A program made the translations under genes and the position numbers. DNA of 64,000 nt from assembly GCF_000744815.1 (NCBI RefSeq), contig NZ_JQMQ01000005.1, forward strand, positions 4,855,801-4,919,800. The letters are read 5' to 3'. How positions within the stretch are numbered: position 1 is the first letter of the stretch; every line of letters starts with the position of its first letter. This DNA comes from Phaeacidiphilus oryzae TH49 (GTDB lineage Bacteria > Actinomycetota > Actinomycetes > Streptomycetales > Streptomycetaceae). Below, piece by piece: positions 1 to 64,000 of this stretch. Below the pieces are notes generated by a model. It had not been told where the DNA came from and ran no database searches. It was given only the letters and a program-made list of their open reading frames with translations.

Positions 1-138
1 CGCGAGGCCGCCCGGCGGCACCGACTGGGCGGGAACGGCGGGGACGGGGGCCGAGCTCGATGCCGGGGCCGGCGGGGCGACCGCGGGTGTGCCCGGCATG
101 GCTGCGCCTGTGGCCGCGCCGGCGGCGCCGTCCTGCAC
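1..138 (-). CDS. Unidentified protein, N-terminal fragment (runs off left edge)
   Basis: A leftward open frame of 46 codons begins with GTG at 138 and is preceded by AGGAG at 150-146, seven bases from the start, which is a good Streptomyces ribosome-binding site. The visible N-terminus is almost entirely Ala, Pro, Gly, Ser and Val, a disordered low-complexity leader without a hydrophobic segment, so no export signal is visible. The functional part lies outside the window and I cannot name it. A reading on the other strand (frame 2, stop at 191-193) is also open across the edge but is equally low-complexity and less convincing. Confidence 0.4.
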   Translation of the reverse strand, partial: MQDGAAGAATGAAMPGTPAVAPPAPASSSAPVPAVPAQSVPPGGLA

Positions 139-192
139 CGCCGTACTCCTGCTGACCCTGCTCAAGGCGCTCAAGCCCCCCTCGCTCGTGTA

Positions 193-757
193 GCCCATGC
201 ACACCGGCGTCCGAAGCGGAGGGGCGCACATGCGGCATCCCGGGTGGCGGATGCCGGGCGCTCCTTGCGGGTCGCGGGCGTCATGGTTGTCCGGTCCTGT
301 TCTGCACTGTTCCTGCTCCCCCCGAAGTGCCAAGATCGAATCTACTGGGTCCGGCGATGCTGTTGTGACAAGTTCACCATCCGACGCTATGTCGACATGG
401 AAATTTGGCGCGAAGCATTCGATCACGAAGCGTGGCACCCGGCGGCCCGTCAGGGAAGGGGGCCTGACGGCTGGTGGCCAGTTGTCGCACGGCAGGAGTC
501 GCCCCGGCGGCCCCGCCGCCCCCGGACTGTCGCCCGTGGGCTGCGCAGATGGCCAACACGCCTGCGCCACAACCAAGTTGACCGAAAACAAGCGTTGCAC
601 GGCGAAGTGGTCCGGGAACAGCGGTGCGCAGGGTCGTGTCGCGAACACGCTGCGAAGCGCCGGTCGCGCGCCGGGGCGCATACCGGTCTGCACGCTTCTG
701 CACCAAACGGCGTAAAGCCGCCGCCGGCGTGTTACTGCCGAGCAGTAGGGTCGGCGG
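193..757. other. Intergenic region without a recognised gene
   Basis: About 565 bases without a convincing gene. The stretch around 300-420 and 560-610 is clearly richer in A and T than its surroundings, which in Streptomyces usually marks promoters or regulatory DNA rather than coding sequence. Open frames here lack ribosome-binding sites and recognisable protein features. It lies between a leftward gene start (138) and a rightward gene start (758), so it probably holds both divergent promoters. Confidence 0.4.
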
Positions 758-1711
758 GTGACCGGAGGTGCGGAGGATGCGGGCGGCGAGGCCGGCGGGC
801 GAGCCGGCGGACCGGGCCAGGGAGCTTACGGCGAACCGGAATCCGCGTCCTCCCTCGAACTGGCCAACGACAACGCGGCCGGTTTCTGGACGGCGCAGGC
901 CCGCGCCTGCGGGTGGGAGACCTGGCGCTCGGACCCGGGCAGCGGCCTCTCGCTGGCCGCGGTCCGCACCCAGCGCCCGGGCGGGGAACGGCATCTGGCC
1001 TTCGTCCTGCGCGACTCGGGCGGGGCGGGCGGCGTGGGCGGCGCCGGTGGCGCGGTCGGGCCGGGCGGTGCTCCGCCCGAGGCGCTGCTGCGGGTCTTCC
1101 GCGCCTGGCACACCCGGGAGTTGAAGGTCGAGGACCCCTACCGGGTGCTGGACCTCGCGCCGTACGGCTGCGTCCGCGACCGCCCCGACTACACGGTGAT
1201 GGCCCGCCGCCCGAGCGCGGCTGACGGCCCGTCGGCGACGGGGGCGGTGGCAGGCGCGGTGGCGGGCGCGGCGGCGGCCGACCGCGTCGGCGCCGACGCC
1301 GTCGAGCTCCTCCAGGCGGCCGACGCCGGCTCGCTGGCCGTGGCCGAGCGGGTCGTCGTGGAGGGGTTCCCGGTGGCCGACCGGTGGCCCTGGCGGCCGG
1401 GCGTCCTCTTCCCGCCCGAGCTGCTCGGCGTGCCCGGGGCGCGGGTCTGGCTGGCGTACCGGGCGGGTGCGGCCGCGTCCGCCTGCGTCACCTACGACGA
1501 CGGGGCCGCGGTGGGCGTCTACTGGGTGGCCACCCTCCCCGCGCACCGCCGCCTCGGAGTGGGGCGCGCGTTGCTGGCGCACGCGCTCCGGCATCAGGAG
1601 GCGGGCCGGGTCGCCACGTTGACCGCGACGGCGCCCGGCGAGCCGCTGTACCGGGGGCTGGGGTTCGTCCCGGTGGGCCGCTCCCGCTGGTGGTCCCGCT
1701 CGGACGGCTGA
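758..1711 (+). CDS. GNAT family N-acetyltransferase
   Basis: 317 residues. The C-terminal 130 residues read as a GNAT fold: the acetyl-CoA loop motif A appears as LPAHRRLGVGRALL near residues 268-281, followed by an LYRGLGFVP segment typical of the last strands. The N-terminal 150 residues are less conserved and contain a Gly/Ala-rich insert, but include an aromatic, strand-like part (GFWTAQARACGWETWR), as in two-domain GNATs of actinomycetes. Substrate unknown. GTG at 758 has only a weak purine-rich site upstream, so the true start could lie further in. The 3' end overlaps the convergent HAD gene by 118 bases. Confidence 0.75.
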   Translation: MTGGAEDAGGEAGGRAGGPGQGAYGEPESASSLELANDNAAGFWTAQARACGWETWRSDPGSGLSLAAVRTQRPGGERHLAFVLRDSGGAGGVGGAGGAVGPGGAPPEALLRVFRAWHTRELKVEDPYRVLDLAPYGCVRDRPDYTVMARRPSAADGPSATGAVAGAVAGAAAADRVGADAVELLQAADAGSLAVAERVVVEGFPVADRWPWRPGVLFPPELLGVPGARVWLAYRAGAAASACVTYDDGAAVGVYWVATLPAHRRLGVGRALLAHALRHQEAGRVATLTATAPGEPLYRGLGFVPVGRSRWWSRSDG

Positions 1712-2442
1712 GCCGGGGTTCCGGGCCGGAGCGGGCGCCGCGATTGCGGCTGCGGCTGCCGCTCCAGGACCAGCCGCACCGCCTCCGGCAGGGCGTCCGC
1801 CATCAGCGTGGGGTGGAAGGTCACCTGGGGCCAGGGACGCCGGTGGCGCAGCCAGACCGAGTCGAGGCCGGCCACCCGGGCTCCGGCGATGTCGGCGGGG
1901 GCGTGGTCGCCCACCATCCAGGCGGTGCCGTCCGCCAGCCGCTCGCTCAGCTCCTCGTCGTCCAGTCCGCAGCGCAGGGCCGCTATCCGGAAGATCTCCG
2001 GGTCCGGCTTCTCGTGCCCGGCCTCCTCGGAGACCACATACGCCTCGACCAGCTCGTCTATCCCGGCCGCCGCGATCTTCGCGGACTGGTGGGCGGTGTC
2101 CCCGTTGGTCACCACGCCCAGCGTCCAGCCGGCCCGGCGGGCGGCCAGCAGCGCCTCCCGGTTCTCCCCGGGGAAGCAGACCCGCTCGACCATCGCCTCC
2201 CGGTACTGGGCCGTGAGTTCGGCCATCTGCTCCTCCCGCGCGCGGCCGGTGACGCCGTAGCGGGTCAGCGCGGCCCGGAAGAAGACCTGGCGGGTGACGT
2301 AGCCGCCCCCGTCGAGGGTGGCCAGCCAGTCGAGTTCGCTCTCCGGAAGCCGGCGCTCGGCGATGAAGTCGGCCGTCCAGGCGCGGAACGCCCGGTCCCG
2401 GTCGATGAGGGTGTTGTCGAGGTCGAAGAGGAGCAGCGGCAT
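1594..2442 (-). CDS. HAD superfamily hydrolase
   Basis: 282 residues, soluble. All HAD motifs are present: motif I FDLDNTL with nucleophile Asp7 and acid Asp9, motif II VVTNGD, the motif III lysine in EKPDP, and motif IV GDHAPADIAGA. The helical cap between motifs I and II marks subfamily IA, usually small-molecule phosphatases such as phosphoglycolate or nucleotide phosphatases; the substrate cannot be read. I chose ATG 2442 because GAGAGG lies nine bases upstream; the in-frame ATG at 2451 would abut that site. The last 50 or so residues are Pro/Arg-rich and overlap the convergent GNAT gene, so they look like a read-through tail rather than fold. Confidence 0.85.
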   Translation of the reverse strand: MPLLLFDLDNTLIDRDRAFRAWTADFIAERRLPESELDWLATLDGGGYVTRQVFFRAALTRYGVTGRAREEQMAELTAQYREAMVERVCFPGENREALLAARRAGWTLGVVTNGDTAHQSAKIAAAGIDELVEAYVVSEEAGHEKPDPEIFRIAALRCGLDDEELSERLADGTAWMVGDHAPADIAGARVAGLDSVWLRHRRPWPQVTFHPTLMADALPEAVRLVLERQPQPQSRRPLRPGTPAQPSERDHQRERPTGTNPSPRYSGSPGAVAVNVATRPAS

Positions 2443-2735
2443 GAGCCGCATCCTCTCAGCGCCCAGGCATATGCAGAAGGCATGTTGCGCAAGTGGGCCG
2501 AACTGGTACGTCGCGGCCGAAAAGCACCTCTTGTGGAGTACCCGTCACCCATGGGCGGACCGCCGGTTGAGCTGCGGAACGGCCGAAAACGGTTGCCGGG
2601 AGTGGAGTGAAGCGGGCAGGTCGGGGGCATGTCCGCTCAGTAAGCGCACACCGTTGCACAACTGCGTCGCCTCCGGCATGCTCCCAGGAACGCGCCCGGG
2701 AGCAGAGCCGGCGACATCGCCCATGAGGGGGAACC
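2443..2735. promoter_or_regulatory. Intergenic region, probable divergent promoters
   Basis: About 290 bases between the leftward HAD gene and the rightward small ORF / stress-protein gene. No gene is seen. It contains A/T-richer segments (2460-2540 and 2640-2680), and just downstream TACCCT near 2780 resembles a -10 hexamer. Precise promoters cannot be assigned by eye. Confidence 0.35.
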
Positions 2736-2948
2736 ATGGGATCCTCGCGCTCCGCGTCTGGGCGCGGACGGAGCGTCGCCGTACCCTGGACCAAGGAGGT
2801 CGCGCAAGCCCTTGCCCGGTCCGATTCCGCGACGCGCCGAACCGATCGGATCCCACAGCTCCCATCCCCCTCACGCCCGCCGAATCGGCTGGACCGCAGC
2901 ACCCGCACCCTCCTACCTGCCGACCCCATCTCGCCGAAACGCCCATAG
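2736..2948 (+). CDS. Possible small protein upstream of the stress-protein gene
   Basis: A 70-codon frame starts at ATG 2736 behind a strong GAGGGGGAACC ribosome-binding site and ends with TAG at 2946-2948, two bases before the ATG of the universal stress protein. The product would be basic and rich in Ser, Arg and Pro, and I recognise no domain. The strong site and tight spacing suggest translational coupling: the downstream gene has no ribosome-binding site of its own. The sequence itself does not look strongly protein-like, so it may act only as a translated leader. Confidence 0.35.
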   Translation: MGSSRSASGRGRSVAVPWTKEVAQALARSDSATRRTDRIPQLPSPSRPPNRLDRSTRTLLPADPISPKRP

Positions 2949-2950
2949 CC

Positions 2951-3571
2951 ATGGCTGGATACGAGCTTCCAGGCCGCCGCGACGGTAAGCCCCCGCGCAA
3001 GTCGAAGCCGCCGAAGTCCCTGACCTCCCGCGCTCCAGAAGACCCCGAGACCCCAGAGACCCCCGACTCCGCTGACTCCGCCCCAGGGGCCGCCGTGCCG
3101 AACCGCCGGACCGAACTGCAGTCCAGCACCCAGTCCGCCGCCTGCGACCCCGCCTTCCTCCACGGGGTGGTGGTGGGGTTCGACGGCTCGCTCTCCAGCG
3201 AGCACGCCCTCGCCTACGCGGTGGGGATGGCCCGCCGGGCGGGCTCCGGACTGGTCGTGGTGCACGTCGCCAACCGCCTGCCGGCGACGGTCTGGGCGGG
3301 CTGTGAGCCACCGGTCTTCGTGGACGTGCCGGACCACCGGACCGAGGTCCTCGGCCTGGAGCTGGCCTGCTCCGACTTCCTCTGCGACATCCCCTGGGTG
3401 CTGGTCGAGCGCGGCGGCGACATCTGCCACGAGCTGGAGGAGGTGGCCCGCGAGTACTCCGCCGACGCGATCGTCGTCGGCGGCACCCACGGGCTCCTCG
3501 GGCGGATCTTCGGCTCCGTCTCCGCCCGCCTGGCACGCCGGGCCGACCGGCCGGTCATCGTCATCCCGTAG
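2951..3571 (+). CDS. Universal stress protein (UspA domain)
   Basis: 206 residues. A Pro/Lys-rich disordered N-terminus of about 65 residues precedes a single Usp domain that begins HGVVVGFDGSLSSEHAL and ends with IVVGGTHGLLGRIFGSVSARL followed by RRADRPVIVIP. The Gly-x2-Gly...Gly-Ser pattern is the ATP-binding signature of the nucleotide-binding Usp class. Such proteins are cytoplasmic nucleotide sensors induced by starvation or stress. ATG 2951 is the first start after the upstream frame ends; the lack of a Shine-Dalgarno suggests coupling to the small frame ending at 2948. A Streptomyces-type repeat follows, separating it from the convergent acyl-CoA dehydrogenase. Confidence 0.85.
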   Translation: MAGYELPGRRDGKPPRKSKPPKSLTSRAPEDPETPETPDSADSAPGAAVPNRRTELQSSTQSAACDPAFLHGVVVGFDGSLSSEHALAYAVGMARRAGSGLVVVHVANRLPATVWAGCEPPVFVDVPDHRTEVLGLELACSDFLCDIPWVLVERGGDICHELEEVAREYSADAIVVGGTHGLLGRIFGSVSARLARRADRPVIVIP

Positions 3572-3636
3572 CGGTGCGGCCTACCCGGCGCGGCCGCGCG
3601 TTCGCGCGCCGGGCGGCAGCGCCGGAGGCGCCCGTC

Positions 3637-3761
3637 AGGGGCGCGGGGAACTGCGCGGCCGGCGCGCCACGGCGGCGCACACGGCAACGGCGACTGGGCG
3701 GCAACCCGGACCCCGCCGCCGAGTACAGCGGCTGCCCCCGCCCCGCAGCTCCCCTGCGCCT
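3637..3761. repeat. Streptomyces-type intergenic palindromic repeat, copy 1
   Basis: The left arm AGGGGCGCGGGGAACTGCGC (3637-3656) is matched by a degenerate right arm ending at 3761 (CGCAGCTCCCCTGCGCCT). The loop holds GGCAACGGCGACTGGGC near 3679-3695. The same arm and loop words recur at 17559-17688. It lies between convergent genes and can fold into a long stem-loop, so it probably serves as a bidirectional terminator. From memory, this GGGGCGCGGGGAACTGCGC word is widespread between Streptomyces genes. Confidence 0.65.
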
Positions 3762-3817
3762 CCGACGCACGCCCGCGCCCCCGACGCGCGCCCGCGCCGC
3801 CGCGCCGGCGGCGCCCC

Positions 3818-4987
3818 TCAGCTCGCGGCCAGCCCCAGCTGCCTGGCGATCAGCATCCGCTGGACCTCCGACGTCCCCTCGCCGATCTCGAGGATCTTGC
3901 AGTCCCGCCAGAACCGCGCCACCGGGTACTCGTTCATGAACCCGTACCCCCCGTGGATCTGCGTGGCCTCCCGCGCGTTCGTCACCGCCGCGTCGGAGGA
4001 GAACAGCTTCGCCATCGCCGCCTCCTTCTTGAACGGCTCCCCGGCCGACATTCGCGAGGCCGCGTCCCACCACGCCAGCCGCGAGAGATGCGTCCGCGTC
4101 TCCATGTCCGCGAGCTTGAACTCGATCGCCTGGTTCGCCCCGATCGGCCGCCCGAACGCCCGCCGCTGCCCGGCATAGCGCACCGACTCGTCGACACACC
4201 CCTGCGCCAGTCCGGTCGACAGCGCCGCGATGGCGATCCGCCCCTCGTCCAGGATCCGCAGGAACTGCGCATAGCCGCGCCCCCGCTCACCCAGCAGGTT
4301 CGCCGCCGGAACCCGGCAGTCGGAGAAGGAGAGCTCGTGGGTGTCCGAGGCGCTCCAGCCGACCTTGGAGTACTTGGGGGCGACAGTGAACCCCGGTGTC
4401 CCGGACGGCACGATGATCGAGGAGATCGACCGGGCCGGCGAGGACTCCTGGTCCTCCGTCACCGCGGTGACGGTGACAAGACCGGTGATGTCCGTCCCGG
4501 AGTTGGTGATGAAGCACTTGGTGCCGTTGATCACCCACTCGTCGGTCGCCTGGTCGTAGCGCGCGGTGGTCCGCGTGCCGCCCGCGTCCGAGCCGGCCTC
4601 CGGCTCGGTGAGGCCGAAGGCGCCCAGCAGTTCGCCGGAGCACAGCCGCGGCAGCCACTCCCGCTTCTGCTCCTCGCTGCCGAAGCGGTAGACCGGCATC
4701 GCCCCCAGTGACACCCCCGCCTCCAGCGTGATGGCCACCGAGGAGTCCACCCGGGCCAGCTCCTCCAGGGCGAGGCAGAGGGCGAAGTAGTCCCCGCCCA
4801 TCCCCCCGTACTCCTCCGGGAAGGGCAGCCCGAACAGGCCCATCCGCCCCATCTCGCGGACGATGTCGTAGGGGAACTCGCCCTGCTCGTAGTACCCGCC
4901 GATCTTCGGCGCGACCACGTCCTGGGCGAACTCCCGCACCGTCCGGCGCAGTTCCTCGTACTCCGGCTCCAGCTTGTGGTTCGGCAT
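3818..4987 (-). CDS. acdH: Acyl-CoA dehydrogenase (AcdH / isovaleryl-CoA type)
   Basis: 389 residues, the normal length of this flavoenzyme family. The FAD/substrate signature FGLTEPEAGSD is clear, and the catalytic base is Glu370 in EIGEGTSEVQR, preceded by the QIHGGYGFMNEYPV flavin-binding segment. ATG 4987 follows AGGGG at eight bases. It is the last gene of a leftward operon with HMG-CoA lyase and the biotin-dependent carboxylase subunits, so isovaleryl-CoA or another branched short-chain acyl-CoA is the likely substrate, giving 3-methylcrotonyl-CoA. The S. coelicolor acdH homologue (from memory) acts in Val/Ile/Leu catabolism. Exact chain preference is inference. Confidence 0.88.
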   Translation of the reverse strand: MPNHKLEPEYEELRRTVREFAQDVVAPKIGGYYEQGEFPYDIVREMGRMGLFGLPFPEEYGGMGGDYFALCLALEELARVDSSVAITLEAGVSLGAMPVYRFGSEEQKREWLPRLCSGELLGAFGLTEPEAGSDAGGTRTTARYDQATDEWVINGTKCFITNSGTDITGLVTVTAVTEDQESSPARSISSIIVPSGTPGFTVAPKYSKVGWSASDTHELSFSDCRVPAANLLGERGRGYAQFLRILDEGRIAIAALSTGLAQGCVDESVRYAGQRRAFGRPIGANQAIEFKLADMETRTHLSRLAWWDAASRMSAGEPFKKEAAMAKLFSSDAAVTNAREATQIHGGYGFMNEYPVARFWRDCKILEIGEGTSEVQRMLIARQLGLAAS

Positions 4988-5016
4988 GCGGTGGACCCCT
5001 GTTCTGGTTCGCGGGC

Positions 5017-5973
5017 TCAGGAAGGTGTGGTCAGGGCGCGGACGGCCCGGGAGGGGCTGGGGCGGCCGAGACGGTCGGCCATCCAGGCGCTGGTGGCGGC
5101 GAGGGCGGGGAGGTCCACGCCGGTCTCGATGCCGAGCCCGTCCAGCATCCAGACCAGGTCCTCGGTGGCGAGGTTCCCGGTGGCGCTCTTGGCGTAGGGG
5201 CAGCCGCCGAGCCCGCCGGCCGAGGAGTCCACCGTGGTGACGCCGAGCTGGAGCGCCGCCAGGGTGTTGGCCAGGGCCTGCCCGTAGGTGTCGTGGAAGT
5301 GGACGGCGAGCCGGTCCGCGCCCACCCCGCGCTGCTCGAAGGCCCTCAGAAGCGCGGCGACCTGCCCCGGCGTCCCGGTGCCGATGGTGTCGCCGAGGCT
5401 CAGCTCGGTGCAGCCGAGCTTGAGCAGCTCGGCGCCGACCGACGCGACCTGGCCCACCGGGACCGGCCCCTCCCAGGGGTCGCCGAAGCACATCGACAGG
5501 TAGCCGCGGACCCGTATCCCGGCCTCGACGGCCCGGGCGACCACCGGGGCGAACATCTCCATCTGCTCGTCCAGCCCGCGGTTGAGGTTGCGCCGGGCGA
5601 AGGACTCGGTGGCGCTGGCGAAGACGGCGATGTCCGCGCAGCGCAGCTCCAGCGCCCGGTCGAGCCCGCGGGTGTTGGGCACCAGCACCGGCAGCCGGAG
5701 CCCCGGGTACTCCTCGGGCAGCCCGGCGATCAGCGGCATCAGCTGTTCTGCGTCGGCGAGTTGGGGCACCCACTTGGGGTGGACGAAGCTGGTCGCCTCG
5801 ATGGTGCGCAGGCCGGCCCGGGCGAGCCGGCCGATGAACTCGTGCTTGGTCTCCAGCGGGACGGTCGAGGATTCGTTCTGCAGCCCGTCCCGCGCGCCGA
5901 CCTCGTGGATGCGGACACGGGACGGCAGCCCGGACAGGGGCGTCCGGTCGGGCAGTCCGAGTTCGGTGATCAC
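5017..5973 (-). CDS. Hydroxymethylglutaryl-CoA lyase
   Basis: 318 residues, DRE-TIM metallolyase fold. It cleaves HMG-CoA to acetyl-CoA and acetoacetate, the last step of leucine breakdown. Visible signatures are GARDGLQNE near the N-terminus, HFHDTYGQA with metal-ligand histidines, and the active-site cysteine loop GGLGGCPYAKSATGN. The GTG start at 5973-5971 overlaps the TGA of the upstream carboxylase gene (GTGA) and has GGAGG seven bases upstream, indicating translational coupling. The stop lies 29 bases before the acyl-CoA dehydrogenase start. Confidence 0.92.
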   Translation of the reverse strand: MITELGLPDRTPLSGLPSRVRIHEVGARDGLQNESSTVPLETKHEFIGRLARAGLRTIEATSFVHPKWVPQLADAEQLMPLIAGLPEEYPGLRLPVLVPNTRGLDRALELRCADIAVFASATESFARRNLNRGLDEQMEMFAPVVARAVEAGIRVRGYLSMCFGDPWEGPVPVGQVASVGAELLKLGCTELSLGDTIGTGTPGQVAALLRAFEQRGVGADRLAVHFHDTYGQALANTLAALQLGVTTVDSSAGGLGGCPYAKSATGNLATEDLVWMLDGLGIETGVDLPALAATSAWMADRLGRPSPSRAVRALTTPS

Positions 5974-8126
5974 GGCTGTTCCTCCACGGGTTCGGTGGCC
6001 GGGTGCGCCGGCGGTTCGGCGGCGACGACGGCGAGGAGTTCGTCCATGGCGACGGTCGCCCCCGGCCGGGCCTTGAGCCGTTCGACCAGGCCGTCGTGCG
6101 GGGCGGCGATGACGTGCTCCATCTTCATCGCCTCCAGCACCAGCAGCGGCTGGCCCTGCGTCACGCGGTCGCCCTCGGCGACCTTGACCAGGGTGACCGT
6201 GCCCGGCATCGGGGCGTTGAGCGCCCCGCCGTGCGCGGCCGCCGGTCCGGCGAGGGCGAGTTCGGCCAGCGGGTCGTGGGGAGCGAACGACCAGGTCTCC
6301 CCCCGGGCCGAGAGCCAGACCGTGCCGTCCGGGGCGGTGGCGGTGGTCCAGGCGGTGGTCAGCCCGTCCAGCGTGATCAGCAGTCGCCGGCCGACCGCGT
6401 TGTCCGCATCCTGGCACAGCCGTACGACAACGGGCGGATTCTCCCCGTGCCGTACTTCGAACGTGTGAACTGATCCCTGATCAGTTGCGTTGTCGGCGGC
6501 GTCAGTTAGCGTGGTGGCACTCGCCGGGCGGATCCGGATCTCCACCGGTTCGCCGCCCGCGTCGGGTCCCGAGCGGGGCACCAGGCGGTGCCGGGTCCAG
6601 GCGGGCTCGGCCCCCAGGCGCCAGCCGGAGGGCCGGGCGAAGGGGTCCTGCCAGCCGGTCCGCGGATCGGCGGCCGGGGCGAGGGTGAGCTGCCGGACCA
6701 GGGCCGCGACGGAGAGCGCGTCCCGGGTGTCGGCGGCGGGCGGTACGGTCAGCTCCGGATGGCGCTCGACCAGGCCCGTGTCCAGATCCCCGGAGCGGAC
6801 CTCCGGGTGGTGGAGCAGCCGGCGGAGATAGCCGGCGTTGGTGGTGACGCCGAGGATCCGCGTCCCGGCGAGTGCCCCGCGCAGCAGGCGCAGGGCGCTC
6901 TCCCGGTCCGGGCCGCGGGCGATCACCTTGGCCAGCATGGGGTCGTAGGAGCTGCCGACCTCCGTACCGGCGGCGAGCCCGGAGTCCACCCGGACCCCGG
7001 TCCGGTCCAGGGGCCCGGACGGTTCGTCGAGGAGCAGCACGGTCCCGCCGGTCGGCAGGAAGTCGCGGGCGGGGTCCTCGGCGCAGATCCGGGCCTCGAC
7101 GGCGTGGCCGGAGAAGGAGAAGTCGGACTGGGTGAAGGCCAGCGGTTCGCCGGCGGCCACCCGCAACTGCTGCTCGACCAGATCAAGGCTTGTCGGACCA
7201 GAGGCGCCGGGCAGCCCGTCGATGGAGGCGGCCAGCTCGGTCACCGGGTGCTCGACCTGGAGGCGGGTGTTCATCTCCATGAAGGAGTAGGAGGAGGGAT
7301 CGGCGGTGGGAACGATGAACTCGACGGTGCCGGCCCCGGTGTATCCGCAGGCCGCGGCCGCCCGTACGGCGGCCTGGCCCATGGCGGCCCGGGTCTCCGG
7401 GTCGAGGAGGGCGGAGGGCGCCTCCTCGATCAGCTTCTGGTGCCGGCGCTGCAGGCTGCACTCGCGCTCGCCGAGGTGGACGATCCGGCCGTGGGCGTCC
7501 GCCAGCACCTGGATCTCGATATGCCGCGGCCGGTCGATCCACCGCTCGACCAGCAGGGTGTCGTTGCCGAAGGAGGCCCTGGCCTCCCGCCGGGCGGCGG
7601 CGATCTCCTCGGCCAGCGCGGACTCGTCCCGGACCAGCCGCATCCCCTTGCCGCCCCCGCCGGCCGAGGGCTTGAGCAGCACCGGCATCCCGATATCCCG
7701 GGCGGCAGCGGCCAGCTGATCGTCCGTCAGCCGGTCGCCCTCGCTGCCGGGGACGACCGGGACGCCGGCCTCGGAGACCGCCGCCTTGGCATGGATCTTG
7801 TCGCCCATCAGCTCGATGGCCTCGGCCGGTGGGCCGATGAAGACCAGTCCGGCGGCGGCGCAGGCCCGGGCGAAGCCGGCGTTCTCGGCGAGGAAGCCGT
7901 AGCCGGGGTGGACGGCCTCGGCGCCGGTGCGGGCGGCGGCGTCCAGGATCGCCTGGATGTCCAGGTAGCCGCCGATCTCCACGGCGGTGTCGGCGTCCCG
8001 GACGTGCGGGGCGTCCGCGTCCGGGCGGGTGTGGACGACCACGGAGCGGATGCCGAGCCGGCGCAGGGTGCGGATGACGCGCCGGGCGATCTCCCCGCGA
8101 TTGGCGACCAGTACGGTCTCGAACAT
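5970..8126 (-). CDS. Acyl-CoA carboxylase alpha subunit (biotin carboxylase + biotin carrier), probably methylcrotonyl-CoA
   Basis: 718 residues. It begins METVLVANRGEIA-like (MFETVLVANRGEIARRV), with the ATP-grasp biotin carboxylase domain to about residue 450: glycine-rich KPSAGGGGKGM, EMNTRLQVEHPVTE and a C-terminal lobe. A linker of about 190 residues follows, probably the BT-type domain contacting the beta subunit. The C-terminal biotinyl domain has LVLEAMKMEH, with biotin on the lysine. ATG 8126 has GGAG six bases upstream. Operon context with HMG-CoA lyase and acyl-CoA dehydrogenase favours 3-methylcrotonyl-CoA over acetyl- or propionyl-CoA as substrate, but the sequence alone does not prove it. 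Confidence 0.9.
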   Translation of the reverse strand: MFETVLVANRGEIARRVIRTLRRLGIRSVVVHTRPDADAPHVRDADTAVEIGGYLDIQAILDAAARTGAEAVHPGYGFLAENAGFARACAAAGLVFIGPPAEAIELMGDKIHAKAAVSEAGVPVVPGSEGDRLTDDQLAAAARDIGMPVLLKPSAGGGGKGMRLVRDESALAEEIAAARREARASFGNDTLLVERWIDRPRHIEIQVLADAHGRIVHLGERECSLQRRHQKLIEEAPSALLDPETRAAMGQAAVRAAAACGYTGAGTVEFIVPTADPSSYSFMEMNTRLQVEHPVTELAASIDGLPGASGPTSLDLVEQQLRVAAGEPLAFTQSDFSFSGHAVEARICAEDPARDFLPTGGTVLLLDEPSGPLDRTGVRVDSGLAAGTEVGSSYDPMLAKVIARGPDRESALRLLRGALAGTRILGVTTNAGYLRRLLHHPEVRSGDLDTGLVERHPELTVPPAADTRDALSVAALVRQLTLAPAADPRTGWQDPFARPSGWRLGAEPAWTRHRLVPRSGPDAGGEPVEIRIRPASATTLTDAADNATDQGSVHTFEVRHGENPPVVVRLCQDADNAVGRRLLITLDGLTTAWTTATAPDGTVWLSARGETWSFAPHDPLAELALAGPAAAHGGALNAPMPGTVTLVKVAEGDRVTQGQPLLVLEAMKMEHVIAAPHDGLVERLKARPGATVAMDELLAVVAAEPPAHPATEPVEEQP

Positions 8127-8188
8127 TGACAACTCCACAGTGGCGTCGGCTGGGCAGCGGTGCTGGCGATGCGTCACATCCCGGTCGG

Positions 8189-9814
8189 TCACATCCGGAA
8201 GACGCCGAACGGTCCGCGTTCCGGCAGCGGGGCGTTGGCGCAGGCGGAGAGGGCGAGGCCGAGGACGGTCCGGGTGTCCAGCGGGTCGATCACCCCGTCG
8301 TCCCACAGCCGCGCGGTGGCGTAGTACGCGTTGCCCTGCCGCTCGTACTGCTCGCGGATCGGGCGGCGGAACTCCTCCTCCGCCTCGGCCGGCCACTCCT
8401 CGCCGCGCGCCTCGATGCCGTCCCGGCGCACGGTGGCCAGGACGGAGGCGGCCTGCTCCCCGCCCATCACGGAGATCTTGGCGCCCGGCCACATCCACAG
8501 GAAGCGCGGCGAGTACGCCCGGCCGCACATCGAGTAGTTCCCCGCGCCGTACGAGCCGCCGATCACCACGGTCAGCTTGGGGACGCGGGTGGTGGCCACG
8601 GCGGTCACCATCTTGGCGCCGTGCTTGGCGATGCCGCCCGCCTCGTACTCGCGGCCGACCATGAAGCCGGAGATGTTCTGCAGGAAGAGGAGGGGGATCC
8701 CGCGCTGGTCGCAGAGCTCGATGAAGTGGGCGCCCTTGACCGCGGACTCCCCGAAGAGGATCCCGTTGTTGGCGACGATCCCGACCGGGTGGCCGTGGAG
8801 GTGGGCGAAGCCGGTGACCAGGGTGGGGCCGTACTCGGCCTTGAACTCGGCGAAGCGGCTGCCGTCGACCAGCCGGCCGATCACCTCGCGGACGTCATAG
8901 GGCGTGCGGGGGTCGGCCGGGACCACGTCGTAGAGCTCGGCGGGGTCCTCGGCGGGCGGCTCGACCGGGCGGACCTCCCAGGGGCGGGGGGCGCGCGGGC
9001 CGAGGCCGGCCACGATGGTGCGGACGATGGCCAGGGCGTGGGCGTCGTCCTCGGCGAGGTGGTCGGTGACCCCGGAGATCCGGGAGTGCACCTCGCCGCC
9101 GCCCAGCTCCTCGGCGGTGACCACCTCTCCGGTGGCGGCCTTCACCAGCGGCGGGCCGCCGAGGAAGATCGTGCCCTGGTTCCGGACGATCACCGCCTGG
9201 TCGCTCATCGCCGGCACATACGCCCCGCCGGCCGTGCAGGAGCCGAGGACGGCGGCGATCTGCGGGATGCCGGCCGCGGACATCGAGGCCTGGTTGTAGA
9301 AGATCCGGCCGAAGTGCTCGCGGTCCGGGAAGACCTCGTCCTGGAGGGGGAGGAAGGCGCCGCCGGAGTCGACCAGGTAGACGCAGGGGAGGCGGTTCTC
9401 GGCGGCCACCTCCTGGGCGCGGAGGTGCTTCTTCACCGTCATCGGGTAGTAGGTGCCGCCCTTGACGGTGGCGTCGTTGGCGATCACCAGCACCTCGCGG
9501 CCGGAGACCCGGCCGATCCCGGTGATCAGCCCGGCGGCGGGAGCGTCCCCGTCGTAGAGGCCCTCGGCGGCGAGCGGGGAGAGCTCCAGGAAGGGGGAGC
9601 CGGGGTCGAGGAGGGTGTCCACCCGGTCCCGGGGGAGGAGCTTCCCGCGCGAGGTGTGCCGGGCGCGGGCGCGCTCCCCGCCGCCCAACCGGACCCGGGC
9701 GAGCCGGGCGCGCAGGTCGGCGGCGAGCTCGGCCTGGGTCGGCGGGGCCTCCCCGGTCTCTGCGGCCCGGGGGGCGGCGGCGGTGCCGGTGGTGTCGATG
9801 GTGTCGCTGCTCAT
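8189..9814 (-). CDS. Acyl-CoA carboxylase beta subunit (carboxyltransferase), probably methylcrotonyl-CoA
   Basis: 541 residues, with N- and C-terminal carboxyltransferase (crotonase-like) halves. Signatures include [15 protein letters not shown] and [21 protein letters not shown] in the N-half, and [27 protein letters not shown] with [19 protein letters not shown] in the C-half. These match MCC-beta much better than propionyl-CoA carboxylase. I chose ATG 9814, nine bases after GGAG; a TTG at 9829 would overlap that site. It is the first gene of the leucine-catabolic operon, 62 bases before the alpha subunit and divergent from the TetR gene. Confidence 0.9.
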
Positions 9815-9860
9815 GCGGAGGGTCTCCAACGGCGGGGAGCCGGGTCGGATGTGAATGAGC

Positions 9861-9884
9861 GTTAACGTCTGCCGTCAGGTTAAC
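9861..9884. promoter_or_regulatory. Paired GTTAAC sites, candidate TetR operator
   Basis: Two perfect GTTAAC palindromes at 9861-9866 and 9879-9884 lie 18 bases centre to centre, in the gap between the divergent carboxylase operon and the TetR gene. This is the expected place for an autoregulated TetR operator. From memory, the S. avermitilis acyl-CoA regulator AccR uses GTTAA/TTAAC half-sites, which fits; binding here is inferred. Confidence 0.55.
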
Positions 9885-9915
9885 CGTGGATAACAGCCTT
9901 GTCTACGATGACCCC

Positions 9916-10503
9916 ATGGCGAACTCCCCGAACGGCGACACCCCGCGCCGCGAGCAGATCCGGCGCGAGGCGGCCCGGCTCTTCGCCGCGCGCGGCTTCC
10001 TCGGCGTGGGCGTGGACGAGATCGGGCGGGCGGTCGGGATCAGCGGCCCCGGCCTCTACCGGCACTTCCCCGGGAAGGACGCGATGCTGGCCGACCTGCT
10101 GGTCGGGATCAGCGAGCGGCTGCTCGCCGAGGGCAGCCGGCGGGCGGGCGAGGCGACCGGGCCGAGGGAGGCGCTGGAGTCGCTGATCGAGGGCCACATC
10201 GACTTCGCGCTGGACGAGAGCGCGCTGATCATCCTCCACGACCGGGAGCTGTTCAACCTGCCGGAGGACGACCGGCACCGGGTCCGCCGACTCCAGCGCC
10301 GCTACGTGGAGTTGTGGGTGGAGGTGGTGCGGCGGGTCTTCCCCGCGCTGGCGGAGGAGGCGGCGGAGCCGCGGGCCCGGGCGGCGGTGCACGCGGTCTT
10401 CGGCCTGCTGAACTCGACCCCGCACAGCCGGTCGCTCGACGACCGGGCCGAGATGGCCGCGCTGCTGCGCCGCCTGGCGCTGGGCGCGTTCGCCGCGGCT
10501 TGA
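9916..10503 (+). CDS. TetR family regulator of the leucine / acyl-CoA operon
   Basis: 195 residues. The N-terminal TetR helix-turn-helix reads AARLFAARGFLGVGVDEIGRAVGISGPGLYRHFPGKDAMLADLL (about residues 16-60). The C-terminal helices are typical of the ligand and dimerisation domain. It is divergent from the methylcrotonyl-CoA carboxylase operon and probably represses it, with an acyl-CoA as inducer. ATG 9916 was preferred to the in-frame GTG at 9886 because the HTH begins soon after. There is no clear ribosome-binding site, so the transcript may be nearly leaderless. Confidence 0.85.
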   Translation: MANSPNGDTPRREQIRREAARLFAARGFLGVGVDEIGRAVGISGPGLYRHFPGKDAMLADLLVGISERLLAEGSRRAGEATGPREALESLIEGHIDFALDESALIILHDRELFNLPEDDRHRVRRLQRRYVELWVEVVRRVFPALAEEAAEPRARAAVHAVFGLLNSTPHSRSLDDRAEMAALLRRLALGAFAAA

Positions 10504-10539
10504 TCCCTTCCCCCGGCGGGAACCGCGCGGCCCTTGAGT

Positions 10540-10559
10540 CGCTGCGCACCCTCGCAGCG
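10540..10559. terminator. Short hairpin between convergent genes
   Basis: CGCTGCG (10540-10546) and CGCAGCG (10553-10559) pair around a six-base loop, between the stop of the TetR gene and the stop of the convergent downstream gene. There is no T-tract, which is usual for actinomycete terminators. Confidence 0.4.
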
Positions 10560-10564
10560 CGCGC

Positions 10565-11392
10565 TCAGGCCGGCGTCAGCCCCGCCGCCGACAGCAGGTA
10601 CGCCGTCATCGGCTCGTAGAGGTGCGGCTCGACGTCGTCGTCCAGCGGGACGGAGACCAGCAGGGAGCCCTCCGCCTCGCCGAGGAACAGCGCCGGGTCG
10701 TTGCAGTCGGCGAAGCCGATCGTGGGGACTATCCGGGAGGCCGCCGCCCCCGCCCAGCCGTGGTCCGCGATCACCAGATCGGGAAGCTCGGCGCCGCCGG
10801 CCTCCAGCCGGTCCAGCAGCGCCCGCATCGGCTCCGGCGAGTGGGTGTGCGGCAGATGGCCGCGCTCCTGCAGTACCGCCACCGCGCCGATCCGCCGGAT
10901 GTCCTGGCTCCCGCTGTCCCCGCCGAGCTTGATCCCGCCCGGCGGAAGGACGATCTCGCAGCCCGCCGCGGCCAGCGCCCGGGCGAGGTCCTGGTAGACC
11001 GGGAGCATCCCGGCCGGATGACCGGTCGCGAAGAGCACCCGCTGCCGCTGGGCGACCGCCTTCCGCAGCAGCTCGGCGACCCGGTCCAGCGCGGCCACGC
11101 AGCGCTCGGAGGAGATGGTGTCCTGCCCGTTGGTCCGGCTCGGGTCGGGGTCCACCCCGCAGCGCTCGGCCATCACGGACAGCACCCGGGACTCGTCCGT
11201 CCAGCGGTCGCCGAGGTCCAGGCCCAGCCAGTAGTAGCGTTCGCCGTCCGCCAGCGCGCGGTAGTGCGCGCGGTTGTTCTCCCGGCTGGTCGCCACCATG
11301 CCGGTGATCAGCGCATCGTCCAGATACGCCTTCAGCGACTCCCGGGACGGGACGGGGGTGCGTGTCAGGTGATCGATCGGCATGTCTCCCAT
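10565..11392 (-). CDS. Conserved actinobacterial protein of unknown function
   Basis: 275 residues, soluble, with no signal peptide or membrane span. It has an N-terminal helical part (SLKAYLDDALITGMVATSRENNRAHYRAL), a central alpha/beta region with FATGHPAGMLPVYQDLARALAAAGCEIVLPP, and a DLVIADHGWAGAAASRIVPTIGFADCNDPALFLGEAEG segment. I recall such proteins being labelled phosphatase in Streptomyces genomes, but I see no phosphatase motif I can defend. ATG 11392 is the preferred start; ATG 11383 is possible. It faces the TetR gene and follows the PucR gene on the same strand, 60 bases downstream. Confidence 0.7.
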   Translation of the reverse strand: MGDMPIDHLTRTPVPSRESLKAYLDDALITGMVATSRENNRAHYRALADGERYYWLGLDLGDRWTDESRVLSVMAERCGVDPDPSRTNGQDTISSERCVAALDRVAELLRKAVAQRQRVLFATGHPAGMLPVYQDLARALAAAGCEIVLPPGGIKLGGDSGSQDIRRIGAVAVLQERGHLPHTHSPEPMRALLDRLEAGGAELPDLVIADHGWAGAAASRIVPTIGFADCNDPALFLGEAEGSLLVSVPLDDDVEPHLYEPMTAYLLSAAGLTPA

Positions 11393-11452
11393 TGTCACCC
11401 GCGGGCGCACCGGACCCGGCGGTCGAAGGGACAATCCGTGGTGGGTGATGCG

Positions 11453-13054
11453 TCACAGCCAGCGCAGCGCGAACCAGAGCTCCGCCCGTTCCCCGGCGTC
11501 CGAGAGGTCGGTGTCCAGGACCCGGGCGACCCGGTCGATCCGCTGCCGCACGGTGTTCCGGTGGAGCTCGAGCGCGGCCGCCGTACGGTCCCAACTCCCG
11601 TGCAGCGAGAGCCAGGTGCGGAGGGTTTCGAGGAGGGCGTCCGGGCCCGGCTGGCCGGCGGCGGCGAGCGGGGCGAAGCGCTCGCGGGCGAGGGCGGCGG
11701 CGCGGTCGGGGTCGACCAGGTCGGCGAGCCCGGGCCGATCCGTCCGGCCGGGGCGGTGGCGGACCGACGGGCTGCCGGTGGCCAGCGCGCGGCGCAGGGC
11801 GCGCCCGGCCTCCGTGTCGGCGGCGGCCAGCCGGTCGGCGGAGGCGGGTGCGCTGAGCCCGAGGGTCCAGCCCAGCCGGGCCGGGACGTCCAGCCCGGGG
11901 CCCCGGGCCTCGTCCGGGACCGGGATGAGCGCGCGGAGGGTGCCCGCGGCCGCGTCCAGGTCGAGATACGGCGTGCCGAGCGCGGTGGCCAGGGCCGCGC
12001 GGTGGACCGGACCGGCGTCCCCGCCGAGGTCGCCGCGGCGGCCGTGGACGACCAGCCAGCGCGGCTCGGCGCGGTCCGGCTGGAGGAGGGCGGAGACCTC
12101 CGCGGGCGCCCCGCCCGGCCCGCCGAGCAGCAGGCGGACCAGTCCGGCCCCGCCGCGGCCGGCGTCCCCGAGCGCCTGCCGGGGCCCGGTCAGCAGGGAG
12201 AGGAGCACCACTCCGAGCCCGGTCACCGAGCGCTCCACGGAGGTGAGCCGGGCGCCCGGCGCCGCCGCCAGGCCGAGCACCGGGGCTCCGCTGCCGGGCA
12301 GCGCCTGGGTCACCAGCAGCCCCTCCGGATGGTGCTCGGCCGCCGAGGCCGGCGCCGGACCGGTGGCCGGCGGCAGCCGCCGGGCCAGGGCACACAGCCG
12401 GGCGCGTACGCCCGGGGCGGGGGAGGGGCCCGCCGAGAAGAGCTCGCGCGGCTGCCGCTCACCCCGGTCGTAGAGGACGGCCCAGGAGTCCAGCCGGACG
12501 GCGAGCTGGCGGAGCACGGACTCCACCGCGTCCGGGCGCGCGGCCGCCGAGGCCAGCGCCGCCTGCGCCTCGGAGATCCGGCGCAGCTCCTGGCTGCGCG
12601 CCTCCGAGACGGCGAGCTGGAAGGCCCGGCCGACGGCCACGAACGGGGTCGGCGGCGGCACCCGCAGCAGCGGGAGGCCGTGCCGGTCGCAGGCCGCGAT
12701 CAGCGCCGGCGGCACCTCGGCGTGCACGGGGGTGACGCCGAAGCCGATCGCGGCCGTGCCCGCCGCGGCCAGCCGGCCCACGTAGGCGTCCACCTCCCGC
12801 TCGGTGGCCGGGAAGTGGACGCCCGCGGTGAGGACGAGTTCTCCGCCGAGGAGGTAGCCGGTGGGGTCGTCCAGCTCGGTGGCGCCCACGACGGAGATCG
12901 GCGGGTCGCCGACCGGCCCCGACGCCGGCCCGGCGATCCGGGTCAGGCCCAGGTCGGGGCGGTCGAGAAGGGTGCTCAGCGGGACGGCGGGGCCCTCGCC
13001 CGGGTGCGAGGGGGGCATCGGCGGCGGGGTCGGCATGGTGGCGGGTTCGTCCAT
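11453..13054 (-). CDS. PucR family transcriptional regulator
   Basis: 533 residues. The N-terminal PucR ligand domain (about 25-150) includes GATELDDPTGYLLGGELVLTAG. A GAF/GGDEF-like middle region follows, and the C-terminal PucR helix-turn-helix reads LLETLRTWLSLHGSWDRTAAALELHRNTVRQRIDRVARVL (about 480-525). PucR proteins are purine or amino-acid-derivative responsive activators, usually sitting next to their targets. Here the gene is divergent from the symporter / ureohydrolase / TPP-enzyme operon starting at 13218, so that operon is its probable target. The N-terminal 20 residues are Pro-rich and the exact start is uncertain; no good ribosome-binding site precedes ATG 13054. Confidence 0.88.
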   Translation of the reverse strand: MDEPATMPTPPPMPPSHPGEGPAVPLSTLLDRPDLGLTRIAGPASGPVGDPPISVVGATELDDPTGYLLGGELVLTAGVHFPATEREVDAYVGRLAAAGTAAIGFGVTPVHAEVPPALIAACDRHGLPLLRVPPPTPFVAVGRAFQLAVSEARSQELRRISEAQAALASAAARPDAVESVLRQLAVRLDSWAVLYDRGERQPRELFSAGPSPAPGVRARLCALARRLPPATGPAPASAAEHHPEGLLVTQALPGSGAPVLGLAAAPGARLTSVERSVTGLGVVLLSLLTGPRQALGDAGRGGAGLVRLLLGGPGGAPAEVSALLQPDRAEPRWLVVHGRRGDLGGDAGPVHRAALATALGTPYLDLDAAAGTLRALIPVPDEARGPGLDVPARLGWTLGLSAPASADRLAAADTEAGRALRRALATGSPSVRHRPGRTDRPGLADLVDPDRAAALARERFAPLAAAGQPGPDALLETLRTWLSLHGSWDRTAAALELHRNTVRQRIDRVARVLDTDLSDAGERAELWFALRWL

Positions 13055-13217
13055 CGCAGCGGGGAATGTTGGATGAAACCTACACTTCTGCGGGCTTGCG
13101 GGCGGCCACTAGCGTCCTCCCCAGCTCATTCCGGATCGGACCGCCGCCCCGGCTGACGCCGACCGGAGAGCCGCGCAGCCGCGCATCCTGCCCTCTCCCC
13201 GCCGCCCGGAGGCATCC

Positions 13218-14717
13218 ATGGCCGTCGACTACCTCGTGATGATCGTCTACCTGGCCGGAATCATCGGGGTCGGCTGGTGGGGGGCCAGACGCGCCCGCTC
13301 GAAGAGCGAGTTCCTGGTCGCCGGCCGCCGGCTCGGCCCGCTGATGTACACCGGCACGATGGCCGCCGTGGTGCTCGGCGGGGCGTCCACCATCGGCGGC
13401 GTCGGCCTCGGCTACAGCTACGGCCTCTCCGGAGCCTGGATGGTGGGCGCGATCGGCCTCGGCCTGCTGGCGCTGAGCGCCTTCTTCTCGGCCCGGATCG
13501 CCCGGCTGAAGGTCTACACCGTCGCCGAGATGCTCTCCCTCCGCTACGGGGATGCGGCCGGCGTCATCTCCGGCGTGGTGATGTGGATCTACACCCTGAT
13601 GCTGGTCGTGACCTCCACCATCGCCTACGCCAGCGTCTTCGACGTGCTCTTCGACATCCCGCGCTGGGCGGCCGTGGTGATCGGCGGAGTGATCGTGGTC
13701 GGCTACTCGGCGCTCGGCGGGATGTGGTCCATCACCCTCACCGACATGGTGCAGTTCGTGGTGAAGTCGATCGGCGTGCTGATCCTGCTGCTGCCGTTCG
13801 CGCTGATCAAGGCGGGCGGCTTCGGCGGTCTTCAGGCGCGGCTGCCGCACGGCTACTTCTCGCCGACCTCGATCGGCGGCGAGACCGTCTTCACCTTCGT
13901 GCTGATCTACACCTTCGGAATGCTGATCGGCCAGGACATCTGGCAGCGGGTCTTCACCGCCCGCAACGACCGGGTGGCCCGCCTGGGCGGTACCGTGGCC
14001 GGCCTGTACTGCCTGGTGTACGCGCTGGCCGGGGCGCTGATCGGGGCCGCCGCCAAGGCCATGTACCCCCACCTGGCGGTCGCCGACGACGCCTTCGCCA
14101 CCATCGTCAAGCACCTGCTGCCGACCGGCGTCCGCGGTCTGGTGCTGGCCGCCGCGCTCTCCGCGATGATGTCCACCGCGAGCGGCGCGCTGATCGCCTC
14201 GGCGACGGTGGCCAACAACGACATCTGGCAGCGGATCAGGAACGCGGTCCGGCGCGGCGGGGACGGCGCCGGGAGCCCCCGCAAGAAGGACGAGGTGCGC
14301 GGCAACCGGATCTTCATCCTCCTCCTCGGCGCGGTCTCGATCGTCCTCGCCTGCGTGCTGAGCGATGTGGTCTCCGCCCTCACCGTCGCCTACAACCTGC
14401 TGGTCGGCGGGCTGCTGGTGCCGATACTCGGCGGCCTGGTGTGGCGGCGCGGCAACCTGGCCGGGGCGCTGGCCTCGGTGATCGTCGGCGGCCTCACCGT
14501 CATCGTCCTGATGGTCACCCAGGGCGTGCTGGCCAACGAGCCGATCTACTACGGCCTGCTGGTGAGCCTGGTCGCCTACCTGGTGGGCAGCCTGGTGACC
14601 CGGCCCACCGACCCGGCCGTGCTGGACCGCTGGCGGGAACGCCTGGCGGGACGCGGGGCCGAGGGCACCGGCGAGGACGCCGAACCGCAGCCGTCCGTGC
14701 GAGCCGCCTCCGCCTGA
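13218..14717 (+). CDS. Sodium:solute symporter (SSS family)
   Basis: 499 residues with about 13 hydrophobic spans, the length and layout of SSS transporters. It begins MAVDYLVMIVYLAGIIGVGWWGARRARSKSEFLVAGRRLG; the YLAGIIGVGWWGARR / EFLVAGR beginning and the GGASTIGGVGLGYSYGLSG segment are typical of the family. GGAGG lies five bases before ATG 13218. As first gene of the operon it probably imports the guanidino compound or amine metabolised by the next two enzymes; the substrate itself is not readable. The C-terminal 30 residues are hydrophilic and cytoplasmic. Confidence 0.9.
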   Translation: MAVDYLVMIVYLAGIIGVGWWGARRARSKSEFLVAGRRLGPLMYTGTMAAVVLGGASTIGGVGLGYSYGLSGAWMVGAIGLGLLALSAFFSARIARLKVYTVAEMLSLRYGDAAGVISGVVMWIYTLMLVVTSTIAYASVFDVLFDIPRWAAVVIGGVIVVGYSALGGMWSITLTDMVQFVVKSIGVLILLLPFALIKAGGFGGLQARLPHGYFSPTSIGGETVFTFVLIYTFGMLIGQDIWQRVFTARNDRVARLGGTVAGLYCLVYALAGALIGAAAKAMYPHLAVADDAFATIVKHLLPTGVRGLVLAAALSAMMSTASGALIASATVANNDIWQRIRNAVRRGGDGAGSPRKKDEVRGNRIFILLLGAVSIVLACVLSDVVSALTVAYNLLVGGLLVPILGGLVWRRGNLAGALASVIVGGLTVIVLMVTQGVLANEPIYYGLLVSLVAYLVGSLVTRPTDPAVLDRWRERLAGRGAEGTGEDAEPQPSVRAASA

Positions 14718-14774
14718 GCGGCCGCCGGAAGCGAAGCAAGAACGACGAGGAAGACCAGAAAGGGGCATCTCGAC

Positions 14775-15773
14775 ATGTCCACCCCCACCCCCACGCCCGC
14801 CCCCACCCCCACGTCCGAGGCCGCCGCTCCCCGCGGCCCGGTCGACGCCAGCCGCACCCCGCGCTACGCCGGCTTCGCCACCTTCGCCCGGCTGCCCCGC
14901 CTGGACGAGGTGCCGGCCGCCGACGTCGCCGTGGTCGGCGTCCCCTTCGACACGGGGGTGTCCTACCGGCCGGGCGCGCGGTTCGGCGGGAACGCGATCC
15001 GGGAGGCCAGCCGGCTGCTCCGGCCGTACAACCCGGCGCAGGACGCCTCGCCGTTCGCCCTCGCCCAGGTCGCGGACGCGGGGGACATCGCCGCCAACCC
15101 CTTCCACATCGAGGAGGCCATCGAGACCATCCAGGGGCAGGCCGCCGAACTCCTCGGCACCGGCGCCCGGTTGATGACCCTCGGCGGCGACCACACCATC
15201 GCGCTGCCGCTGCTGCGCGCGGTCGCGGCCGAGCACGGCCCGGTCGCCCTGCTGCACTTCGACGCCCACCTGGACACCTGGGACACCTACTTCGGCGCGG
15301 CGTACACCCACGGCACGCCGTTCCGGCGGGCGGTCGAGGAGGGGATCCTGGACACCTCCGCGCTCTCCCACGTCGGCACCCGCGGGCCGCTCTACGGCAA
15401 GTCGGACCTCAGCGAGGACCAGCGGATGGGCTTCGGCATCGTCACCTCCGCCGACGTCATGCGGCGGGGCGTGGACGAGGTCGCCCAGCAGCTGCGCGAG
15501 CGGATCGGCGACCGGCCGCTGTACGTCTCCGTCGACATCGACGTCCTCGACCCGGCGCACGCCCCCGGCACCGGCACCCCGGAGGCCGGCGGGATGACCT
15601 CCCGCGAGCTGCTGGAGATCCTGCGCGGGCTGGCCGGCTGCCACCTGGTCTCGGCGGACGTGGTCGAGGTCGCCCCGGCGTACGACCACGCGGAGATCAC
15701 CGCGGTCGCCGCCTCCCACACGGCGTACGAGCTGACCACCCTGATGACCCGTCAGATCGCGGAGGCGAAGTGA
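14775..15773 (+). CDS. Ureohydrolase (agmatinase / guanidinobutyrase family)
   Basis: 332 residues. The binuclear manganese site of arginase-fold enzymes is complete: GGDHT with His140, DAHLD with Asp163, His165 and Asp167, and [12 protein letters not shown] with Asp254 and Asp256. The family hydrolyses a guanidino group to urea plus an amine. The first 25 residues are a Pro/Thr/Ala-rich extension. AGGGG lies nine bases before ATG 14775. The TPP-enzyme gene overlaps the stop codon by four bases (GTGA). Automated annotation would say agmatinase, but the TPP-enzyme partner makes 4-guanidinobutyrate a better guess. Confidence 0.88.
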
Positions 15774-17463
15774 GCGGGGAGGCGCAGGCGCAGGCGCGGA
15801 CGCGGGCGAGGAACGGCGGGGACCTGGTCGTCGAGTCGCTGCGGGCGCTCGGCGCGGACACCGTCTTCGGGCTGCCGGGCCAGCACGCCCTCGGCCTCTT
15901 CGACGCCCTCGGGCGGGCGGAGCCGGAGCTGCGGTACGTCGGGCTGCGGGTGGAGAACAACCTCGGCTTCGCGGCGGACGGCTACGCCCGCACGTCCGGG
16001 CGGGTGGCGCCGCTCTTCGTGTCCACCGGACCGGGGGCGCTGACCTCGCTGGCCGCGCTGCAGGAGGCCGCGGCGGCGTCCGTGCCGGTGCTCGCGGTCT
16101 CCAGCCAGATCCCGTCGGCCGGGCTCGGCGGGCGGCGCAAGGGGTTCCTTCACGAGCTGCCGGACCAGTCCGCCTCGTTCTGCGGGGTGGTGAAGTCGGT
16201 CCACGAGGCGCGGACCGCCTCGCAGATCCCGTCCGCGATCGCCGAGGCGTGGGGCTCCGCGCTGAGCGCCCCGTACGGGCCGGTGTGGGTGGAGATCCCG
16301 CAGGACGTGCTGCTGGGCGCGGTCGACCTGCCGGTGGTACGGGACCTGGCCGCGCCGGTGCGCGAGCTGCTTCCGCGCCGGGAGCTGGTGGAGGAGGCGG
16401 CGCGGCTGCTGGACGCGGCCGAGCGGCCGGTCATCCTCGCGGGCGGCGGCGTCGTACGGTCGCCGGGCGCGAGCGGGGAGCTGCTGCGGCTGGCCGAGCG
16501 GCTGCGGGCCCCGGTGGCCACCACCTTCGGCGGCAAGGGCGCCTTCCCCTGGGAGGGGGAGCACCCGCTCTCGCTGGGCTCCTGGCTGGAGGACCGGTAC
16601 AGCACCGAGCTGCTGGAGGAGGCGGACGTCCTGCTGGTCGCCGGGTCGGGGCTGGGCGAGCTGTCCAGCAACTACCACACGTTCGCCCCGCGGGGGCGGA
16701 TGATCCAGATCGAGGCGGACGCCGGGAAGCTGGAGGCCAACCACCCGGCGCTGGGGCTCCATGCGGACGCGGCGGCGGCGCTGGGGGCGCTGGCGGACGC
16801 GGTCGCCGAGCGCGGCGACGGCGAGGGAGACGGCGACGGGCGGGCGGAGGAGCGGGTGCGTCGGCTTCTGGAGCGGGTGCACGGGCGGCTGGACGCGCAG
16901 GGGCTGGAGACGGAGCAGGGCGTGCTGACGGCGGTGCGGGAGGCGCTGCCGGACGACGCCCCGGCCTTCTTCGACATGACCATCCTGGGGTACTGGGCCT
17001 GGTCGGCCTGGGACGCGCGGTATCCGGGCGGAATGCAGTCCGCCCAGGGCGCGGGCGGCCTCGGGTACGCCTTTCCGGCGGCCATCGGCGCGGCGGTGGC
17101 CCGGGGCGCGCGCGGCGGGGGCCGGTGCTGGCGGTCTCCGGGGACGGCGGGGCGATGTACTCGATCGCCGAGCTGGCCTCGGCGGCGCAGCTGGGCGTGC
17201 CGGTGACCTGGCTGATCGTGGACGACGGGGGGTACGGAATCCTCCGCGAGTACATGACGGACGCGTTCGGGGAGGCGCGGGCGACGGAGCTGGCGCGGCC
17301 GGACTTCGTGCGGCTGGCGGAGTCCTTCGGGGTCGACGCGCGGGAGGCGACGACGGAGACGCTGGGCGCCGAGCTGAGCGCTGCGCTGGGCTCCGGGGGG
17401 CCGTCGGTGGTCGTCCTGAAGGCGCGCCTGCGGATGTTCGCGCCGACGCATCTGGCCGACTGA
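15770..17463 (+). pseudogene. Thiamine-pyrophosphate-dependent decarboxylase / acetolactate-synthase-like enzyme, frameshifted
   Basis: The frame from GTG 15770 encodes a normal TPP-enzyme N-terminal domain (FGLPGQHALGLFDALG, catalytic-type Glu in RVENNLGFAADGYA) and middle domain, then runs to a premature stop at 17204-17206. The expected C-terminal TPP-binding domain, starting PVLAVSGDGGAMYSIAELASAAQ, continues in the -1 frame to 17463. One missing G in the run at 17117-17121 explains everything: adding it restores a continuous enzyme of about 564 residues. It may be a sequencing error, a real mutation or, less likely, programmed slippage. The pathway role, perhaps 2-ketoarginine decarboxylase, is inferred from the neighbouring ureohydrolase. 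Confidence 0.8.
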
Positions 17464-17839
17464 ATTCTCTTGCCCCAGCCCCGCCCCTTCCCGTTTCCCG
17501 GGGCTGCCGCCCCGGACCTCGCTAAGCGGGCCCGAGCGCAGGCCCGAAGGGCCGGGTAAGGGGCGCGGGGAACTGCGCGCCCGGCCGTCCACGGTGTCGC
17601 GCCCGGCAACGGCGACTGGGCTGCCATCCAATCTCCGTTGCCGAGTGCGGCAGCCTGCGGCGCCGGCCGCGCAGTTCCCCGCGCCCCTGGATTCGCCCTG
17701 CGGGCTGCATCCCGGGCCCGAGGCGGGGTCGGGGAGAGAAACCTGTCAGTCCTTCATGGGACCGTGGAACACCGGACGTCGCCGCAGCGTTGCCGCTGGC
17801 GGTCCCCCCACCCGGTCGCCGCCCAGGGAGTCGCGAAGG
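17464..17839. other. Intergenic region with palindromic repeat
   Basis: 376 bases between two rightward genes. It holds the large palindromic repeat at 17559-17688. The rest (17700-17839) is the probable promoter region of the ABC exporter. No gene is seen. Confidence 0.6.
17559..17688. repeat. Streptomyces-type intergenic palindromic repeat, copy 2
   Basis: AGGGGCGCGGGGAACTGCGC (17559-17578) pairs perfectly over 20 bases with 17669-17688. A second hairpin is nested in the loop: CGGCAACGG (17604-17612) with CCGTTGCCG (17635-17643). The loop shares GGCAACGGCGACTGGGC with the copy at 3637-3761. Here it lies downstream of the frameshifted TPP-enzyme gene and could act as a terminator. Confidence 0.75.
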
Positions 17840-20800
17840 ATGACGCAGTCGAAGAAGCCGAAGGAACCCAAGGAACCGAGGGAGCCCGGCTGGATCCGGC
17901 GGCTCGCCGGGTACTGCTGGCGGTATCGCCGTAACCTGCTGCTCGCCTTCGGCGCCTCGGTGGTCGGGATGGCCGTCACGGCGCTCACCCCGCTCATCCC
18001 CCGGCTGATCATCGACGATGTCATCGTCACCCACTCCCGCCCGCTCGCCCCCTGGGCGACGGCCCTGGTCGGCGCGGCCGTGGTGGTCTTCGCGCTGACC
18101 TTCGTCCGCCGCTACTTCGGCGGCAAGCTGGCCCTGGACGTCCAGCACGACCTGCGGAGCGACCTCTTCACCTCGCTGACCCGGCTGGACGGCGCCCAGC
18201 AGGACCGGCTGGACACCGGTCAGGTGGTCGGCCGGGCGACCTCCGACCTCCAGATGATCATGGGCACGCTGTCCATGTTCCCGATCATGCTGGGCAACCT
18301 CCTCTCCTTTCTGCTGTCCATCGTCGTGATGCTGTTCCTGTCGCCGCTGCTGACGCTGATCGCGGTGGCGATGGCCCCCGCCCTGTGGTGGTTCGCGCAG
18401 CTCAGCCGGAAGAAGCTGTTCCCGGCCACCTGGGCCGCCCAGCAGGAGGCGGCCGCCGTCGCCGGGGTGGTGGACGGCGCGGTCACCGGCGTGCGGGTGG
18501 TCAAGGGCTTCGGTCAGGAGGAGCAGGAGCTGGGCCGGCTTGAGCAGGTCAGCCGCAGGCTCTTCGCCAACCGGCTGCGCAGCATCCGCCTCAGCGCCCG
18601 CTACGCCCCGGCCATGCAGGCCATCCCCGCCCTCGGCCAGGTCGCGGTGCTCGCCTTCGGCGGCTGGCTGGCCGTCCGCGGCGACGTCACCCTCGGCACC
18701 TTCGTCGCCTTCTCCACCTACGTCGCCCAGATGACCGGCCCGGTGCGGATGCTGACCACCCTGCTGACCGTCGGCCAGCAGGCGCGGGCCAGCGTCGAGC
18801 GGGTGGTGCAGCTGATCGACGAGCGCCCGGTGATCACCGAGCGCCCGGACGCCGCCGAGCTCGACCCGGCGGAGGTCGACCGCCGCGACGGCACCCCGGC
18901 GCTCTCCTTCGAGGGCGTCGGCTTCTCCTACGGGTCGGGCGAGGACGACAGGCCCGTGCTCGACGCCCTCGACCTCGCACTCGCGCCCGGCGAGACGGTC
19001 GCCCTGGTCGGGGCCTCCGGCTCCGGCAAGTCCACCGTCGGCATGCTGGTGCCCCGGTTCTACGACGTCACCGCGGGCGCGGTGCGGATCCACGGCCGGG
19101 ACGTCCGCGAGCTGACGCTGCGTTCGCTGCGCTCGGCGATCGGCATCGTGCCCGAGGACAGCTTCCTCTTCTCGGAGTCGGTCCGCGCCAACATCGCCTA
19201 CGGCCGCCCGGAGGCCACCGAGGCCGAGGTGGTGGCCGCGGCCAGGGCCGCGCAGGCGGACGGGTTCATCCGCGCGCTGCCGCAGGGCTACGACACGGTG
19301 GTGGGGGAGCAGGGGCTGACCCTCTCCGGCGGGCAGCGGCAGCGCGTCGCGCTGGCCCGCGCCATCCTCTCCGACCCGCACATCCTCCTCCTCGACGACG
19401 CCACCTCGGCGGTGGACGCCCAGGTCGAGGCGGAGATCCACGACGCCCTGCGGGAGGTGATGCGCGGTCGGACCACCCTCCTCATCGCCCACCGCCGCTC
19501 CACCCTCCAACTCGCCGACCGGATCGCCGTACTGGAGCACGGCCGGCTGGTCGACGTCGGCACCCACGAGGAGCTGGACGCCCGCTGCCCGCTCTACCGC
19601 TCCCTCCTCACCGACCCGGACGCGATGGCGGGCGACGTCCGTGCCGCCGATCCGGCCGCGGCCGAGCTGGCCGCGTCCACGCTGGCGGCCGGCGGCGGCG
19701 CCGACGCGGCGGACCGCGAGCTCGACCGGCTGGAAGAGCTGGAGGAGCTGGAGGGCTTCGAGGAACTCGGCGAACTGGCCGAACTGGACGCCGAGTTGGC
19801 CGAGGCGGCGGACGCGGCGGACGCGGCGGGGGAGGGGGACACCCCCGACCAGGTCACCCCCGAACTGTGGGACCGCTCGCGGTACGCGGACTCCGGCCCC
19901 GAGCACCGGGTCGCGAGCTCCGCCGCCGCCTCCGCCCGCGGCGGCGCGATGGCGGGGGCCCTCCACAGCCTGCCCGCCACCCCGGACCTGCTGGCCAAGG
20001 TGGACGCGCTGCCGCCGGCCACCGACACCCCTGACGTCCCCCTGGACGAGGCGGCCCGGCCCGACCAGGACTTCAGCCTCCGCCGGGTGCTCGCCCCCTT
20101 CCGGCGCCCGCTCTCGGCGGCGCTGGTGCTGGTCGCGCTGGACGCGCTGGCCTCCCTGGTGCTGCCGATCCTGGTGCGCAGCGGCGTCGACAACGGCGTC
20201 AGCCGGCACGCGGTCGGCGGGGTGCTGTCGGTCTCGCTGGTCGCGCTGGTCATCGTCCTCGCCGACTGGGGGGTCGAGGTCGCCGAGACCCAGCTGTCCG
20301 GGCGCACCGGCGAGCGGATCCTCTACGGCCTCCGGGTCAAGATCTTCGCCCACCTCCAGCGGCTCGGACTCGACTTCTACGAGCGCGAGATGGCCGGCCG
20401 GATCATGACCCGGATGACCACCGACGTGGACGCCCTCACCTCGTTCCTGCAGACCGGCGTGGTCACGGCGGTGGTCTCGCTGCTGACCTTCTTCGGGATC
20501 TTCGTCGCCCTGCTGGTGATCGACGCCCAGATGGCGCTCTACGTCTTCGCGGTGCTGCCGCTGCTGATCGTCGCCACCCTGGTGTTCCGCCGGAAGTCCT
20601 CGCAGGCCTACCGGCTGGCCCGGGAGAAGGTCTCGGTGGTCAACGCCGACCTCCAGGAGAACGTCGCCGGGATGCGGATCGTCCAGGCCTTCCTCCGCGA
20701 GGACGGCAACACCGCCCGGTTCGCCGCCCGCAGCGACGACTACCGGCGCACCCGCACCCGCGCCCAGCGGTACATCGCCATCTACTTCCCGTTCGTGCAG

Positions 20801-21829
20801 TTCCTGTCCAGCGTGGCGGCGGCCCTGGTGCTGATCGAGGGCGCGCACCGGGTGAACGCCGGGACGCTGAGCGCCGGCGCGCTGGTCGCCTACCTGCTGT
20901 ACATCGACCTGTTCTTCTCTCCGGTGCAGCAGCTCTCCCAGGTCTTCGACGGCTACCAGCAGGCGGCCGTCGGCCTCTCCCGAATAGGCGAGCTGCTGCG
21001 CACCCCGACCAGCACCCCGCGTCCGGCCGACCCCAGGCCGGTGGGCCGGCTGCGCGGCGAGATCCACTTCGACGGTGTGCACTTCGCCTACTCGGGCTCG
21101 GCGTCCACGAAGGGCGAGGCGCTGCGCGGCATCGAGCTGCGGATACCCGCCGGGCAGACGGTGGCGCTGGTCGGCGAGACCGGCGCCGGGAAGTCCACCC
21201 TGGTCAAGCTGGTCGCCCGGTTCTACGACGCGACCGGCGGCGCGGTCCGGGTGGACGGCACGGACGTCCGCGAGTTCGACCTGACCGAGTACCGGCACCG
21301 GCTGGGCGTCGTCCCGCAGGAGACCTATCTGTTCGCCGGGACCATCCGGGACGCCATCGCCTACGGCCGGCCGGAGGCCTCCGATGCCGAGGTCGAGGCG
21401 GCGGCGCGGGCGGTCGGCGCCCACGAGATGATCGCCCACCTCTCCGGCGGCTACCTCCACCCGGTGAGCGAGCGCGGCCGCAACCTCTCCGCCGGGCAGC
21501 GGCAGCTGATCGCCCTGGCCCGGGCCCAGCTGGTGGATCCGGACATCCTGCTGCTGGACGAGGCCACCGCGGCGCTGGACCTGGCCACCGAGGCGGCCGT
21601 CAACCGGGCCGCCGACCGGCTGGCCCGCAAGCGCGGCGGCGGGCGCAGGACCACCCTGGTGATCGCCCACCGGCTGTCCACCGCGGCCCGCGCCGACCGG
21701 GTGGTGGTGATGGACCACGGCCGGGTGGTGGAGAGCGGGACGCACGACGGCCTGCTGGCCGAAAACGGCGCGTACGCCCGGTTGTGGCGGGCGTTCACCG
21801 GGGAGGCCGAGACCACATCGGCGGGCTGA
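17840..21829 (+). CDS. Fused ABC exporter, two membrane/ATPase halves in one chain
   Basis: 1329 residues containing two complete exporter halves. Half 1 has six spans, Walker A GASGSGKST near 391 and signature LSGGQ at 495-499. Half 2 has six spans, Walker A GETGAGKST and signature LSAGQ at 1216-1220. The site formed by NBD1 Walker B (Asp520 where the catalytic Glu should be) and the NBD2 LSAGQ signature is degenerate; the other site (Glu1241 with LSGGQ) is intact, as in heterodimeric exporters. A Glu/Leu/Ala-rich acidic linker of about 150 residues joins the halves. GGGAG lies nine bases before ATG 17840. Lipid, peptide or drug export is likely; substrate unknown. Confidence 0.92.
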   Translation: MTQSKKPKEPKEPREPGWIRRLAGYCWRYRRNLLLAFGASVVGMAVTALTPLIPRLIIDDVIVTHSRPLAPWATALVGAAVVVFALTFVRRYFGGKLALDVQHDLRSDLFTSLTRLDGAQQDRLDTGQVVGRATSDLQMIMGTLSMFPIMLGNLLSFLLSIVVMLFLSPLLTLIAVAMAPALWWFAQLSRKKLFPATWAAQQEAAAVAGVVDGAVTGVRVVKGFGQEEQELGRLEQVSRRLFANRLRSIRLSARYAPAMQAIPALGQVAVLAFGGWLAVRGDVTLGTFVAFSTYVAQMTGPVRMLTTLLTVGQQARASVERVVQLIDERPVITERPDAAELDPAEVDRRDGTPALSFEGVGFSYGSGEDDRPVLDALDLALAPGETVALVGASGSGKSTVGMLVPRFYDVTAGAVRIHGRDVRELTLRSLRSAIGIVPEDSFLFSESVRANIAYGRPEATEAEVVAAARAAQADGFIRALPQGYDTVVGEQGLTLSGGQRQRVALARAILSDPHILLLDDATSAVDAQVEAEIHDALREVMRGRTTLLIAHRRSTLQLADRIAVLEHGRLVDVGTHEELDARCPLYRSLLTDPDAMAGDVRAADPAAAELAASTLAAGGGADAADRELDRLEELEELEGFEELGELAELDAELAEAADAADAAGEGDTPDQVTPELWDRSRYADSGPEHRVASSAAASARGGAMAGALHSLPATPDLLAKVDALPPATDTPDVPLDEAARPDQDFSLRRVLAPFRRPLSAALVLVALDALASLVLPILVRSGVDNGVSRHAVGGVLSVSLVALVIVLADWGVEVAETQLSGRTGERILYGLRVKIFAHLQRLGLDFYEREMAGRIMTRMTTDVDALTSFLQTGVVTAVVSLLTFFGIFVALLVIDAQMALYVFAVLPLLIVATLVFRRKSSQAYRLAREKVSVVNADLQENVAGMRIVQAFLREDGNTARFAARSDDYRRTRTRAQRYIAIYFPFVQFLSSVAAALVLIEGAHRVNAGTLSAGALVAYLLYIDLFFSPVQQLSQVFDGYQQAAVGLSRIGELLRTPTSTPRPADPRPVGRLRGEIHFDGVHFAYSGSASTKGEALRGIELRIPAGQTVALVGETGAGKSTLVKLVARFYDATGGAVRVDGTDVREFDLTEYRHRLGVVPQETYLFAGTIRDAIAYGRPEASDAEVEAAARAVGAHEMIAHLSGGYLHPVSERGRNLSAGQRQLIALARAQLVDPDILLLDEATAALDLATEAAVNRAADRLARKRGGGRRTTLVIAHRLSTAARADRVVVMDHGRVVESGTHDGLLAENGAYARLWRAFTGEAETTSAG

Positions 21830-21862
21830 CGCCTCGTCAAGCCGTCGGGTCACAGGGCCGTT

Positions 21863-21872
21863 TGGCCGGTTC
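21863..21872 (+). promoter_or_regulatory. Match to AdpA-binding consensus upstream of ramR
   Basis: TGGCCGGTTC matches the AdpA consensus TGGCSNGWWY at every position and lies about 120 bases before the ramR start. AdpA is the central developmental activator of Streptomyces and, from memory, controls amfR in S. griseus. The motif is short, so a chance match is possible. Confidence 0.4.
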
Positions 21873-21992
21873 CGTTGTCCTGTCCGCGTCGTAGAGCGGG
21901 GTACGTATAGAAAGGGACAGGGGGGTTCGGGCGCGGAGCGCTCGCCCGCGGGGACGCATGGGGAGGCGTCGGGGGCCGAGGGAGAAACGGCA

Positions 21993-22583
21993 GTGATCAG
22001 GGTGTTACTCGTGTTGGACGAGTGTCTGACCAGGTCGGCCTTAGCGATGGTGCTGGGTCAGGACAGCGAGCTCACCGTCCGGGGGGTCTCGGGGAAGGAG
22101 GCGCGGGAGCGGGCCCGCTCGCTCAGACCCGAGGTCTGCGTGGTGGACGCGGAGTGCGTGCCGCCGCGCGACCTGGCCGCACTGGGGGACACCGCCGGCG
22201 CGTTGCTGGCGCTGGTGCCGGCGGGTCGGCCTGGCCTGCTGGCACAGGCCGCGCAGGCGCACGCGCAGGGCTACGCCGACAAGGACACCACCCCCGAGCG
22301 GCTGCTGGAGGGGATCAGAAAGGTCGCGGACGGCGAGTCCTACGTCGACGGGGCCCTCGCGCCCAGCTTTCTCCGCGCGGCGACCACCCGGATGCCGCTG
22401 ACCCCGAGGGAGCTGAGCGTGCTGGAACTGGCCGCCCAGGGGGCCACCGCCGCCGAGATCGCCCAGGTGCTGCATCTGGCGCTGGGCACCGTGCGCAACT
22501 ACCTCTCGGCCGCGGCCCGCAAGATCGGCGCGCGGAACCGGGTGGACGCGGTACGCCTCTGCCACCAGCAGGGCTGGCTGTGA
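21993..22583 (+). CDS. ramR: RamR/AmfR-like response regulator (NarL/LuxR type)
   Basis: 196 residues. The receiver-like N-terminal domain has the acidic pair Asp9-Glu10, putative phospho-acceptor Asp52 and Lys97. The C-terminal LuxR helix-turn-helix (about 135-190) reads LTPRELSVLELAAQGATAAEIAQVLHLALGTVRNYLSAAARKIG. RamR/AmfR activates the adjacent lanthipeptide operon during aerial growth. GTG 21993 follows GGGAG at eight bases. Codons 5 and 17 are both TTA, so translation should depend on the developmental bldA tRNA. The stop is 33 bases from the convergent ramB stop. No sensor kinase gene is nearby, as for RamR. Confidence 0.88.
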   Translation: MIRVLLVLDECLTRSALAMVLGQDSELTVRGVSGKEARERARSLRPEVCVVDAECVPPRDLAALGDTAGALLALVPAGRPGLLAQAAQAHAQGYADKDTTPERLLEGIRKVADGESYVDGALAPSFLRAATTRMPLTPRELSVLELAAQGATAAEIAQVLHLALGTVRNYLSAAARKIGARNRVDAVRLCHQQGWL

Positions 22584-22616
22584 GACGGGCGCCCCTTCGG
22601 ACGGAGCAGCGGACGG

Positions 22617-24401
22617 TCAGGCGTCCTCCTCCCCGACCCTCCAGTGGCCGACCAGGTCGCGGTAGAGGGGTGAGCGGGCGAGGAGCTCGTCGTGGGTGCC
22701 GAGGAGCGGCTCTCCGCCGTCCATCAGCAGCACGCGGTCCGCGCGGAGAGCCGAGCTGAGGCGGTGGGCGATGACGATCAGCGCCGCCGGCGGGTCCGCG
22801 GCGGCGCTCTTCGCCCGTGTGGCGAAGGCGCGTTCGGCACGTGCCTCGGCGGCCGGGTCGAGCCCGCTGGTGGCCTCGTCCAGTACGGCCAGCGGGGCGG
22901 GGGAGAGCCAGGCGCGGGCGAGGGCGACGGACTGTCGCTCCCCGAGCGACAGCCGGGCCCCGGCCGGTTCGAAGCCGGCGTCCAGCCCGCCGAGCCGCCG
23001 CGCGACCGGCGCGAGCCCGAAGAGTTCGACGGCGGCCGCCAGTTCCGCCTCCTCGGTGGCCGGATCCGGCCCCCCGGGGCGGAGGTAGCGCAGATTCTCC
23101 CGGAGGGTCCCGGTGAAGACGTAGGCCTCCTGGGGGATCAGCACCCGGGGGCCGGCCCGCCGGACCTCGCCCTCGTCGGCCTGCCGCAGCCCGCTGATCA
23201 GCGACGCCAGCGTCGACTTGCCGATCCCGCTGGGGCCGACCACCGCCAGATGGCCTCCGGCGGGGACCACCAGGTCGACCCCGCGCAGCACCGGCTCCGC
23301 CCCGCCTCCGTAGCCGAACCCCACCCCCCGCAGCTCGACCGCCGCGGAGCCGCCGGGAACGGCCCGGCCGTCCGGCTCCGGGGCCGCCGGCGCCACTGGG
23401 TCGAGGAGGCGGCGGAGGACGACGGTGAGGCGGGTGGCGGTGGTGCCCAGCCCGTGGGTGAGGGCCTGCTGGGCGGGGAGGAGGGACTGGGTGAGGTAGG
23501 TGAGGGCGCCGGCCAGGTCGCCGACGGTCACCCCGCGGCCCAGCAGCCATGGAGCGGAGACCAGGAGGAGGATGATCGGCAGGCGCCCGCCGATCCCCAG
23601 GGCGAGGGCGCGGGCCGCACTCCAGCGCGCCAGCGCACGGGAGGCGCGTGCCTCGGCGTCCACCGCGGGCAGCACGCGGGTGCAGGCGGCCTCCTCCGCG
23701 CCGGAGGCCGCGACGTCCCGCAGCCCCTCGGCCACCTCGCCCGCGCGGGCCGCGATCCGCTCGTCGGCGAGGAGGAACTCCCGCTGCCTGGCCGCCATCG
23801 GCCGCAGCGTCGCCGCGAACAGCGCCAGTCCGGCCAGCACCGGCGGCAGGACGAGGAGCAGCAGCACCGGCGCGAGCGTGGCCAGTCCCGCGAGGGCGCC
23901 GGCCGCCGTGAAGGCGAACGAGCGGGCGACGGTGACCAGCCCGGCGAAGCCGTCCCTGGCCAGCTCGACCTGGTGGGTCAGCCGGGAGACGGCCGCCGTG
24001 TCCGAGGTGGCCACCGAACGGCCGGTGGCGGCGACGGCGGAACGCAGCGCGCCCGCCACCACCCGGCGCACCAGCGCGTCGCGCAGCGGCTCGGTGAGGC
24101 CGGCCAGCCCGAGGTAGCTGCTCGCGGTGCCGCCCGCGCCGATGACGGCGGCCGCGGCGGCGATCCCCAGCCAGCCGATCCCGGTCACCGGGCGGCCGAC
24201 CAGGAAGCCCTGGTCCAGCGCGGCGGCGACGGCGTAGCCGAAGACGAAGGTCTGTCCGCTCTCCAGCAGCGAGGAGAGCAGCAGGGCGCCCAGGGTGCCG
24301 GGCCGCCGACGGAGGAAGGCGGCGCCGCGCCGGAGGAGCGGCGGCCCGGTGTCCGGCGGCCCGGTGTCCGGCGGCCCGGCGTCCTCCGCCCGCGCCCTCA
24401 T
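22617..24401 (-). CDS. ramB: Lanthipeptide ABC exporter subunit RamB-like
   Basis: 594 residues: six membrane spans, then an ATPase domain with Walker A GPSGIGKST, a non-canonical signature LSLGERQ and canonical Walker B LAVLDEATSGLD with catalytic Glu. The N-terminus repeats PPDTGPPDTGPP, from a 15-base tandem repeat near 24345-24380. ATG 24401 overlaps the ramA stop (ATGA), indicating coupled translation. With RamA it should form a heterodimeric exporter for the processed peptide, with one intact ATP site made of RamB Walker B and the RamA signature. Confidence 0.88.
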   Translation of the reverse strand: MRARAEDAGPPDTGPPDTGPPLLRRGAAFLRRRPGTLGALLLSSLLESGQTFVFGYAVAAALDQGFLVGRPVTGIGWLGIAAAAAVIGAGGTASSYLGLAGLTEPLRDALVRRVVAGALRSAVAATGRSVATSDTAAVSRLTHQVELARDGFAGLVTVARSFAFTAAGALAGLATLAPVLLLLVLPPVLAGLALFAATLRPMAARQREFLLADERIAARAGEVAEGLRDVAASGAEEAACTRVLPAVDAEARASRALARWSAARALALGIGGRLPIILLLVSAPWLLGRGVTVGDLAGALTYLTQSLLPAQQALTHGLGTTATRLTVVLRRLLDPVAPAAPEPDGRAVPGGSAAVELRGVGFGYGGGAEPVLRGVDLVVPAGGHLAVVGPSGIGKSTLASLISGLRQADEGEVRRAGPRVLIPQEAYVFTGTLRENLRYLRPGGPDPATEEAELAAAVELFGLAPVARRLGGLDAGFEPAGARLSLGERQSVALARAWLSPAPLAVLDEATSGLDPAAEARAERAFATRAKSAAADPPAALIVIAHRLSSALRADRVLLMDGGEPLLGTHDELLARSPLYRDLVGHWRVGEEDA

Positions 24402-26224
24402 GAGGCCTGCGGCGGCCGGAACAGCGACCGGTAGTCGGGGTCCTGCCAGAGTGCCCGATGCGGGCCGACCGCGCGGATCCCGCCGCCCGCCTCCCGGCCG
24501 GCCAGCCAGACCACCTGGTCGGCCCGGGCCGCCGTGGCCGCGCGGTGGGCGACGACCAGCCGGGTCGGGGTCGGCAGCCGCTCCCGCAGCGCGCGGGTGA
24601 CCTCCAGCTCGGTGGCGGTGTCCAGGCTGGATGTGGCGTCGTCCAGGATCAGCAGCCGGCCCCGCCTGGCCTGCGCGAACGCCCGGGCCAGGCCGAGCCG
24701 TTGGGCCTCGCCGCCGGAGAGCGGGGCCTCCGCGCACGGGGTGCGGTAGCCGCGGGGGAGCCGGCTGACGAACGCGTCGGCGCTGGCCGCCCGGGCAGCC
24801 TCCCGGACGGCCTCGGGAACTCCTTCGGGCACATCCTCGGGAACGGCCTCGGCGGCGGCCGGCCCCCGCAGGCCCAGCGCGATGGTGTCCGCGAGGGTCT
24901 CCCCCAGCAGCGCCGGCCGGGCGAACGCGTAGCCGACCGCCGTCCGCAGCTCCTCCCGGCGCAGCGCGGTCAGCGGCACACCGTCGAGGAGCACCTCGCC
25001 GGACTCCGGTTCGGCGAGCCGCCCGGCCAGCGCGGCCAGCAGCGACTTCCCGGAGCCGGACGGGCCGACCACGGCGGTGGTGGCGCCGGCCGGGAAGTCG
25101 AGGTCCACGTCCTTGAGGAGGCCGTCGCCTGCCGAGACCCCGCGAAAGGTCAACTCGCCCTTGCCGTCCGGCAGTCCCTCCGTTCCCCAGGCGGTCGCCG
25201 GCACCTCCGTCACCCCGGGGCGGCCCGGCGCCCCCGCCAGCCGGGCGGCCGCCGCCCGCCCCCGGGCCAGCACGGACGCCGAGCCGCTGAGCGAGCCGAT
25301 CCCGGCCGCCAGGGTGGCGTAGCGGGCGGCCGCCAGCAGCTCGCCGACGCTCAGCCGCCCGGCCGAGAGCAGCAGGCCCCCGCAGGCGAGGACGAGGACC
25401 TGCAGGACCGGTACGACGGCAGCGGCCTGCCCGGCGGCCCTGCCCTGCACGGCCCACATCCGGTGGCCGTGGACGCCGAGTTCGGGCAGCGGGCCGAGGA
25501 TCCGGGAGCGCTCGCGGTCCTCCGTCCCGGCGGCGGCGATGGTACGGGCGCCCGCCAGCGCCTCCACCAGCCGGGCGGCGATGGAGCCCTGGGCGCGGAG
25601 GTAGTCGCCGACGCAGGCGGTGGTGGCCCGGGTGAAGGAGCGGAGGAGCAGTACCAGCGCCGGCACCCCGGCGAGGAAGGCCAGCAGCAGCCACGGCGAG
25701 AGCAGTCCGAGCGCGACCAGTCCGCCGAGCGGCAGGGCGAGGGCGGCCAGGGCGCCGGCCAGGCCGGTGGCCGCGCCGGCCGTGTCGGCGGTGGCGGCGG
25801 TGAACCTCCCGACCAGGTCACCGGGGCCGATCCGGTCGGTCAACCGCGGTCCGCAGAAGGCGATGTGACGGAAGATCAGGCGGCGCAGCCGGGCGGTGTT
25901 GCGGGCGTCCGTCGCGCCCGAGAGATAGCCGGAGCCGGCCTCTGCGGCGATCGAGGCGGCGGTCAGCGCGGCACAGGCCAGGAGCCAGAGCCGGGCGCTC
26001 CCGCCGGCCGCGCCGCCCGCGCCCTCGGCGCCGCCCGCGTGCGCCCGGACCACCAGGTCCAGCGCCTTGCCCAGCGCGGCGGGCAGCGCCAGCGCGCTTC
26101 CGGTGGAGACCATGCCCAGCAGGGCGAGGGCGGCCAGCCGGATCCGGCTCGCCCGCACCACCGACAGCAGCAGCCGGCCGGCGGGGGAGCCGCGCGGGCC
26201 GCGCCCGGCACGCGAGCCGGGCAC
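24398..26224 (-). CDS. ramA: Lanthipeptide ABC exporter subunit RamA-like
   Basis: About 608 residues: six membrane spans then an ATPase domain with Walker A GPSGSGKS, signature LSGGEAQ and Walker B LLILDDATSSLD. Asp replaces the catalytic Glu, so this subunit supplies the degenerate half of the heterodimer. The frame is open from 26281, but that would start inside the 16-bp hairpin and overlap the ramS stop region. GTG 26224, just beyond the hairpin, is the preferred start, yet it lacks a good ribosome-binding site and later GTG codons are possible. Third gene of the ramC-S-A-B operon. Confidence 0.85.
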   Translation of the reverse strand: MPGSRAGRGPRGSPAGRLLLSVVRASRIRLAALALLGMVSTGSALALPAALGKALDLVVRAHAGGAEGAGGAAGGSARLWLLACAALTAASIAAEAGSGYLSGATDARNTARLRRLIFRHIAFCGPRLTDRIGPGDLVGRFTAATADTAGAATGLAGALAALALPLGGLVALGLLSPWLLLAFLAGVPALVLLLRSFTRATTACVGDYLRAQGSIAARLVEALAGARTIAAAGTEDRERSRILGPLPELGVHGHRMWAVQGRAAGQAAAVVPVLQVLVLACGGLLLSAGRLSVGELLAAARYATLAAGIGSLSGSASVLARGRAAAARLAGAPGRPGVTEVPATAWGTEGLPDGKGELTFRGVSAGDGLLKDVDLDFPAGATTAVVGPSGSGKSLLAALAGRLAEPESGEVLLDGVPLTALRREELRTAVGYAFARPALLGETLADTIALGLRGPAAAEAVPEDVPEGVPEAVREAARAASADAFVSRLPRGYRTPCAEAPLSGGEAQRLGLARAFAQARRGRLLILDDATSSLDTATELEVTRALRERLPTPTRLVVAHRAATAARADQVVWLAGREAGGGIRAVGPHRALWQDPDYRSLFRPPQAS

Positions 26225-26257
26225 GGCCCGAGGCGGGTTGACCGCCTCGGGCCGTGC
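26221..26257 (-). terminator. Perfect 16-bp hairpin between ramS and ramA (attenuator)
   Basis: GCACGGCCCGAGGCGG (26221-26236) and its exact complement (26242-26257) flank a five-base loop, 15 bases after the ramS stop. A second 7-bp stem (26203-26209 / 26216-26222) follows immediately. The position suggests partial termination or 3'-end protection, so that precursor and synthetase exceed transporter mRNA. Confidence 0.7.
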
Positions 26258-26271
26258 CGTTTCGGGGTGGA

Positions 26272-26400
26272 TCACAGGCACAGGAGGACGCTCGCGAAGC
26301 TGTCGCAGAGCGTCAGGCTCACCGAGCTGCCGCCGCCGTGCCCGTCGCCGCCACCCTCGGGGGCCGGCGGTTCCATTGCCTGGAGGTCGAGGAGTGCCAT
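26272..26400 (-). CDS. ramS: Class III lanthipeptide precursor (SapB/AmfS-like)
   Basis: 42 residues. The leader starts MALLDLQAM, the conserved LLDLQ helix recognised by class III synthetases, then a Pro/Glu/Gly-rich spacer. The core (about residues 22-42) has two labionin-type motifs SxxSxxxC: Ser25-Ser28-Cys32 and Ser34-Ser37-Cys41, separated by Asp33 and ending in Leu42. This is the layout of SapB and AmfS, surface-active peptides that let aerial hyphae leave the medium. The core differs from both in its Gly-rich N-terminus and the residues inside the rings. AGAGG lies nine bases before ATG 26400; ramC ends 56 bases upstream. Confidence 0.93.
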   Translation of the reverse strand: MALLDLQAMEPPAPEGGGDGHGGGSSVSLTLCDSFASVLLCL

Positions 26401-26456
26401 GATGCGGAACCTCTCTTCTATGGGGTTGACCGGAACGGTCGGACGGGACCGTCCGG

Positions 26457-29183
26457 TCACCCGGCCCCGGTCGGGGACGGGTGCTCTGGGGCCGCCGCGG
26501 TCTGCGGCAGCGGGTGGAGCGCGGGCAGGAAGGGCAGCCCGGTCGGGTGCGGGCCGACCGCCGCCGCGACGGCCAGCAGGCAGCCGGCGGTGCCGGTGGC
26601 GAGGTCCATCGAGAGCCGGAGCATCTGGTCCCCCGGGACGGCCAGTCCGCCGCCGTACGGGAGGGAGTACCAATCCAGCTCGGCGAGTTGGCGCTCCATC
26701 GCCTGCCGCGCCTCCGGGGCGTACCGCGCCTCGCGTGCCAGCGCGAGGATCATCCCCGCGCGCCCGCGGAAGAGCCCCGGCTGGGCGTAGAACCGGCAGC
26801 GGGCGGCACGTCCGATCGCCTCCCGTGCCTCCGCGAACTCGGCGGCCTCGCCCGGGCGGAGGCGGAGGTAGTCGTCGAGCACCGTGCCGATGCCGACGCT
26901 GCCCGCGCCCAGATACGGCATGGTGCGGGTGCCCTCGTCGACCGCCAGGGCGCCGTCGGGGCCCTTCACGCAGCGGTCCAGCTCGGCGCGGAGGGCGGCG
27001 CCCGCGAGGTCCAGGTACGCCTCCTCGGCCGCCCCCACCGTCCGGGCCGCCTCGTGGTGCCGGATCAGGAAGAGGGCCGCGCCGGTTCTGCCGTGCAGCA
27101 GGCCGACTCGCGGGACGGGGCGCCCGGCGGCGAGCCGGTCGGCCACCGTGTCGGCGGCCTGCCGGGCGGCGGCGGACAGGTCGGGCCTGCGGAGGTCGGT
27201 GCCGAGCCGGTCGAGGAGCAGGCCGATGCCGGCCAGCCCGCCGTAGAGGTCACTGGGGAGGCGCAGCCAGTTCTCGGCGAGGATCGCCTCGGTGAGGGCG
27301 CCGGCGGTCTCCGGGTGGCCCAGCCTGGCCAGTACGAGGGCGTCCCCGGCGAGTCCGTCGTACAGTCCGGGGCGCTGTGCGGCGTGCGGGCCCGTCGGGC
27401 CGGTGCCGTCCGCGAGGGTGCCGCGCCGGGCCGCCCGCAGCAGCCATTCCTCCCCGGCCGGATAGCGGGGCGCGCCCGCCTCGGCGAGGGCGTAGAGGAC
27501 CCCGCAGGCGCCGTGGGCCAGGCCGTGTCCGCGGCCGTCCTCGGTGAACTGGGCGATGTCGCCAGGGAAGAGGCGGTCCTCGCGCTCCGGCGTGGCCGAG
27601 GCGAGGATGGCCGCGGCCATCGCGTCCCGCGCGGCCGGCCAGTCCCCGAACGCGGGCAGCCCCTCGCGTACCGGCACCCGCCGCGCCCAGGAGCGCGCCC
27701 GGGCGGAGCCGAGGCCGGATGCCGGGCCCGGCTCGCCCTCGATCTCCGCGACCGCCTCGGTCAGCCATCGCTCGTCCAGGTCAGGGAACATCCGCCGGAT
27801 CAGCTCGGCCAGATGCCGGGCCTTGCCACGGTCCAGCCCGATCAGGCTGGTCAGCGGCAGGAAGAGGGCCAGTCGCAGGCAGGCCAGCGCGTAGCGGTCC
27901 ACGGCGAAGCCGGTGCGGTCGGCCGGGGCCAGGAAGCCGGGGTGGGCCAGCGCCCGCACCCGGCCTTCGTCCAGCGGCGCGGCGGCCTCGAAGTCCAGCA
28001 GCGCCACGCTGTCGTCCGGCCGCACCATCACGTTGAACATGTGGAGGTCGTGGAAGACGATGCCGCGCCCGTGCACCTGCCGGACCGCCGCCTCCACCCC
28101 GGCCTGCACCCCCAGCGCCCAACGGGTGTACGCGGCCAGCCGCTCGGCCGAAGGCTCCCGGCTGATCAGCGGATACCGCTCGGCGTAGCAGGAGTTGAGG
28201 GTCCGGCCGGGGAGGAACTCCTCGACCAGGAAGTGGTGCTCGCCCAGCTCGAACCAGTCCAGCGCGTCCGGTGCCGCGTCCAGGCCCTCCAGGGCCTTCA
28301 GCGCCGCGTGCTCCCGGCGCAGCCGGGCGACCGCGTCGGCTCCGTCGGCGCCGAGACCCGCATGCGGCCGGGCCTCCTTCAGCACCACCTGCCGGCCGCT
28401 GCGCAGGTCGGTTCCCGCGTACACCCCGCCGCCGTTGGAGAAGTGCAGCGCCCGGTCGATCCGGTACGGCAGGTCGCCCACCGTCGTCGCCGCCCGCTCG
28501 GCCGCGTACGGCCGCAGGAACCCGGGCAGCGGCACCCACTCCGGCAGCGCGAACACCGGTCCGCGGACGTCCGGCACCAGCCGGCCGCCGGCGTCCTCGA
28601 TCGCCGGCACCAGCGAGCCGTGCTCGTCGGTGCAGTACCGCTCGGTGAACCCGCCGTACCGGACGAAGACCGGCCGGTCCGCCCCGCAGCGCAGATCGCT
28701 GAGGATGTACGGGCCGGGCTCACCGGCCAGCGCGTCGCCGAGCGCCGCCACCAGGGTCGCCGCCGCGCGCTCGTCGGCCGGATAGACGGTGGCGAACTTG
28801 CCGCTCTGGCCGCGCGGGGCGTACTTGGCGTTGCGCAGCAGCAGCCGGCGCCGGGTCGGCACGAACTTGAACGAGACCCGCCGGGAGACGCAGATCTCCC
28901 AGACCCGCTCCAGCACCCGGTCGGCGTTGTCCAGGGTGGCCGAGACGTGGATCTTCCAGCCCTGCGCGGGCAGCTCGGCGTTCTCGGGGTGCAGCTGCAC
29001 CCAGTCGCCGAGGGCGGTGCGGCGCCAGCCGTCCGGGGTCGGGCGGTCGGCGGCGGCGAGGAGGCCGGCGTCGCCGCCGGCGGTGCGAGCGCCGGAACCG
29101 GCACCGAGGCCGGCTCCCGGCGCCCCCGGCGTCTCGTAGAAGGTGCGGTCGGCCAGACAGTAGGCCTCGTAGCGCTTCTCCAC
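26457..29183 (-). CDS. ramC: Class III lanthipeptide synthetase (lyase-kinase-cyclase) RamC-like
   Basis: 908 residues. The N-terminal phosphoserine-lyase region (about 1-230) is followed by a Ser/Thr-kinase-like domain: glycine loop SNGGGVYAG 249-257, Lys269 in VVLKE, catalytic loop HDLHMFN 378-384 and DFE 397-399. A LanC-like cyclase domain (about 540-890) has repeated GLYDGLAG / LYGGLAGIG / LLHGRTG / YLGAGSVGIG turns, but I do not see the zinc-ligand WCxG/CHG signature, as expected for class III. GTG 29183 follows GGAGG with close spacing. It phosphorylates core Ser, eliminates to dehydroalanine and forms (labionin) rings in RamS. Confidence 0.93.
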   Translation of the reverse strand: MEKRYEAYCLADRTFYETPGAPGAGLGAGSGARTAGGDAGLLAAADRPTPDGWRRTALGDWVQLHPENAELPAQGWKIHVSATLDNADRVLERVWEICVSRRVSFKFVPTRRRLLLRNAKYAPRGQSGKFATVYPADERAAATLVAALGDALAGEPGPYILSDLRCGADRPVFVRYGGFTERYCTDEHGSLVPAIEDAGGRLVPDVRGPVFALPEWVPLPGFLRPYAAERAATTVGDLPYRIDRALHFSNGGGVYAGTDLRSGRQVVLKEARPHAGLGADGADAVARLRREHAALKALEGLDAAPDALDWFELGEHHFLVEEFLPGRTLNSCYAERYPLISREPSAERLAAYTRWALGVQAGVEAAVRQVHGRGIVFHDLHMFNVMVRPDDSVALLDFEAAAPLDEGRVRALAHPGFLAPADRTGFAVDRYALACLRLALFLPLTSLIGLDRGKARHLAELIRRMFPDLDERWLTEAVAEIEGEPGPASGLGSARARSWARRVPVREGLPAFGDWPAARDAMAAAILASATPEREDRLFPGDIAQFTEDGRGHGLAHGACGVLYALAEAGAPRYPAGEEWLLRAARRGTLADGTGPTGPHAAQRPGLYDGLAGDALVLARLGHPETAGALTEAILAENWLRLPSDLYGGLAGIGLLLDRLGTDLRRPDLSAAARQAADTVADRLAAGRPVPRVGLLHGRTGAALFLIRHHEAARTVGAAEEAYLDLAGAALRAELDRCVKGPDGALAVDEGTRTMPYLGAGSVGIGTVLDDYLRLRPGEAAEFAEAREAIGRAARCRFYAQPGLFRGRAGMILALAREARYAPEARQAMERQLAELDWYSLPYGGGLAVPGDQMLRLSMDLATGTAGCLLAVAAAVGPHPTGLPFLPALHPLPQTAAAPEHPSPTGAG

Positions 29184-29258
29184 CGGGTCCCCCTCCGGCC
29201 GTCGGCTGCCTGATCGACCTTTCCAGCCGGGCGCCGGAGGGGGGAGTGGCGTTCGTCA

Positions 29259-29272
29259 TCACCCAACGGTGA
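29259..29272. promoter_or_regulatory. Inverted repeat upstream of ramC, candidate operator
   Basis: TCACC-CAAC-GGTGA is a perfect 5-bp inverted repeat, 76-89 bases upstream of the ramC start in the only gap available for its promoter. It may be the RamR-binding site; TCACCC-type elements are, from memory, part of the known RamR/AmfR sites. Confidence 0.4.
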
Positions 29273-29321
29273 ATAACTCACTGATGCGAAAAGAGGCGTG
29301 AACACGGATCAGCTGTTCGAC

Positions 29322-30974
29322 TCAGCAGCGGGAGACCCGGTCCTGGGTGAGGTAGCCGTGGTCGGCCGTCAGCAGGTGGTCGTAGCAGGAGCCGGTGTCC
29401 GTGCTGCCGGTCCAGTGCTCGCTGCCGGAGCCGTCGGCGGCGGTCACCGTGCCGTCGCTGCGGGCCAGCACGCCGGTCGCGGAGAGCCGGTCGTCGGTCC
29501 AGCCGTCGGGCCCGTCCAGGATCCGGCCCTGGGTGACGGTCGCCTGGAGCCGGTAGTCGTTCCCGTCCGTGTAGAGCGGGATGTACGAGTCCACGGTGAT
29601 CGGGTACGACCAGCTCTCCCGCACCGCCCGGCCGTTGGCGGTGACCGTCGTCGAGCCGTACTCCTGCTGGGCCATCACCTGGCGCTGGCCGGCCGAGGAG
29701 ACCGCGTCGGTGTTCAGGTAGTGGGCGTCCTGGGCGACCGTGGTGGTCACCCGGCCGTGCGAGGTCAGCAGATAGCCGGAGGTGTGCCAGGCCCGCTCGG
29801 CCCGCACCCGGACGTCGGTCTCGCCGGAGGCCGCGCCGGAGCCCGGCGTCTCGGTGGTGGTCACCCCCGGGTCCGCGTTGAGGGTGTCCGCGGTGAGCGC
29901 CCCCGTGGTCTGCTCCGAGCCGTGGTCGGTGTCCAGGAAGAGGGTCCCGTCCACGATCCACTCGTCCGCCGAGCCGTACGGGGTGATGGTGACGGTGTGC
30001 GGCCTCCCGTCGGTCAACTCACCCGCGAACGGCGTCAGATCGATGTCGTACGGCTGGGTGAGGAACTGGTCGATCGCCGGGATCGGGCGCCACAGGGTGG
30101 GCACGATCCCGCCCGAGTAGACCACCGGGTACGGCTGCGCGAGACCGGCCGGCCTGCCGTCCACCGCGACCTGCACCTCGCGGTACGGGCCGCCGCCGCA
30201 CAGGTAGTCCGGGTACTCGGCGGCCAGGTCGCTCGGCACCGCCGTGAACCACTGCTCGTCGCAGCCGCCGCCCCTGGCGTACACCTCCATCCGGACCGAG
30301 GTGAGGTTGCGCGGGAAGACCACCGACCTGCTCGCCGAGCCGCCCGCGCCCAGCGACCACCAACCGGCCTGCGTGGTGCTGCCGTTGGAGAGCGGCAGCA
30401 CCTGGTCGGCCGCCCTGGGCGCCGGGTGGGCGGCGTCGGCCTGGTAGTAGGTGAGCGTCAGCGTCATGTGGTAGACGCCCGTGTAGGTGGTGTCGACGAT
30501 GTTGCCGAGGTCCACCACCAGCGGCTGGGCGGAGTGGAGGAGCGGGGCGAAGGGGGTGACGTCCTTCTCCACGGACCAGCTGATCCCGTCCGGATCCGGC
30601 TCGGGTGTACTGGTGCGCAGCACCTCGGCGCCGCCGATCCACACCCCGGCCAGCCGGTCGTACTGGCGGCCCTGGACGCTGCCGGACCAGCCGAGCACCA
30701 CCTTGTTCCACGGCCCCGGGCAGGCCGCCGGGGGCGCGACGGTGCCGGTGTAGGGGGAGTTGTAGCTGTTGGCGAAGTCGTGCCGCATGACCGTCACCGA
30801 GCAGTGCGGGGTGTCCGGGTGGGAGACCGGCGGGGCCGCGCTGACCGGGTTCTGGTAGTCGACCTCGATCCCGCCGGCCGCCGCGGCGGGACCCACGCCC
30901 CACCCCAGCACCACCAGCAGGGCCGCGGTGCCCGTCGCGGCCAGCCATCGGGCCGAGCGTCTTATCGCGTGCAT
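29322..30974 (-). CDS. Secreted PNGase A-like peptide-N-glycanase
   Basis: 550 residues. A Sec signal peptide (basic start, hydrophobic core, GPAAAAGG cleavage area near 30-35) precedes a protein resembling peptide-N4-(N-acetyl-beta-glucosaminyl)asparagine amidase A: WNKVVLGWSGSVQGRQYDRLAGVWIGGAEVLRTSTPEPDPDG and the VYHMTLTLTYY strand are characteristic. The family removes whole N-glycans from glycoproteins, including plant-type alpha-1,3-fucosylated ones, outside the cell. The C-terminal half is a beta-rich extension with several Cys. GGAGGTG precedes ATG 30974 at eight bases. It is divergent from the next gene and separate from the ram operon, whose synthetase lies downstream on the same strand. 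Confidence 0.8.
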   Translation of the reverse strand: MHAIRRSARWLAATGTAALLVVLGWGVGPAAAAGGIEVDYQNPVSAAPPVSHPDTPHCSVTVMRHDFANSYNSPYTGTVAPPAACPGPWNKVVLGWSGSVQGRQYDRLAGVWIGGAEVLRTSTPEPDPDGISWSVEKDVTPFAPLLHSAQPLVVDLGNIVDTTYTGVYHMTLTLTYYQADAAHPAPRAADQVLPLSNGSTTQAGWWSLGAGGSASRSVVFPRNLTSVRMEVYARGGGCDEQWFTAVPSDLAAEYPDYLCGGGPYREVQVAVDGRPAGLAQPYPVVYSGGIVPTLWRPIPAIDQFLTQPYDIDLTPFAGELTDGRPHTVTITPYGSADEWIVDGTLFLDTDHGSEQTTGALTADTLNADPGVTTTETPGSGAASGETDVRVRAERAWHTSGYLLTSHGRVTTTVAQDAHYLNTDAVSSAGQRQVMAQQEYGSTTVTANGRAVRESWSYPITVDSYIPLYTDGNDYRLQATVTQGRILDGPDGWTDDRLSATGVLARSDGTVTAADGSGSEHWTGSTDTGSCYDHLLTADHGYLTQDRVSRC

Positions 30975-31177
30975 CGGTGCGCCACCTCCGCCTCACCTGA
31001 ACCTGTGTCAGGACCATGCCCCACCCGTCACAACCCGCACAAGAGCCCGAGCCGTTGTGGCCGGTGATCTCGGCGGAGCCGGGTGCGGACACGGCGCGAA
31101 TGCGGAACGATGAGGGCGGACCAGGGTTTTCGCAGCGTTTTCGACGAGCTCGAGCAAGCCCGACGACGAGGAGACGT

Positions 31178-33073
31178 ATGGTGCGCGGCAAGCCGGCACG
31201 GGGCTGGTGGGGGCGGCTCGCCCACCCGCGGACGGCGGCGGCCACCGCCGGGCCGGAACCGGACACCGGGCGCGAGGGCCGCGGGTCGTCGGCCATGGGC
31301 GGGAGTACCGCCGGCGTCTCGCCGGAGGCCTCGGCCGAGGCCGCGGGCGGACCCGCCGAGCACGGTTCTGCGGCCCCCTCCGAGCCGCCGGCCCCGCGGC
31401 CGGTCGCGGACACCCTCGCCACCGTCCTCGGCCCCCACGCCCCCGGTGCCGGCTCCGGCGGCGGTTCCGCCGCGGGCGGCGGTCCCGGCCAGGACGCCTC
31501 GGCGAAGGGCTGGGACGAGGAGAGCTGGGACGAGGACGCCGAAGGCGAGCCCGACGGCCCTCGACTCCCGCCCGTAGAAGGCCCGTCGGCGAACGCCCAT
31601 CCGCACGCCACGGCGACGGTGAACGCCGCCCCCCAGGACCCGGCCGCCGCCCGCAGCCGCCGCTCCTACCTCGCCGCCCAGTACACCGAGGCCGCCGAGG
31701 ACGCCGAGCAGCGCCTGGAGGAGCTGCTGGCGATAGCCGCCGAACCCCCGCCCCCGGCCGACTTCGACTCCCTCCGCCGGCACTACCGCCCCCGGCCGCT
31801 GCCGCCGGAGGCCGACCCCGGCACGCCGCCGGCCTGGGCCGACTACGCCCCGCCGGAGCCGTCCGGGCAGTCCACTGGGCAGTCCGCCGGCCAGAGCGCG
31901 GGCGCCCGCAGCGCCGCCTCGTCGGTCGGCTCCGGCTCGGCCTCGCCCGCCTCCCGCGAGTACCTCAGGATCCGCGCCGAGGCCCGTCTGGCGTACCAGA
32001 AGGCGCTGCGCGAATTCCGGGAGCGGCAGAGCGAGTTGGCCGAGGCCTCGGCCCGGGTGCACGCCGAGCACGAGCAGGCCGAGCGGGCCCGAGAGCACGC
32101 CGTCCGCGAGTTCAACCAGCGCCTCGACGTCTGCCGGGAGGCCTACGAGGACGCCCAGCCGCAGGCCGTCGAGTCGGTGCTCGAGCGCGCCCTGGCCACC
32201 GCCACCGCCCGGCTCACCGACCAGCTCCCGGGCCTTCCCGGGCTGCCCGGCACCGGCAGCGCGCGGGTCCGCTACCGCTCCCTCACCCGCACCGCCGTCG
32301 TCGACCTGGCGCTGCCCGCGCCCGGCATCGTCCCGGCCGCGCTCAGCTTCCGCCCGGCCCTCGAAGGGGTCGAGGGCATCCAGCGCCCGCCCGCCGAAGT
32401 GCGGGCCCGCTACGAGCAGTTGACCGCACGGCTGGTGCTCCGCGCGCTCTACGCCCTGCTCGCCGTGGACACCGGCGGCGTCCTCTACGGCATCGTCCTC
32501 AACGGCCGGGTCGGCACCCCCGACCCGGAGTCGCGCTGCCTGGTCTCGGTGGACGCCCGCTACGAGGAGCTGGTCGGCGGCGACGCCCTGCTGCCGCTCC
32601 ACCACGCCGAGGCGGTCGAGCGGCTGCGCGCGCTCAGCGGCGCCCACTCCGACGACCCGTACGCCCAGCACCCGGTGCAGCCCCGCGCGCAGCTGCCCAT
32701 GACGGACGCGCCGCCCGCGCCCGAGCAGCTGTCCCAGGGCGAATTCGCCGCGCTGGCAGCCGAGTTGTTCGACCGGATGGGCAGCACCGGCTGGTCGCCG
32801 CGGCTGCTCGGCCGGGACGGCCTGCTGGCCCTCGCCGACGAGGAGGTGGTCTGCGTGGCCCGCCGGCCGCAGGTGATCAGCGCCGACGCGGTGCGCAGCG
32901 CCCTGGAGGCCGCCGAGGAGGAGGGCCGGCCGCGCTGCGTCTGGGCCACCACCGGACGCTTCCACCCGGACGCGGAGGCGCTGGCCGAGGAACGCCCGGA
33001 GCTCCGGCTGATCGACGGCGTCGAGCTGCGCGACCTGATCCGCACCCAGCTCGGGGCCGAACTGGGCGGCTGA
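31178..33073 (+). CDS. Coiled-coil protein with degenerate Mrr-like nuclease domain
   Basis: 631 residues. The first 230 are low-complexity (Ala/Gly/Pro/Ser, acidic). Residues about 255-345 form a charged coiled coil (EYLRIRAEARLAYQKALREFRERQSELAEA...). A compact domain follows, including RYRSLTRTAVVDLALPAP and LTARLVLRALYALLA. The last 100 residues resemble the Mrr_cat restriction-endonuclease fold: GWSPRLLGRDG, then VVCVARRPQVISADAVRSAL, CVWATTGRFHPDAEALAEER and LIDGVELRDLI. The usual [Q/E]xK catalytic pair is replaced (VCVAR), so nuclease activity is doubtful. ATG 31178 follows GGAG with a short spacer; GTG 31181 is the alternative. Confidence 0.7.
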   Translation: MVRGKPARGWWGRLAHPRTAAATAGPEPDTGREGRGSSAMGGSTAGVSPEASAEAAGGPAEHGSAAPSEPPAPRPVADTLATVLGPHAPGAGSGGGSAAGGGPGQDASAKGWDEESWDEDAEGEPDGPRLPPVEGPSANAHPHATATVNAAPQDPAAARSRRSYLAAQYTEAAEDAEQRLEELLAIAAEPPPPADFDSLRRHYRPRPLPPEADPGTPPAWADYAPPEPSGQSTGQSAGQSAGARSAASSVGSGSASPASREYLRIRAEARLAYQKALREFRERQSELAEASARVHAEHEQAERAREHAVREFNQRLDVCREAYEDAQPQAVESVLERALATATARLTDQLPGLPGLPGTGSARVRYRSLTRTAVVDLALPAPGIVPAALSFRPALEGVEGIQRPPAEVRARYEQLTARLVLRALYALLAVDTGGVLYGIVLNGRVGTPDPESRCLVSVDARYEELVGGDALLPLHHAEAVERLRALSGAHSDDPYAQHPVQPRAQLPMTDAPPAPEQLSQGEFAALAAELFDRMGSTGWSPRLLGRDGLLALADEEVVCVARRPQVISADAVRSALEAAEEEGRPRCVWATTGRFHPDAEALAEERPELRLIDGVELRDLIRTQLGAELGG

Positions 33074-33169
33074 CGGCGTGCGGACGGTCGGCGGGCGGTT
33101 CTACGCCACCTCCGTGAATCGGCCCGCAGGAAGGGTGCGCCGAGGGGGGCGAACTGTCAGGCTGAGTCC

Positions 33170-33637
33170 ATGGGCTTCCCCTTCCTAGAGAACTGGCGCG
33201 CCCGGCACGGGATCTCCCGCGGGATCGCCGTCTTCCACGGCCGGGACGGCGGTGACGGCGCCACCGGCGGGGGTCCCGACGCGGCGACCCTCAACGAGCT
33301 GCTCTCCGAGTGCGAACTCCTGCGCGAGCAGGCCATAGCCGCCGGAGTGGAGCTCGACGACACCCCGCGCTCGCTGGAACGCCTCGACCAGCTGCTGCCG
33401 CGCTGGCGCGAGGACCCGGACACCGCCTCCTGGCTCGGCAACGACGCCGGGCTCTACCTCGGCACCGTGATCGTCCAGCGGATCGCGCGCGCCGCCTGGC
33501 AGCTGTGGCCGAACGGCCACCCCGTCGTCCTGCTGGCCAGCGGGCGGGAACTGGACGTGGTGGAGCTCGGCCACGCGTGGGCGATCGAGGGCGCCCCCGA
33601 ACTCTCCGCGATCTACAACGAGGTGTCCGAGGGCTGA
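33170..33637 (+). CDS. DUF6278-like conserved protein
   Basis: 155 residues, soluble. It starts MGFPFLENWRARHGISRGIAVF and has a helical middle (LLSECELLREQAIAAGVELDDTPRSLERLDQLLPRWRED) and an alpha/beta C-terminal part with WLGNDAGLYLGTVIVQRI and VVLLASGRELDVVELG. I think this is the actinobacterial family labelled DUF6278, function unknown, but the assignment is from memory. It lies 96 bases after the Mrr-like gene on the same strand; CAGGCT at 33158-33163 could be a -10 for a short or leaderless transcript. Confidence 0.65.
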   Translation: MGFPFLENWRARHGISRGIAVFHGRDGGDGATGGGPDAATLNELLSECELLREQAIAAGVELDDTPRSLERLDQLLPRWREDPDTASWLGNDAGLYLGTVIVQRIARAAWQLWPNGHPVVLLASGRELDVVELGHAWAIEGAPELSAIYNEVSEG

Positions 33638-33638
33638 C

Positions 33639-33690
33639 CGCGGCCTCAGCCCGCGGCCTCACCCCGCGGCCTCAGCCCGCGGCCACCGCG
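33639..33690. repeat. 13-bp tandem repeat, three copies plus a partial fourth
   Basis: CGCGGCCTCAGCC occurs at 33639-33651, with one change at 33652-33664, and again at 33665-33677; a diverged fourth unit follows to 33690. The array fills the gap between two convergent genes and enters the 3' end of the leftward one. Confidence 0.75.
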
Positions 33691-34712
33691 CAGGCGGTCC
33701 GCCGGCCCTGGCCCGGGTTGTGGATCGCGATCAGGTACCGGGTGCCGGAGGGGCAGCTCCGGCCCGGCGGCCTGGTGATGGCGACCACCCGGTACTGCGC
33801 GGCGGGCCGGGCCCCGCGGCCGCACGCGGTCTCCCGGACCGGGGTGCCGCCCGCCCCCGGGCCGCCCACCGCGGCCAGGCAGTCGCCGACGACGATCCCG
33901 CTGCCGCCGCCCTGCCCCGGGTCCCCCGGATGCGGGCCGTGCAGCTTCCGCAGGCAGGCCACCCCGGCCGGCACCGAGGCGGGCGCCCCGGCGACGCCGC
34001 CGACCGCGGCGCCGAGCACGGTGGTCAGCCCCAGCTCGAAGTCGGTGTTCGCCGGGCAGGGCGGGGGCGAGGCAGTCCCGGCCGGCAGCCGCAGCGTCAC
34101 CCTGCCGTAGGCCGACCGGTCCGAGCAGGCCACCTGGCGGAAGGACAGCCCGGTCCGGCCGCGCCGCTCGGCCACGCACGCGCCCGCGGGAAGGATGGAG
34201 CCGCCGCCGGAGGCGCCGGGCGTCCCCGGCGGCAGCTGCAGGATGCCCGAGGCTCCGGGCCGCAGCAGGGTCCCGTGCGAGCCGCCCGACCCGCCCGAGC
34301 CGCCAGAACCGCCCGACCCCGATGAGCCCGCAGAACTCCCGCCCGCGCCCGCGCCGGCTCCGGTCCCAGCCCCGCCGCCGGTCCGGGCCCGGGCGTCCGC
34401 CGAGCTCGCGACGGTCGAGGTCGACGGCGCGGACGAGCGGGTCGCGGCGGGCGTGCCCGCGCCCCCGGAGTCCGCCGCCGACGGCGCCGCCTTTCGTCCG
34501 CCGTAAGCCCCCTGAGCAGCCGAAGACCCCTGGCCGCCGTCCGGCCCCGCCGGGAGGAGGGACACCCGCGCCGAGGCGCTCCCGGTGCCCGTTCCCGTGC
34601 CAGGACCCGCCGTGCCGTCCTCGCCGACCCCGGCGGCCGTGGCGAGCAGCCCGGCGGCCAGCAGCGCGCCGAGCGCGAACCCGGCGCGCGAACCTCCGCG
34701 TCCGCTACGCAT
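33672..34712 (-). CDS. Exported Ser/Gly-rich protein of unknown function
   Basis: 346 residues. A short basic N-terminus and hydrophobic segment (FALGALLAAGLLATAAG, about 11-27) form a signal peptide or anchor. A disordered Gly/Ser/Ala/Thr stretch to about residue 150 includes a run of SGGSGGSGG repeats. The C-terminal globular part carries six or more Cys (ACVAERR, VACSDRS, PPPCPAN, VACLRKL, VVGDCLA, ETACGRG, RSCPSG), suggesting a disulfide-bonded extracellular domain. I recognise no family. GGGGGAGG lies seven bases before ATG 34712. It is followed upstream on the same strand by a lipoprotein gene, and both may be cell-surface proteins. Confidence 0.72.
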   Translation of the reverse strand: MRSGRGGSRAGFALGALLAAGLLATAAGVGEDGTAGPGTGTGTGSASARVSLLPAGPDGGQGSSAAQGAYGGRKAAPSAADSGGAGTPAATRSSAPSTSTVASSADARARTGGGAGTGAGAGAGGSSAGSSGSGGSGGSGGSGGSHGTLLRPGASGILQLPPGTPGASGGGSILPAGACVAERRGRTGLSFRQVACSDRSAYGRVTLRLPAGTASPPPCPANTDFELGLTTVLGAAVGGVAGAPASVPAGVACLRKLHGPHPGDPGQGGGSGIVVGDCLAAVGGPGAGGTPVRETACGRGARPAAQYRVVAITRPPGRSCPSGTRYLIAIHNPGQGRRTACAVAAG

Positions 34713-34891
34713 GGACGTGCCTCCCCCGGTGCCACGTGTCCTCCCCCGGCGACAGCCCGGCGCCTGGCACCTTCCGGCAGCGTACGCATCCGGAGGGGGC
34801 GGCACACCACCGCGAACCGGCCGTTGTGCCGCTTCCCCGCGGCGGACACCCCTACTCTCGCGACACCTGACCGCTCGGCGCCCCGCTGGGC

Positions 34892-35665
34892 TCAGTGCAC
34901 GGGGGAGCCGGTGGCCCGCCCGGTCGAGACCGGCTGCAACGGCAGTCCGTCCAGCAGCGCGTTCGCCGGGATCCGGGCGACCGGCGCGGAGAAGACGACC
35001 AGCGCGTACCCGCCAGGCAGCTCCCCGTCGCCGGCCGCGGCGGTGGCCCCGGGCGTGGAGCCGGGCGTGGAACCCGGTGTGGAGCCGAGGCACTGCATCC
35101 CGCTGCCGCCGATCCGACGGACCGTCAGCTGGTCACCGGTGCGCCATAGCTGGGCGCTCTCCGGGAAGCGGCAGTGCACGGCGAACACCGAGACGATGAA
35201 CGCCTCGCCAGAAGGGGGCGGTCCGGCGAGGCTGACCTGGAGCCGCCGGGCGGCGGCGGGGTCGCCGTCCGCGCGCAGCCGCGCGGCCAGGACGGCGATG
35301 TCGGTTCCGGTGCTCAGGACGGTGCGGAGGTTCGGCTCGGGCCGCGGCATCGGCGTCAGCAGCCGCAGACCGGTGTCCACCCGGTAGGTCCCGCCGCCGG
35401 GGGCGGGGGAGCTGCCGGGCGCGCCGGTGCTGGTCACCGTGCCCGGGGCGCTGGGCGTCGGGGTGGCCGAGCCGCCGCCGTTCCCGCTGCTGCACGCGGT
35501 CAGTCCGGTGCCGCCGACCACCAGGGCGATCGCCCCGGCGAGCAGCCGGCCGCGCGGTCCGAGCAGCCGCCGCCGCCCGTCCAGCCGGCGGCGGCCGCGC
35601 CCGGGTGCCGGAAGCGCGCGGGGCGTCAACGAAGGACGCCCGTCGCCGCGCTGAAGCACCGTCAT
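34892..35665 (-). CDS. Putative lipoprotein of unknown function
   Basis: 257 residues. A long Arg-rich N-terminus precedes a hydrophobic segment LLAGAIALVVGGTGLTACSSG ending in a lipobox LTAC; the Cys should be lipidated. The basic Arg-rich region could allow Tat export. The mature part starts with a Gly/Ser/Thr/Pro linker, then a globular domain with two further Cys (AVHCRFPE, MQCLGS) and a repeated PGST insert near residue 200. No family recognised. ATG 35665 lacks a good ribosome-binding site, so the start could be further in. A gap of 179 bases without a gene separates it from the exported protein downstream. Confidence 0.68.
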   Translation of the reverse strand: MTVLQRGDGRPSLTPRALPAPGRGRRRLDGRRRLLGPRGRLLAGAIALVVGGTGLTACSSGNGGGSATPTPSAPGTVTSTGAPGSSPAPGGGTYRVDTGLRLLTPMPRPEPNLRTVLSTGTDIAVLAARLRADGDPAAARRLQVSLAGPPPSGEAFIVSVFAVHCRFPESAQLWRTGDQLTVRRIGGSGMQCLGSTPGSTPGSTPGATAAAGDGELPGGYALVVFSAPVARIPANALLDGLPLQPVSTGRATGSPVH

Positions 35666-36095
35666 GTCGGTGGGACGGCGGAGACCGTGAACCGGTTCCC
35701 CTCTCCGGGCCGGTCCCGTCCGCCCCGTACGGACGATCTCCACGGGCGGGCCGGGACGGCCCCCAGCAGGATGTTCGGCGAGGGGCACCGCCGGCTCAGT
35801 CCAGCCGGCGGGGCACGGACGGGCCGCTGAGGGCAGGGCCCGGAGGCGGCCGGCGGTCGTCCGCCAGGGCAGCGGGCGGCCGCCGGCCGTCGCGTTCCGC
35901 CGGAGCCGGCTCGGGGTCGCCGGGAATCCTCCGGGGGAGCCGGTGGTTCCGAGTACTCCGGAAGAGTGATTATCATTCTCAATAAGGCCCCGTGCTGAAC
36001 CCCGCGCCCGACGTCCCCGACGTGCCAGAGGCCCGGCCGATTCGGCTCGGCGGTCCGGAACGCGTACGGGACTTCGGGAGCGCCGGGAGGGCGAG
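35666..36095. promoter_or_regulatory. Intergenic region upstream of the ZIP transporter
   Basis: 430 bases between the divergent lipoprotein and ZIP transporter genes. No gene is seen. The notable element is the Zur-like box at 35967-35981, inside an A/T-rich island (35960-35990) that stands out from the GC-rich surroundings and probably contains the promoter. Confidence 0.55.
35967..35981. promoter_or_regulatory. Zur-type zinc-responsive box
   Basis: TGATTATCATTCTCA keeps all dyad positions of the TGAnnATnATnnTCA pattern and differs at about three internal bases from the Streptomyces Zur consensus as I remember it. It lies about 115 bases upstream of a ZIP metal transporter, so zinc-dependent repression is likely. 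A Fur-type iron box is the alternative. Confidence 0.6.
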
Positions 36096-36947
36096 ATGCC
36101 GGTAGTGGTGGCGGCAGGGGCCATGCTGATGACCCTGCTCGGGGGGCTGGTGGCCGGCCGGGTCGGCGACCGCCGGCACCTGGTCCTCGGCCTGGCCGCG
36201 GGACTGATGCTCGGTGTGGTCGCCTTCGACCTGATCCCCGAGGCGCTGCACGCGGCCGACTTCCAGTGGTTCGGCGTCCCGTCGGCCCTGGTGCTCGCCA
36301 CCGGGGGATTCCTGCTGCTCCACATCGTGGAGCGGTCGATCGCCATCCACCGCGCCCACGAGGGCGAGTACGCCGCCCACAGCCATGACGGCCGGCACCT
36401 GACCGGCGGCCCCGACGGAGTCCCCGGTCAGGGACACGGCCATGGCCATGGTCACGGTGCCGGGCACGGTCATGCCCACGGCCACGGCTTCGCGATAGTG
36501 GACGGGCGCGCCCAGGGGCTCGGCCTCGCCGCGGCCGGCGGGCTGGTGGTGCACAGCATGATGGACGGCTTCGCGATCGGAGCCGCCTTCCAGGCCAGCA
36601 ACACCATCGGCGCGGTGGTCGCGGTCGCCGTCATCGCCCACGACTTCGCGGACGGCTTCAACACCTACACCATCACCAGCCTCTACGGGAACGACCGGCG
36701 GCGCGCCCTCACCCTCCTCGCCTGCGACGCCCTGGCGCCGATCGTCGGCGCGGCGATCACCCTCGCCTTCGACATCCCCGAGCAGGTACTCGGCCTCTAC
36801 CTGGGCTTCTTCTCCGGGGTGCTGCTCTACCTGGCGACCTCGGACATCCTCCCCGAGGCCCACGCCCAGCACCCCTCCCGCGCCACCCTGGTCTGCACCG
36901 TGGCGGGCGCCGCCTTCATGTGGCTGGTCATCGGCCTGGCCGGCTGA
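36096..36947 (+). CDS. ZIP family metal transporter (zinc uptake)
   Basis: 283 residues, about eight membrane spans. The cytoplasmic loop between spans 3 and 4 has a dense His-Gly repeat (GHGHGHGHGAGHGHAHGHG, about 113-131), typical of zinc transporters. The metal-pathway motifs follow: VHSMMDGFAIGAAF in span 4 and AHDFADGFNTYT in span 5. ZIP proteins carry Zn2+ or other divalent metals into the cytoplasm. GGGAGG precedes ATG 36096 by five bases. The Zur-like box upstream supports zinc as the substrate and induction under zinc starvation. Confidence 0.88.
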   Translation: MPVVVAAGAMLMTLLGGLVAGRVGDRRHLVLGLAAGLMLGVVAFDLIPEALHAADFQWFGVPSALVLATGGFLLLHIVERSIAIHRAHEGEYAAHSHDGRHLTGGPDGVPGQGHGHGHGHGAGHGHAHGHGFAIVDGRAQGLGLAAAGGLVVHSMMDGFAIGAAFQASNTIGAVVAVAVIAHDFADGFNTYTITSLYGNDRRRALTLLACDALAPIVGAAITLAFDIPEQVLGLYLGFFSGVLLYLATSDILPEAHAQHPSRATLVCTVAGAAFMWLVIGLAG

Positions 36948-36950
36948 CCG

Positions 36951-37703
36951 TCAGCCCGCCGCGGCCCGCCGGTAGAGCGCCGCGATCCCGGACCCGAGGT
37001 AACTGGCGTAGGAGACGCCGGCGGTGGTGCCGCCCTGCTGGTAGCCACCGATCACGGCGAGGACGGTCTCCCGTCCGTTCGCCCCGCCGGCGCCGCGGGC
37101 CAGCAGCGGGCCGCCGCTGGTGCCGTCGGGCAGCCCCGGGCAGACGAACCGCAGCTGCCGCTGGGCGCGGAAGACGGACAGCCGGGCCGCGCAGTACACC
37201 GGGCGCTCGGACCGGTCGGGATAGCCGACCGCCACCGCGGAGCCGCCGGCCCGGGGCCGGAAGCGGATCGCCTCCGAGCCGACCGCGTCCTCCACCGGCA
37301 GGCTGCCGGCGGTGGTCGCGAAGGCCACGTCGTAGTCCGGGTCGTGGGAGCGCGACCAGTGCGGGTCGACGAAGATCTGGGCGATCCGCCAGCGGCCGTA
37401 GGGGGCGCGGCCGTCCCGGTAGCCGGGGACGAAGACCGCTCCGGGGTTCGAGCCCGCGCGTCCGCCCAGGCAGTGGGCGGCCGTGACGATCAGGTCGCGC
37501 CGCGGGCTGTCCACGACGGAGGCGGTGCAGAAGTGGTGCCGGGGTTGCGGCTCGCCGGAGAAGAGGGCGCCGATCCGGGGCGCACCGGCGAAGGAGACCG
37601 ATCCGGGGGCTGCCGCGGCGGCGGCGACGGCGGGCGCGCAGACGGCTCCGCCGAGCACCCCGCAGACGGCGAGCGCTGCGCGCGAGCGCCAAGAGATCCT
37701 CAT
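36951..37703 (-). CDS. Secreted trypsin/V8-like serine protease
   Basis: 250 residues. Signal peptide (AALAVCGVLGGAVCAPAVAAAAAAP, cleavage near 30). The chymotrypsin-fold triad is visible: His77 in TAAHC, Asp125 in DPDYDVAF, and Ser196 in DGTSGGPL. The domain starts without an obvious long propeptide, and Cys59/Cys78 and Cys171/Cys188 are placed for disulfides. The substrate is unknown; a similar small family in actinomycetes is secreted into the medium. Only four bases separate its stop from the convergent ZIP transporter stop. No strong ribosome-binding site precedes ATG 37703. Confidence 0.87.
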   Translation of the reverse strand: MRISWRSRAALAVCGVLGGAVCAPAVAAAAAAPGSVSFAGAPRIGALFSGEPQPRHHFCTASVVDSPRRDLIVTAAHCLGGRAGSNPGAVFVPGYRDGRAPYGRWRIAQIFVDPHWSRSHDPDYDVAFATTAGSLPVEDAVGSEAIRFRPRAGGSAVAVGYPDRSERPVYCAARLSVFRAQRQLRFVCPGLPDGTSGGPLLARGAGGANGRETVLAVIGGYQQGGTTAGVSYASYLGSGIAALYRRAAAG

Positions 37704-37801
37704 GCGCTCGATGCTGGGCGCGGGCCGCCGGGGGCCGCCAACTGTGTTGCGCTGCTTGGTCTAGAGGGAGGTGCGGCGAGAGCACCGCCCACCCCGCCCG
37801 C

Positions 37802-38338
37802 TCAGTGCACCCGGCGCGCCCCGCCGCTCCGCAGCGGGCCCGCCGCCGCGTCCGCCGCGCGGAGCGCGCGCAGCGCCGTCGCGCGGTCGGCGGGGTCGAG
37901 GGGCGCGAAGTACTCCTCGGCGACCTCGCGCCGCACGGCCACCAGCCGCTGCACGGACTCCCGGCCGGCTGCCGTCAGCCGCAGCAGCGTGGCCCGCCGG
38001 TCGGCCGGATCCGGCGCGCGCTCCACCAGTCCGGCCGCCTCCAGCGCGTCCACCACGGTGGTGGCCGAGCGCGGGGCGATCCGCAGCCGCTCGGCCAGCT
38101 CGTTGAGCCGCATCTCCCGCCCGCCGGCGTCGGCCGTCCCGGCGTCGGCCGTCCCCTCGTCGACCGCCTCGGCGCCGTTCCCCTCGCGGCGGCCGCGCGC
38201 CAGTACGTCCAGCGCCCGGCCCTGACTCGGCGTCATCCCGTGCGGGGCGAGGCGGTGGAAGGTCTCCCGGCGGATCCGCCTGGACGCCCGCTGCACCGCG
38301 TCAGCCAACTCGGCGGCCTCGTCGCCCCTGCCGTCCAT
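37802..38338 (-). CDS. MarR family transcriptional regulator
   Basis: 178 residues. The winged-helix core reads MRLNELAERLRIAPRSATTVVDALEAAGLVERAPDPADRRATLLRLTAAGRE (about 85-136), with the DxRR wing typical of MarR. Dimerisation helices lie at both ends. An unusual insert, EGNGAEAVDEGTADAGTADAGG with a TADAG repeat, precedes the recognition helix pair, so the loop is longer than usual. ATG 38338 was chosen because GGA purine clusters lie just upstream; an open frame continues further but is not protein-like. No obvious target operon; the GNAT gene lies 58 bases upstream on the same strand. Confidence 0.82.
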   Translation of the reverse strand: MDGRGDEAAELADAVQRASRRIRRETFHRLAPHGMTPSQGRALDVLARGRREGNGAEAVDEGTADAGTADAGGREMRLNELAERLRIAPRSATTVVDALEAAGLVERAPDPADRRATLLRLTAAGRESVQRLVAVRREVAEEYFAPLDPADRATALRALRAADAAAGPLRSGGARRVH

Positions 38339-38396
38339 GCCGTCCTTCCTCTCCCGAGTCCCCCGCACGCATCGACGGAGCCAGGCTCGCAATATG

Positions 38397-38861
38397 TCAG
38401 TCCGCGTCCGGCAGGGCCAGTTTGAAGCCCACATGGCTGTCCACGAAGCCCAGCCGCCGGTAGAAGCGGTGGGCGTCGGTGCGGCCGGCGTCCGAGGTCA
38501 GCTGGACCAGCCCCGCGCCCCGCCGCCGGGACTCCGCGACGGCCCACTCGATCAGCTCGGTGCCCAGCCCGCGTCCGCGCTCGGACGCGTCGACCCGCAC
38601 CGCCTCGATGACGGTGCGGACCGTCCCGCGCCGGGAGAGCCCCGGGATCGTCGTCAGCTGGAGCGTCCCCACCACCCGGCCGCCGCGCTCGGCGACGGCC
38701 AGGTACTGGTTCGGGTCGGCCGCTATCCGCTCGAAGGCGGCCCGGTAGAGCTCGGGCCGGTCGGGCGACTCCCGGGCCGCGCCCAGGGGGTCGTCGGCCA
38801 GCATGGCCACCAGCGCCGGGAGGTCCTCGGCCACTGCCGGGCGGATGATCAGATCACCCAT
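38397..38861 (-). CDS. GNAT family N-acetyltransferase
   Basis: 154 residues, a complete single GNAT domain: LIIRPAVAEDLPALVAML at the start, motif A VIEAVRVDASERGRGLGTELIEWAVAESRRRG (about 87-118) and motif B AHRFYRRLGF (about 129-138). Similar small GNATs acetylate aminoglycosides, polyamines or amino acids; substrate unknown. TAGGCT at 38874-38869, seven bases before ATG 38861, fits a -10 box for a leaderless transcript, and no Shine-Dalgarno is present. Confidence 0.87.
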   Translation of the reverse strand: MGDLIIRPAVAEDLPALVAMLADDPLGAARESPDRPELYRAAFERIAADPNQYLAVAERGGRVVGTLQLTTIPGLSRRGTVRTVIEAVRVDASERGRGLGTELIEWAVAESRRRGAGLVQLTSDAGRTDAHRFYRRLGFVDSHVGFKLALPDAD

Positions 38862-38922
38862 GCCCGGCAGCCTACGGCGGTGCGCCGGCCCGCCGGCCCG
38901 CCTCCGGCGCCGACCGTCCCGC

Positions 38923-39729
38923 TCAACCCGCCGGCGCCTCCGATATCACCGAGAACCGCGCCCCCGACGGGTCCGTGAGGTGCGCCCAGCGGCCCACCCC
39001 CTCCACCGTCATCGCCGGACGGACCAGCGCGGCGCCGTGCCGGCGCGCCGTGGCCACCGTCGCGTCGCAGTCCGCGACGGCGAAGTAGAGCTGCCACAGC
39101 GGCGTCACCCCGGCGGAGGCCATCTCCGGCACGATCGGCACGATCCCGCCGATCGTCCGCTCCTCCACCGAGCCCTTCCCGGCGCGGGACATCACGGTGT
39201 ACGTCCCGCCGCCCGGGAGCCCCGGCATCTCGTGGTCGGTGAACTCCCAGTCGAAGACCGTGGAGTAGAACCGCCGCACCGCCGCCGGGTCGGTGGTGTA
39301 GAGCTCCGTCCAGGTCAGCGAGCCCGGCTCGGACACCCGCTCGAGACCCGGGACGGTGCCCGGCTGCCAGAGGGCGAACCGGGCGCCGGCCGGATCGGCG
39401 AGGACGGCCATCCGCCCCATCGGGCCGACGTCCCCCGGCGGCACCAGCACCGAGCCGCCGGCCTGCTCGACGGCCTTGGTGGTGGCGTCCACGTCCTCGG
39501 TGTGGAAGTAGAGCTTCCAGCCGCCGGCGGCGGCGGGGTCGGGGCCCGGGCCGATCGCCGCCACCGAGCGGCCGCCCGCGCTGCAGATGTGGTAGTGCAT
39601 CGCCTCGGCCCCGAGGTCCCGGAACTCCCAGTCCAGGACGGCCCGGTAGAACGCCACGGCGTCGTCCACGACGGGGGCCTCCAGGTCGACCCAGACCGGC
39701 GCGCCATGGGTGAAGTCGGTGGTCAGCAC
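38923..39729 (-). CDS. Two-domain VOC (glyoxalase/bleomycin-resistance-like) protein
   Basis: 268 residues formed by two tandem VOC domains. Domain 1 begins TTDFTHGAPVWVDLEAPVVDDAVAFYRAVLDWEF; domain 2 begins LTWTELYTTDPAAVRRFYSTVFDWEF. Each ends with a GRMAVLADPAGARFALWQP or GRWAHLTDPSGARFSVI strand. The fused pair makes the full cavity in one chain. Metal-ligand residues are not clear, so it could be a binding protein instead of an enzyme. GTG 39729 is chosen because AGGAGG lies four bases upstream. Confidence 0.87.
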   Translation of the reverse strand: MLTTDFTHGAPVWVDLEAPVVDDAVAFYRAVLDWEFRDLGAEAMHYHICSAGGRSVAAIGPGPDPAAAGGWKLYFHTEDVDATTKAVEQAGGSVLVPPGDVGPMGRMAVLADPAGARFALWQPGTVPGLERVSEPGSLTWTELYTTDPAAVRRFYSTVFDWEFTDHEMPGLPGGGTYTVMSRAGKGSVEERTIGGIVPIVPEMASAGVTPLWQLYFAVADCDATVATARRHGAALVRPAMTVEGVGRWAHLTDPSGARFSVISEAPAG

Positions 39730-39929
39730 GTGTCCTCCTCGAAGTGAGCGCGGCCGTGACGGCCGTTCCCGTCCGCCCGCCGCTGGACTTCCCCCGGACC
39801 CTCCCAGTGTGACGCGGACCACTGACAGCCGCGGGTTTTCCACAGGCCCGCCCGGAGCGGCGGCGGGTTGTCGCAGCGGCGGAGTAGCGTGCGGGTTGTT
39901 CCGGCGGACGGCGGGAGGGGCGGGGCGGG

Positions 39930-42224
39930 ATGGGCACGGCGGCGCGAACCGAGGGGCGGCCCGCGCCGGCCGTCGTGGACGGCGTGCTGGAGCGGATCAC
40001 CTACGCCAACGAGGAGAACGGCTGGACGGTGGCCCGGGTGGACACCGGCCGCGGCGGCGGCGAACTCCTCACCGTGGTGGGCGCGTTGCTCGGCGCCCAG
40101 GTCGGCGAGTCGCTGCGGATGCAGGGCCGCTGGGGCAGCCATCCGCAGTACGGGCGGCAGTTCGTGGTCGAGAACTACACGACCGTCCTCCCCGCCACCG
40201 TCCAGGGCATCCGCCGCTACCTCGGCTCCGGGCTGATCAAGGGGATCGGCCCGCGGCTGGCCGAGCGGATCGTGGACCACTTCGGCGTCGACACCCTGGA
40301 GGTGATCGAGCAGCAGCCGGGGCGGCTGATCGAGGTGCCCAAGCTGGGCCCCAAGCGGACCAGGCTGATCGCCGCCGCGTGGGAGGAGCAGAAGGCCATC
40401 AAGGAGGTGATGGTCTTCCTCCAGGGCGTCGGGGTCTCCACCTCGCTCGCCGTGCGGATCTACAAGAAGTACCAGGACTCGGCGATCTCGGTGGTGCGGA
40501 ACCAGCCGTACCGGCTGGCCTCGGACGTCTGGGGGATCGGCTTCCTCACCGCGGACCGGATCGCGCAGGCGGTGGGGATACCGCAGGACAGCCCGGAGCG
40601 GGTCAAGGCCGGCCTGCAGTACGCCCTCTCGCAGGCGAGCGACCAGGGGCACTGCTTCCTCCCGGAGGAGCGGCTGATCGCGGACGCGGTGAAGCTCCTC
40701 CAGGTGGACGTCGGCCTGGTCATCGACGCCCTGTCGGAGCTCGCCGCGGAGGAGGGCGTGGTCCGCCAGCTCCTCCCGGGCGAGCATCTCGCGGACGACC
40801 CCGGGGAGGGGGCGGAGGGGGCGGAGGGGGTGTCCGCCGAGCCCCTGCGCGCGGTCTACCTGGTGCCCTTCCATCGGGCGGAGTCCTCCCTGGCCGGCCA
40901 GCTCCTCCGCCGGCTGCGCGCCCCGGAGGACCGGTTGGCCTCCTTCCGGACCGTGGACTGGTCGGCCGCGCTGGGCTGGCTGCGCGGGCGGACCGGCGCC
41001 GACCTCGCCCCGGAGCAGGAGCAGGCGGTACGGCTGGCGCTCACCGAGAAGGTCGCGGTGCTGACCGGCGGCCCCGGCTGCGGCAAGTCCTTCACGGTCC
41101 GCTCCATCGTCGAGCTCGCCGCCGCCAAGCGGGCGAAGGTGGTGCTGGCCGCGCCCACCGGGCGGGCGGCCAAGCGGCTGGCCGAGCTCACCGGGGGCGA
41201 GGCGGCCACGGTCCACCGCCTGCTGGAGCTGAAGCCCGGCGGCGAGGCCGGATACGACCGGGAGCATCCGCTGGACGCCGATCTGGTGGTGGTCGACGAG
41301 GCCTCGATGCTGGACCTCCTGCTGGCGAACAAGCTGGTCAAGGCGGTCCCGCCGGGTGCCCATCTGCTGCTGGTGGGAGACGTCGACCAGCTGCCCTCGG
41401 TCGGCGCGGGGGAGGTGCTGCGGGATCTCCTCGCGGACGGCGGCCCGGTCCCGGCGGTCCGGCTGACCAGGATCTTCCGCCAGGCCCAGGAGTCCGGGGT
41501 GGTCGCCAACGCCCACCGGATCAACCAGGGCCGGCCGCCGGTCACCGAGGGCCTGCCGGACTTCTTCCTCTTCCCCGAGGAGGACTCGGAGCGGGCGGCC
41601 GGCCTGACCGTGGACGTGGTGGCCCGCCGGATCCCCCGGCGGTTCGGGCTCGATCCGCGCCGGGACGTCCAGGTGCTGACCCCGATGAACCGCGGCCCGG
41701 CCGGCGCGGCGGCGCTGAACACCCTTCTCCAGGGGGCGCTCACGCCCGCCCGGCCAGATCTTCCTGAGAAGCGGTTCGGGGGACGGACTTTCCGAGTGGG
41801 GGACAAGGTCACCCAGATTCGCAATAACTATGAAAAGGGTACAAACGGCGTTTTCAACGGGACCGGCGGGGTGGTGATCGGACTCGATCCCGAGGAGCAG
41901 CGGCTGACCGTCCGCACGGACGAGGACGAGGAGGTCGGATACGACTTCGACGAGCTCGACGAGCTGGCCCACGCCTACGCCGTGACCATCCACCGCTCGC
42001 AGGGCAGCGAGTACCCGGCGGTCGTGATTCCCATCACCACCAGCGCCTGGACCATGCTGCAGCGGAACCTCCTCTACACCGCTGTGACCAGGGCGAAGAG
42101 GCTTGTGGTGCTGGTCGGCTCACGGCGGGCGCTGGGTCAGGCCGTCCGCAGCGTTTCCGCAGGTCGGAGGCATACCGCAGTGGATCTGCGGCTGGCCGGC
42201 CGAGTGGTCGGGGAGGAGGGCTGA
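39930..42224 (+). CDS. recD2: RecD2-like superfamily 1 DNA helicase
   Basis: 764 residues. The N-terminal region (1-340) has the OB-like start (GVLERITYANEENGWTVARV) and helix-hairpin-helix segments (KGIGPRLAERIVDHFG; VWGIGFLTADRIAQAVG) characteristic of RecD2. The helicase core follows: Walker A GGPGCGKS near 382, DEAS motif II near 457, GDVDQLPSVGAG motif III, LTRIFRQAQ motif IV, and VTIHRSQGSEYPAVV / LLYTAVTRAK motifs V-VI. RecD2 is a 5'-3' helicase acting without RecBC in DNA repair. It has a purine-rich site immediately before ATG 39930 and is followed by gltA. Confidence 0.9.
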   Translation: MGTAARTEGRPAPAVVDGVLERITYANEENGWTVARVDTGRGGGELLTVVGALLGAQVGESLRMQGRWGSHPQYGRQFVVENYTTVLPATVQGIRRYLGSGLIKGIGPRLAERIVDHFGVDTLEVIEQQPGRLIEVPKLGPKRTRLIAAAWEEQKAIKEVMVFLQGVGVSTSLAVRIYKKYQDSAISVVRNQPYRLASDVWGIGFLTADRIAQAVGIPQDSPERVKAGLQYALSQASDQGHCFLPEERLIADAVKLLQVDVGLVIDALSELAAEEGVVRQLLPGEHLADDPGEGAEGAEGVSAEPLRAVYLVPFHRAESSLAGQLLRRLRAPEDRLASFRTVDWSAALGWLRGRTGADLAPEQEQAVRLALTEKVAVLTGGPGCGKSFTVRSIVELAAAKRAKVVLAAPTGRAAKRLAELTGGEAATVHRLLELKPGGEAGYDREHPLDADLVVVDEASMLDLLLANKLVKAVPPGAHLLLVGDVDQLPSVGAGEVLRDLLADGGPVPAVRLTRIFRQAQESGVVANAHRINQGRPPVTEGLPDFFLFPEEDSERAAGLTVDVVARRIPRRFGLDPRRDVQVLTPMNRGPAGAAALNTLLQGALTPARPDLPEKRFGGRTFRVGDKVTQIRNNYEKGTNGVFNGTGGVVIGLDPEEQRLTVRTDEDEEVGYDFDELDELAHAYAVTIHRSQGSEYPAVVIPITTSAWTMLQRNLLYTAVTRAKRLVVLVGSRRALGQAVRSVSAGRRHTAVDLRLAGRVVGEEG

Positions 42225-42439
42225 GGAACTGTCAAGAGGGCCGTGCGCCAAGCCCGGCCGAGACCTGCTTTTGTTCACCTCTCACCACTTGACTGATCGA
42301 TCGTTGTAGGACGAAGCTCTTTTTGGGTCACCCCGGCTACATCGATGTCGCCCAGATGGGGGATGGTAGGAGCAGTCAGGGCATCCCCATCTAAATAAGG
42401 TCCTTCGGGTCCTTCGTACTCGTCGGTGTGAGGGAAGAC
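42225..42439 (+). promoter_or_regulatory. A/T-richer leader and promoter region of gltA
   Basis: 215 bases between the helicase and citrate synthase genes. The 42265-42400 part is A/T-richer than its surroundings. It contains TTGACT near 42290, which could be a -35, and a GTCCTTCG direct repeat near 42400-42417 just before the start. No small ORF with a ribosome-binding site was seen. A specific -10 cannot be fixed. Confidence 0.4.
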
Positions 42440-43732
42440 GTGAGCGACAAAGCGGTAGTACTGCGGTACAACGGCAGCGACTACGAGTACCCGGTGGTCG
42501 ACTCGACCGTCGGCAACGCGGGCTTCGACATCTCGAAGCTGCTCGGCCAGACCGGCCTGACCACCTTCGACAACGGCTTCGGCAACACCGCGGCCACCAA
42601 GTCGGCCATCACCTACATCGATGGTGACCAGGGCATCCTGCGGTACCGCGGCTACCCGATCGAGCAGATCGCCGAGCGCGGCAGCTTCCTCGAGACCGCC
42701 TATCTGCTGATCGTCGGCGAGCTCCCCAACGCGGACCAGCTCGAGAAGTTCAAGCACGACATCCGGCAGCACACCCTCCTCCACGAGGACGTCAAGGGCT
42801 TCTACCGGGGCTTCCCCCGGGACGCCCACCCGATGGCGATGCTCTCCTCGGTGGTCTCCGCGCTGTCCACCTTCTACCAGGACAGCCACAACCCCTTCGA
42901 CGCCGAGCACCGCTACCTCTCCTCGGTGCGCCTCCTCGCGAAGCTTCCGACGATCGCCGCCTACGCCTACAAGAAGGCCGTCGGCCACCCGTTCGTCTAC
43001 CCGCGGAACGACCTCGGCTACGTCGAGAACTTCCTGCGGATGACCTTCGCCGTGCCGGCCGAGGACTACGAGCTCAACCCGGTCGTGGTCGCCGCCCTGG
43101 AGAAGCTCCTCATCCTCCACGCGGACCACGAGCAGAACTGCTCCACCTCGACCGTCCGCCTGGTCGGCTCCTCGCAGGCGAACCTCTTCGCCTCCATCTC
43201 GGCCGGCATCAACGCCCTCTGGGGGCCGCTGCACGGCGGCGCCAACCAGGCCGTGCTGGAGATGCTGGAGCAGATCAAGAACGACGGCGGCGACGTCGAC
43301 GCGTTCATCCGCAAGGTCAAGAACAAGGAGGACGGCGTCCGCCTGATGGGCTTCGGCCACCGGGTGTACAAGTCCTTCGACCCGCGCGCGCAGATCATCA
43401 AGGCCGCCGCCCACGACGTCCTCTCCCAGCTCGGCAAGTCCGACGAGCTGCTGGAGATCGCGCTCAAGCTGGAGCAGCACGCGCTGACCGACGACTACTT
43501 CGTCTCGCGCAAGCTCTACCCGAACGTGGACTTCTACACCGGCCTGATCTACCGCGCGATGGGCTTCCCGACCAGCATGTTCACCGTGCTGTTCGCGCTC
43601 GGCCGGCTGCCGGGCTGGATCGCCCACTGGCAGGAGATGATCACCGAGCCGGGCAGCCGCATCGGCCGCCCGCGGCAGATCTACACCGGCGAGGTGCTGC
43701 GCGACTTCGTCCCGCTGGAGGAGCGCGCGTAA
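42440..43732 (+). CDS. gltA: Citrate synthase
   Basis: 430 residues, the usual length for the actinobacterial hexameric type. It condenses acetyl-CoA and oxaloacetate to citrate at entry to the TCA cycle. Active-site elements include WGPLHGGANQAVLEML with the catalytic-type His, GFGHRVYKSFDPRA with the second His, and the Asp-containing NVDFYTGLIYRAMGF near the C-terminus. GTG 42440 (SDKAVVLRYNG...) is chosen: GAGGGA lies just upstream, whereas the in-frame GTG 42428 has no ribosome-binding site. A strong hairpin follows the stop. Confidence 0.95.
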   Translation: MSDKAVVLRYNGSDYEYPVVDSTVGNAGFDISKLLGQTGLTTFDNGFGNTAATKSAITYIDGDQGILRYRGYPIEQIAERGSFLETAYLLIVGELPNADQLEKFKHDIRQHTLLHEDVKGFYRGFPRDAHPMAMLSSVVSALSTFYQDSHNPFDAEHRYLSSVRLLAKLPTIAAYAYKKAVGHPFVYPRNDLGYVENFLRMTFAVPAEDYELNPVVVAALEKLLILHADHEQNCSTSTVRLVGSSQANLFASISAGINALWGPLHGGANQAVLEMLEQIKNDGGDVDAFIRKVKNKEDGVRLMGFGHRVYKSFDPRAQIIKAAAHDVLSQLGKSDELLEIALKLEQHALTDDYFVSRKLYPNVDFYTGLIYRAMGFPTSMFTVLFALGRLPGWIAHWQEMITEPGSRIGRPRQIYTGEVLRDFVPLEERA

Positions 43733-43775
43733 CGCCGACGCCGGCGCCGCGTCGGTGTCGGTACCGGATGTGTTC

Positions 43776-43821
43776 GCGCGCGGCGCGGAGTGGCCGCTCA
43801 TACCCACTTCGCGCCGCGCGC
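43776..43821 (+). terminator. Terminator after gltA
   Basis: An 18-bp stem pairs 43776-43793 with 43804-43821 around a ten-base loop (CCGCTCATAC); all pairs are Watson-Crick except one G-T. It begins 44 bases after the gltA stop. No T-tract follows, as is common in Streptomyces. Confidence 0.85.
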
Positions 43822-43990
43822 CCGTCCCTGGGGTCCGCCGGAACCCCGGGGGCTCTTCTGTTATGACGCCCCGGCGCGCGAGGAGTTACGCGGGGGCGGT
43901 GTGAGATAGCTCTCCCGGGGGCCGGTCGGGGGGCCAACTCCCCTGCTGTGGTAGGAATCCACGCACCACAGCGGAACCGGGAGGATGCGT

Positions 43991-44728
43991 ATGGCCGGGC
44001 AGCAGCCCCAGCCCAGGAACGTCGTCGTCACCGGCGGCGGGACCGGGATCGGCCTGGCCGCGGCCCGTGGCTTCGCCGAGGCCGGCGACCGGGTGGTGAT
44101 CGTGGGCCGGCGCCGCGAGATCCTGGAGGCCGCCGCGGAGTCGCTCGGGCCCGCCGTGCGGCCGATGGTCTGCGACCTCGCCGACCCGGAGGCGGTGGAC
44201 CGGCTGGTGGCGCGACTGCCGGAGCGGATCGACGTCCTGGTCAACAACGCGGGCAGCCGGGAGACGGCCTCCGGGGTGGGCACCCGTGCGGTGCTCGCGC
44301 GATGGCGGGGGGACTTCGAGCGGAACGTGCTGACCGCCGTGCTGCTGACCGAGGCGGTCCGGGACCGGCTGCCGAGCGGCACCGGCCGGGTGATCACCGT
44401 GTCCTCGGTGGCGGCGCTGCGCGGGGCCGGGTCCTACGGGGCGGCCAAGGCGGCGCTGCACGCGTGGAACCACACCCTGGCGGCCCAGTTGGGGCCGTCG
44501 GGGGTCACCGCGAACGTGGTGGCGCCCGGCACGATCGCCGGCACGGAGTTCTTCGGCGGCCGCTGGAACGACGCGGAGTCCAACCGGCGGGCGAGCCGGA
44601 CGCTGGTGGGGCGGGTCGGCGCGCCGGAGGACGTCGCCGCGGCGATCCGCTTCCTGGCCTCGCCGGAGGCGGGCTACGTCACCGGCGAGATCCTCCACTG
44701 CAACGGCGGCGAGCTGCTGGGCCGTTGA
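43991..44728 (+). CDS. Short-chain dehydrogenase/reductase (SDR)
   Basis: 245 residues, classical SDR. The Rossmann nucleotide motif TGGGTGIG lies at 14-21, with NNAG at 85-88. Catalytic residues are Ser138/139 in TVSSVAALRG, Tyr149 and Lys153 in YGAAK. A C-terminal PEDVAAAIRFLASPEAGYVTGEILHCNGGELLG segment is typical of 3-oxoacyl-ACP-reductase-like SDRs. The cofactor is probably NADP(H), since GRRRE after strand 2 is basic. ATG 43991 has GGGAGG six bases upstream; ATG 43985 abuts that site. Its substrate cannot be inferred from context. Confidence 0.9.
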   Translation: MAGQQPQPRNVVVTGGGTGIGLAAARGFAEAGDRVVIVGRRREILEAAAESLGPAVRPMVCDLADPEAVDRLVARLPERIDVLVNNAGSRETASGVGTRAVLARWRGDFERNVLTAVLLTEAVRDRLPSGTGRVITVSSVAALRGAGSYGAAKAALHAWNHTLAAQLGPSGVTANVVAPGTIAGTEFFGGRWNDAESNRRASRTLVGRVGAPEDVAAAIRFLASPEAGYVTGEILHCNGGELLGR

Positions 44729-44758
44729 CCCCGCGCCCCTCGACCGCGGGCCCCTCGA

Positions 44759-44775
44759 CCGCGCCGGAGGCGCGG
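44759..44775. terminator. Short hairpin between convergent genes
   Basis: CCGCGCC (44759-44765) pairs with GGCGCGG (44769-44775) across a three-base loop, between the SDR stop (44728) and the DUF2891 stop (44787). A short direct repeat, CCCCTCGACCGCG, precedes it at about 44736-44762. Confidence 0.4.
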
Positions 44776-44786
44776 CCTTCCGCGTG

Positions 44787-45710
44787 CTACCGCAGGCCCG
44801 CCCGCAAGGCGAACGTCGCCAGCCAGTGGGCGGTGGTGAAGTCCGTGGAGGAGAGGTGGCTCCGCGCCGCGGCCAGATGGGCGTCGGCCGCCTCCGGGGC
44901 GTAGGCGCGGAGGCTGGTGGCGCGGGTGAGGCACAGGCCGATGAGGTGGCCGATCTGGGGGTCGGAAGGGTCGGTGATCCGCGGCGGTGTGAGGAGCGGG
45001 CCGAAGGACGGCAGGAAGCCGCGCAGCCACTCCGCGAACTCGCCCGCCGGGAGGACCCGGCGCATCGCGTCCGCCTCGGTCAGCGCGGGGGAGAGGAAGT
45101 CCTGGCCGGAGGGCTCCCAGTGGACGGGCGCGTCGTGGTCCTCGCGGAACCAGTCCAGCAGCCGTCGCCGGACCGGCCGGAGCAGTTCGGGGTGGCCCGC
45201 GGCCTCCGCCGAGTCCAGGACCAGGCCGAGCGCGAAGGCGCTGTTCGCGTGCACCCCGTGCCGGACCGGGTACGCGGCCTTCGGCAGCCAGTCGAGCAGC
45301 AGCTCGGCGACCGCGTCCGCGCCCGGCGCGAGGGCCCCCGCCCAGCGGGTGCCCGCGCACTCCGCCGCGAGGGCGAGGAGCCAGGCCCAGCCGTAGGGGC
45401 GTTCGAAGGACGGGTGGCCGAGGAGGAAGCGGGCCTCCTGGGCGATGCCGGCCGGGGTCAGCTGCCGGTCCAGGAGGGATTCGGCCGCCGAGGCCGTCCC
45501 GGGGTCGAGGTCCGCGCGGTCCGTCCGCAGCACCCGGACCAGGAGCCAGTGCATGTGGACCGAGGAGTGCCAGTCGTAGGAGCCGGCGAAGACTGGGTGG
45601 CGCTCCCGCGGCGGCACCAGGTCCTGCGGCCCCGTCAGCAGATGGCCGGGGGCGTACGGATACGCCCGGTCGATGTTGGCGAGGGCCAGTCGCGTGAACT
45701 CGCGGATCAA
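44787..45710 (-). CDS. DUF2891 family protein in the pyroglutamate operon
   Basis: 307 residues, helical, soluble, without a signal peptide. It has the look of a DUF2891 protein: [41 protein letters not shown] and [20 protein letters not shown], the kind of paired-helix pattern seen in alpha/alpha-toroid proteins. The function is unknown. The TTG start at 45710 overlaps the pcp stop (TTGA) behind a GGAAGG site, so it is co-translated with pyroglutamyl peptidase as the last gene of the leftward operon. A role linked to pyroglutamyl peptides is an inference from context only. Confidence 0.78.
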
Positions 45711-46330
45711 TGCAGGGCGCCTTCCGCGGCCCGGATCTCCGCGCCGGCGCGGGCCGCCTCGGCGATCGCGCGGAGGGCCTTCGCCGCCTCGGGGACGGCC
45801 AGCGAGGGAGCCTCCCGGTCCAGCACCTGTTCCGGCGCATACGGCAGGTGGACGAAGCCGCCGCGCATCTCCGGCCGCTCGGTGGCGATCAGGTGCGCCA
45901 GACCGTAGGCGACGTGGTTGCAGACGAAGGTGCCGGCGGTGTTGGACACCGCGGCCGGGACGCCCGCCCGGCGCGCGGCCGCCACGCAGGCCTTGACCGG
46001 GAGGGTGGAGAAGTAGGCCGCCGGGCCGCCCGCCACGACCGGCTCGTCGATCGGCTGCCGGCCGGCGTTGTCCGGGATCCGGGCGTCGTCGACGTTGACC
46101 GCCACCCGCTCGACGGTGACCTGGTTGCGGCCGCCGGCCTGGCCGACGGCGAGGACGAGGTCGGGGTCGTGGGCGTCCACCGCGGCCCGCAGGTCGTCCA
46201 GGGCCGCGCCGAACTCGCAGCGGAGCTGGACGGCCGCGAAGCCCTCCGTCTCGCCGAGGAGCCGGACGGCCTCCCAGGAGGGGTTGACGGTCTCGCCGCC
46301 GAAGGGCGCGAATCCGGTGAGGAGGATCAA
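45707..46330 (-). CDS. pcp: Pyrrolidone-carboxylate (pyroglutamyl) peptidase
   Basis: 207 residues, cytoplasmic cysteine peptidase of family C15. It removes N-terminal pyroglutamate from peptides. The family start [20 protein letters not shown] is clear; [13 protein letters not shown], the catalytic Cys in [16 protein letters not shown] and the HLPYAPEQ segment follow. The start is TTG 46330, because GAGAGGA lies upstream and the family's first strand begins right after it. It lies 35 bases after the DUF979 gene and overlaps the DUF2891 start by four bases. The free pyroglutamate it yields is the substrate of PxpABC encoded on the other arm of the locus. Confidence 0.92.
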
Positions 46331-46365
46331 GGCGGGTTTCCTCTCGTACGGGGGTCGGGCGGGGA

Positions 46366-47334
46366 TCAGAAGGCGAAGAGCGAGATGGTCCCGACGCAGC
46401 AGACCAGCAGCCCGCCGGCGGTGGGGAGTTGGGCCTTGATCGGGCCGTAGCGGTCCTTCAGCTCCAGCAGCGCGGCCGGGACGATGTTGAAGTTGGCGGC
46501 CATCGGGGTGCACAGCGTTCCGCAGAAGCCGGCGAGCATCCCGACGGCGAGGACGCAGGGCGCGTTGCCGTGCATCTGCTGGATCAGGATCGGCCAGCCG
46601 ACCGCCGCGGTCATCACCGGGAAGGCGGCGAAGGCGTTGCCCATGATGACGGTGAACAGGGCCATTCCGACGCAGTAGACGACCACCGCGAGGAAGGTGT
46701 CGTTGTGTGGGAGGACGTGCCCGACCAGCTTGCCGACCTGGTCGCCGACCCCGGCGGCGGTGAACACCGCGCCCAGGATGGAGAGGAGCTGGGGCAGGAA
46801 GAGGGCCCAGCCCATGGACTCCAGCATCCCCCGCCCCGCGTGGAGCGCGACCCCCGGATTCCGCTCCTTGACCACGATCAGGCCGACGACCAGCGCGATG
46901 ATCGCGCCGATGCCGAGCCCGAGGATGGTCTCCGAGCCCTTCTCCAGCACCGGCTGGCCGCCGATCGAGACCTTCTTGACCAGCACCGCGCAGACCATGG
47001 CCACCACCGGGATGGTCAGCGCGGGAAGGAACAGCTTCCCGCCCAGCCGGTCCGAGGCGCGCTGCCGCTCCTCCTCACTGGTGGTGCGCTGCTGCCCGCG
47101 GCCGGTGAAGCCGAAGCCGGCCAGGCAGACCATCACCAGCACCGCGACGCCCAGCGGCTGGGCCGGCGCGTGCCCGCTGACCACGAAGGAGCTGTAGCCG
47201 AAGCCGAGCCCCAGCAGGCCCCAGAAGGCGGCGCTGCCCCAGCGCTTGGGGTTGCTGCGGTCGACGGCCATCTGGCCGGCCATCACCACGAAGATGAGTC
47301 CCACCAGCCAGTAGAACCATTCGGCGCGGATCAT
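46366..47334 (-). CDS. DUF979 membrane protein, putative 5-oxoproline permease subunit
   Basis: 322 residues with about ten hydrophobic spans, no signal peptide. [29 protein letters not shown] at the N-terminus and [29 protein letters not shown] / [24 protein letters not shown] in the middle are characteristic of DUF979. It pairs with DUF969: ATG 47334 overlaps the DUF969 stop (ATGA). In many genomes DUF969-DUF979 travel with pcp and pxpABC, suggesting a two-part transporter for pyroglutamate or pyroglutamyl peptides. Transport has not, to my knowledge, been shown for this pair. Confidence 0.85.
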
Positions 47335-48065
47335 CGGGCGGTCTCCTCGGAGGTGGTGGTGACGGCGGCCGGCTGGGCCTCGGCGGCGGCCGCGGCGAGT
47401 TCGCGGTCCAGGCGGCGGTCGAACCAGAGCAGCCGGGCACCGTGGATGACGAGGGCGCAGGCGGCGATCGGTATCGCCCACAGAGCGAGCTGCACCGGCT
47501 CCAGGTTCACGTGGTAGGAGGCGTCGACCAGGCTGGTGATGAGCAGGATCGAGCCGACGGCGAGGAAGCAGTCCTCACCGAAGAAGAGCCCCACGGTGTC
47601 GGCGCTGGCGCTGAAGGAGAGCACCTTCTCGCGGACCCGGTCGGGGAGTTCGGCCACCTTGCCCCGGCGCTCGGCGGCGGCCTCGGCCATCGGACCGACC
47701 ATCGGCCGCACGGTCTGCGCGGGTCCGGCGATGGTGGAGAGGCCCACGGCGGCGGTGAGTTGGCGCAGCAGGAGGTAGAGCGCGAGGTAGCGGCCGGTGG
47801 TGAGCCGGGACAACCGGGCGATCACCTTGCGGGCCTGGGCCTGCAGCCCGTTCCGCTCCAGCAGGCCGATCACCGGCAGGGTGATGGCGAAGATCGTCAC
47901 GGACCGGCTGGACGCGAACCCGTTGCCGAAGGTGGCGAGGATCTGCGAGACCGAGAGCTTGCCGAGGAGACCGGTGACGATGCCGGCCACTCCCACCACC
48001 AACAGGGGGTTGCGTTTGGTCGCGAACCCGAGGACTACCACGAGCACGCCGAGCAGAACGATCAT
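47331..48065 (-). CDS. DUF969 membrane protein, putative 5-oxoproline permease subunit
   Basis: 244 residues with about six hydrophobic spans. It starts MIVLLGVLVVVLGFATKRNPLLVVGVAGIVTGLLG and has GPAQTVRPMVGPMAEAAAERR and FSASADTVGLFFGEDCFLAVGS loops typical of DUF969. GGAGGG lies seven bases before ATG 48065. It is the first gene of the leftward operon, 53 bases downstream of a perfect palindrome that is probably the GntR operator. With DUF979 it probably forms the permease of the pyroglutamate locus. Confidence 0.85.
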   Translation of the reverse strand: MIVLLGVLVVVLGFATKRNPLLVVGVAGIVTGLLGKLSVSQILATFGNGFASSRSVTIFAITLPVIGLLERNGLQAQARKVIARLSRLTTGRYLALYLLLRQLTAAVGLSTIAGPAQTVRPMVGPMAEAAAERRGKVAELPDRVREKVLSFSASADTVGLFFGEDCFLAVGSILLITSLVDASYHVNLEPVQLALWAIPIAACALVIHGARLLWFDRRLDRELAAAAAEAQPAAVTTTSEETAR

Positions 48066-48117
48066 TGGGCGTCCCTCCGGTCTCAGTTGTTGCGTACGGA
48101 CTGCGGAGGACGCTAAA

Positions 48118-48134
48118 TGATTGTTGAACAATCA
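48118..48134. promoter_or_regulatory. Palindromic GntR operator inside the leftward promoter
   Basis: TGATTGTT-G-AACAATCA is a perfect 8-bp inverted repeat around one base. On the minus strand it fills the spacer between TTGTGT (48139-48134) and a -10-like TAGCGT (48115-48110). GTTGAACAAT recurs at the rightward pxp promoter. A GntR regulator binding here would block RNA polymerase. Confidence 0.75.
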
Positions 48135-48167
48135 CACAAGGGGTGGGACTCTTCGTTTTCCTGGCTT

Positions 48168-48848
48168 TTACATGGGCGCGGCGGCGACCCGGGCGTAGGC
48201 CTCGACCAGCTGGCGCCGCGAGTCCTCCAGGTAGAAGGCCAGCTCCTGGGCGGCCTTCCCGGCGTCCCCCGAGGCCAGGGTCTCCAGCAGCTGCCGGTTC
48301 CGGCCCAGATAAGGCTCGTGGAAGCGGCGCGGATCCCCCATCGCGTGGAAGGCCAGCCGCAGCTCGGCCAGCACCCCCACCATCAGCCGGTCCACATGGG
48401 GGCTGCCGGCCAGTCCGGCCAGCGCCTGGTGGAAGCGGATGTCCGCGGTGCCGCAGGCCTTCCAGTCGGCCCTGCGGGCCGCCTCCTCGCCGGCGGCCAC
48501 CGCCTCGCGGGCCGCGGCGAGGTCGAAGCTCCGCTCCCCGGCGGGAAGTTCGGCGAGTTCGCGGAGGGCACCGCACTCGATCAGCCGCCGCACCCGGTAG
48601 AGGTCGGCCAGATCCTCCACGGTCAGCCGGCGCACCCGGACGCCCTTGTTCGGCTGGTGGCTCAGCAGGCCGTCCTGGGTGAGCAGCCGGAACGCCTCGC
48701 GCAGGGTGTTGCGGGAGACCCCCAGCTCCGTCGCCAGCTCCGTCTCCACCAGGCGGCAGCCGGGCTCCAGCAGCCCTTCGGTGATCCGCTCCCGCAGCGC
48801 CTCGGCGGCCCGCCGCGCGCTGCCCGCGCTCTCCCCCGATGCGGACAT
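48168..48848 (-). CDS. GntR/FadR-type regulator of pyroglutamate use
   Basis: 226 residues. The N-terminal winged helix is of GntR type (AEALRERITEGLLEPGCRLVETELATELGVSRNTLREAFRLLTQDGLLSHQPNKGVRVRR, about 15-75), followed by a C-terminal helical FCD ligand domain (DLADLYRVRRLIECGALREL, DIRFHQALAGLAGSPHVDRLM, AFYLEDSRRQLVEAY). FCD regulators usually sense a carboxylic acid, here probably 5-oxoproline, and repress neighbouring genes. ATG 48848 has GGGAGG upstream. It sits between the two operons, each with a TTGAACAA-type palindrome, so it probably represses both. Confidence 0.9.
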   Translation of the reverse strand: MSASGESAGSARRAAEALRERITEGLLEPGCRLVETELATELGVSRNTLREAFRLLTQDGLLSHQPNKGVRVRRLTVEDLADLYRVRRLIECGALRELAELPAGERSFDLAAAREAVAAGEEAARRADWKACGTADIRFHQALAGLAGSPHVDRLMVGVLAELRLAFHAMGDPRRFHEPYLGRNRQLLETLASGDAGKAAQELAFYLEDSRRQLVEAYARVAAAPM

Positions 48849-48928
48849 CGAGCCCTCCCTCGTCCTACCCACCGGTCCCCGGCCCTCGATGATCAGTCAA
48901 GCCGAGCGCCGTTCTCCGCGCAACGTCC

Positions 48929-48957
48929 TTGCGGGATCGTTGAACAATTCCTAGTCT
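48929..48957 (+). promoter_or_regulatory. pxpABC promoter with embedded operator
   Basis: TTGCGG (-35, 48929-48934), a 17-base spacer, and TAGTCT (-10, 48952-48957). The spacer holds GATCGTTGAACAATTC, a near copy of the 48118-48134 palindrome. The GTG of pxpA begins seven bases after the -10, so the mRNA is probably leaderless. Confidence 0.75.
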
Positions 48958-48964
48958 TGCGGGC

Positions 48965-49717
48965 GTGATCGACTTGAACGCGGATCTCGGCGAGGGCTTC
49001 GGCCGCTGGACGCTCACCGACGACGAGGCCCTGCTCTCCATCGTCACCAGCGCCAACATCGCCTGCGGCTTCCACGCCGGCGACCCGGCCACCATGCGCC
49101 GGGTCTGCGAGCTCGCCGCCGAGCGCGGGGTGCGGATCGGCGCCCAGGTCTCCTACCGCGACCTGGCCGGATTCGGCCGCCGCGCGATGGACGTGCCGCC
49201 CGCCGAGCTCACCGCCGAGATCGCCTACCAGATCGGCGCCCTGGAGCTGTTCGCCCGTGCGGCCGGCTCCGCGGTCAGCTACGTCAAACCGCACGGGGCC
49301 CTCTACAACCGGGTCGTCCACGACGAGGAGCAGGCCGCAGCGGTGGTGGCGGGGGTGCGCCTGGCCGGCGAGCCGATGCCGGTGCTCGGCCTGCCCGGCT
49401 CCGCGCTCCTCGCCGCCGCGGCGGAGGCCGGACTCGACGCCGTGCCGGAGGCCTTCGCCGACCGGGCGTACACCCCGCAGGGGACGCTGGCCTCCCGCCG
49501 CGAGCCGGGGGCCGTGCTGCACGATCCGGACGCCATCGTCGATCGTTCCGTCGGCATCGCCCGGGACCAGGAGATCACCGCCGCCGACGGCACCCGGCTG
49601 GCGCTGCGCGCCCGCTCGCTCTGCCTCCACGGGGACACCCCGGGCGCGTCCGAGATCGCCCGCCGGGTCCGGGACGGGCTGACCGCGGCCGGCGTCCCGA
49701 TCAAGCCCTTCGCATGA
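48965..49717 (+). CDS. pxpA: 5-oxoprolinase subunit A (LamB/YcsF family)
   Basis: 250 residues. It is the A subunit of the prokaryotic ATP-dependent 5-oxoprolinase, which opens pyroglutamate to glutamate. The family start IDLNADLGEGFGRW, ANIACGFHAGDPATM with likely metal-binding His, YVKPHGALYN, and ALRARSLCLHGDTPGA are all present, and length is normal. GTG 48965 has no Shine-Dalgarno but sits seven bases after a good -10 box, consistent with a leaderless message. pxpB starts inside its stop (ATGA). Confidence 0.95.
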   Translation: MIDLNADLGEGFGRWTLTDDEALLSIVTSANIACGFHAGDPATMRRVCELAAERGVRIGAQVSYRDLAGFGRRAMDVPPAELTAEIAYQIGALELFARAAGSAVSYVKPHGALYNRVVHDEEQAAAVVAGVRLAGEPMPVLGLPGSALLAAAAEAGLDAVPEAFADRAYTPQGTLASRREPGAVLHDPDAIVDRSVGIARDQEITAADGTRLALRARSLCLHGDTPGASEIARRVRDGLTAAGVPIKPFA

Positions 49718-50367
49718 CCGCGCCGACGCGGGCCGCGCGGATGCGGGCGCTGCCGGTGGGCCGGCGGGCGCTGCTGCTGGAGTTCCCGGACGGCCCGGCG
49801 GCGGAGGCCTTCCACGCCGAGCTGCTGCGCCGGCGGGCGGAGACCCCGGCCGCCGTACCGGCCGCCGAGATCGTGCCCGGGGCGCGCACCGTCCTCCTCG
49901 ACGGGGTGCCCGAACCCGAGGCGCTGGCAGCCGAGTTGACGAGCTGGCGGATCCGTTCCGCGGCGGCAGGGGACGGCCCCGCGGTGGAGATCCCGGTGCG
50001 CTACGACGGGCCGGACGTGGCGGACGTCGCCCGGCTGTGGGGCGTCCGGCCGGAGGAGGTCGGGCGGATCCACTCCGCGGCGGAGTACCGGGTGGCGTTC
50101 TGCGGCTTCGCGCCGGGCTTCGGCTATCTGACCGGGCTGCCGGCGCGGTACGAGGTGCCGCGCCGGGACAACCCGCGGACCGTGGTGCCGGTCGGCTCGG
50201 TCGGCCTGGCCGGCCCGTACACCGGCGTCTATCCGCGGTCCTCTCCCGGCGGTTGGCAGCTCATCGGCACCAGCGACGCCGAGCTGTGGGACCCGGAGCG
50301 GGAGCCGGCGGCGCTGCTGTCCCCTGGCACCCGGGTGCGGTTCGTGCCGGCGGGGGAACGGTGGTGA
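49714..50367 (+). CDS. pxpB: 5-oxoprolinase subunit B (KipI-like)
   Basis: 217 residues. The CT_C_D (AHS1/KipI) domain is visible: EIPVRYDGPDVADVARLWGVRPEEVGRIHSAAEYRVAFCGFAPGFGYLTGLP, then PRTVVPVGSVGLAGPYTGVYPRSSPGGWQLIGTS. It pairs with PxpC to form the ATP-using part of 5-oxoprolinase. Overlap of ATG 49714 with the pxpA stop and of its own stop with pxpC shows a tightly coupled operon. The B and C subunits are separate here, not fused. Confidence 0.94.
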   Translation: MTAPTRAARMRALPVGRRALLLEFPDGPAAEAFHAELLRRRAETPAAVPAAEIVPGARTVLLDGVPEPEALAAELTSWRIRSAAAGDGPAVEIPVRYDGPDVADVARLWGVRPEEVGRIHSAAEYRVAFCGFAPGFGYLTGLPARYEVPRRDNPRTVVPVGSVGLAGPYTGVYPRSSPGGWQLIGTSDAELWDPEREPAALLSPGTRVRFVPAGERW

Positions 50368-51248
50368 GCGGCGGGCGGCCGGTGCTCGCCGTCGTACGGG
50401 CGGGAGCGCTGACCACCGTCCAGGACCTCGGCCGGCCCGGGCTGGCGCACCTCGGCGTGCCGCGCTCGGGCGCCCTGGACCAGCCGGCGCACCGGCTGGC
50501 CAACCGGCTGGTGGGCAACCCGGAGTCGGCGGCCGGACTGGAGACCACGCTGGACGGCTGCGCGCTGCGCGCGGAGGGCGGCCCGGTGCTGGCGGCGGTG
50601 ACCGGAGCGCCGTGCGCGGTACGGGTGGACGGGCGGCCGGCCCCCTGGGGCGCGGCGGTGCGCGTCCCGGACGGCGGGGTGCTGGACGTGGGCCGGGCCG
50701 AGGAGGGGCTGCGCTCGTACCTGGCGGTGGCCGGCGGGCTGGCCGTGCGGCGGGTGCTCGGCAGCAGCTCGACCGACCTGCTGTCGGGGCTCGGGCCGGA
50801 GCGGCTGACGGAGGGTCAGAAGCTGGAGCTGGGTGAGCCGGAGGGCCTGCCGGCGGTCGCCGGGGACCTCCCGCCGGCGCCGGGCGCGCGGCCGCCGCGC
50901 GAGCTGGTGCTGCCGCTGCGGCTGGGGCCGCGGGCGGACTGGTTCACCGCGGAGGCGCTGGCGGGCCTGGTACGCCACCGGTACCTGGTCTCCTCCGAGT
51001 CCAACCGGATCGGGCTGCGGGTGGAGGGGCCGGCGCTGCGGCGGTCCCGGGCGGGGGAGCTGCCGTCCGAGGGGATGGTGCTGGGCGCCGTGCAGGTGCC
51101 CCCCAGCGGGCGGCCGGTGCTGTTCCTGGCCGACCATCCGACCACCGGCGGGTACCCGGTGGTGGGCGTCGTCGACGACCCGGGGGCGCTGGCGGGCGCG
51201 GCGCAGGCGGTGCCGGGGACGCCGGTGCGGTTCACGGCGGCGGGCTGA
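50364..51248 (+). CDS. pxpC: 5-oxoprolinase subunit C (KipA-like)
   Basis: 294 residues. The CT_A_B (AHS2/KipA) domain is shown by VVRAGALTTVQDLGRPGLAHLGVPRSGALDQPAHRLANRLVGNP, SYLAVAGGLAVRRVLGSSSTDLLSGLGP, and the C-terminal GAVQVPPSGRPVLFLADHPTTGGYPVVGVV. GTG 50364 overlaps the pxpB stop (GTGA). It is the last gene of the operon and faces copA; a hairpin lies between the two stops. Confidence 0.94.
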   Translation: MSGGRPVLAVVRAGALTTVQDLGRPGLAHLGVPRSGALDQPAHRLANRLVGNPESAAGLETTLDGCALRAEGGPVLAAVTGAPCAVRVDGRPAPWGAAVRVPDGGVLDVGRAEEGLRSYLAVAGGLAVRRVLGSSSTDLLSGLGPERLTEGQKLELGEPEGLPAVAGDLPPAPGARPPRELVLPLRLGPRADWFTAEALAGLVRHRYLVSSESNRIGLRVEGPALRRSRAGELPSEGMVLGAVQVPPSGRPVLFLADHPTTGGYPVVGVVDDPGALAGAAQAVPGTPVRFTAAG

Positions 51249-51270
51249 GGCGGGGCCGGGCGGCCCCGCC
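51249..51270. terminator. Bidirectional terminator between pxpC and copA
   Basis: GGCGGGGCC (51249-51257) and GGCCCCGCC (51262-51270) form a perfect 9-bp stem with a GGGC loop, filling the 25-base gap between the convergent stops. Confidence 0.75.
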
Positions 51271-51273
51271 GGC

Positions 51274-53553
51274 TCAGCTGAAGCGCCGCAGGCGCAGGGA
51301 GTTGGTGACCACGAAGACCGAGGAGAAGGCCATCGCCGCACCCGCGATCATCGGGTTGAGGAGCCCGAAGGCGGCCAGCGGGATCGCTGCCACGTTGTAG
51401 CCGAAGGCCCAGAAGAGGTTGCCGTGAATGGTGGCCAGCGTCCGGCGGGACAGCCGTACCGCGTCCGCCGCGACCCGCAGGTCGCCGCGGACCAGCGTGA
51501 CGTCCGCGGCCTCGATCGCCGCGTCCGTCCCGGTGCCCATGGCCATCCCCAGGTCCGCCTGGGCCAGCGCGGCGGCGTCGTTGACGCCGTCCCCGACCAT
51601 CGCGACCGAGCGCCCGGCCGCCTGGAGCCGCCGCACCTCGGCGACCTTCTCCTCCGGCAGGACCTCGGCGACGACGTCCTCCGCCGGGATGCCGACCTCG
51701 CTCGCGATCGCCTCCGCCACGGGCCTGGAGTCGCCGGTCAGCAGCACCGGCCGCAGGCCCAGGCCGCGCAGCTCGGCGACGGCCTGACGGCTGGTCGGCT
51801 TCACCGCGTCGGCGACGGTCAGCACCGCGCGCGGCTCGCCGTCCCAGCCCACCGCGATCGCGGTGCGCCCGGCCGCGGCGGCCGAGGCGACCGCCTGGGC
51901 CAGCCGCTCGGGCAGCGGCTCGCCGGACGGGCGGAGGAGGGCCTCCCGGCCGGCGGCCACGGCGCGGCCGTCCACGGTGCCCTCGACGCCGAGCCCGGGC
52001 CGGTTGCGGAACCCCGCCACCGGTGGGAGGCCGCCCAGCCGCTGCCGGGCGGCCGCGGCGACGGCGCGGGCGATCGGGTGCTCGGAGGCGTCCTCCAGGG
52101 CGCCCGCCAGGCGCAGCACCTCCTCCTCGGACAGGTCGTCGGCGGCCGTGGTGACGGAGCGGAGGGCCATCGTGCCGGTGGTGACGGTGCCGGTCTTGTC
52201 CAGCACCACGGTGTCGACGGAGCGGGTGGTCTCCAGCACCTCCGGGCCCCGGATCAGGATGCCCAGCTGAGCGCCCCGGCCGGTGCCGACCATCAGCGCG
52301 GTCGGGGTGGCCAGCCCGAGGGCGCACGGGCAGGCGATGATCAGTACCGCGACGGCCGCGGTGAAGGCGTCCGCGGCGCCCCCGCCGACGAGGAGCCACC
52401 CGGCCAGGGTGGCCAGGGAGACGGCGATCACCGCCGGCACGAAGACCGCGGAGATCCGGTCGGCCAGCCGCTGCGCCGCGGCCTTGCCGTTCTGCGCCTC
52501 CTCGACCAGCCGGGCCATCCGGGACAGCTGGGTGTCCGCGCCGACCCGGGTGGCCTCGACGACGAGGAGCCCGCCGGCGTTGACCGTCGCCCCGGCGACC
52601 TGGTCGCCGACGCCGACCTCGACGGGGACGGACTCGCCGGTGAGCATCGAGGCGTCCACCGCCGAGCCGCCCTCGACCACCCTCCCGTCGGTGGCGATCT
52701 TCTCCCCGGGACGCACCACGAACCGGTCCCCGACGGCGAGTCGGGAGGCCGGCACGGGCACCTCGCGGCCGTCGCGGAGCAGCACGGCGTCCTTGGCGCC
52801 TAGTTCCAGCAGCGCCCGCAGGGCCGCCCCGGCGCGCCGCTTGGAGCGTGCCTCCAGCCAGCGGCCGAGGAGGATGAAGGCGGTGACCCCGGCGGCGGCC
52901 TCCAGGTAGAGGGTGGAGGACGGGTTCCGGTCGCCGAGGGTGAGGTCGAAGCCGTGCCGCATCCCCGGCATCCCGGCGTCACCGAGGAACAGCGCCCAGA
53001 CCGACCAGCCGTACGCGGCCAGCGTGCCGACCGAGACCAGGGTGTCCATGGTCGCCGCGCCGTGCCGGAGGTTGGTCCAGGCGGCGCGGTGGAAGGGCCA
53101 GCCGCCGTACGCCACCGCGGGCGAGGCCAGGGCGAAGCAGAGCCACTGCCAGTCGCGGAACTGCAGCGCGGGGACCATGGAGAGGACGATCACCGGGACC
53201 GCGAGGGCGGCGGTGATCAGCAGCCGTCGGCGCAGGAGATCGCCTTCGCCGAGGGCGCCGGCGCCGGCCTCGCCGGGCCGGTCAGCGGATCGGCCGCCGG
53301 GCTCCGGGGCCGCCTCCGGGGGCGGGGGCGGCGCCGGGAGCTCGGCGGTGTAGCCGGTGCGTTCGACGGTGGCGATCAGGTCCTCGACGGCCACCCCGGG
53401 GGCGTAGTCGACGGCGGCCTTCTCCGTGGCGAAGTTGACCGTGGCCGTCACGCCCTCCATCCGGTTGAGCTTCCTCTCGACCCGGGCGGCGCAGGAGGCG
53501 CAGGTCATGCCGCCGATGGCGAGTTCGACGCGATGCTCGGTGAGGGTGCCCAT
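51274..53553 (-). CDS. copA: Copper-exporting P1B-type ATPase
   Basis: 759 residues. One N-terminal heavy-metal domain has GMTCASC (Cys18, Cys21). After a Pro/Glu-rich linker come eight membrane spans with the CPC metal motif (ACPCALG, near 409), TGES (near 305), DKTGT with phosphorylated Asp (near 451), SEHPIA and [12 protein letters not shown]. Cytoplasmic Cu+ is exported at the expense of ATP. It lies 25 bases after the copZ chaperone gene on the same strand, and both are behind the CsoR-type box at 53848-53864, so the operon should be copper-induced. Confidence 0.95.
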
Positions 53554-53578
53554 GGGGTGGTCCCGTCCTTCCGGGTCG

Positions 53579-53797
53579 TCAGACGCGGCCGACCAGCTCG
53601 TAGCCGGCCTCGTCGACGGCGGCGCGGACGGCCTCGTCGTCGAGGGGGGCCTCGGCGGTGACGGTGACGATGCCGGTCTCGGCGTCGGCGGTGACGGCGG
53701 AGACACCGGGAAGCTCGGAGAGCTCCTGGCTGACGGCGTTCTCGCAGTGGCCGCAGGTCATGCCGGTGACCTTGAAGGTGGTCGGTTCGGCGGTCAT
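53579..53797 (-). CDS. copZ: Copper chaperone CopZ-like
   Basis: 72 residues, a single heavy-metal-associated domain with GMTCGHC (Cys15, Cys18). The sequence fits the ferredoxin-like beta-alpha-beta-beta-alpha-beta fold, and it should carry Cu+ to CopA. GGAGG precedes ATG 53797 by seven bases. It is the first gene of the copZ-copA operon behind a CsoR-type operator. Confidence 0.95.
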
Positions 53798-53847
53798 GTC
53801 GGTACCTCCGTGTCTGGGATCCGTCTCTCTCTCGACAAGGAACCACC

Positions 53848-53864
53848 ATACCCCCTAGGGGTAT
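53848..53864. promoter_or_regulatory. CsoR-type copper operator
   Basis: ATACCCC-CTA-GGGGTAT has 7-bp perfect arms and matches the CsoR box pattern of copper-responsive repressors. It lies 51 bases before the copZ start, where the promoter must be. Confidence 0.8.
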
Positions 53865-53913
53865 TCCTGGCCGGGCCGCCACTCGCCGAGAACTCGACGC
53901 TAGCGCCCGGGCG

Positions 53914-54687
53914 CTACAGCGGGAGGAGGTCCGGGCGCTTCGCGGTGACGGTGTCGCCGGAGGATTCGCCCCGGAGGCGGCGCCCTATCCAGGGGACCAG
54001 GTGTTCGCGGGCCCAGCGGAGGTTCTCGCGGCGGCGGGCCGACGGGGAGATCCACGGCAGGGGGTCGGTGAAGGGCTCGAAGGGGTCCCCGACCCCGTCG
54101 AGGCCGAGCCGCAGTGCCGCCAGCCGGGCCACCCGCTCATGTCCGGCGGGAGCCAGATGGAGGCGGTCGTGGCTCCAGGCCCGCTGGTCGTGCAGCGGCT
54201 TCAGCGACCACAGGTCGACCGTGGTCAGCCCGTGCCGGTCGCAGATCGCCCGCAGATGGCTGTTGTAGGTCGCGACCTTGCCCCTGATGAGGCTGAGCAC
54301 CAGCGCGTTCCGGGTGTCGAACCCTGTGCAGACCAGCACCCGCGGGGTGATCTCGAGCAGCTGGGTCACCGCCGCCTCGAACCGCTCGGCCAGTGCGTCC
54401 GGATCGCTGCCGGGCCGCAGGATGTCGTTCCCGCCGGCCGTGAAGGAGATCAGGTCGGGCTTCAGCTTCCGCACCCGCGGCAGCTGCTCGGCGATGACCC
54501 CGTCCAGCAGCCGGCCGCGCACCGCCAGGTTGGCGTACCGGAAGCCGGCCGGGTCGGGGGAGTTCTCGGCGAGGGCCACGGCCAGCCGGTCGGCCCAGCC
54601 GACGAAGCCGTCACCGGCTGCGGAGGGGTCGTTGAGGCCCTCTGTGAAGCTGTCGCCGAGCGCGGCGAAGGAAGTGATCTCGGACAT
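53914..54687 (-). CDS. SGNH/GDSL-type hydrolase
   Basis: 257 residues, cytoplasmic: the nucleophile motif ALGDSFTEG (Ser13) comes directly at the N-terminus with no signal peptide. The oxyanion block NLAVRGRLLDG and GGNDILRPG (Asn) follows, and the C-terminal block DRLHLAPAGHERVA supplies Asp and His. This is the SGNH esterase/lipase fold; substrate unknown. ATG 54687 is preferred: the in-frame GTG 54702 would add five residues. The stop lies about 50 bases from the CsoR box of the copZ promoter on the same strand. Confidence 0.9.
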   Translation of the reverse strand: MSEITSFAALGDSFTEGLNDPSAAGDGFVGWADRLAVALAENSPDPAGFRYANLAVRGRLLDGVIAEQLPRVRKLKPDLISFTAGGNDILRPGSDPDALAERFEAAVTQLLEITPRVLVCTGFDTRNALVLSLIRGKVATYNSHLRAICDRHGLTTVDLWSLKPLHDQRAWSHDRLHLAPAGHERVARLAALRLGLDGVGDPFEPFTDPLPWISPSARRRENLRWAREHLVPWIGRRLRGESSGDTVTAKRPDLLPL

Positions 54688-54769
54688 GCCTGAATCTTTC
54701 ACCTGCTGAAGTTACCTACGCCATCGTAAGCGGGTGCCGGAGGCGGTGAGATCCACCACCCACCCCGGT

Positions 54770-55765
54770 TCAGAAGTCCTCGGGCGGGGTCGGCCCGCCC
54801 CTTCTCCCCGGGGTCAGCCTGTGGCGCAGCTCCGCGCGGAGGCCGGCCGGGACGGCGAGCGCGGCCGGGTACGCGCGCCGCAGCCACAGCAGGCCGAGCA
54901 CCGCCGCGAGCACCAGGCCCACGCCGCTGAGGAGGTTGAAGACCTGGGTCTGGACGGGGGTGGCGTGTGCCTGGTCCAGGTACCCGTAGCCCTGCAGCTG
55001 GTCGCCGCTGAGCGCGGTGCCGGTGGTGATCAGCGCGGTCAGCCAGACCGCGATCCCGGTGGTGCTGTCCCAGAACGCGTGGAGGGCGCTCACCCCCAGG
55101 AAGGTCAGCACGATCGGCCGGTTGACGGTGAACCGGGTGCCGAGCCGGTACTCGAAGAGGACCGCGCCGAGGAGGCCCGTCCACAGCCCGTGCCCGACCG
55201 GGGCGAGCACCCCGCGCAGCGCCTCGGTCTCCACCAGGCCGCGCAGGTCGAGGCCGCGCACCGAGATCGCCGCGTCCAGCGCGTAGCCGGCGGTCTCGAA
55301 GGCGGCGAAGCCGAAGCCGACGGCGGCGCCGAGTACCAGCCCGGTCCGGCGCCCGGTCAGCGGCAGCCGGCGCGTGATCAGCACCAGTACGGCGGCCTTC
55401 ACCGCCTCCTCGATCAGCGCCACCCCGCAGTACATCCAGACGCTGGGGTGCAGCAGGTAGTGCTCCAGCACCGAGGCGCCGAGGACGCCGATCACCCCGC
55501 CGACGGCGAAGCAGGTGACGATCGTCTGGGTGCCGATGTCCCGTCCGTAGCGCTCGTGGGCGCGGACCACGAAGGCCGCCGGGACGGTGAAGCTGCCGAG
55601 GAGGACCACGGTCGGGATGAGGTAGGTGTTCCCGGTCGCGAAGAGGACCGCGACCGCCGCCGCCCACAGCGCCGCCCCGCTGGCCAGCCAGGTCAGCCAG
55701 TGGAAGGTCGGTGGCGCGGCCGGGACGGCGTCCCGGTGGGCGGCGGCGGGCGGCGGAGCTGACAT
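54770..55765 (-). CDS. PrsW-family intramembrane metalloprotease
   Basis: 331 residues, about nine membrane spans. The family motifs are present: ALIEEAVKAAVL (Glu-Glu), FAAFETAGYAL, GHGLWTGLLGAVL and ALHAFWDS, which together hold the putative active-site Glu and His. In Bacillus, PrsW cleaves an anti-sigma factor; in actinomycetes paralogues are common and the target is unknown. No Shine-Dalgarno precedes ATG 55765, but TAGCCT (55777-55772) lies six bases upstream, so the transcript is probably leaderless. Confidence 0.85.
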   Translation of the reverse strand: MSAPPPAAAHRDAVPAAPPTFHWLTWLASGAALWAAAVAVLFATGNTYLIPTVVLLGSFTVPAAFVVRAHERYGRDIGTQTIVTCFAVGGVIGVLGASVLEHYLLHPSVWMYCGVALIEEAVKAAVLVLITRRLPLTGRRTGLVLGAAVGFGFAAFETAGYALDAAISVRGLDLRGLVETEALRGVLAPVGHGLWTGLLGAVLFEYRLGTRFTVNRPIVLTFLGVSALHAFWDSTTGIAVWLTALITTGTALSGDQLQGYGYLDQAHATPVQTQVFNLLSGVGLVLAAVLGLLWLRRAYPAALAVPAGLRAELRHRLTPGRRGGPTPPEDF

Positions 55766-55846
55766 GACGTCAGGCTAGGCCGGATGGTTCCGGTTTGCCC
55801 GGTGAGTCATCTTCTGTCCGGAAAAGCGAGCGGAGGTGAGTCCGCG

Positions 55847-57529
55847 TCAGCGGCCGAGGCCCGGCAGGGCCGGGGTGCCCTCCTTGCGGACCGCGTCCAG
55901 CGACCGGGGGTCGAGGCCGAGGAGCTTCAGGATGGTCGGCGCGATGGAGGTGGTGTGGACGGTGGCGTCCACCTGCCGGCCGGCGGCCGCCCCGGCGCCG
56001 GAGACCACCAGCGGCACGGCGAGGTCGTCGGCGTGGGCGCCGCCGTGCTCGGCGATCTTCGAGGTGCCGCCGGTGTAGACGACGCCGTACTGGCCGATGC
56101 CGAAGACCTGCGGCACCCGGTCGTCGTTCACCGAGGTCCCGAAGTACTTCGCGGCGGCGGCGCCCGCGTACACCGTCTGCAGCCCGCCCCGGGTGAAGGC
56201 CTTCGGCTTGCCGTTGACGTCGTTGCCCTGGCCGGACTGGGCCAGCAGGTACGACCTGGCGAAGTCGGCGGCGGCCTGGGAGCGGTCGTTGAGCCAGAGC
56301 AGCATCCCGTCGTCGTCCGCGGAGTGGGCGACCAGCGGCTGGGCCGCGGACGGGTGGGCCTTCTTCCAGGCGGCGTCGAGGCCGTCCAGCAGCGGGCCGT
56401 CGTCGATCCGGGTGAGCGCGGCCGGGTCGGTCGGGGACTGGCCGTGCTTGGCGGAGAGGATCACCGTGGTCGTCCTCGCCAGGCCGGCCTTCTGGATCTC
56501 CGAGAGCATCCGGCCGACCTGGGTGTCGATGTACTCCAGGTTCTTGGCCAGCAGCGGTCCGGGGACGCCGGGCGCGGTGTAACCGCCCTTGAGGCCGTCC
56601 GAGACCGGCAGCTTCTCGGCGGTGGAGACCGACTGGAAGTTCATCCCGAAGACGGCGGGGGTGCCGGTGTTCTTCGTGCCGGAGTGGTCGTGGCCGGCTA
56701 TCTCGTTGAGGACCGCCTGCACCTTGTAGCCGTCGTAGGTCTCGGTGGCGGCGTTGTCCTGGGTCCAGTCGGTGCCCGAGGGGTAGCCGGCGGCCTGCGA
56801 GTTGATCTCCGGCGAGAACATGTCGTCGATGCCGGAGCCGGAGGGGCCGTCGAGGATCTGGTACGCGATGTGCTTGTCCGACCAGGCGGTGTGGAGGCCG
56901 GCCTTCCGCACCACGTTGAAGACCGTGTTCACCCGCAGGTAGCCGCCGGGCAGCAGCGGCTTGCAGGTCCTGGGGTCGACCGGGAGCTTGCTCGGGTCGA
57001 TGTTGCTCACCGGGTCGCCGGACATCCGGTAGATGCTGCCGGGCAGCCCTGCCAGGCCCTGGCCGGCGTCCAGCGCGTTCTTGTTCTTGTCCAGGTCCTC
57101 GGTGAGGTCGACCTCGGCGCCCGGCTTGGCCTTGGCGCAGTCGGTGGTCCCGGCCGGGAGCAGCGCGCTGCTGTAGGTGTCGTCGTAGTAGACGCCGGTG
57201 GTGCCGGGGGTGCCACCGGTGAGCTGGGCCACGGTGCCGGGGAAGGAGTCCGACGGGATGGTGGTGCGGGCCCGGGTGTACTCGGTGCCGCCGTGTGCCA
57301 GGCGGGCCAGCGCCGAGGCCGGGTGCCGGGCGATGTACCAGGCCAGGTCGGACTGGTGGAGGCCGTCCACGGAGAGGAGGAGGACGTGCTTGCTGGGAGC
57401 CGGGGCGGCGGCCGCCGAGCCGGCCGTCTGCGAGGCCGAGGCGGAGGAGGACTGCAGCGCGGCCGCTCCGGCGATCGCGCCTGCGGCGGCGATCGCTGCG
57501 GTCAGCCTGACGGTGCGTCTGGTGGTCAC
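55847..57529 (-). CDS. Secreted alkaline-phosphatase-superfamily phosphodiesterase
   Basis: 560 residues. A signal peptide (RRTVRLTAAIAAAGAIAGAAAL...SASASQ) precedes the enzyme: HVLLLSVDGLHQSDLAWY with the first metal Asp, TTIPSDSFPGTVAQLTGG with the nucleophile Ser/Thr region, and AEHGGAHADDLAVPLVVSG near the end with His/Asp ligands. This pattern fits the type I phosphodiesterase / nucleotide pyrophosphatase family. GTG 57529 has AGGAG five bases upstream; the open frame continues upstream but is not protein-like. Probably extracellular phosphate scavenging. Confidence 0.87.
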   Translation of the reverse strand: MTTRRTVRLTAAIAAAGAIAGAAALQSSSASASQTAGSAAAAPAPSKHVLLLSVDGLHQSDLAWYIARHPASALARLAHGGTEYTRARTTIPSDSFPGTVAQLTGGTPGTTGVYYDDTYSSALLPAGTTDCAKAKPGAEVDLTEDLDKNKNALDAGQGLAGLPGSIYRMSGDPVSNIDPSKLPVDPRTCKPLLPGGYLRVNTVFNVVRKAGLHTAWSDKHIAYQILDGPSGSGIDDMFSPEINSQAAGYPSGTDWTQDNAATETYDGYKVQAVLNEIAGHDHSGTKNTGTPAVFGMNFQSVSTAEKLPVSDGLKGGYTAPGVPGPLLAKNLEYIDTQVGRMLSEIQKAGLARTTTVILSAKHGQSPTDPAALTRIDDGPLLDGLDAAWKKAHPSAAQPLVAHSADDDGMLLWLNDRSQAAADFARSYLLAQSGQGNDVNGKPKAFTRGGLQTVYAGAAAAKYFGTSVNDDRVPQVFGIGQYGVVYTGGTSKIAEHGGAHADDLAVPLVVSGAGAAAGRQVDATVHTTSIAPTILKLLGLDPRSLDAVRKEGTPALPGLGR

Positions 57530-57689
57530 GGTGGCTCCTGAGAAGTCGGGGGGTGGCGGAGGCGCCGTGACATGAGTAGTGCGCGGTGATGTACGACCGG
57601 CGGACGGTCGGTTAACAGCCACGGGCGCGAGGGGATGCGGGGGTTGTGAAGGTGGTAAGACCGCCCGCGCCCGGGCCTGCGCCGGGCCC

Positions 57690-60600
57690 CTAGCCGGCCG
57701 CGTCGATCGCCCGCAGGATCCTCTGCTCCGACACCGGGTAGGGGGTGCCCAGCGGCTGCGCCCACAGGCTGACCCGCAACTCCTCGATCATCCAGCGGAG
57801 CTGGACCACCGACTCGTCCTCCCGGCGGTCCGGCGGCAGCGCCGCCAGCAGCTCCGCGTAGGCGTCCCGGGTCCGCTGCACGGTCGCCAGCCGGTCCCGG
57901 TCCCGCGCCGGGTTCTCGGCCAGCTTCACCAGCCGGCGCTCCATCGCCTTGAGGTAGCGGAGGACGTCCGGCAACCGCCGGGCGCCCGCCTCCGTGACGA
58001 AGCCGGGGTGGATCAGGTCCCCGTACTGCTCGTTGAGGTCGGTCAGGGCCGGCAGCAGGACCAGCGACTTCTTGATCGCCTTCAGCCGCTGCTGCACCCG
58101 GTGGGCCACCACCAGGATGTTCGCGGTCCGCACCACGACCTGCGCGGTGGCGTCGTACAGCTCGGCGCGGACCTGGTCGCGCAGCTTCCCGAAGGACTCC
58201 TCGTCCCAGGCCGGGCCGCCGCCGTCGGCGACCAGCTGGTCCACGGCGGCGTCCAGGCAGTCGGCGAAGAGGGCGTCCGTCGAGCCGTGGGGGTTGTCGG
58301 CCAGCGCGAGCTTCGCCGAGTTGCCCAGCCGGGCGGCGATCGAGTTGATCGGGGAGCTGACGGAGAGCAGCAGCAGCCGCCGGGTGCCGGTGCGCATCGC
58401 CCGCACCTGCTCCACCGGGGTCGGCAGCAGCCGGACCGCCACCGACTCGCCCGCGTCGACCAGCGCCGGGTAGCCCTTGACGCCCTTCTGCTCGAAGGTG
58501 TGCGGTAGCTCGCCGATCGTCCACTCGGTCAGGCCGGACTTCTCCAGGCCGCCCGCCGCCTTGGCGATCGCCTGCTGGGAGCGGGAGCGCAGGCGCAGTT
58601 TGAGCTGGTCCAGGTCTTTGTCTTCGGCGTCCTTGGCCAGCTTGCCGCCGGTCTTCCCGTCCACCACCCGGAAGGTGATCCGCAGGTGGTCCGGTACCCG
58701 CTCCCAGTCCCAGGACTCGTGGGGGACGGTGATCCCGGAGAGCTTCTGCAGCTCCCACTCCAGCACCTCGGTGATCGAGGCCGGAGGCTCGTCAGGGGCC
58801 GGCTGGTACGCGTTCAGACGGTCCATCAGCCGGCGCGCGTAGTCCGGCGCCGGGACGAAGTTGCGGCGCAGCGCCTTGGGCAGCGACCGCAGCAGCGCCG
58901 TCACCAGCTCCTGCCGCAGACCCGGGATCTGCCAGTCGAAGCCGATCGGCCGCACCTGGTTGAGGACGGTCAGCGGGATGTGGACGGTGACGCCGTCCTG
59001 CTCGGTGCCCGGCTCGAACTGGTAGGAGAGGTCCAGCTCCAGCTCGCCCTGGCGCCAGACGGAGGGGTAGTCGCGCTCGGTCACCGCGTCGGCGTTGTCG
59101 TTGACCAGCAGCTCGGGGGTGAAGGTCAGCAGCTCCGGCCGGGTCCTGCGGGCCTTCTTCCACCAGGCGTCGAAGTGCGCACCGGAGACGACGTCCTTGC
59201 CGATCCGCTGGGCGTAGAAGTCGAAGAGGGTCTCGTCGTCGACCAGGATGTCCCGGCGGCGGGCCCGGTTCTCCAACTCCTCGACGTCGTCCAGGAGCCG
59301 GCGGTTGTCGGCGAAGAAGCGGTGGTGGGTCTCCCAGTCGCCCTCGACCAGGGCGTGCCGGATGAACAGCTCGCGGGAGAGCTCCGGGTCGATCCGGCCG
59401 TAGCCGACCTTGCGCTGGGCGACCAGCGGCACCCCGTACAGCGTCACCTTCTCGTACGCCATCACCTGGCCGCGGTTCTTCTCCCAGTGCGGCTCGCTGT
59501 ACGAGCGCTTCACCAGGTGCTGGGCCAGCTCCTCGATCCAGTCCGGCTCGACCTTGGCGGCGATCCGCGCCCACAGCCGGGAGGTCTCCACCAGCTCGGC
59601 GGCGATCAGCCAGCGCGGCTGCTTCTTGAAGAGGCCCGAGCCCGGGAAGATCGCGAACTTGGCCTGGCGGGCGCCGAAGTACTCGTTCTTCTCCGGGTCC
59701 TTGAGACCGATGTGGGAGAGCAGCCCGGCGAGGAGGGAGCGGTGGACCGCGTCCCCGTCCACCTCCTCGTGCGGGGGGTTGACGGTGACGCCGAGCTGCT
59801 TGGCGGTCTGGCGCAGCTGGGCGTCGATGTCCTGCCACTCGCGGATCCGCAGGTAGTTCAGGAACTCGGCCTTGCAGGTGCGGCGGAACTGGCTGGAGCT
59901 CAACTCCCGCTGCTGCTTGCGGAGATAGCGCCAGAGGTTGAGGTAGGTGAGGAAGTCCGAGGTCTCGTCGGCGAAGCGGCGGTGCTTCTCGTCGGCGGCC
60001 TGCCGCTTCTCCGCCGGGCGTTCCCGCGGGTCCTGGATGGAGAGCGCGGCGGCGATCACCATCACCTCGCGGACCACGCCGTTGCGGTCGGCCTCCAGCA
60101 CCATCCGGGCCAGCCGCGGGTCCACCGGCAGCTGGGCCAGCTTGCGGCCCAGGGGGGTGAGCCGTTTGCGGTGGTCGCTGACCGAGGGGTCGAAGGCGCC
60201 CAGCTCCTGGAGGAGGTCGACGCCGTCCTTGATCTGCCGGCGGTCCGGCGGGTCGATGAACGGGAAGCTGCTGATCTCGCCGAGGTCGGCGGAGGTCATC
60301 TGGAGGATCACCGAGGCCAGGTTGGTCCGGAGGATCTCGGCGTCGGTGAACTCGGGGCGGGAGAGAAAGTCCTCCTCCGAGTACAGCCGGATGCAGATGC
60401 CGTCCGAGGTGCGGCCGCAGCGGCCCTTGCGCTGGTTGGCGCTGGCCTGGCTGACCGGCTCGATCGGCAGCCGCTGCACCTTGGTGCGGTGGGAGTAGCG
60501 GGAGATCCGGGCCGTGCCCGGGTCGATCACGTACTTGATGCCGGGGACGGTGAGGGAGGTCTCGGCCACGTTGGTGGCCAGCACGATCCGGCGGCCGGTG

Positions 60601-61844
60601 TGGCGCTGGAACACCCGGTGCTGCTCGGCCGAGGAGAGCCGGGCGTACAGCGGGAGGATCTCGGTGGACTTCAGCTTCAGGCGTTCCAGGGCGTCCGCGG
60701 TGTCCCGGATCTCCCGCTCGCCGGAGAGGAAGACCAGGATGTCGCCGGGGCCCTCGGCGGACAGCTCGTCGACGGCGTCCAGGATGCCCTGCACCTGGTC
60801 GCGGTCGCGGTCCACGGTGACGCCCGCGCCGCCCGGCTCGCCGGTGTCCTCGGCCTCGTCCACCAGGGGGCGGTAGCGGACCTCGACGGGGTACGTCCGC
60901 CCGGAGACCTCGATGATCGGCGCGTCGTCGAAGTGCTGGGAGAAGCGCTCCGGGTCGATGGTCGCCGAGGTGATGATCACCTTGAGGTCGGGGCGGCGGG
61001 GGAGCAGCTCCTTGAGGTAGCCCAGGATGAAGTCGATGTTGAGGCTGCGCTCGTGGGCCTCGTCGATGATGATCGTGTCGTACTGCCGCAGGCTGCGGTC
61101 GGTCTGGATCTCGGCCAGCAGGATGCCGTCCGTCATCACCTTGATCGCGGTGCGGTCGCCGACCTGGTCGGTGAAGCGGACCTTCCAGCCGACGGTCTCG
61201 CCGACCTCGGTGCCGAGCTCCTCGGCGACCCGCTCGGCCACCGTGCGGGCGGCGATCCGGCGGGGCTGGGTGTGGCCGATCAGACCGCGGACGCCGCGGC
61301 CCAGCTCCAGGCACATCTTGGGCAGCTGGGTGGTCTTGCCGGAGCCGGTCTCGCCGGCGACGATCACCACCTGGTTCTCCCGGATGGCCGCGATGATCTC
61401 CTCGCGGCGGGCGCTGACCGGCAGCGCCTCCGGATAGACCGGCCTCGGCAGGCTCTCCTGACGGGCGGTCAGCCGCGCCTCGGCGGCGTCCAGCTCGGCG
61501 CCGATCTCCTGGAGCAGACGGGCCCGCTTCTCCTCCTCGCGCACCCGGCGCAGGCTCTCCAGGCGGCGGCCGAGCCGGCTCTCGTCGCGGAGCGACAGCC
61601 CGGGCAGCCGGTCGAGCAGCGCCTTCAGCTCGCCGGTGGGGGCGGGGGCGGGCGCGGCGGTCGAGGTCCTGGCGGATGCGGAAGCGGAGGCGGATGCGGC
61701 GGACCGGCGGTTGCCGCGGCGGCGCCGGGGGCGGGCGGAGTCGCCGGGGGAGCCGGGGGAGCCAGGGGAGCCGGTGGCACCGGTGGGGCCGGATGTGCGC
61801 GGGTGCGAGTGTGCCGCGTCCGCGGCCGAGGAGTTGTCAGCCAT
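57690..61844 (-). CDS. hrpA: ATP-dependent RNA helicase HrpA
   Basis: 1384 residues, close to the usual HrpA length. A disordered Ser/Pro/Ala/Arg-rich N-terminus of about 75 residues is followed by the DEAH helicase core: Walker A GETGSGKTTQ near 161, DEAH in IIDEAHERSLN near 261, SATID motif III, and HRTKVQRLPIEPVSQASANQRKGRCGR motif VI. HA2 and OB-fold domains and the long HrpA-specific C-terminal extension (DUF3418-like) follow. It acts on structured RNA or ribosome-associated mRNA. GGAGG lies four bases before ATG 61844. Confidence 0.93.
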   Translation of the reverse strand: MADNSSAADAAHSHPRTSGPTGATGSPGSPGSPGDSARPRRRRGNRRSAASASASASARTSTAAPAPAPTGELKALLDRLPGLSLRDESRLGRRLESLRRVREEEKRARLLQEIGAELDAAEARLTARQESLPRPVYPEALPVSARREEIIAAIRENQVVIVAGETGSGKTTQLPKMCLELGRGVRGLIGHTQPRRIAARTVAERVAEELGTEVGETVGWKVRFTDQVGDRTAIKVMTDGILLAEIQTDRSLRQYDTIIIDEAHERSLNIDFILGYLKELLPRRPDLKVIITSATIDPERFSQHFDDAPIIEVSGRTYPVEVRYRPLVDEAEDTGEPGGAGVTVDRDRDQVQGILDAVDELSAEGPGDILVFLSGEREIRDTADALERLKLKSTEILPLYARLSSAEQHRVFQRHTGRRIVLATNVAETSLTVPGIKYVIDPGTARISRYSHRTKVQRLPIEPVSQASANQRKGRCGRTSDGICIRLYSEEDFLSRPEFTDAEILRTNLASVILQMTSADLGEISSFPFIDPPDRRQIKDGVDLLQELGAFDPSVSDHRKRLTPLGRKLAQLPVDPRLARMVLEADRNGVVREVMVIAAALSIQDPRERPAEKRQAADEKHRRFADETSDFLTYLNLWRYLRKQQRELSSSQFRRTCKAEFLNYLRIREWQDIDAQLRQTAKQLGVTVNPPHEEVDGDAVHRSLLAGLLSHIGLKDPEKNEYFGARQAKFAIFPGSGLFKKQPRWLIAAELVETSRLWARIAAKVEPDWIEELAQHLVKRSYSEPHWEKNRGQVMAYEKVTLYGVPLVAQRKVGYGRIDPELSRELFIRHALVEGDWETHHRFFADNRRLLDDVEELENRARRRDILVDDETLFDFYAQRIGKDVVSGAHFDAWWKKARRTRPELLTFTPELLVNDNADAVTERDYPSVWRQGELELDLSYQFEPGTEQDGVTVHIPLTVLNQVRPIGFDWQIPGLRQELVTALLRSLPKALRRNFVPAPDYARRLMDRLNAYQPAPDEPPASITEVLEWELQKLSGITVPHESWDWERVPDHLRITFRVVDGKTGGKLAKDAEDKDLDQLKLRLRSRSQQAIAKAAGGLEKSGLTEWTIGELPHTFEQKGVKGYPALVDAGESVAVRLLPTPVEQVRAMRTGTRRLLLLSVSSPINSIAARLGNSAKLALADNPHGSTDALFADCLDAAVDQLVADGGGPAWDEESFGKLRDQVRAELYDATAQVVVRTANILVVAHRVQQRLKAIKKSLVLLPALTDLNEQYGDLIHPGFVTEAGARRLPDVLRYLKAMERRLVKLAENPARDRDRLATVQRTRDAYAELLAALPPDRREDESVVQLRWMIEELRVSLWAQPLGTPYPVSEQRILRAIDAAG

Positions 61845-62006
61845 TGCGCCTCCAAGCGTACGCAAGGGCGGGGGACCGCTGTCGAGCCGATATCCGGTGC
61901 GTCGGGGGAACGCCCAGGCGGGCCGGCCGGGTCCGGCGGGGGACAGCGAAACGGACTAATGGGAACTATTCGGACCAAGCGCTGAACGCGTGGCATAGTT
62001 CGAACC

Positions 62007-62774
62007 ATGGAGCAGCAGCAGGAGTACCAGAAGCCCCGGCCCCGACTGCGCGCGGACGAGCGGATCGTCGCGGCCTCCAGGGCCGGCTGGGAGGAGTGGC
62101 GGGCCGAGCGGCTCGCGGCGGTGACCTCGCCGGAGGGCAACCTGGCGCTGATCGAGACCCGCTGGCTGACGGACGGCGAGGAGGTCGAACCGGTCTCCGC
62201 CTCCGCCGGGCTGCCGCGGACCGTCGCCGTGACCGCCGTCCGCCGCACCGACCTCGCCACCGGCGGGGCCGAGCACGGGCTGCGCTTCTGGGACTCCGCC
62301 TCCCCGGCGATCCGCGCCTTCGAGGGGATCGACGTCTTCCCGTACAACCCGGAATGGGTGCTGGAGGCGGAGTACACGCCGGTGCCGGGCGGCCGGCTGG
62401 TCCCCTTCGAGCACATCCGGGACAACGGCGGCAGCCGCGACCTCGCCGTGCCGGGCGACCTCACCTTCACGCTGGACGACGTGGACGGGGAGGCGCGCGA
62501 GTACACGCTGCACGCCTTCGACGACGAGGGCACGCTGCTGCTGGTCTTCGGCGATCTCACCAATGGGCAGGACAGCTACGGGGCCGGCCGGTTCCTCTTC
62601 GTGACCCCGATCGGAGAGGGGCGGGCGCTGCTCGACTTCAACCGGGCGTTCGTGCCGCCGTGCGGCTTCTCCTCCGAGTTCAACTGCCCGATGCCGCCCC
62701 CGCAGAACCGATTCCCCTTCCGTATCGAGGCGGGCGAGAAGCGGCCGCTGTTCCGCGCGGGCTTCACCCACTGA
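62007..62774 (+). CDS. DUF1684 family protein
   Basis: 255 residues, soluble. It reads as a DUF1684 member: RWLTDGEEVEPVSASAGLPRTVAVTAVRR, IRAFEGIDVFPYNPEWVLEAEYTP, FGDLTNGQDSYGAGRFLFVTPIGEGRALLDFNRAFVPPCGFSSEFNCPMPPPQNRFPFRIEAGEK. The GxDxFPYNP and PPQNR segments are hallmarks. The family has no established function. ATG 62007 has no Shine-Dalgarno, and CATAGT (61994-61999) seven bases upstream suggests a leaderless transcript. It is divergent from hrpA. Confidence 0.87.
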   Translation: MEQQQEYQKPRPRLRADERIVAASRAGWEEWRAERLAAVTSPEGNLALIETRWLTDGEEVEPVSASAGLPRTVAVTAVRRTDLATGGAEHGLRFWDSASPAIRAFEGIDVFPYNPEWVLEAEYTPVPGGRLVPFEHIRDNGGSRDLAVPGDLTFTLDDVDGEAREYTLHAFDDEGTLLLVFGDLTNGQDSYGAGRFLFVTPIGEGRALLDFNRAFVPPCGFSSEFNCPMPPPQNRFPFRIEAGEKRPLFRAGFTH

Positions 62775-62802
62775 CCGCCCGGGGGGCCGCGCGGCCCGTG
62801 GC

Positions 62803-64000
62803 CTACCCGCGACGCAGCCGCAGGCCCCGTGGCGTCGGGGTGAAGCCCGCCGCCTCCAGGAGGCGGCCCAGGGGAGAGGTGAGCGCCGGGTCCCCGTTGG
62901 TGCGCTCCACCGTCAGGGACTCCACCGCGCCGCCGCCCACCGCGGCGGCCAGCGCCGTCACCGCCGGCTCCAGGACCTCCAGCTCCTCGTTCCAGGCCAG
63001 CAGCGTCTTGCCGCCCCGCTCGACGTAGAGGACCAGTTCGCCGCCGACCAGGACGACCAGCGCCCCCGCCTTACGCCCCGGCTTGTGCCCGCCCCGCCGG
63101 TCGCCCGCCCCCGCCGGCGGATCCGGCCACGGCAGCGCGGCACCGTAGGCGTTCGCCGGGTCGGCGGCGGCCAGCACCACCGCGCCGGTCTCCGCCGCCG
63201 TCGCGTTCACCGCGCGCAGCCGGTCGGCGCCCCCGTCCGTGGTGAACTGGGCGGCGCCCAGCCCCTCGACGAAGTAGCCCCGCCGAGCCCGCCCGGTCTC
63301 CTCGAACGCGCCGAGGACGCGGTACGCGGCGGCGAAGCCGCCCGGCGTCCGCTCGGACTGGACGGCGCCGCGGGTGACCACCCCGTGCCGGTCCAGCAGG
63401 GTCTGCGCCCGCGCGTGCGCCCGGTAGGTCTCCTCCTGCGAGCGCGCGGGCAGCAGCGACCACCGCCCGGCCATCTTCGGATCGGTCGCGGCGGCCGCCG
63501 CCCGGCGGCCCGCGCTGCCCACCCCGTACCGCCCGCGCGGGGTCGCCCGCCGGGCGCGGTGCGCCGTGGCGCCCGCCGTGCGCCCCGAGCCGAGGAGGGC
63601 GCGCATCGGCGCGAGGGTGTCGTTGCTGACCTGCCCGGCCCAGGTCAGGTCCCAGACGGCGGTGGCCAGCTGGGACGCCGACGGCGGTTCCAGCCCCTGC
63701 GAGGTCATGGACAGCCCGACCGCGTCCGCGAGCTGCCGGAAGAACAGCCCGTACCCCGGGGCGAGCGCCTCCAGCACCGCCCGGTGCACCGGCGTGGGCT
63801 CCACCGGCAGCGGCTCGCCGAGCAGTAGCGGCGCCGAGTCCGCCGGGTAGAGCGCCACCCAGCCGTCCTTGCCGGGCAGCGCGCCGGCGCCCGCCCACAG
63901 CACCTCGCCGCTCGCGGTGAGCTCGTCCAGCATCGAACCGGTGTAGTCCCGCACCCGGGCCGGCAGCACCAGCCGCTCCAGCGCCGAGGCCGGCACGGCC
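62803..64000 (-). CDS. Lhr-like ATP-dependent helicase, C-terminal part (runs off right edge)
   Basis: About 399 residues of the C-terminal end are visible; the helicase motor lies outside the window. The segment matches the C-terminal region of actinobacterial Lhr: RDYTGSMLDELTASGEVLWAGAGALPGKDGWVALYPAD, LFFRQLADAVG, LATAVWDLTWAGQVSNDTLAPMRALL, GRWSLLPARSQEETYRAHARAQTLLDRHGVVTRGAVQSERTPGGFAAAYRVL, and VLVGGELVLYVERGGKTLL. These winged-helix and Lhr-specific domains mark a DNA repair / nucleic-acid helicase. The 5' end continues beyond 64000; frame is intact to the TAG/TGA stop at 62803-62805. Confidence 0.85.
   Translation of the reverse strand, partial: AVPASALERLVLPARVRDYTGSMLDELTASGEVLWAGAGALPGKDGWVALYPADSAPLLLGEPLPVEPTPVHRAVLEALAPGYGLFFRQLADAVGLSMTSQGLEPPSASQLATAVWDLTWAGQVSNDTLAPMRALLGSGRTAGATAHRARRATPRGRYGVGSAGRRAAAAATDPKMAGRWSLLPARSQEETYRAHARAQTLLDRHGVVTRGAVQSERTPGGFAAAYRVLGAFEETGRARRGYFVEGLGAAQFTTDGGADRLRAVNATAAETGAVVLAAADPANAYGAALPWPDPPAGAGDRRGGHKPGRKAGALVVLVGGELVLYVERGGKTLLAWNEELEVLEPAVTALAAAVGGGAVESLTVERTNGDPALTSPLGRLLEAAGFTPTPRGLRLRRG

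Follow-up and report, generated by a model that had tools for sequence, protein, structure and literature searches.

An intact SapB/AmfS-family class III lanthipeptide locus with a diverged promoter element in Phaeacidiphilus oryzae TH49

Morphogenetic activity has been reported for SapB, for AmfS and for a variant of durhapeptin, and over 4,000 annotated precursors of the SapB/AmfS family are on record (PMC13380574). Durhapeptin, published in 2026, is encoded by the durA/durKC/durT locus of Streptomyces durhamensis; the evidence supports two labionin rings in this peptide, and some species form aerial hyphae in response to the variant (PMC13380574). The producer itself does not respond to the variant, nor was the native peptide detected in culture (PMC13380574). 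In the leaders of these precursors LLDLQ is the motif recognized by the synthetase (PMC13380574), and in other class III systems the leader is removed by an enzyme encoded elsewhere (PMC8960859). As to regulation, work cited in PMC5650626 is reported there to have found RamR binding upstream of ramC, and Chandra and Chater pointed out that in most amf-like clusters either the regulator gene or the synthetase gene contains a TTA codon (PMC4255298).

Here we describe a class III lanthipeptide cluster in a window of 64 kb (the whole stretch of DNA that was analysed), in which all five genes lie within 21993-29183 and all frames are open:

21993..22583, plus strand: RamR/AmfR-type orphan NarL-family response regulator, 196 aa, GTG start
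22617..24401, minus strand: second ABC half-transporter, 594 aa, with a 4-nt overlap with the preceding gene of the operon
24398..26281, minus strand: first ABC half-transporter, 627 aa
26272..26400, minus strand: precursor peptide, RamS/AmfS homologue, 42 aa
26457..29183, minus strand: class III lanthionine synthetase LanKC, RamC/AmfT homologue, 908 aa, with lyase, kinase and zinc-free cyclase domains

The synthetase, the precursor and both transporters are thus encoded on the minus strand, and the regulator gene on the plus strand converges with that of the second transporter. When compared with relatives' loci, the lengths of the reading frames are typical for the family, and the locus is neither a chance occurrence nor a relic; it is of the standard ramCSAB-ramR / amf type and an intact representative of the SapB/AmfS family. 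The original prediction of a complete SapB/AmfS-like class III locus with five parts is borne out by the coordinates and by the family scores given below. Taking all the evidence together, we regard it as very probable that this intact locus yields an exported two-ring peptide, most likely a morphogen of aerial hyphae, under RamR/AmfR and bldA control.

The synthetase scores 1050 bits against the class III LanKC model NF038151 (cut-off 575) and 393 bits against the class IV model NF038150 (cut-off 650), and matches RamC_N (PF25816) with 262 bits. The solved structures that align with it are those of class III enzymes: ThurKC, SalKC and the kinase-domain chain 7wj6. With ThurKC as the class III structural reference (PMC10604976), the kinase carries DFE in place of DFG (LLDFEAA, aligned to IIDFETA of ThurKC), and the Cys-Cys-His zinc ligands are absent from the cyclase, sequence alignment placing Gly, Phe and Arg at ThurKC Ser726, Phe770 and Asp771. 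We assign the enzyme to class III rather than class IV because of the difference between the two family scores and the lack of zinc ligands. Its identity to the synthetases of relatives is ~50-60%. A second synthetase-like gene with RamC_N and kinase domains is present in the same genome (L003 / L107, G000:C5:5314000-5328000), and its best NCBIfam score is to class IV LanL, below the cut-off; it was ruled out as a partner for the precursor, being class IV-like, 0.44 Mb distant and without a family precursor alongside.

The first half-transporter matches PF00664 with 79.3 bits and PF00005 with 75.2 bits, and the second matches PF00005 with 66.4 bits and ABC_membrane with 23.9 bits, the last slightly below the cut-off. 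A domain search found no C39 peptidase domain in either half-transporter, which rules out a leader protease built into the transporters, and no protease gene is encoded within the five-gene locus. Adjoining the regulator there is a fused double exporter of 1411 aa in which ABC membrane and ABC ATPase domains each occur twice (17594-21829, plus strand), and beside the synthetase promoter a PNGase A-like protein (29322-30974, minus strand; PF12222, 295 bits); further on, a 685-aa frame (31016-33073, plus strand) has a C-terminal Mrr-type restriction endonuclease domain.

The precursor, MALLDLQAMEPPAPEGGGDGHGGGSSVSLTLCDSFASVLLCL (the translation of 26272-26400, minus strand), matches two family models over its full length, residues 1-42: NF033212 SapB_AmfS_lanti with 63.8 bits (cut-off 25) and PF19402 RamS with 64.9 bits (cut-off 24.3). 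None of the other class III precursor models reaches its cut-off. The precursor had been predicted to have 42 residues and to carry Ser25-Ser28-Cys32 and Ser34-Ser37-Cys41, positions that match the translation, and it can be divided as follows:

26329..26400, minus strand: leader, residues 1-24 (putative boundary), with the MALLDLQ recognition helix and the Gly-rich junction, from the translation
26275..26328, minus strand: putative core SSVSLTLCDSFASVLLCL, residues 25-42, with two SxxSxxxC motifs and a one-residue linker

The precursor has no match in a plasmid collection, and a plasmid origin was set aside.

Among 55 distinct precursors of the family, all have two SxxSxxxC motifs; GGG precedes the first motif in 41, 27 end in Cys-Leu, and 22, including that of the window, have one residue between the motifs, the others having longer spacing. 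The SapB and AmfS types in this set have a two-residue linker. The core does differ, as had been proposed, from those of SapB and AmfS, which have other linker lengths and C-terminal residues; the Gly-rich junction and the Leu after the last Cys, which had also been taken as distinctive, turn out to be common (41/55 and 27/55). Together these features define a common subtype with a characterized member. No core identical to SSVSLTLCDSFASVLLCL was found in the sets searched, which included 395 genomes of the family and the 55 distinct precursors; the closest retrieved core is SNVSLLLCDSTASVLLCL, identical at 15/18 positions, followed by SEASLLLCDSTASVLLCL at 14/18. The exact core is new in the sets searched and the cluster type is common and well known; the claim to novelty is weak because the Gly-rich junction and the Cys-Leu end are common and durhapeptin is already published.

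Of 395 genomes sampled from the same bacterial family, 226 were found to encode a RamS-family precursor, and these belong to 10 of 17 genera. The genome of the window, the sole member of its genus in the set, carries one such precursor. With the synthetase as a single query, two loci were returned from a collection of 84,980 genomes, a type of search in which single proteins reach close relatives only. The neighbourhoods of 39 other loci and of one in Streptomyces hoynatensis were also retrieved. Of the ~36 family loci examined in full, nearly all have synthetase, precursor and the two transporters in this order and a regulator gene that converges on them; the exceptions are contig ends and the loci L089 and L094. 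In these two the regulator lies close behind the precursor, with neither transporter gene seen in the interval.

The regulator has a GerE/LuxR helix-turn-helix domain (57.2 bits, cut-off 23.5) and a receiver domain that is weak in Pfam (15.8 bits) but aligns throughout with 37 relatives encoded at the corresponding place in their loci, and Asp52 is invariant in all of them. Scanning codons in the sequence revealed two in-frame TTA codons:

22005..22007, plus strand: TTA codon 5 of the regulator
22041..22043, plus strand: TTA codon 17 of the regulator

There are none in the synthetase or the two transporter genes of the window. By the same scan at least one TTA codon, at varied positions, is found in 29 of 38 regulators (that of the window included), compared with 9/40 synthetases, 0/39 first transporters and 0/39 second transporters, which confirms the known bldA-type pattern. 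The two codons should couple translation of the regulator to the bldA Leu-tRNA.

Upstream of the synthetase we identified a composite promoter element in which the following parts can be distinguished:

29237..29294, minus strand: diverged copy of the composite element conserved upstream of ramC/amfT homologues, located by weight matrix
29268..29282, minus strand: AGTGAGTTATTCACC, which forms the palindromic half of the element and is at the same time an exact AGTGA-N5-TCACC
29242..29258, minus strand: TGACGAACGCCACTCCC, degenerate counterpart of the relatives' TGACANNCGTGACTGTC, with position and spacing as in relatives

In relatives, among the loci L062-L101, the element upstream of the synthetase consists of CGTGCGTTCCGCACG, ~10 bases and then TGACANNCGTGACTGTC, and its gapped words are present in up to 31 of 36 upstream sequences, as against at most 6 in shuffles. 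The weight matrix was built from 27 relatives with the window left out; L098 and L101, retrieved as matches to the family but with only distant synthetases and transporters and no regulator found, were excluded from the model. The window element scores 14.7 bits, and no other place in the 64 kb exceeds -7.8 bits; the elements of the 27 relatives score 19.8-73.4 bits, such that the window's is weaker than all of them. The AGTGA-N5-TCACC site matches once in the window, where 0.02 matches are expected, and 5 times in the 7.8-Mb genome. This sequence at 29268..29282 is BldD-like by the consensus; it aligns as a diverged form of the conserved palindrome GTGCGTTCCGCAC. A BldD box as such was set aside and kept as a resemblance only, most relatives being without it at this place.

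The strict, direct-repeat form of the element is found in 17 of 200 genomes, always as one copy. In 16 of these it lies just ahead of the synthetase and in the 17th before a truncated synthetase start, and the strict element is specific to the ram/amf locus. In genome G181 (L124 / L125, G181:C1:414000-430000; near L124:1470-1710), the full element stands before a synthetase gene of which the initial codons and a truncated remainder are left; this locus is a relic of a lost cluster. We infer that the composite element is bound by the RamR-type regulator, with the TGACGAACGCCACTCCC region as a possible RamR/AmfR site. Because the window element scores below those of all 27 relatives, regulation in the window may differ or be weaker. 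It is also conceivable, if rather doubtful, that GTGCGTTCCGCAC, ~10 nt and TGACANNCGTGACTGTC form a dedicated switch, present once per genome at this locus only and read by the RamR/AmfR regulator and a second factor; if so, the window would show the element co-diverging with the species-specific peptide. Part of this promoter picture may already be known.

From these observations a likely course of events can be outlined. The LLDLQ leader helix would be bound by LanKC, which would phosphorylate Ser25, Ser28, Ser34 and Ser37, and elimination of phosphate would produce dehydroalanines; two rings, labionin or lanthionine, would then be closed by Cys32 and Cys41. The peptide would be exported by the two ABC half-transporters. 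As the transporters have no peptidase domain and the locus has no protease, the leader is probably cut off by an enzyme encoded outside the locus. The product is predicted to be a hydrophobic two-ring peptide of ~18-22 residues, its most likely place of action being the interface between colony and air, where it would allow aerial hyphae to emerge. For the fourfold-dehydrated peptide the calculated [M+H]+ is 1785.89 if it starts at Ser25 and 1956.96 if GGG is retained ahead of the core; dehydration of Ser26 or Thr30 as well would lower the value by 18.01. Expression would probably be activated by the convergent RamR/AmfR-type regulator, acting on the element upstream of the synthetase gene.

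By homology, a morphogenetic role is the likeliest one, and it is not assured for every member of the family, since the durhapeptin variant is inactive on its producer and the native peptide was undetected. A class III lanthipeptide whose main role lies elsewhere, for example in antimicrobial action or signalling as for some class III products, seems to us improbable in view of the membership of the precursor in the SapB/AmfS subfamily, with other class III precursor models below their cut-offs, and of the gene order, which, together with the convergent RamR-type regulator, is the ram/amf arrangement tied to development. Nor do we consider it likely that the locus is silent or decaying, with intact genes behind a drifted promoter and an operon that is little used. 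Loss of this kind does occur, as in the relative G181 with its retained promoter and truncated synthetase, no promoter element scored was weaker than that of the window, and durhapeptin was undetected in its own producer under the tested condition (PMC13380574); yet the five reading frames here are open and of family-typical length, and the element exceeds every other place in the 64 kb by >20 bits.

The nature of the rings is a separate matter, and that the same locus with the same role makes lanthionines is an alternative that deserves to be taken seriously, even if it is not the one we prefer. SapB and AmfS each have two lanthionines, and ring type in this group is not predictable from the synthetase sequence (PMC13380574). 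Set against this, the core has the one-residue linker and SVLLCL end of durhapeptin, whose labionins are supported, and it is solely by this likeness that we favour labionin over lanthionine for the morphogen proposed here.

The window adds one core sequence, from a genus that is represented in the set by one genome only, which could help to test the idea that the species specificity of aerial growth is set by core sequence. The conserved promoter element offers a simple handle with which to locate ram/amf-type loci and to probe their regulation. Neither would surprise a specialist; the element may merit a small follow-up.

To place the locus among known systems, we compared it with SapB, AmfS, a related locus from the same family and durhapeptin. 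The genes and their order, the class III synthetase, the two predicted rings and the RamR-type regulator are as in the SapB locus ramCSAB-ramR of Streptomyces coelicolor; SapB-type cores differ in having a two-residue linker and a Cys-Asn end (SRASLLLCGDSSLS.TTCN). Gene set and order are also those of the amf locus, with amfR, of Streptomyces griseus, and the AmfS-type loci L084 and L087 have TTA codons in the regulator as the window does, whereas in the AmfS-type core SQVSLLVCEYSSLSVVLCTP (L087) the linker is two residues long and the last Cys is followed by Thr-Pro. In L021/L062, a locus of genome G002 from another genus of the family, the precursor is 77% identical over the aligned length and the core, SNVSLLLCDSTASVLLCL, differs at three of its 18 residues; the transporters are 51-55% and the regulator 49% identical. 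Durhapeptin, TGASTASLLSCVSAASVLLCL, shares 12/18 ring-region residues with the window core (a count made by eye). Compared with it, the window core has Asp rather than Val as the linker residue, Phe rather than Ala at position 11 and Thr at position 6, and the window precursor has no TG ahead of the core. Common to both are the five-gene layout, the LLDLQ leader, two SxxSxxxC motifs joined by a one-residue linker, and the C-terminal SVLLCL.
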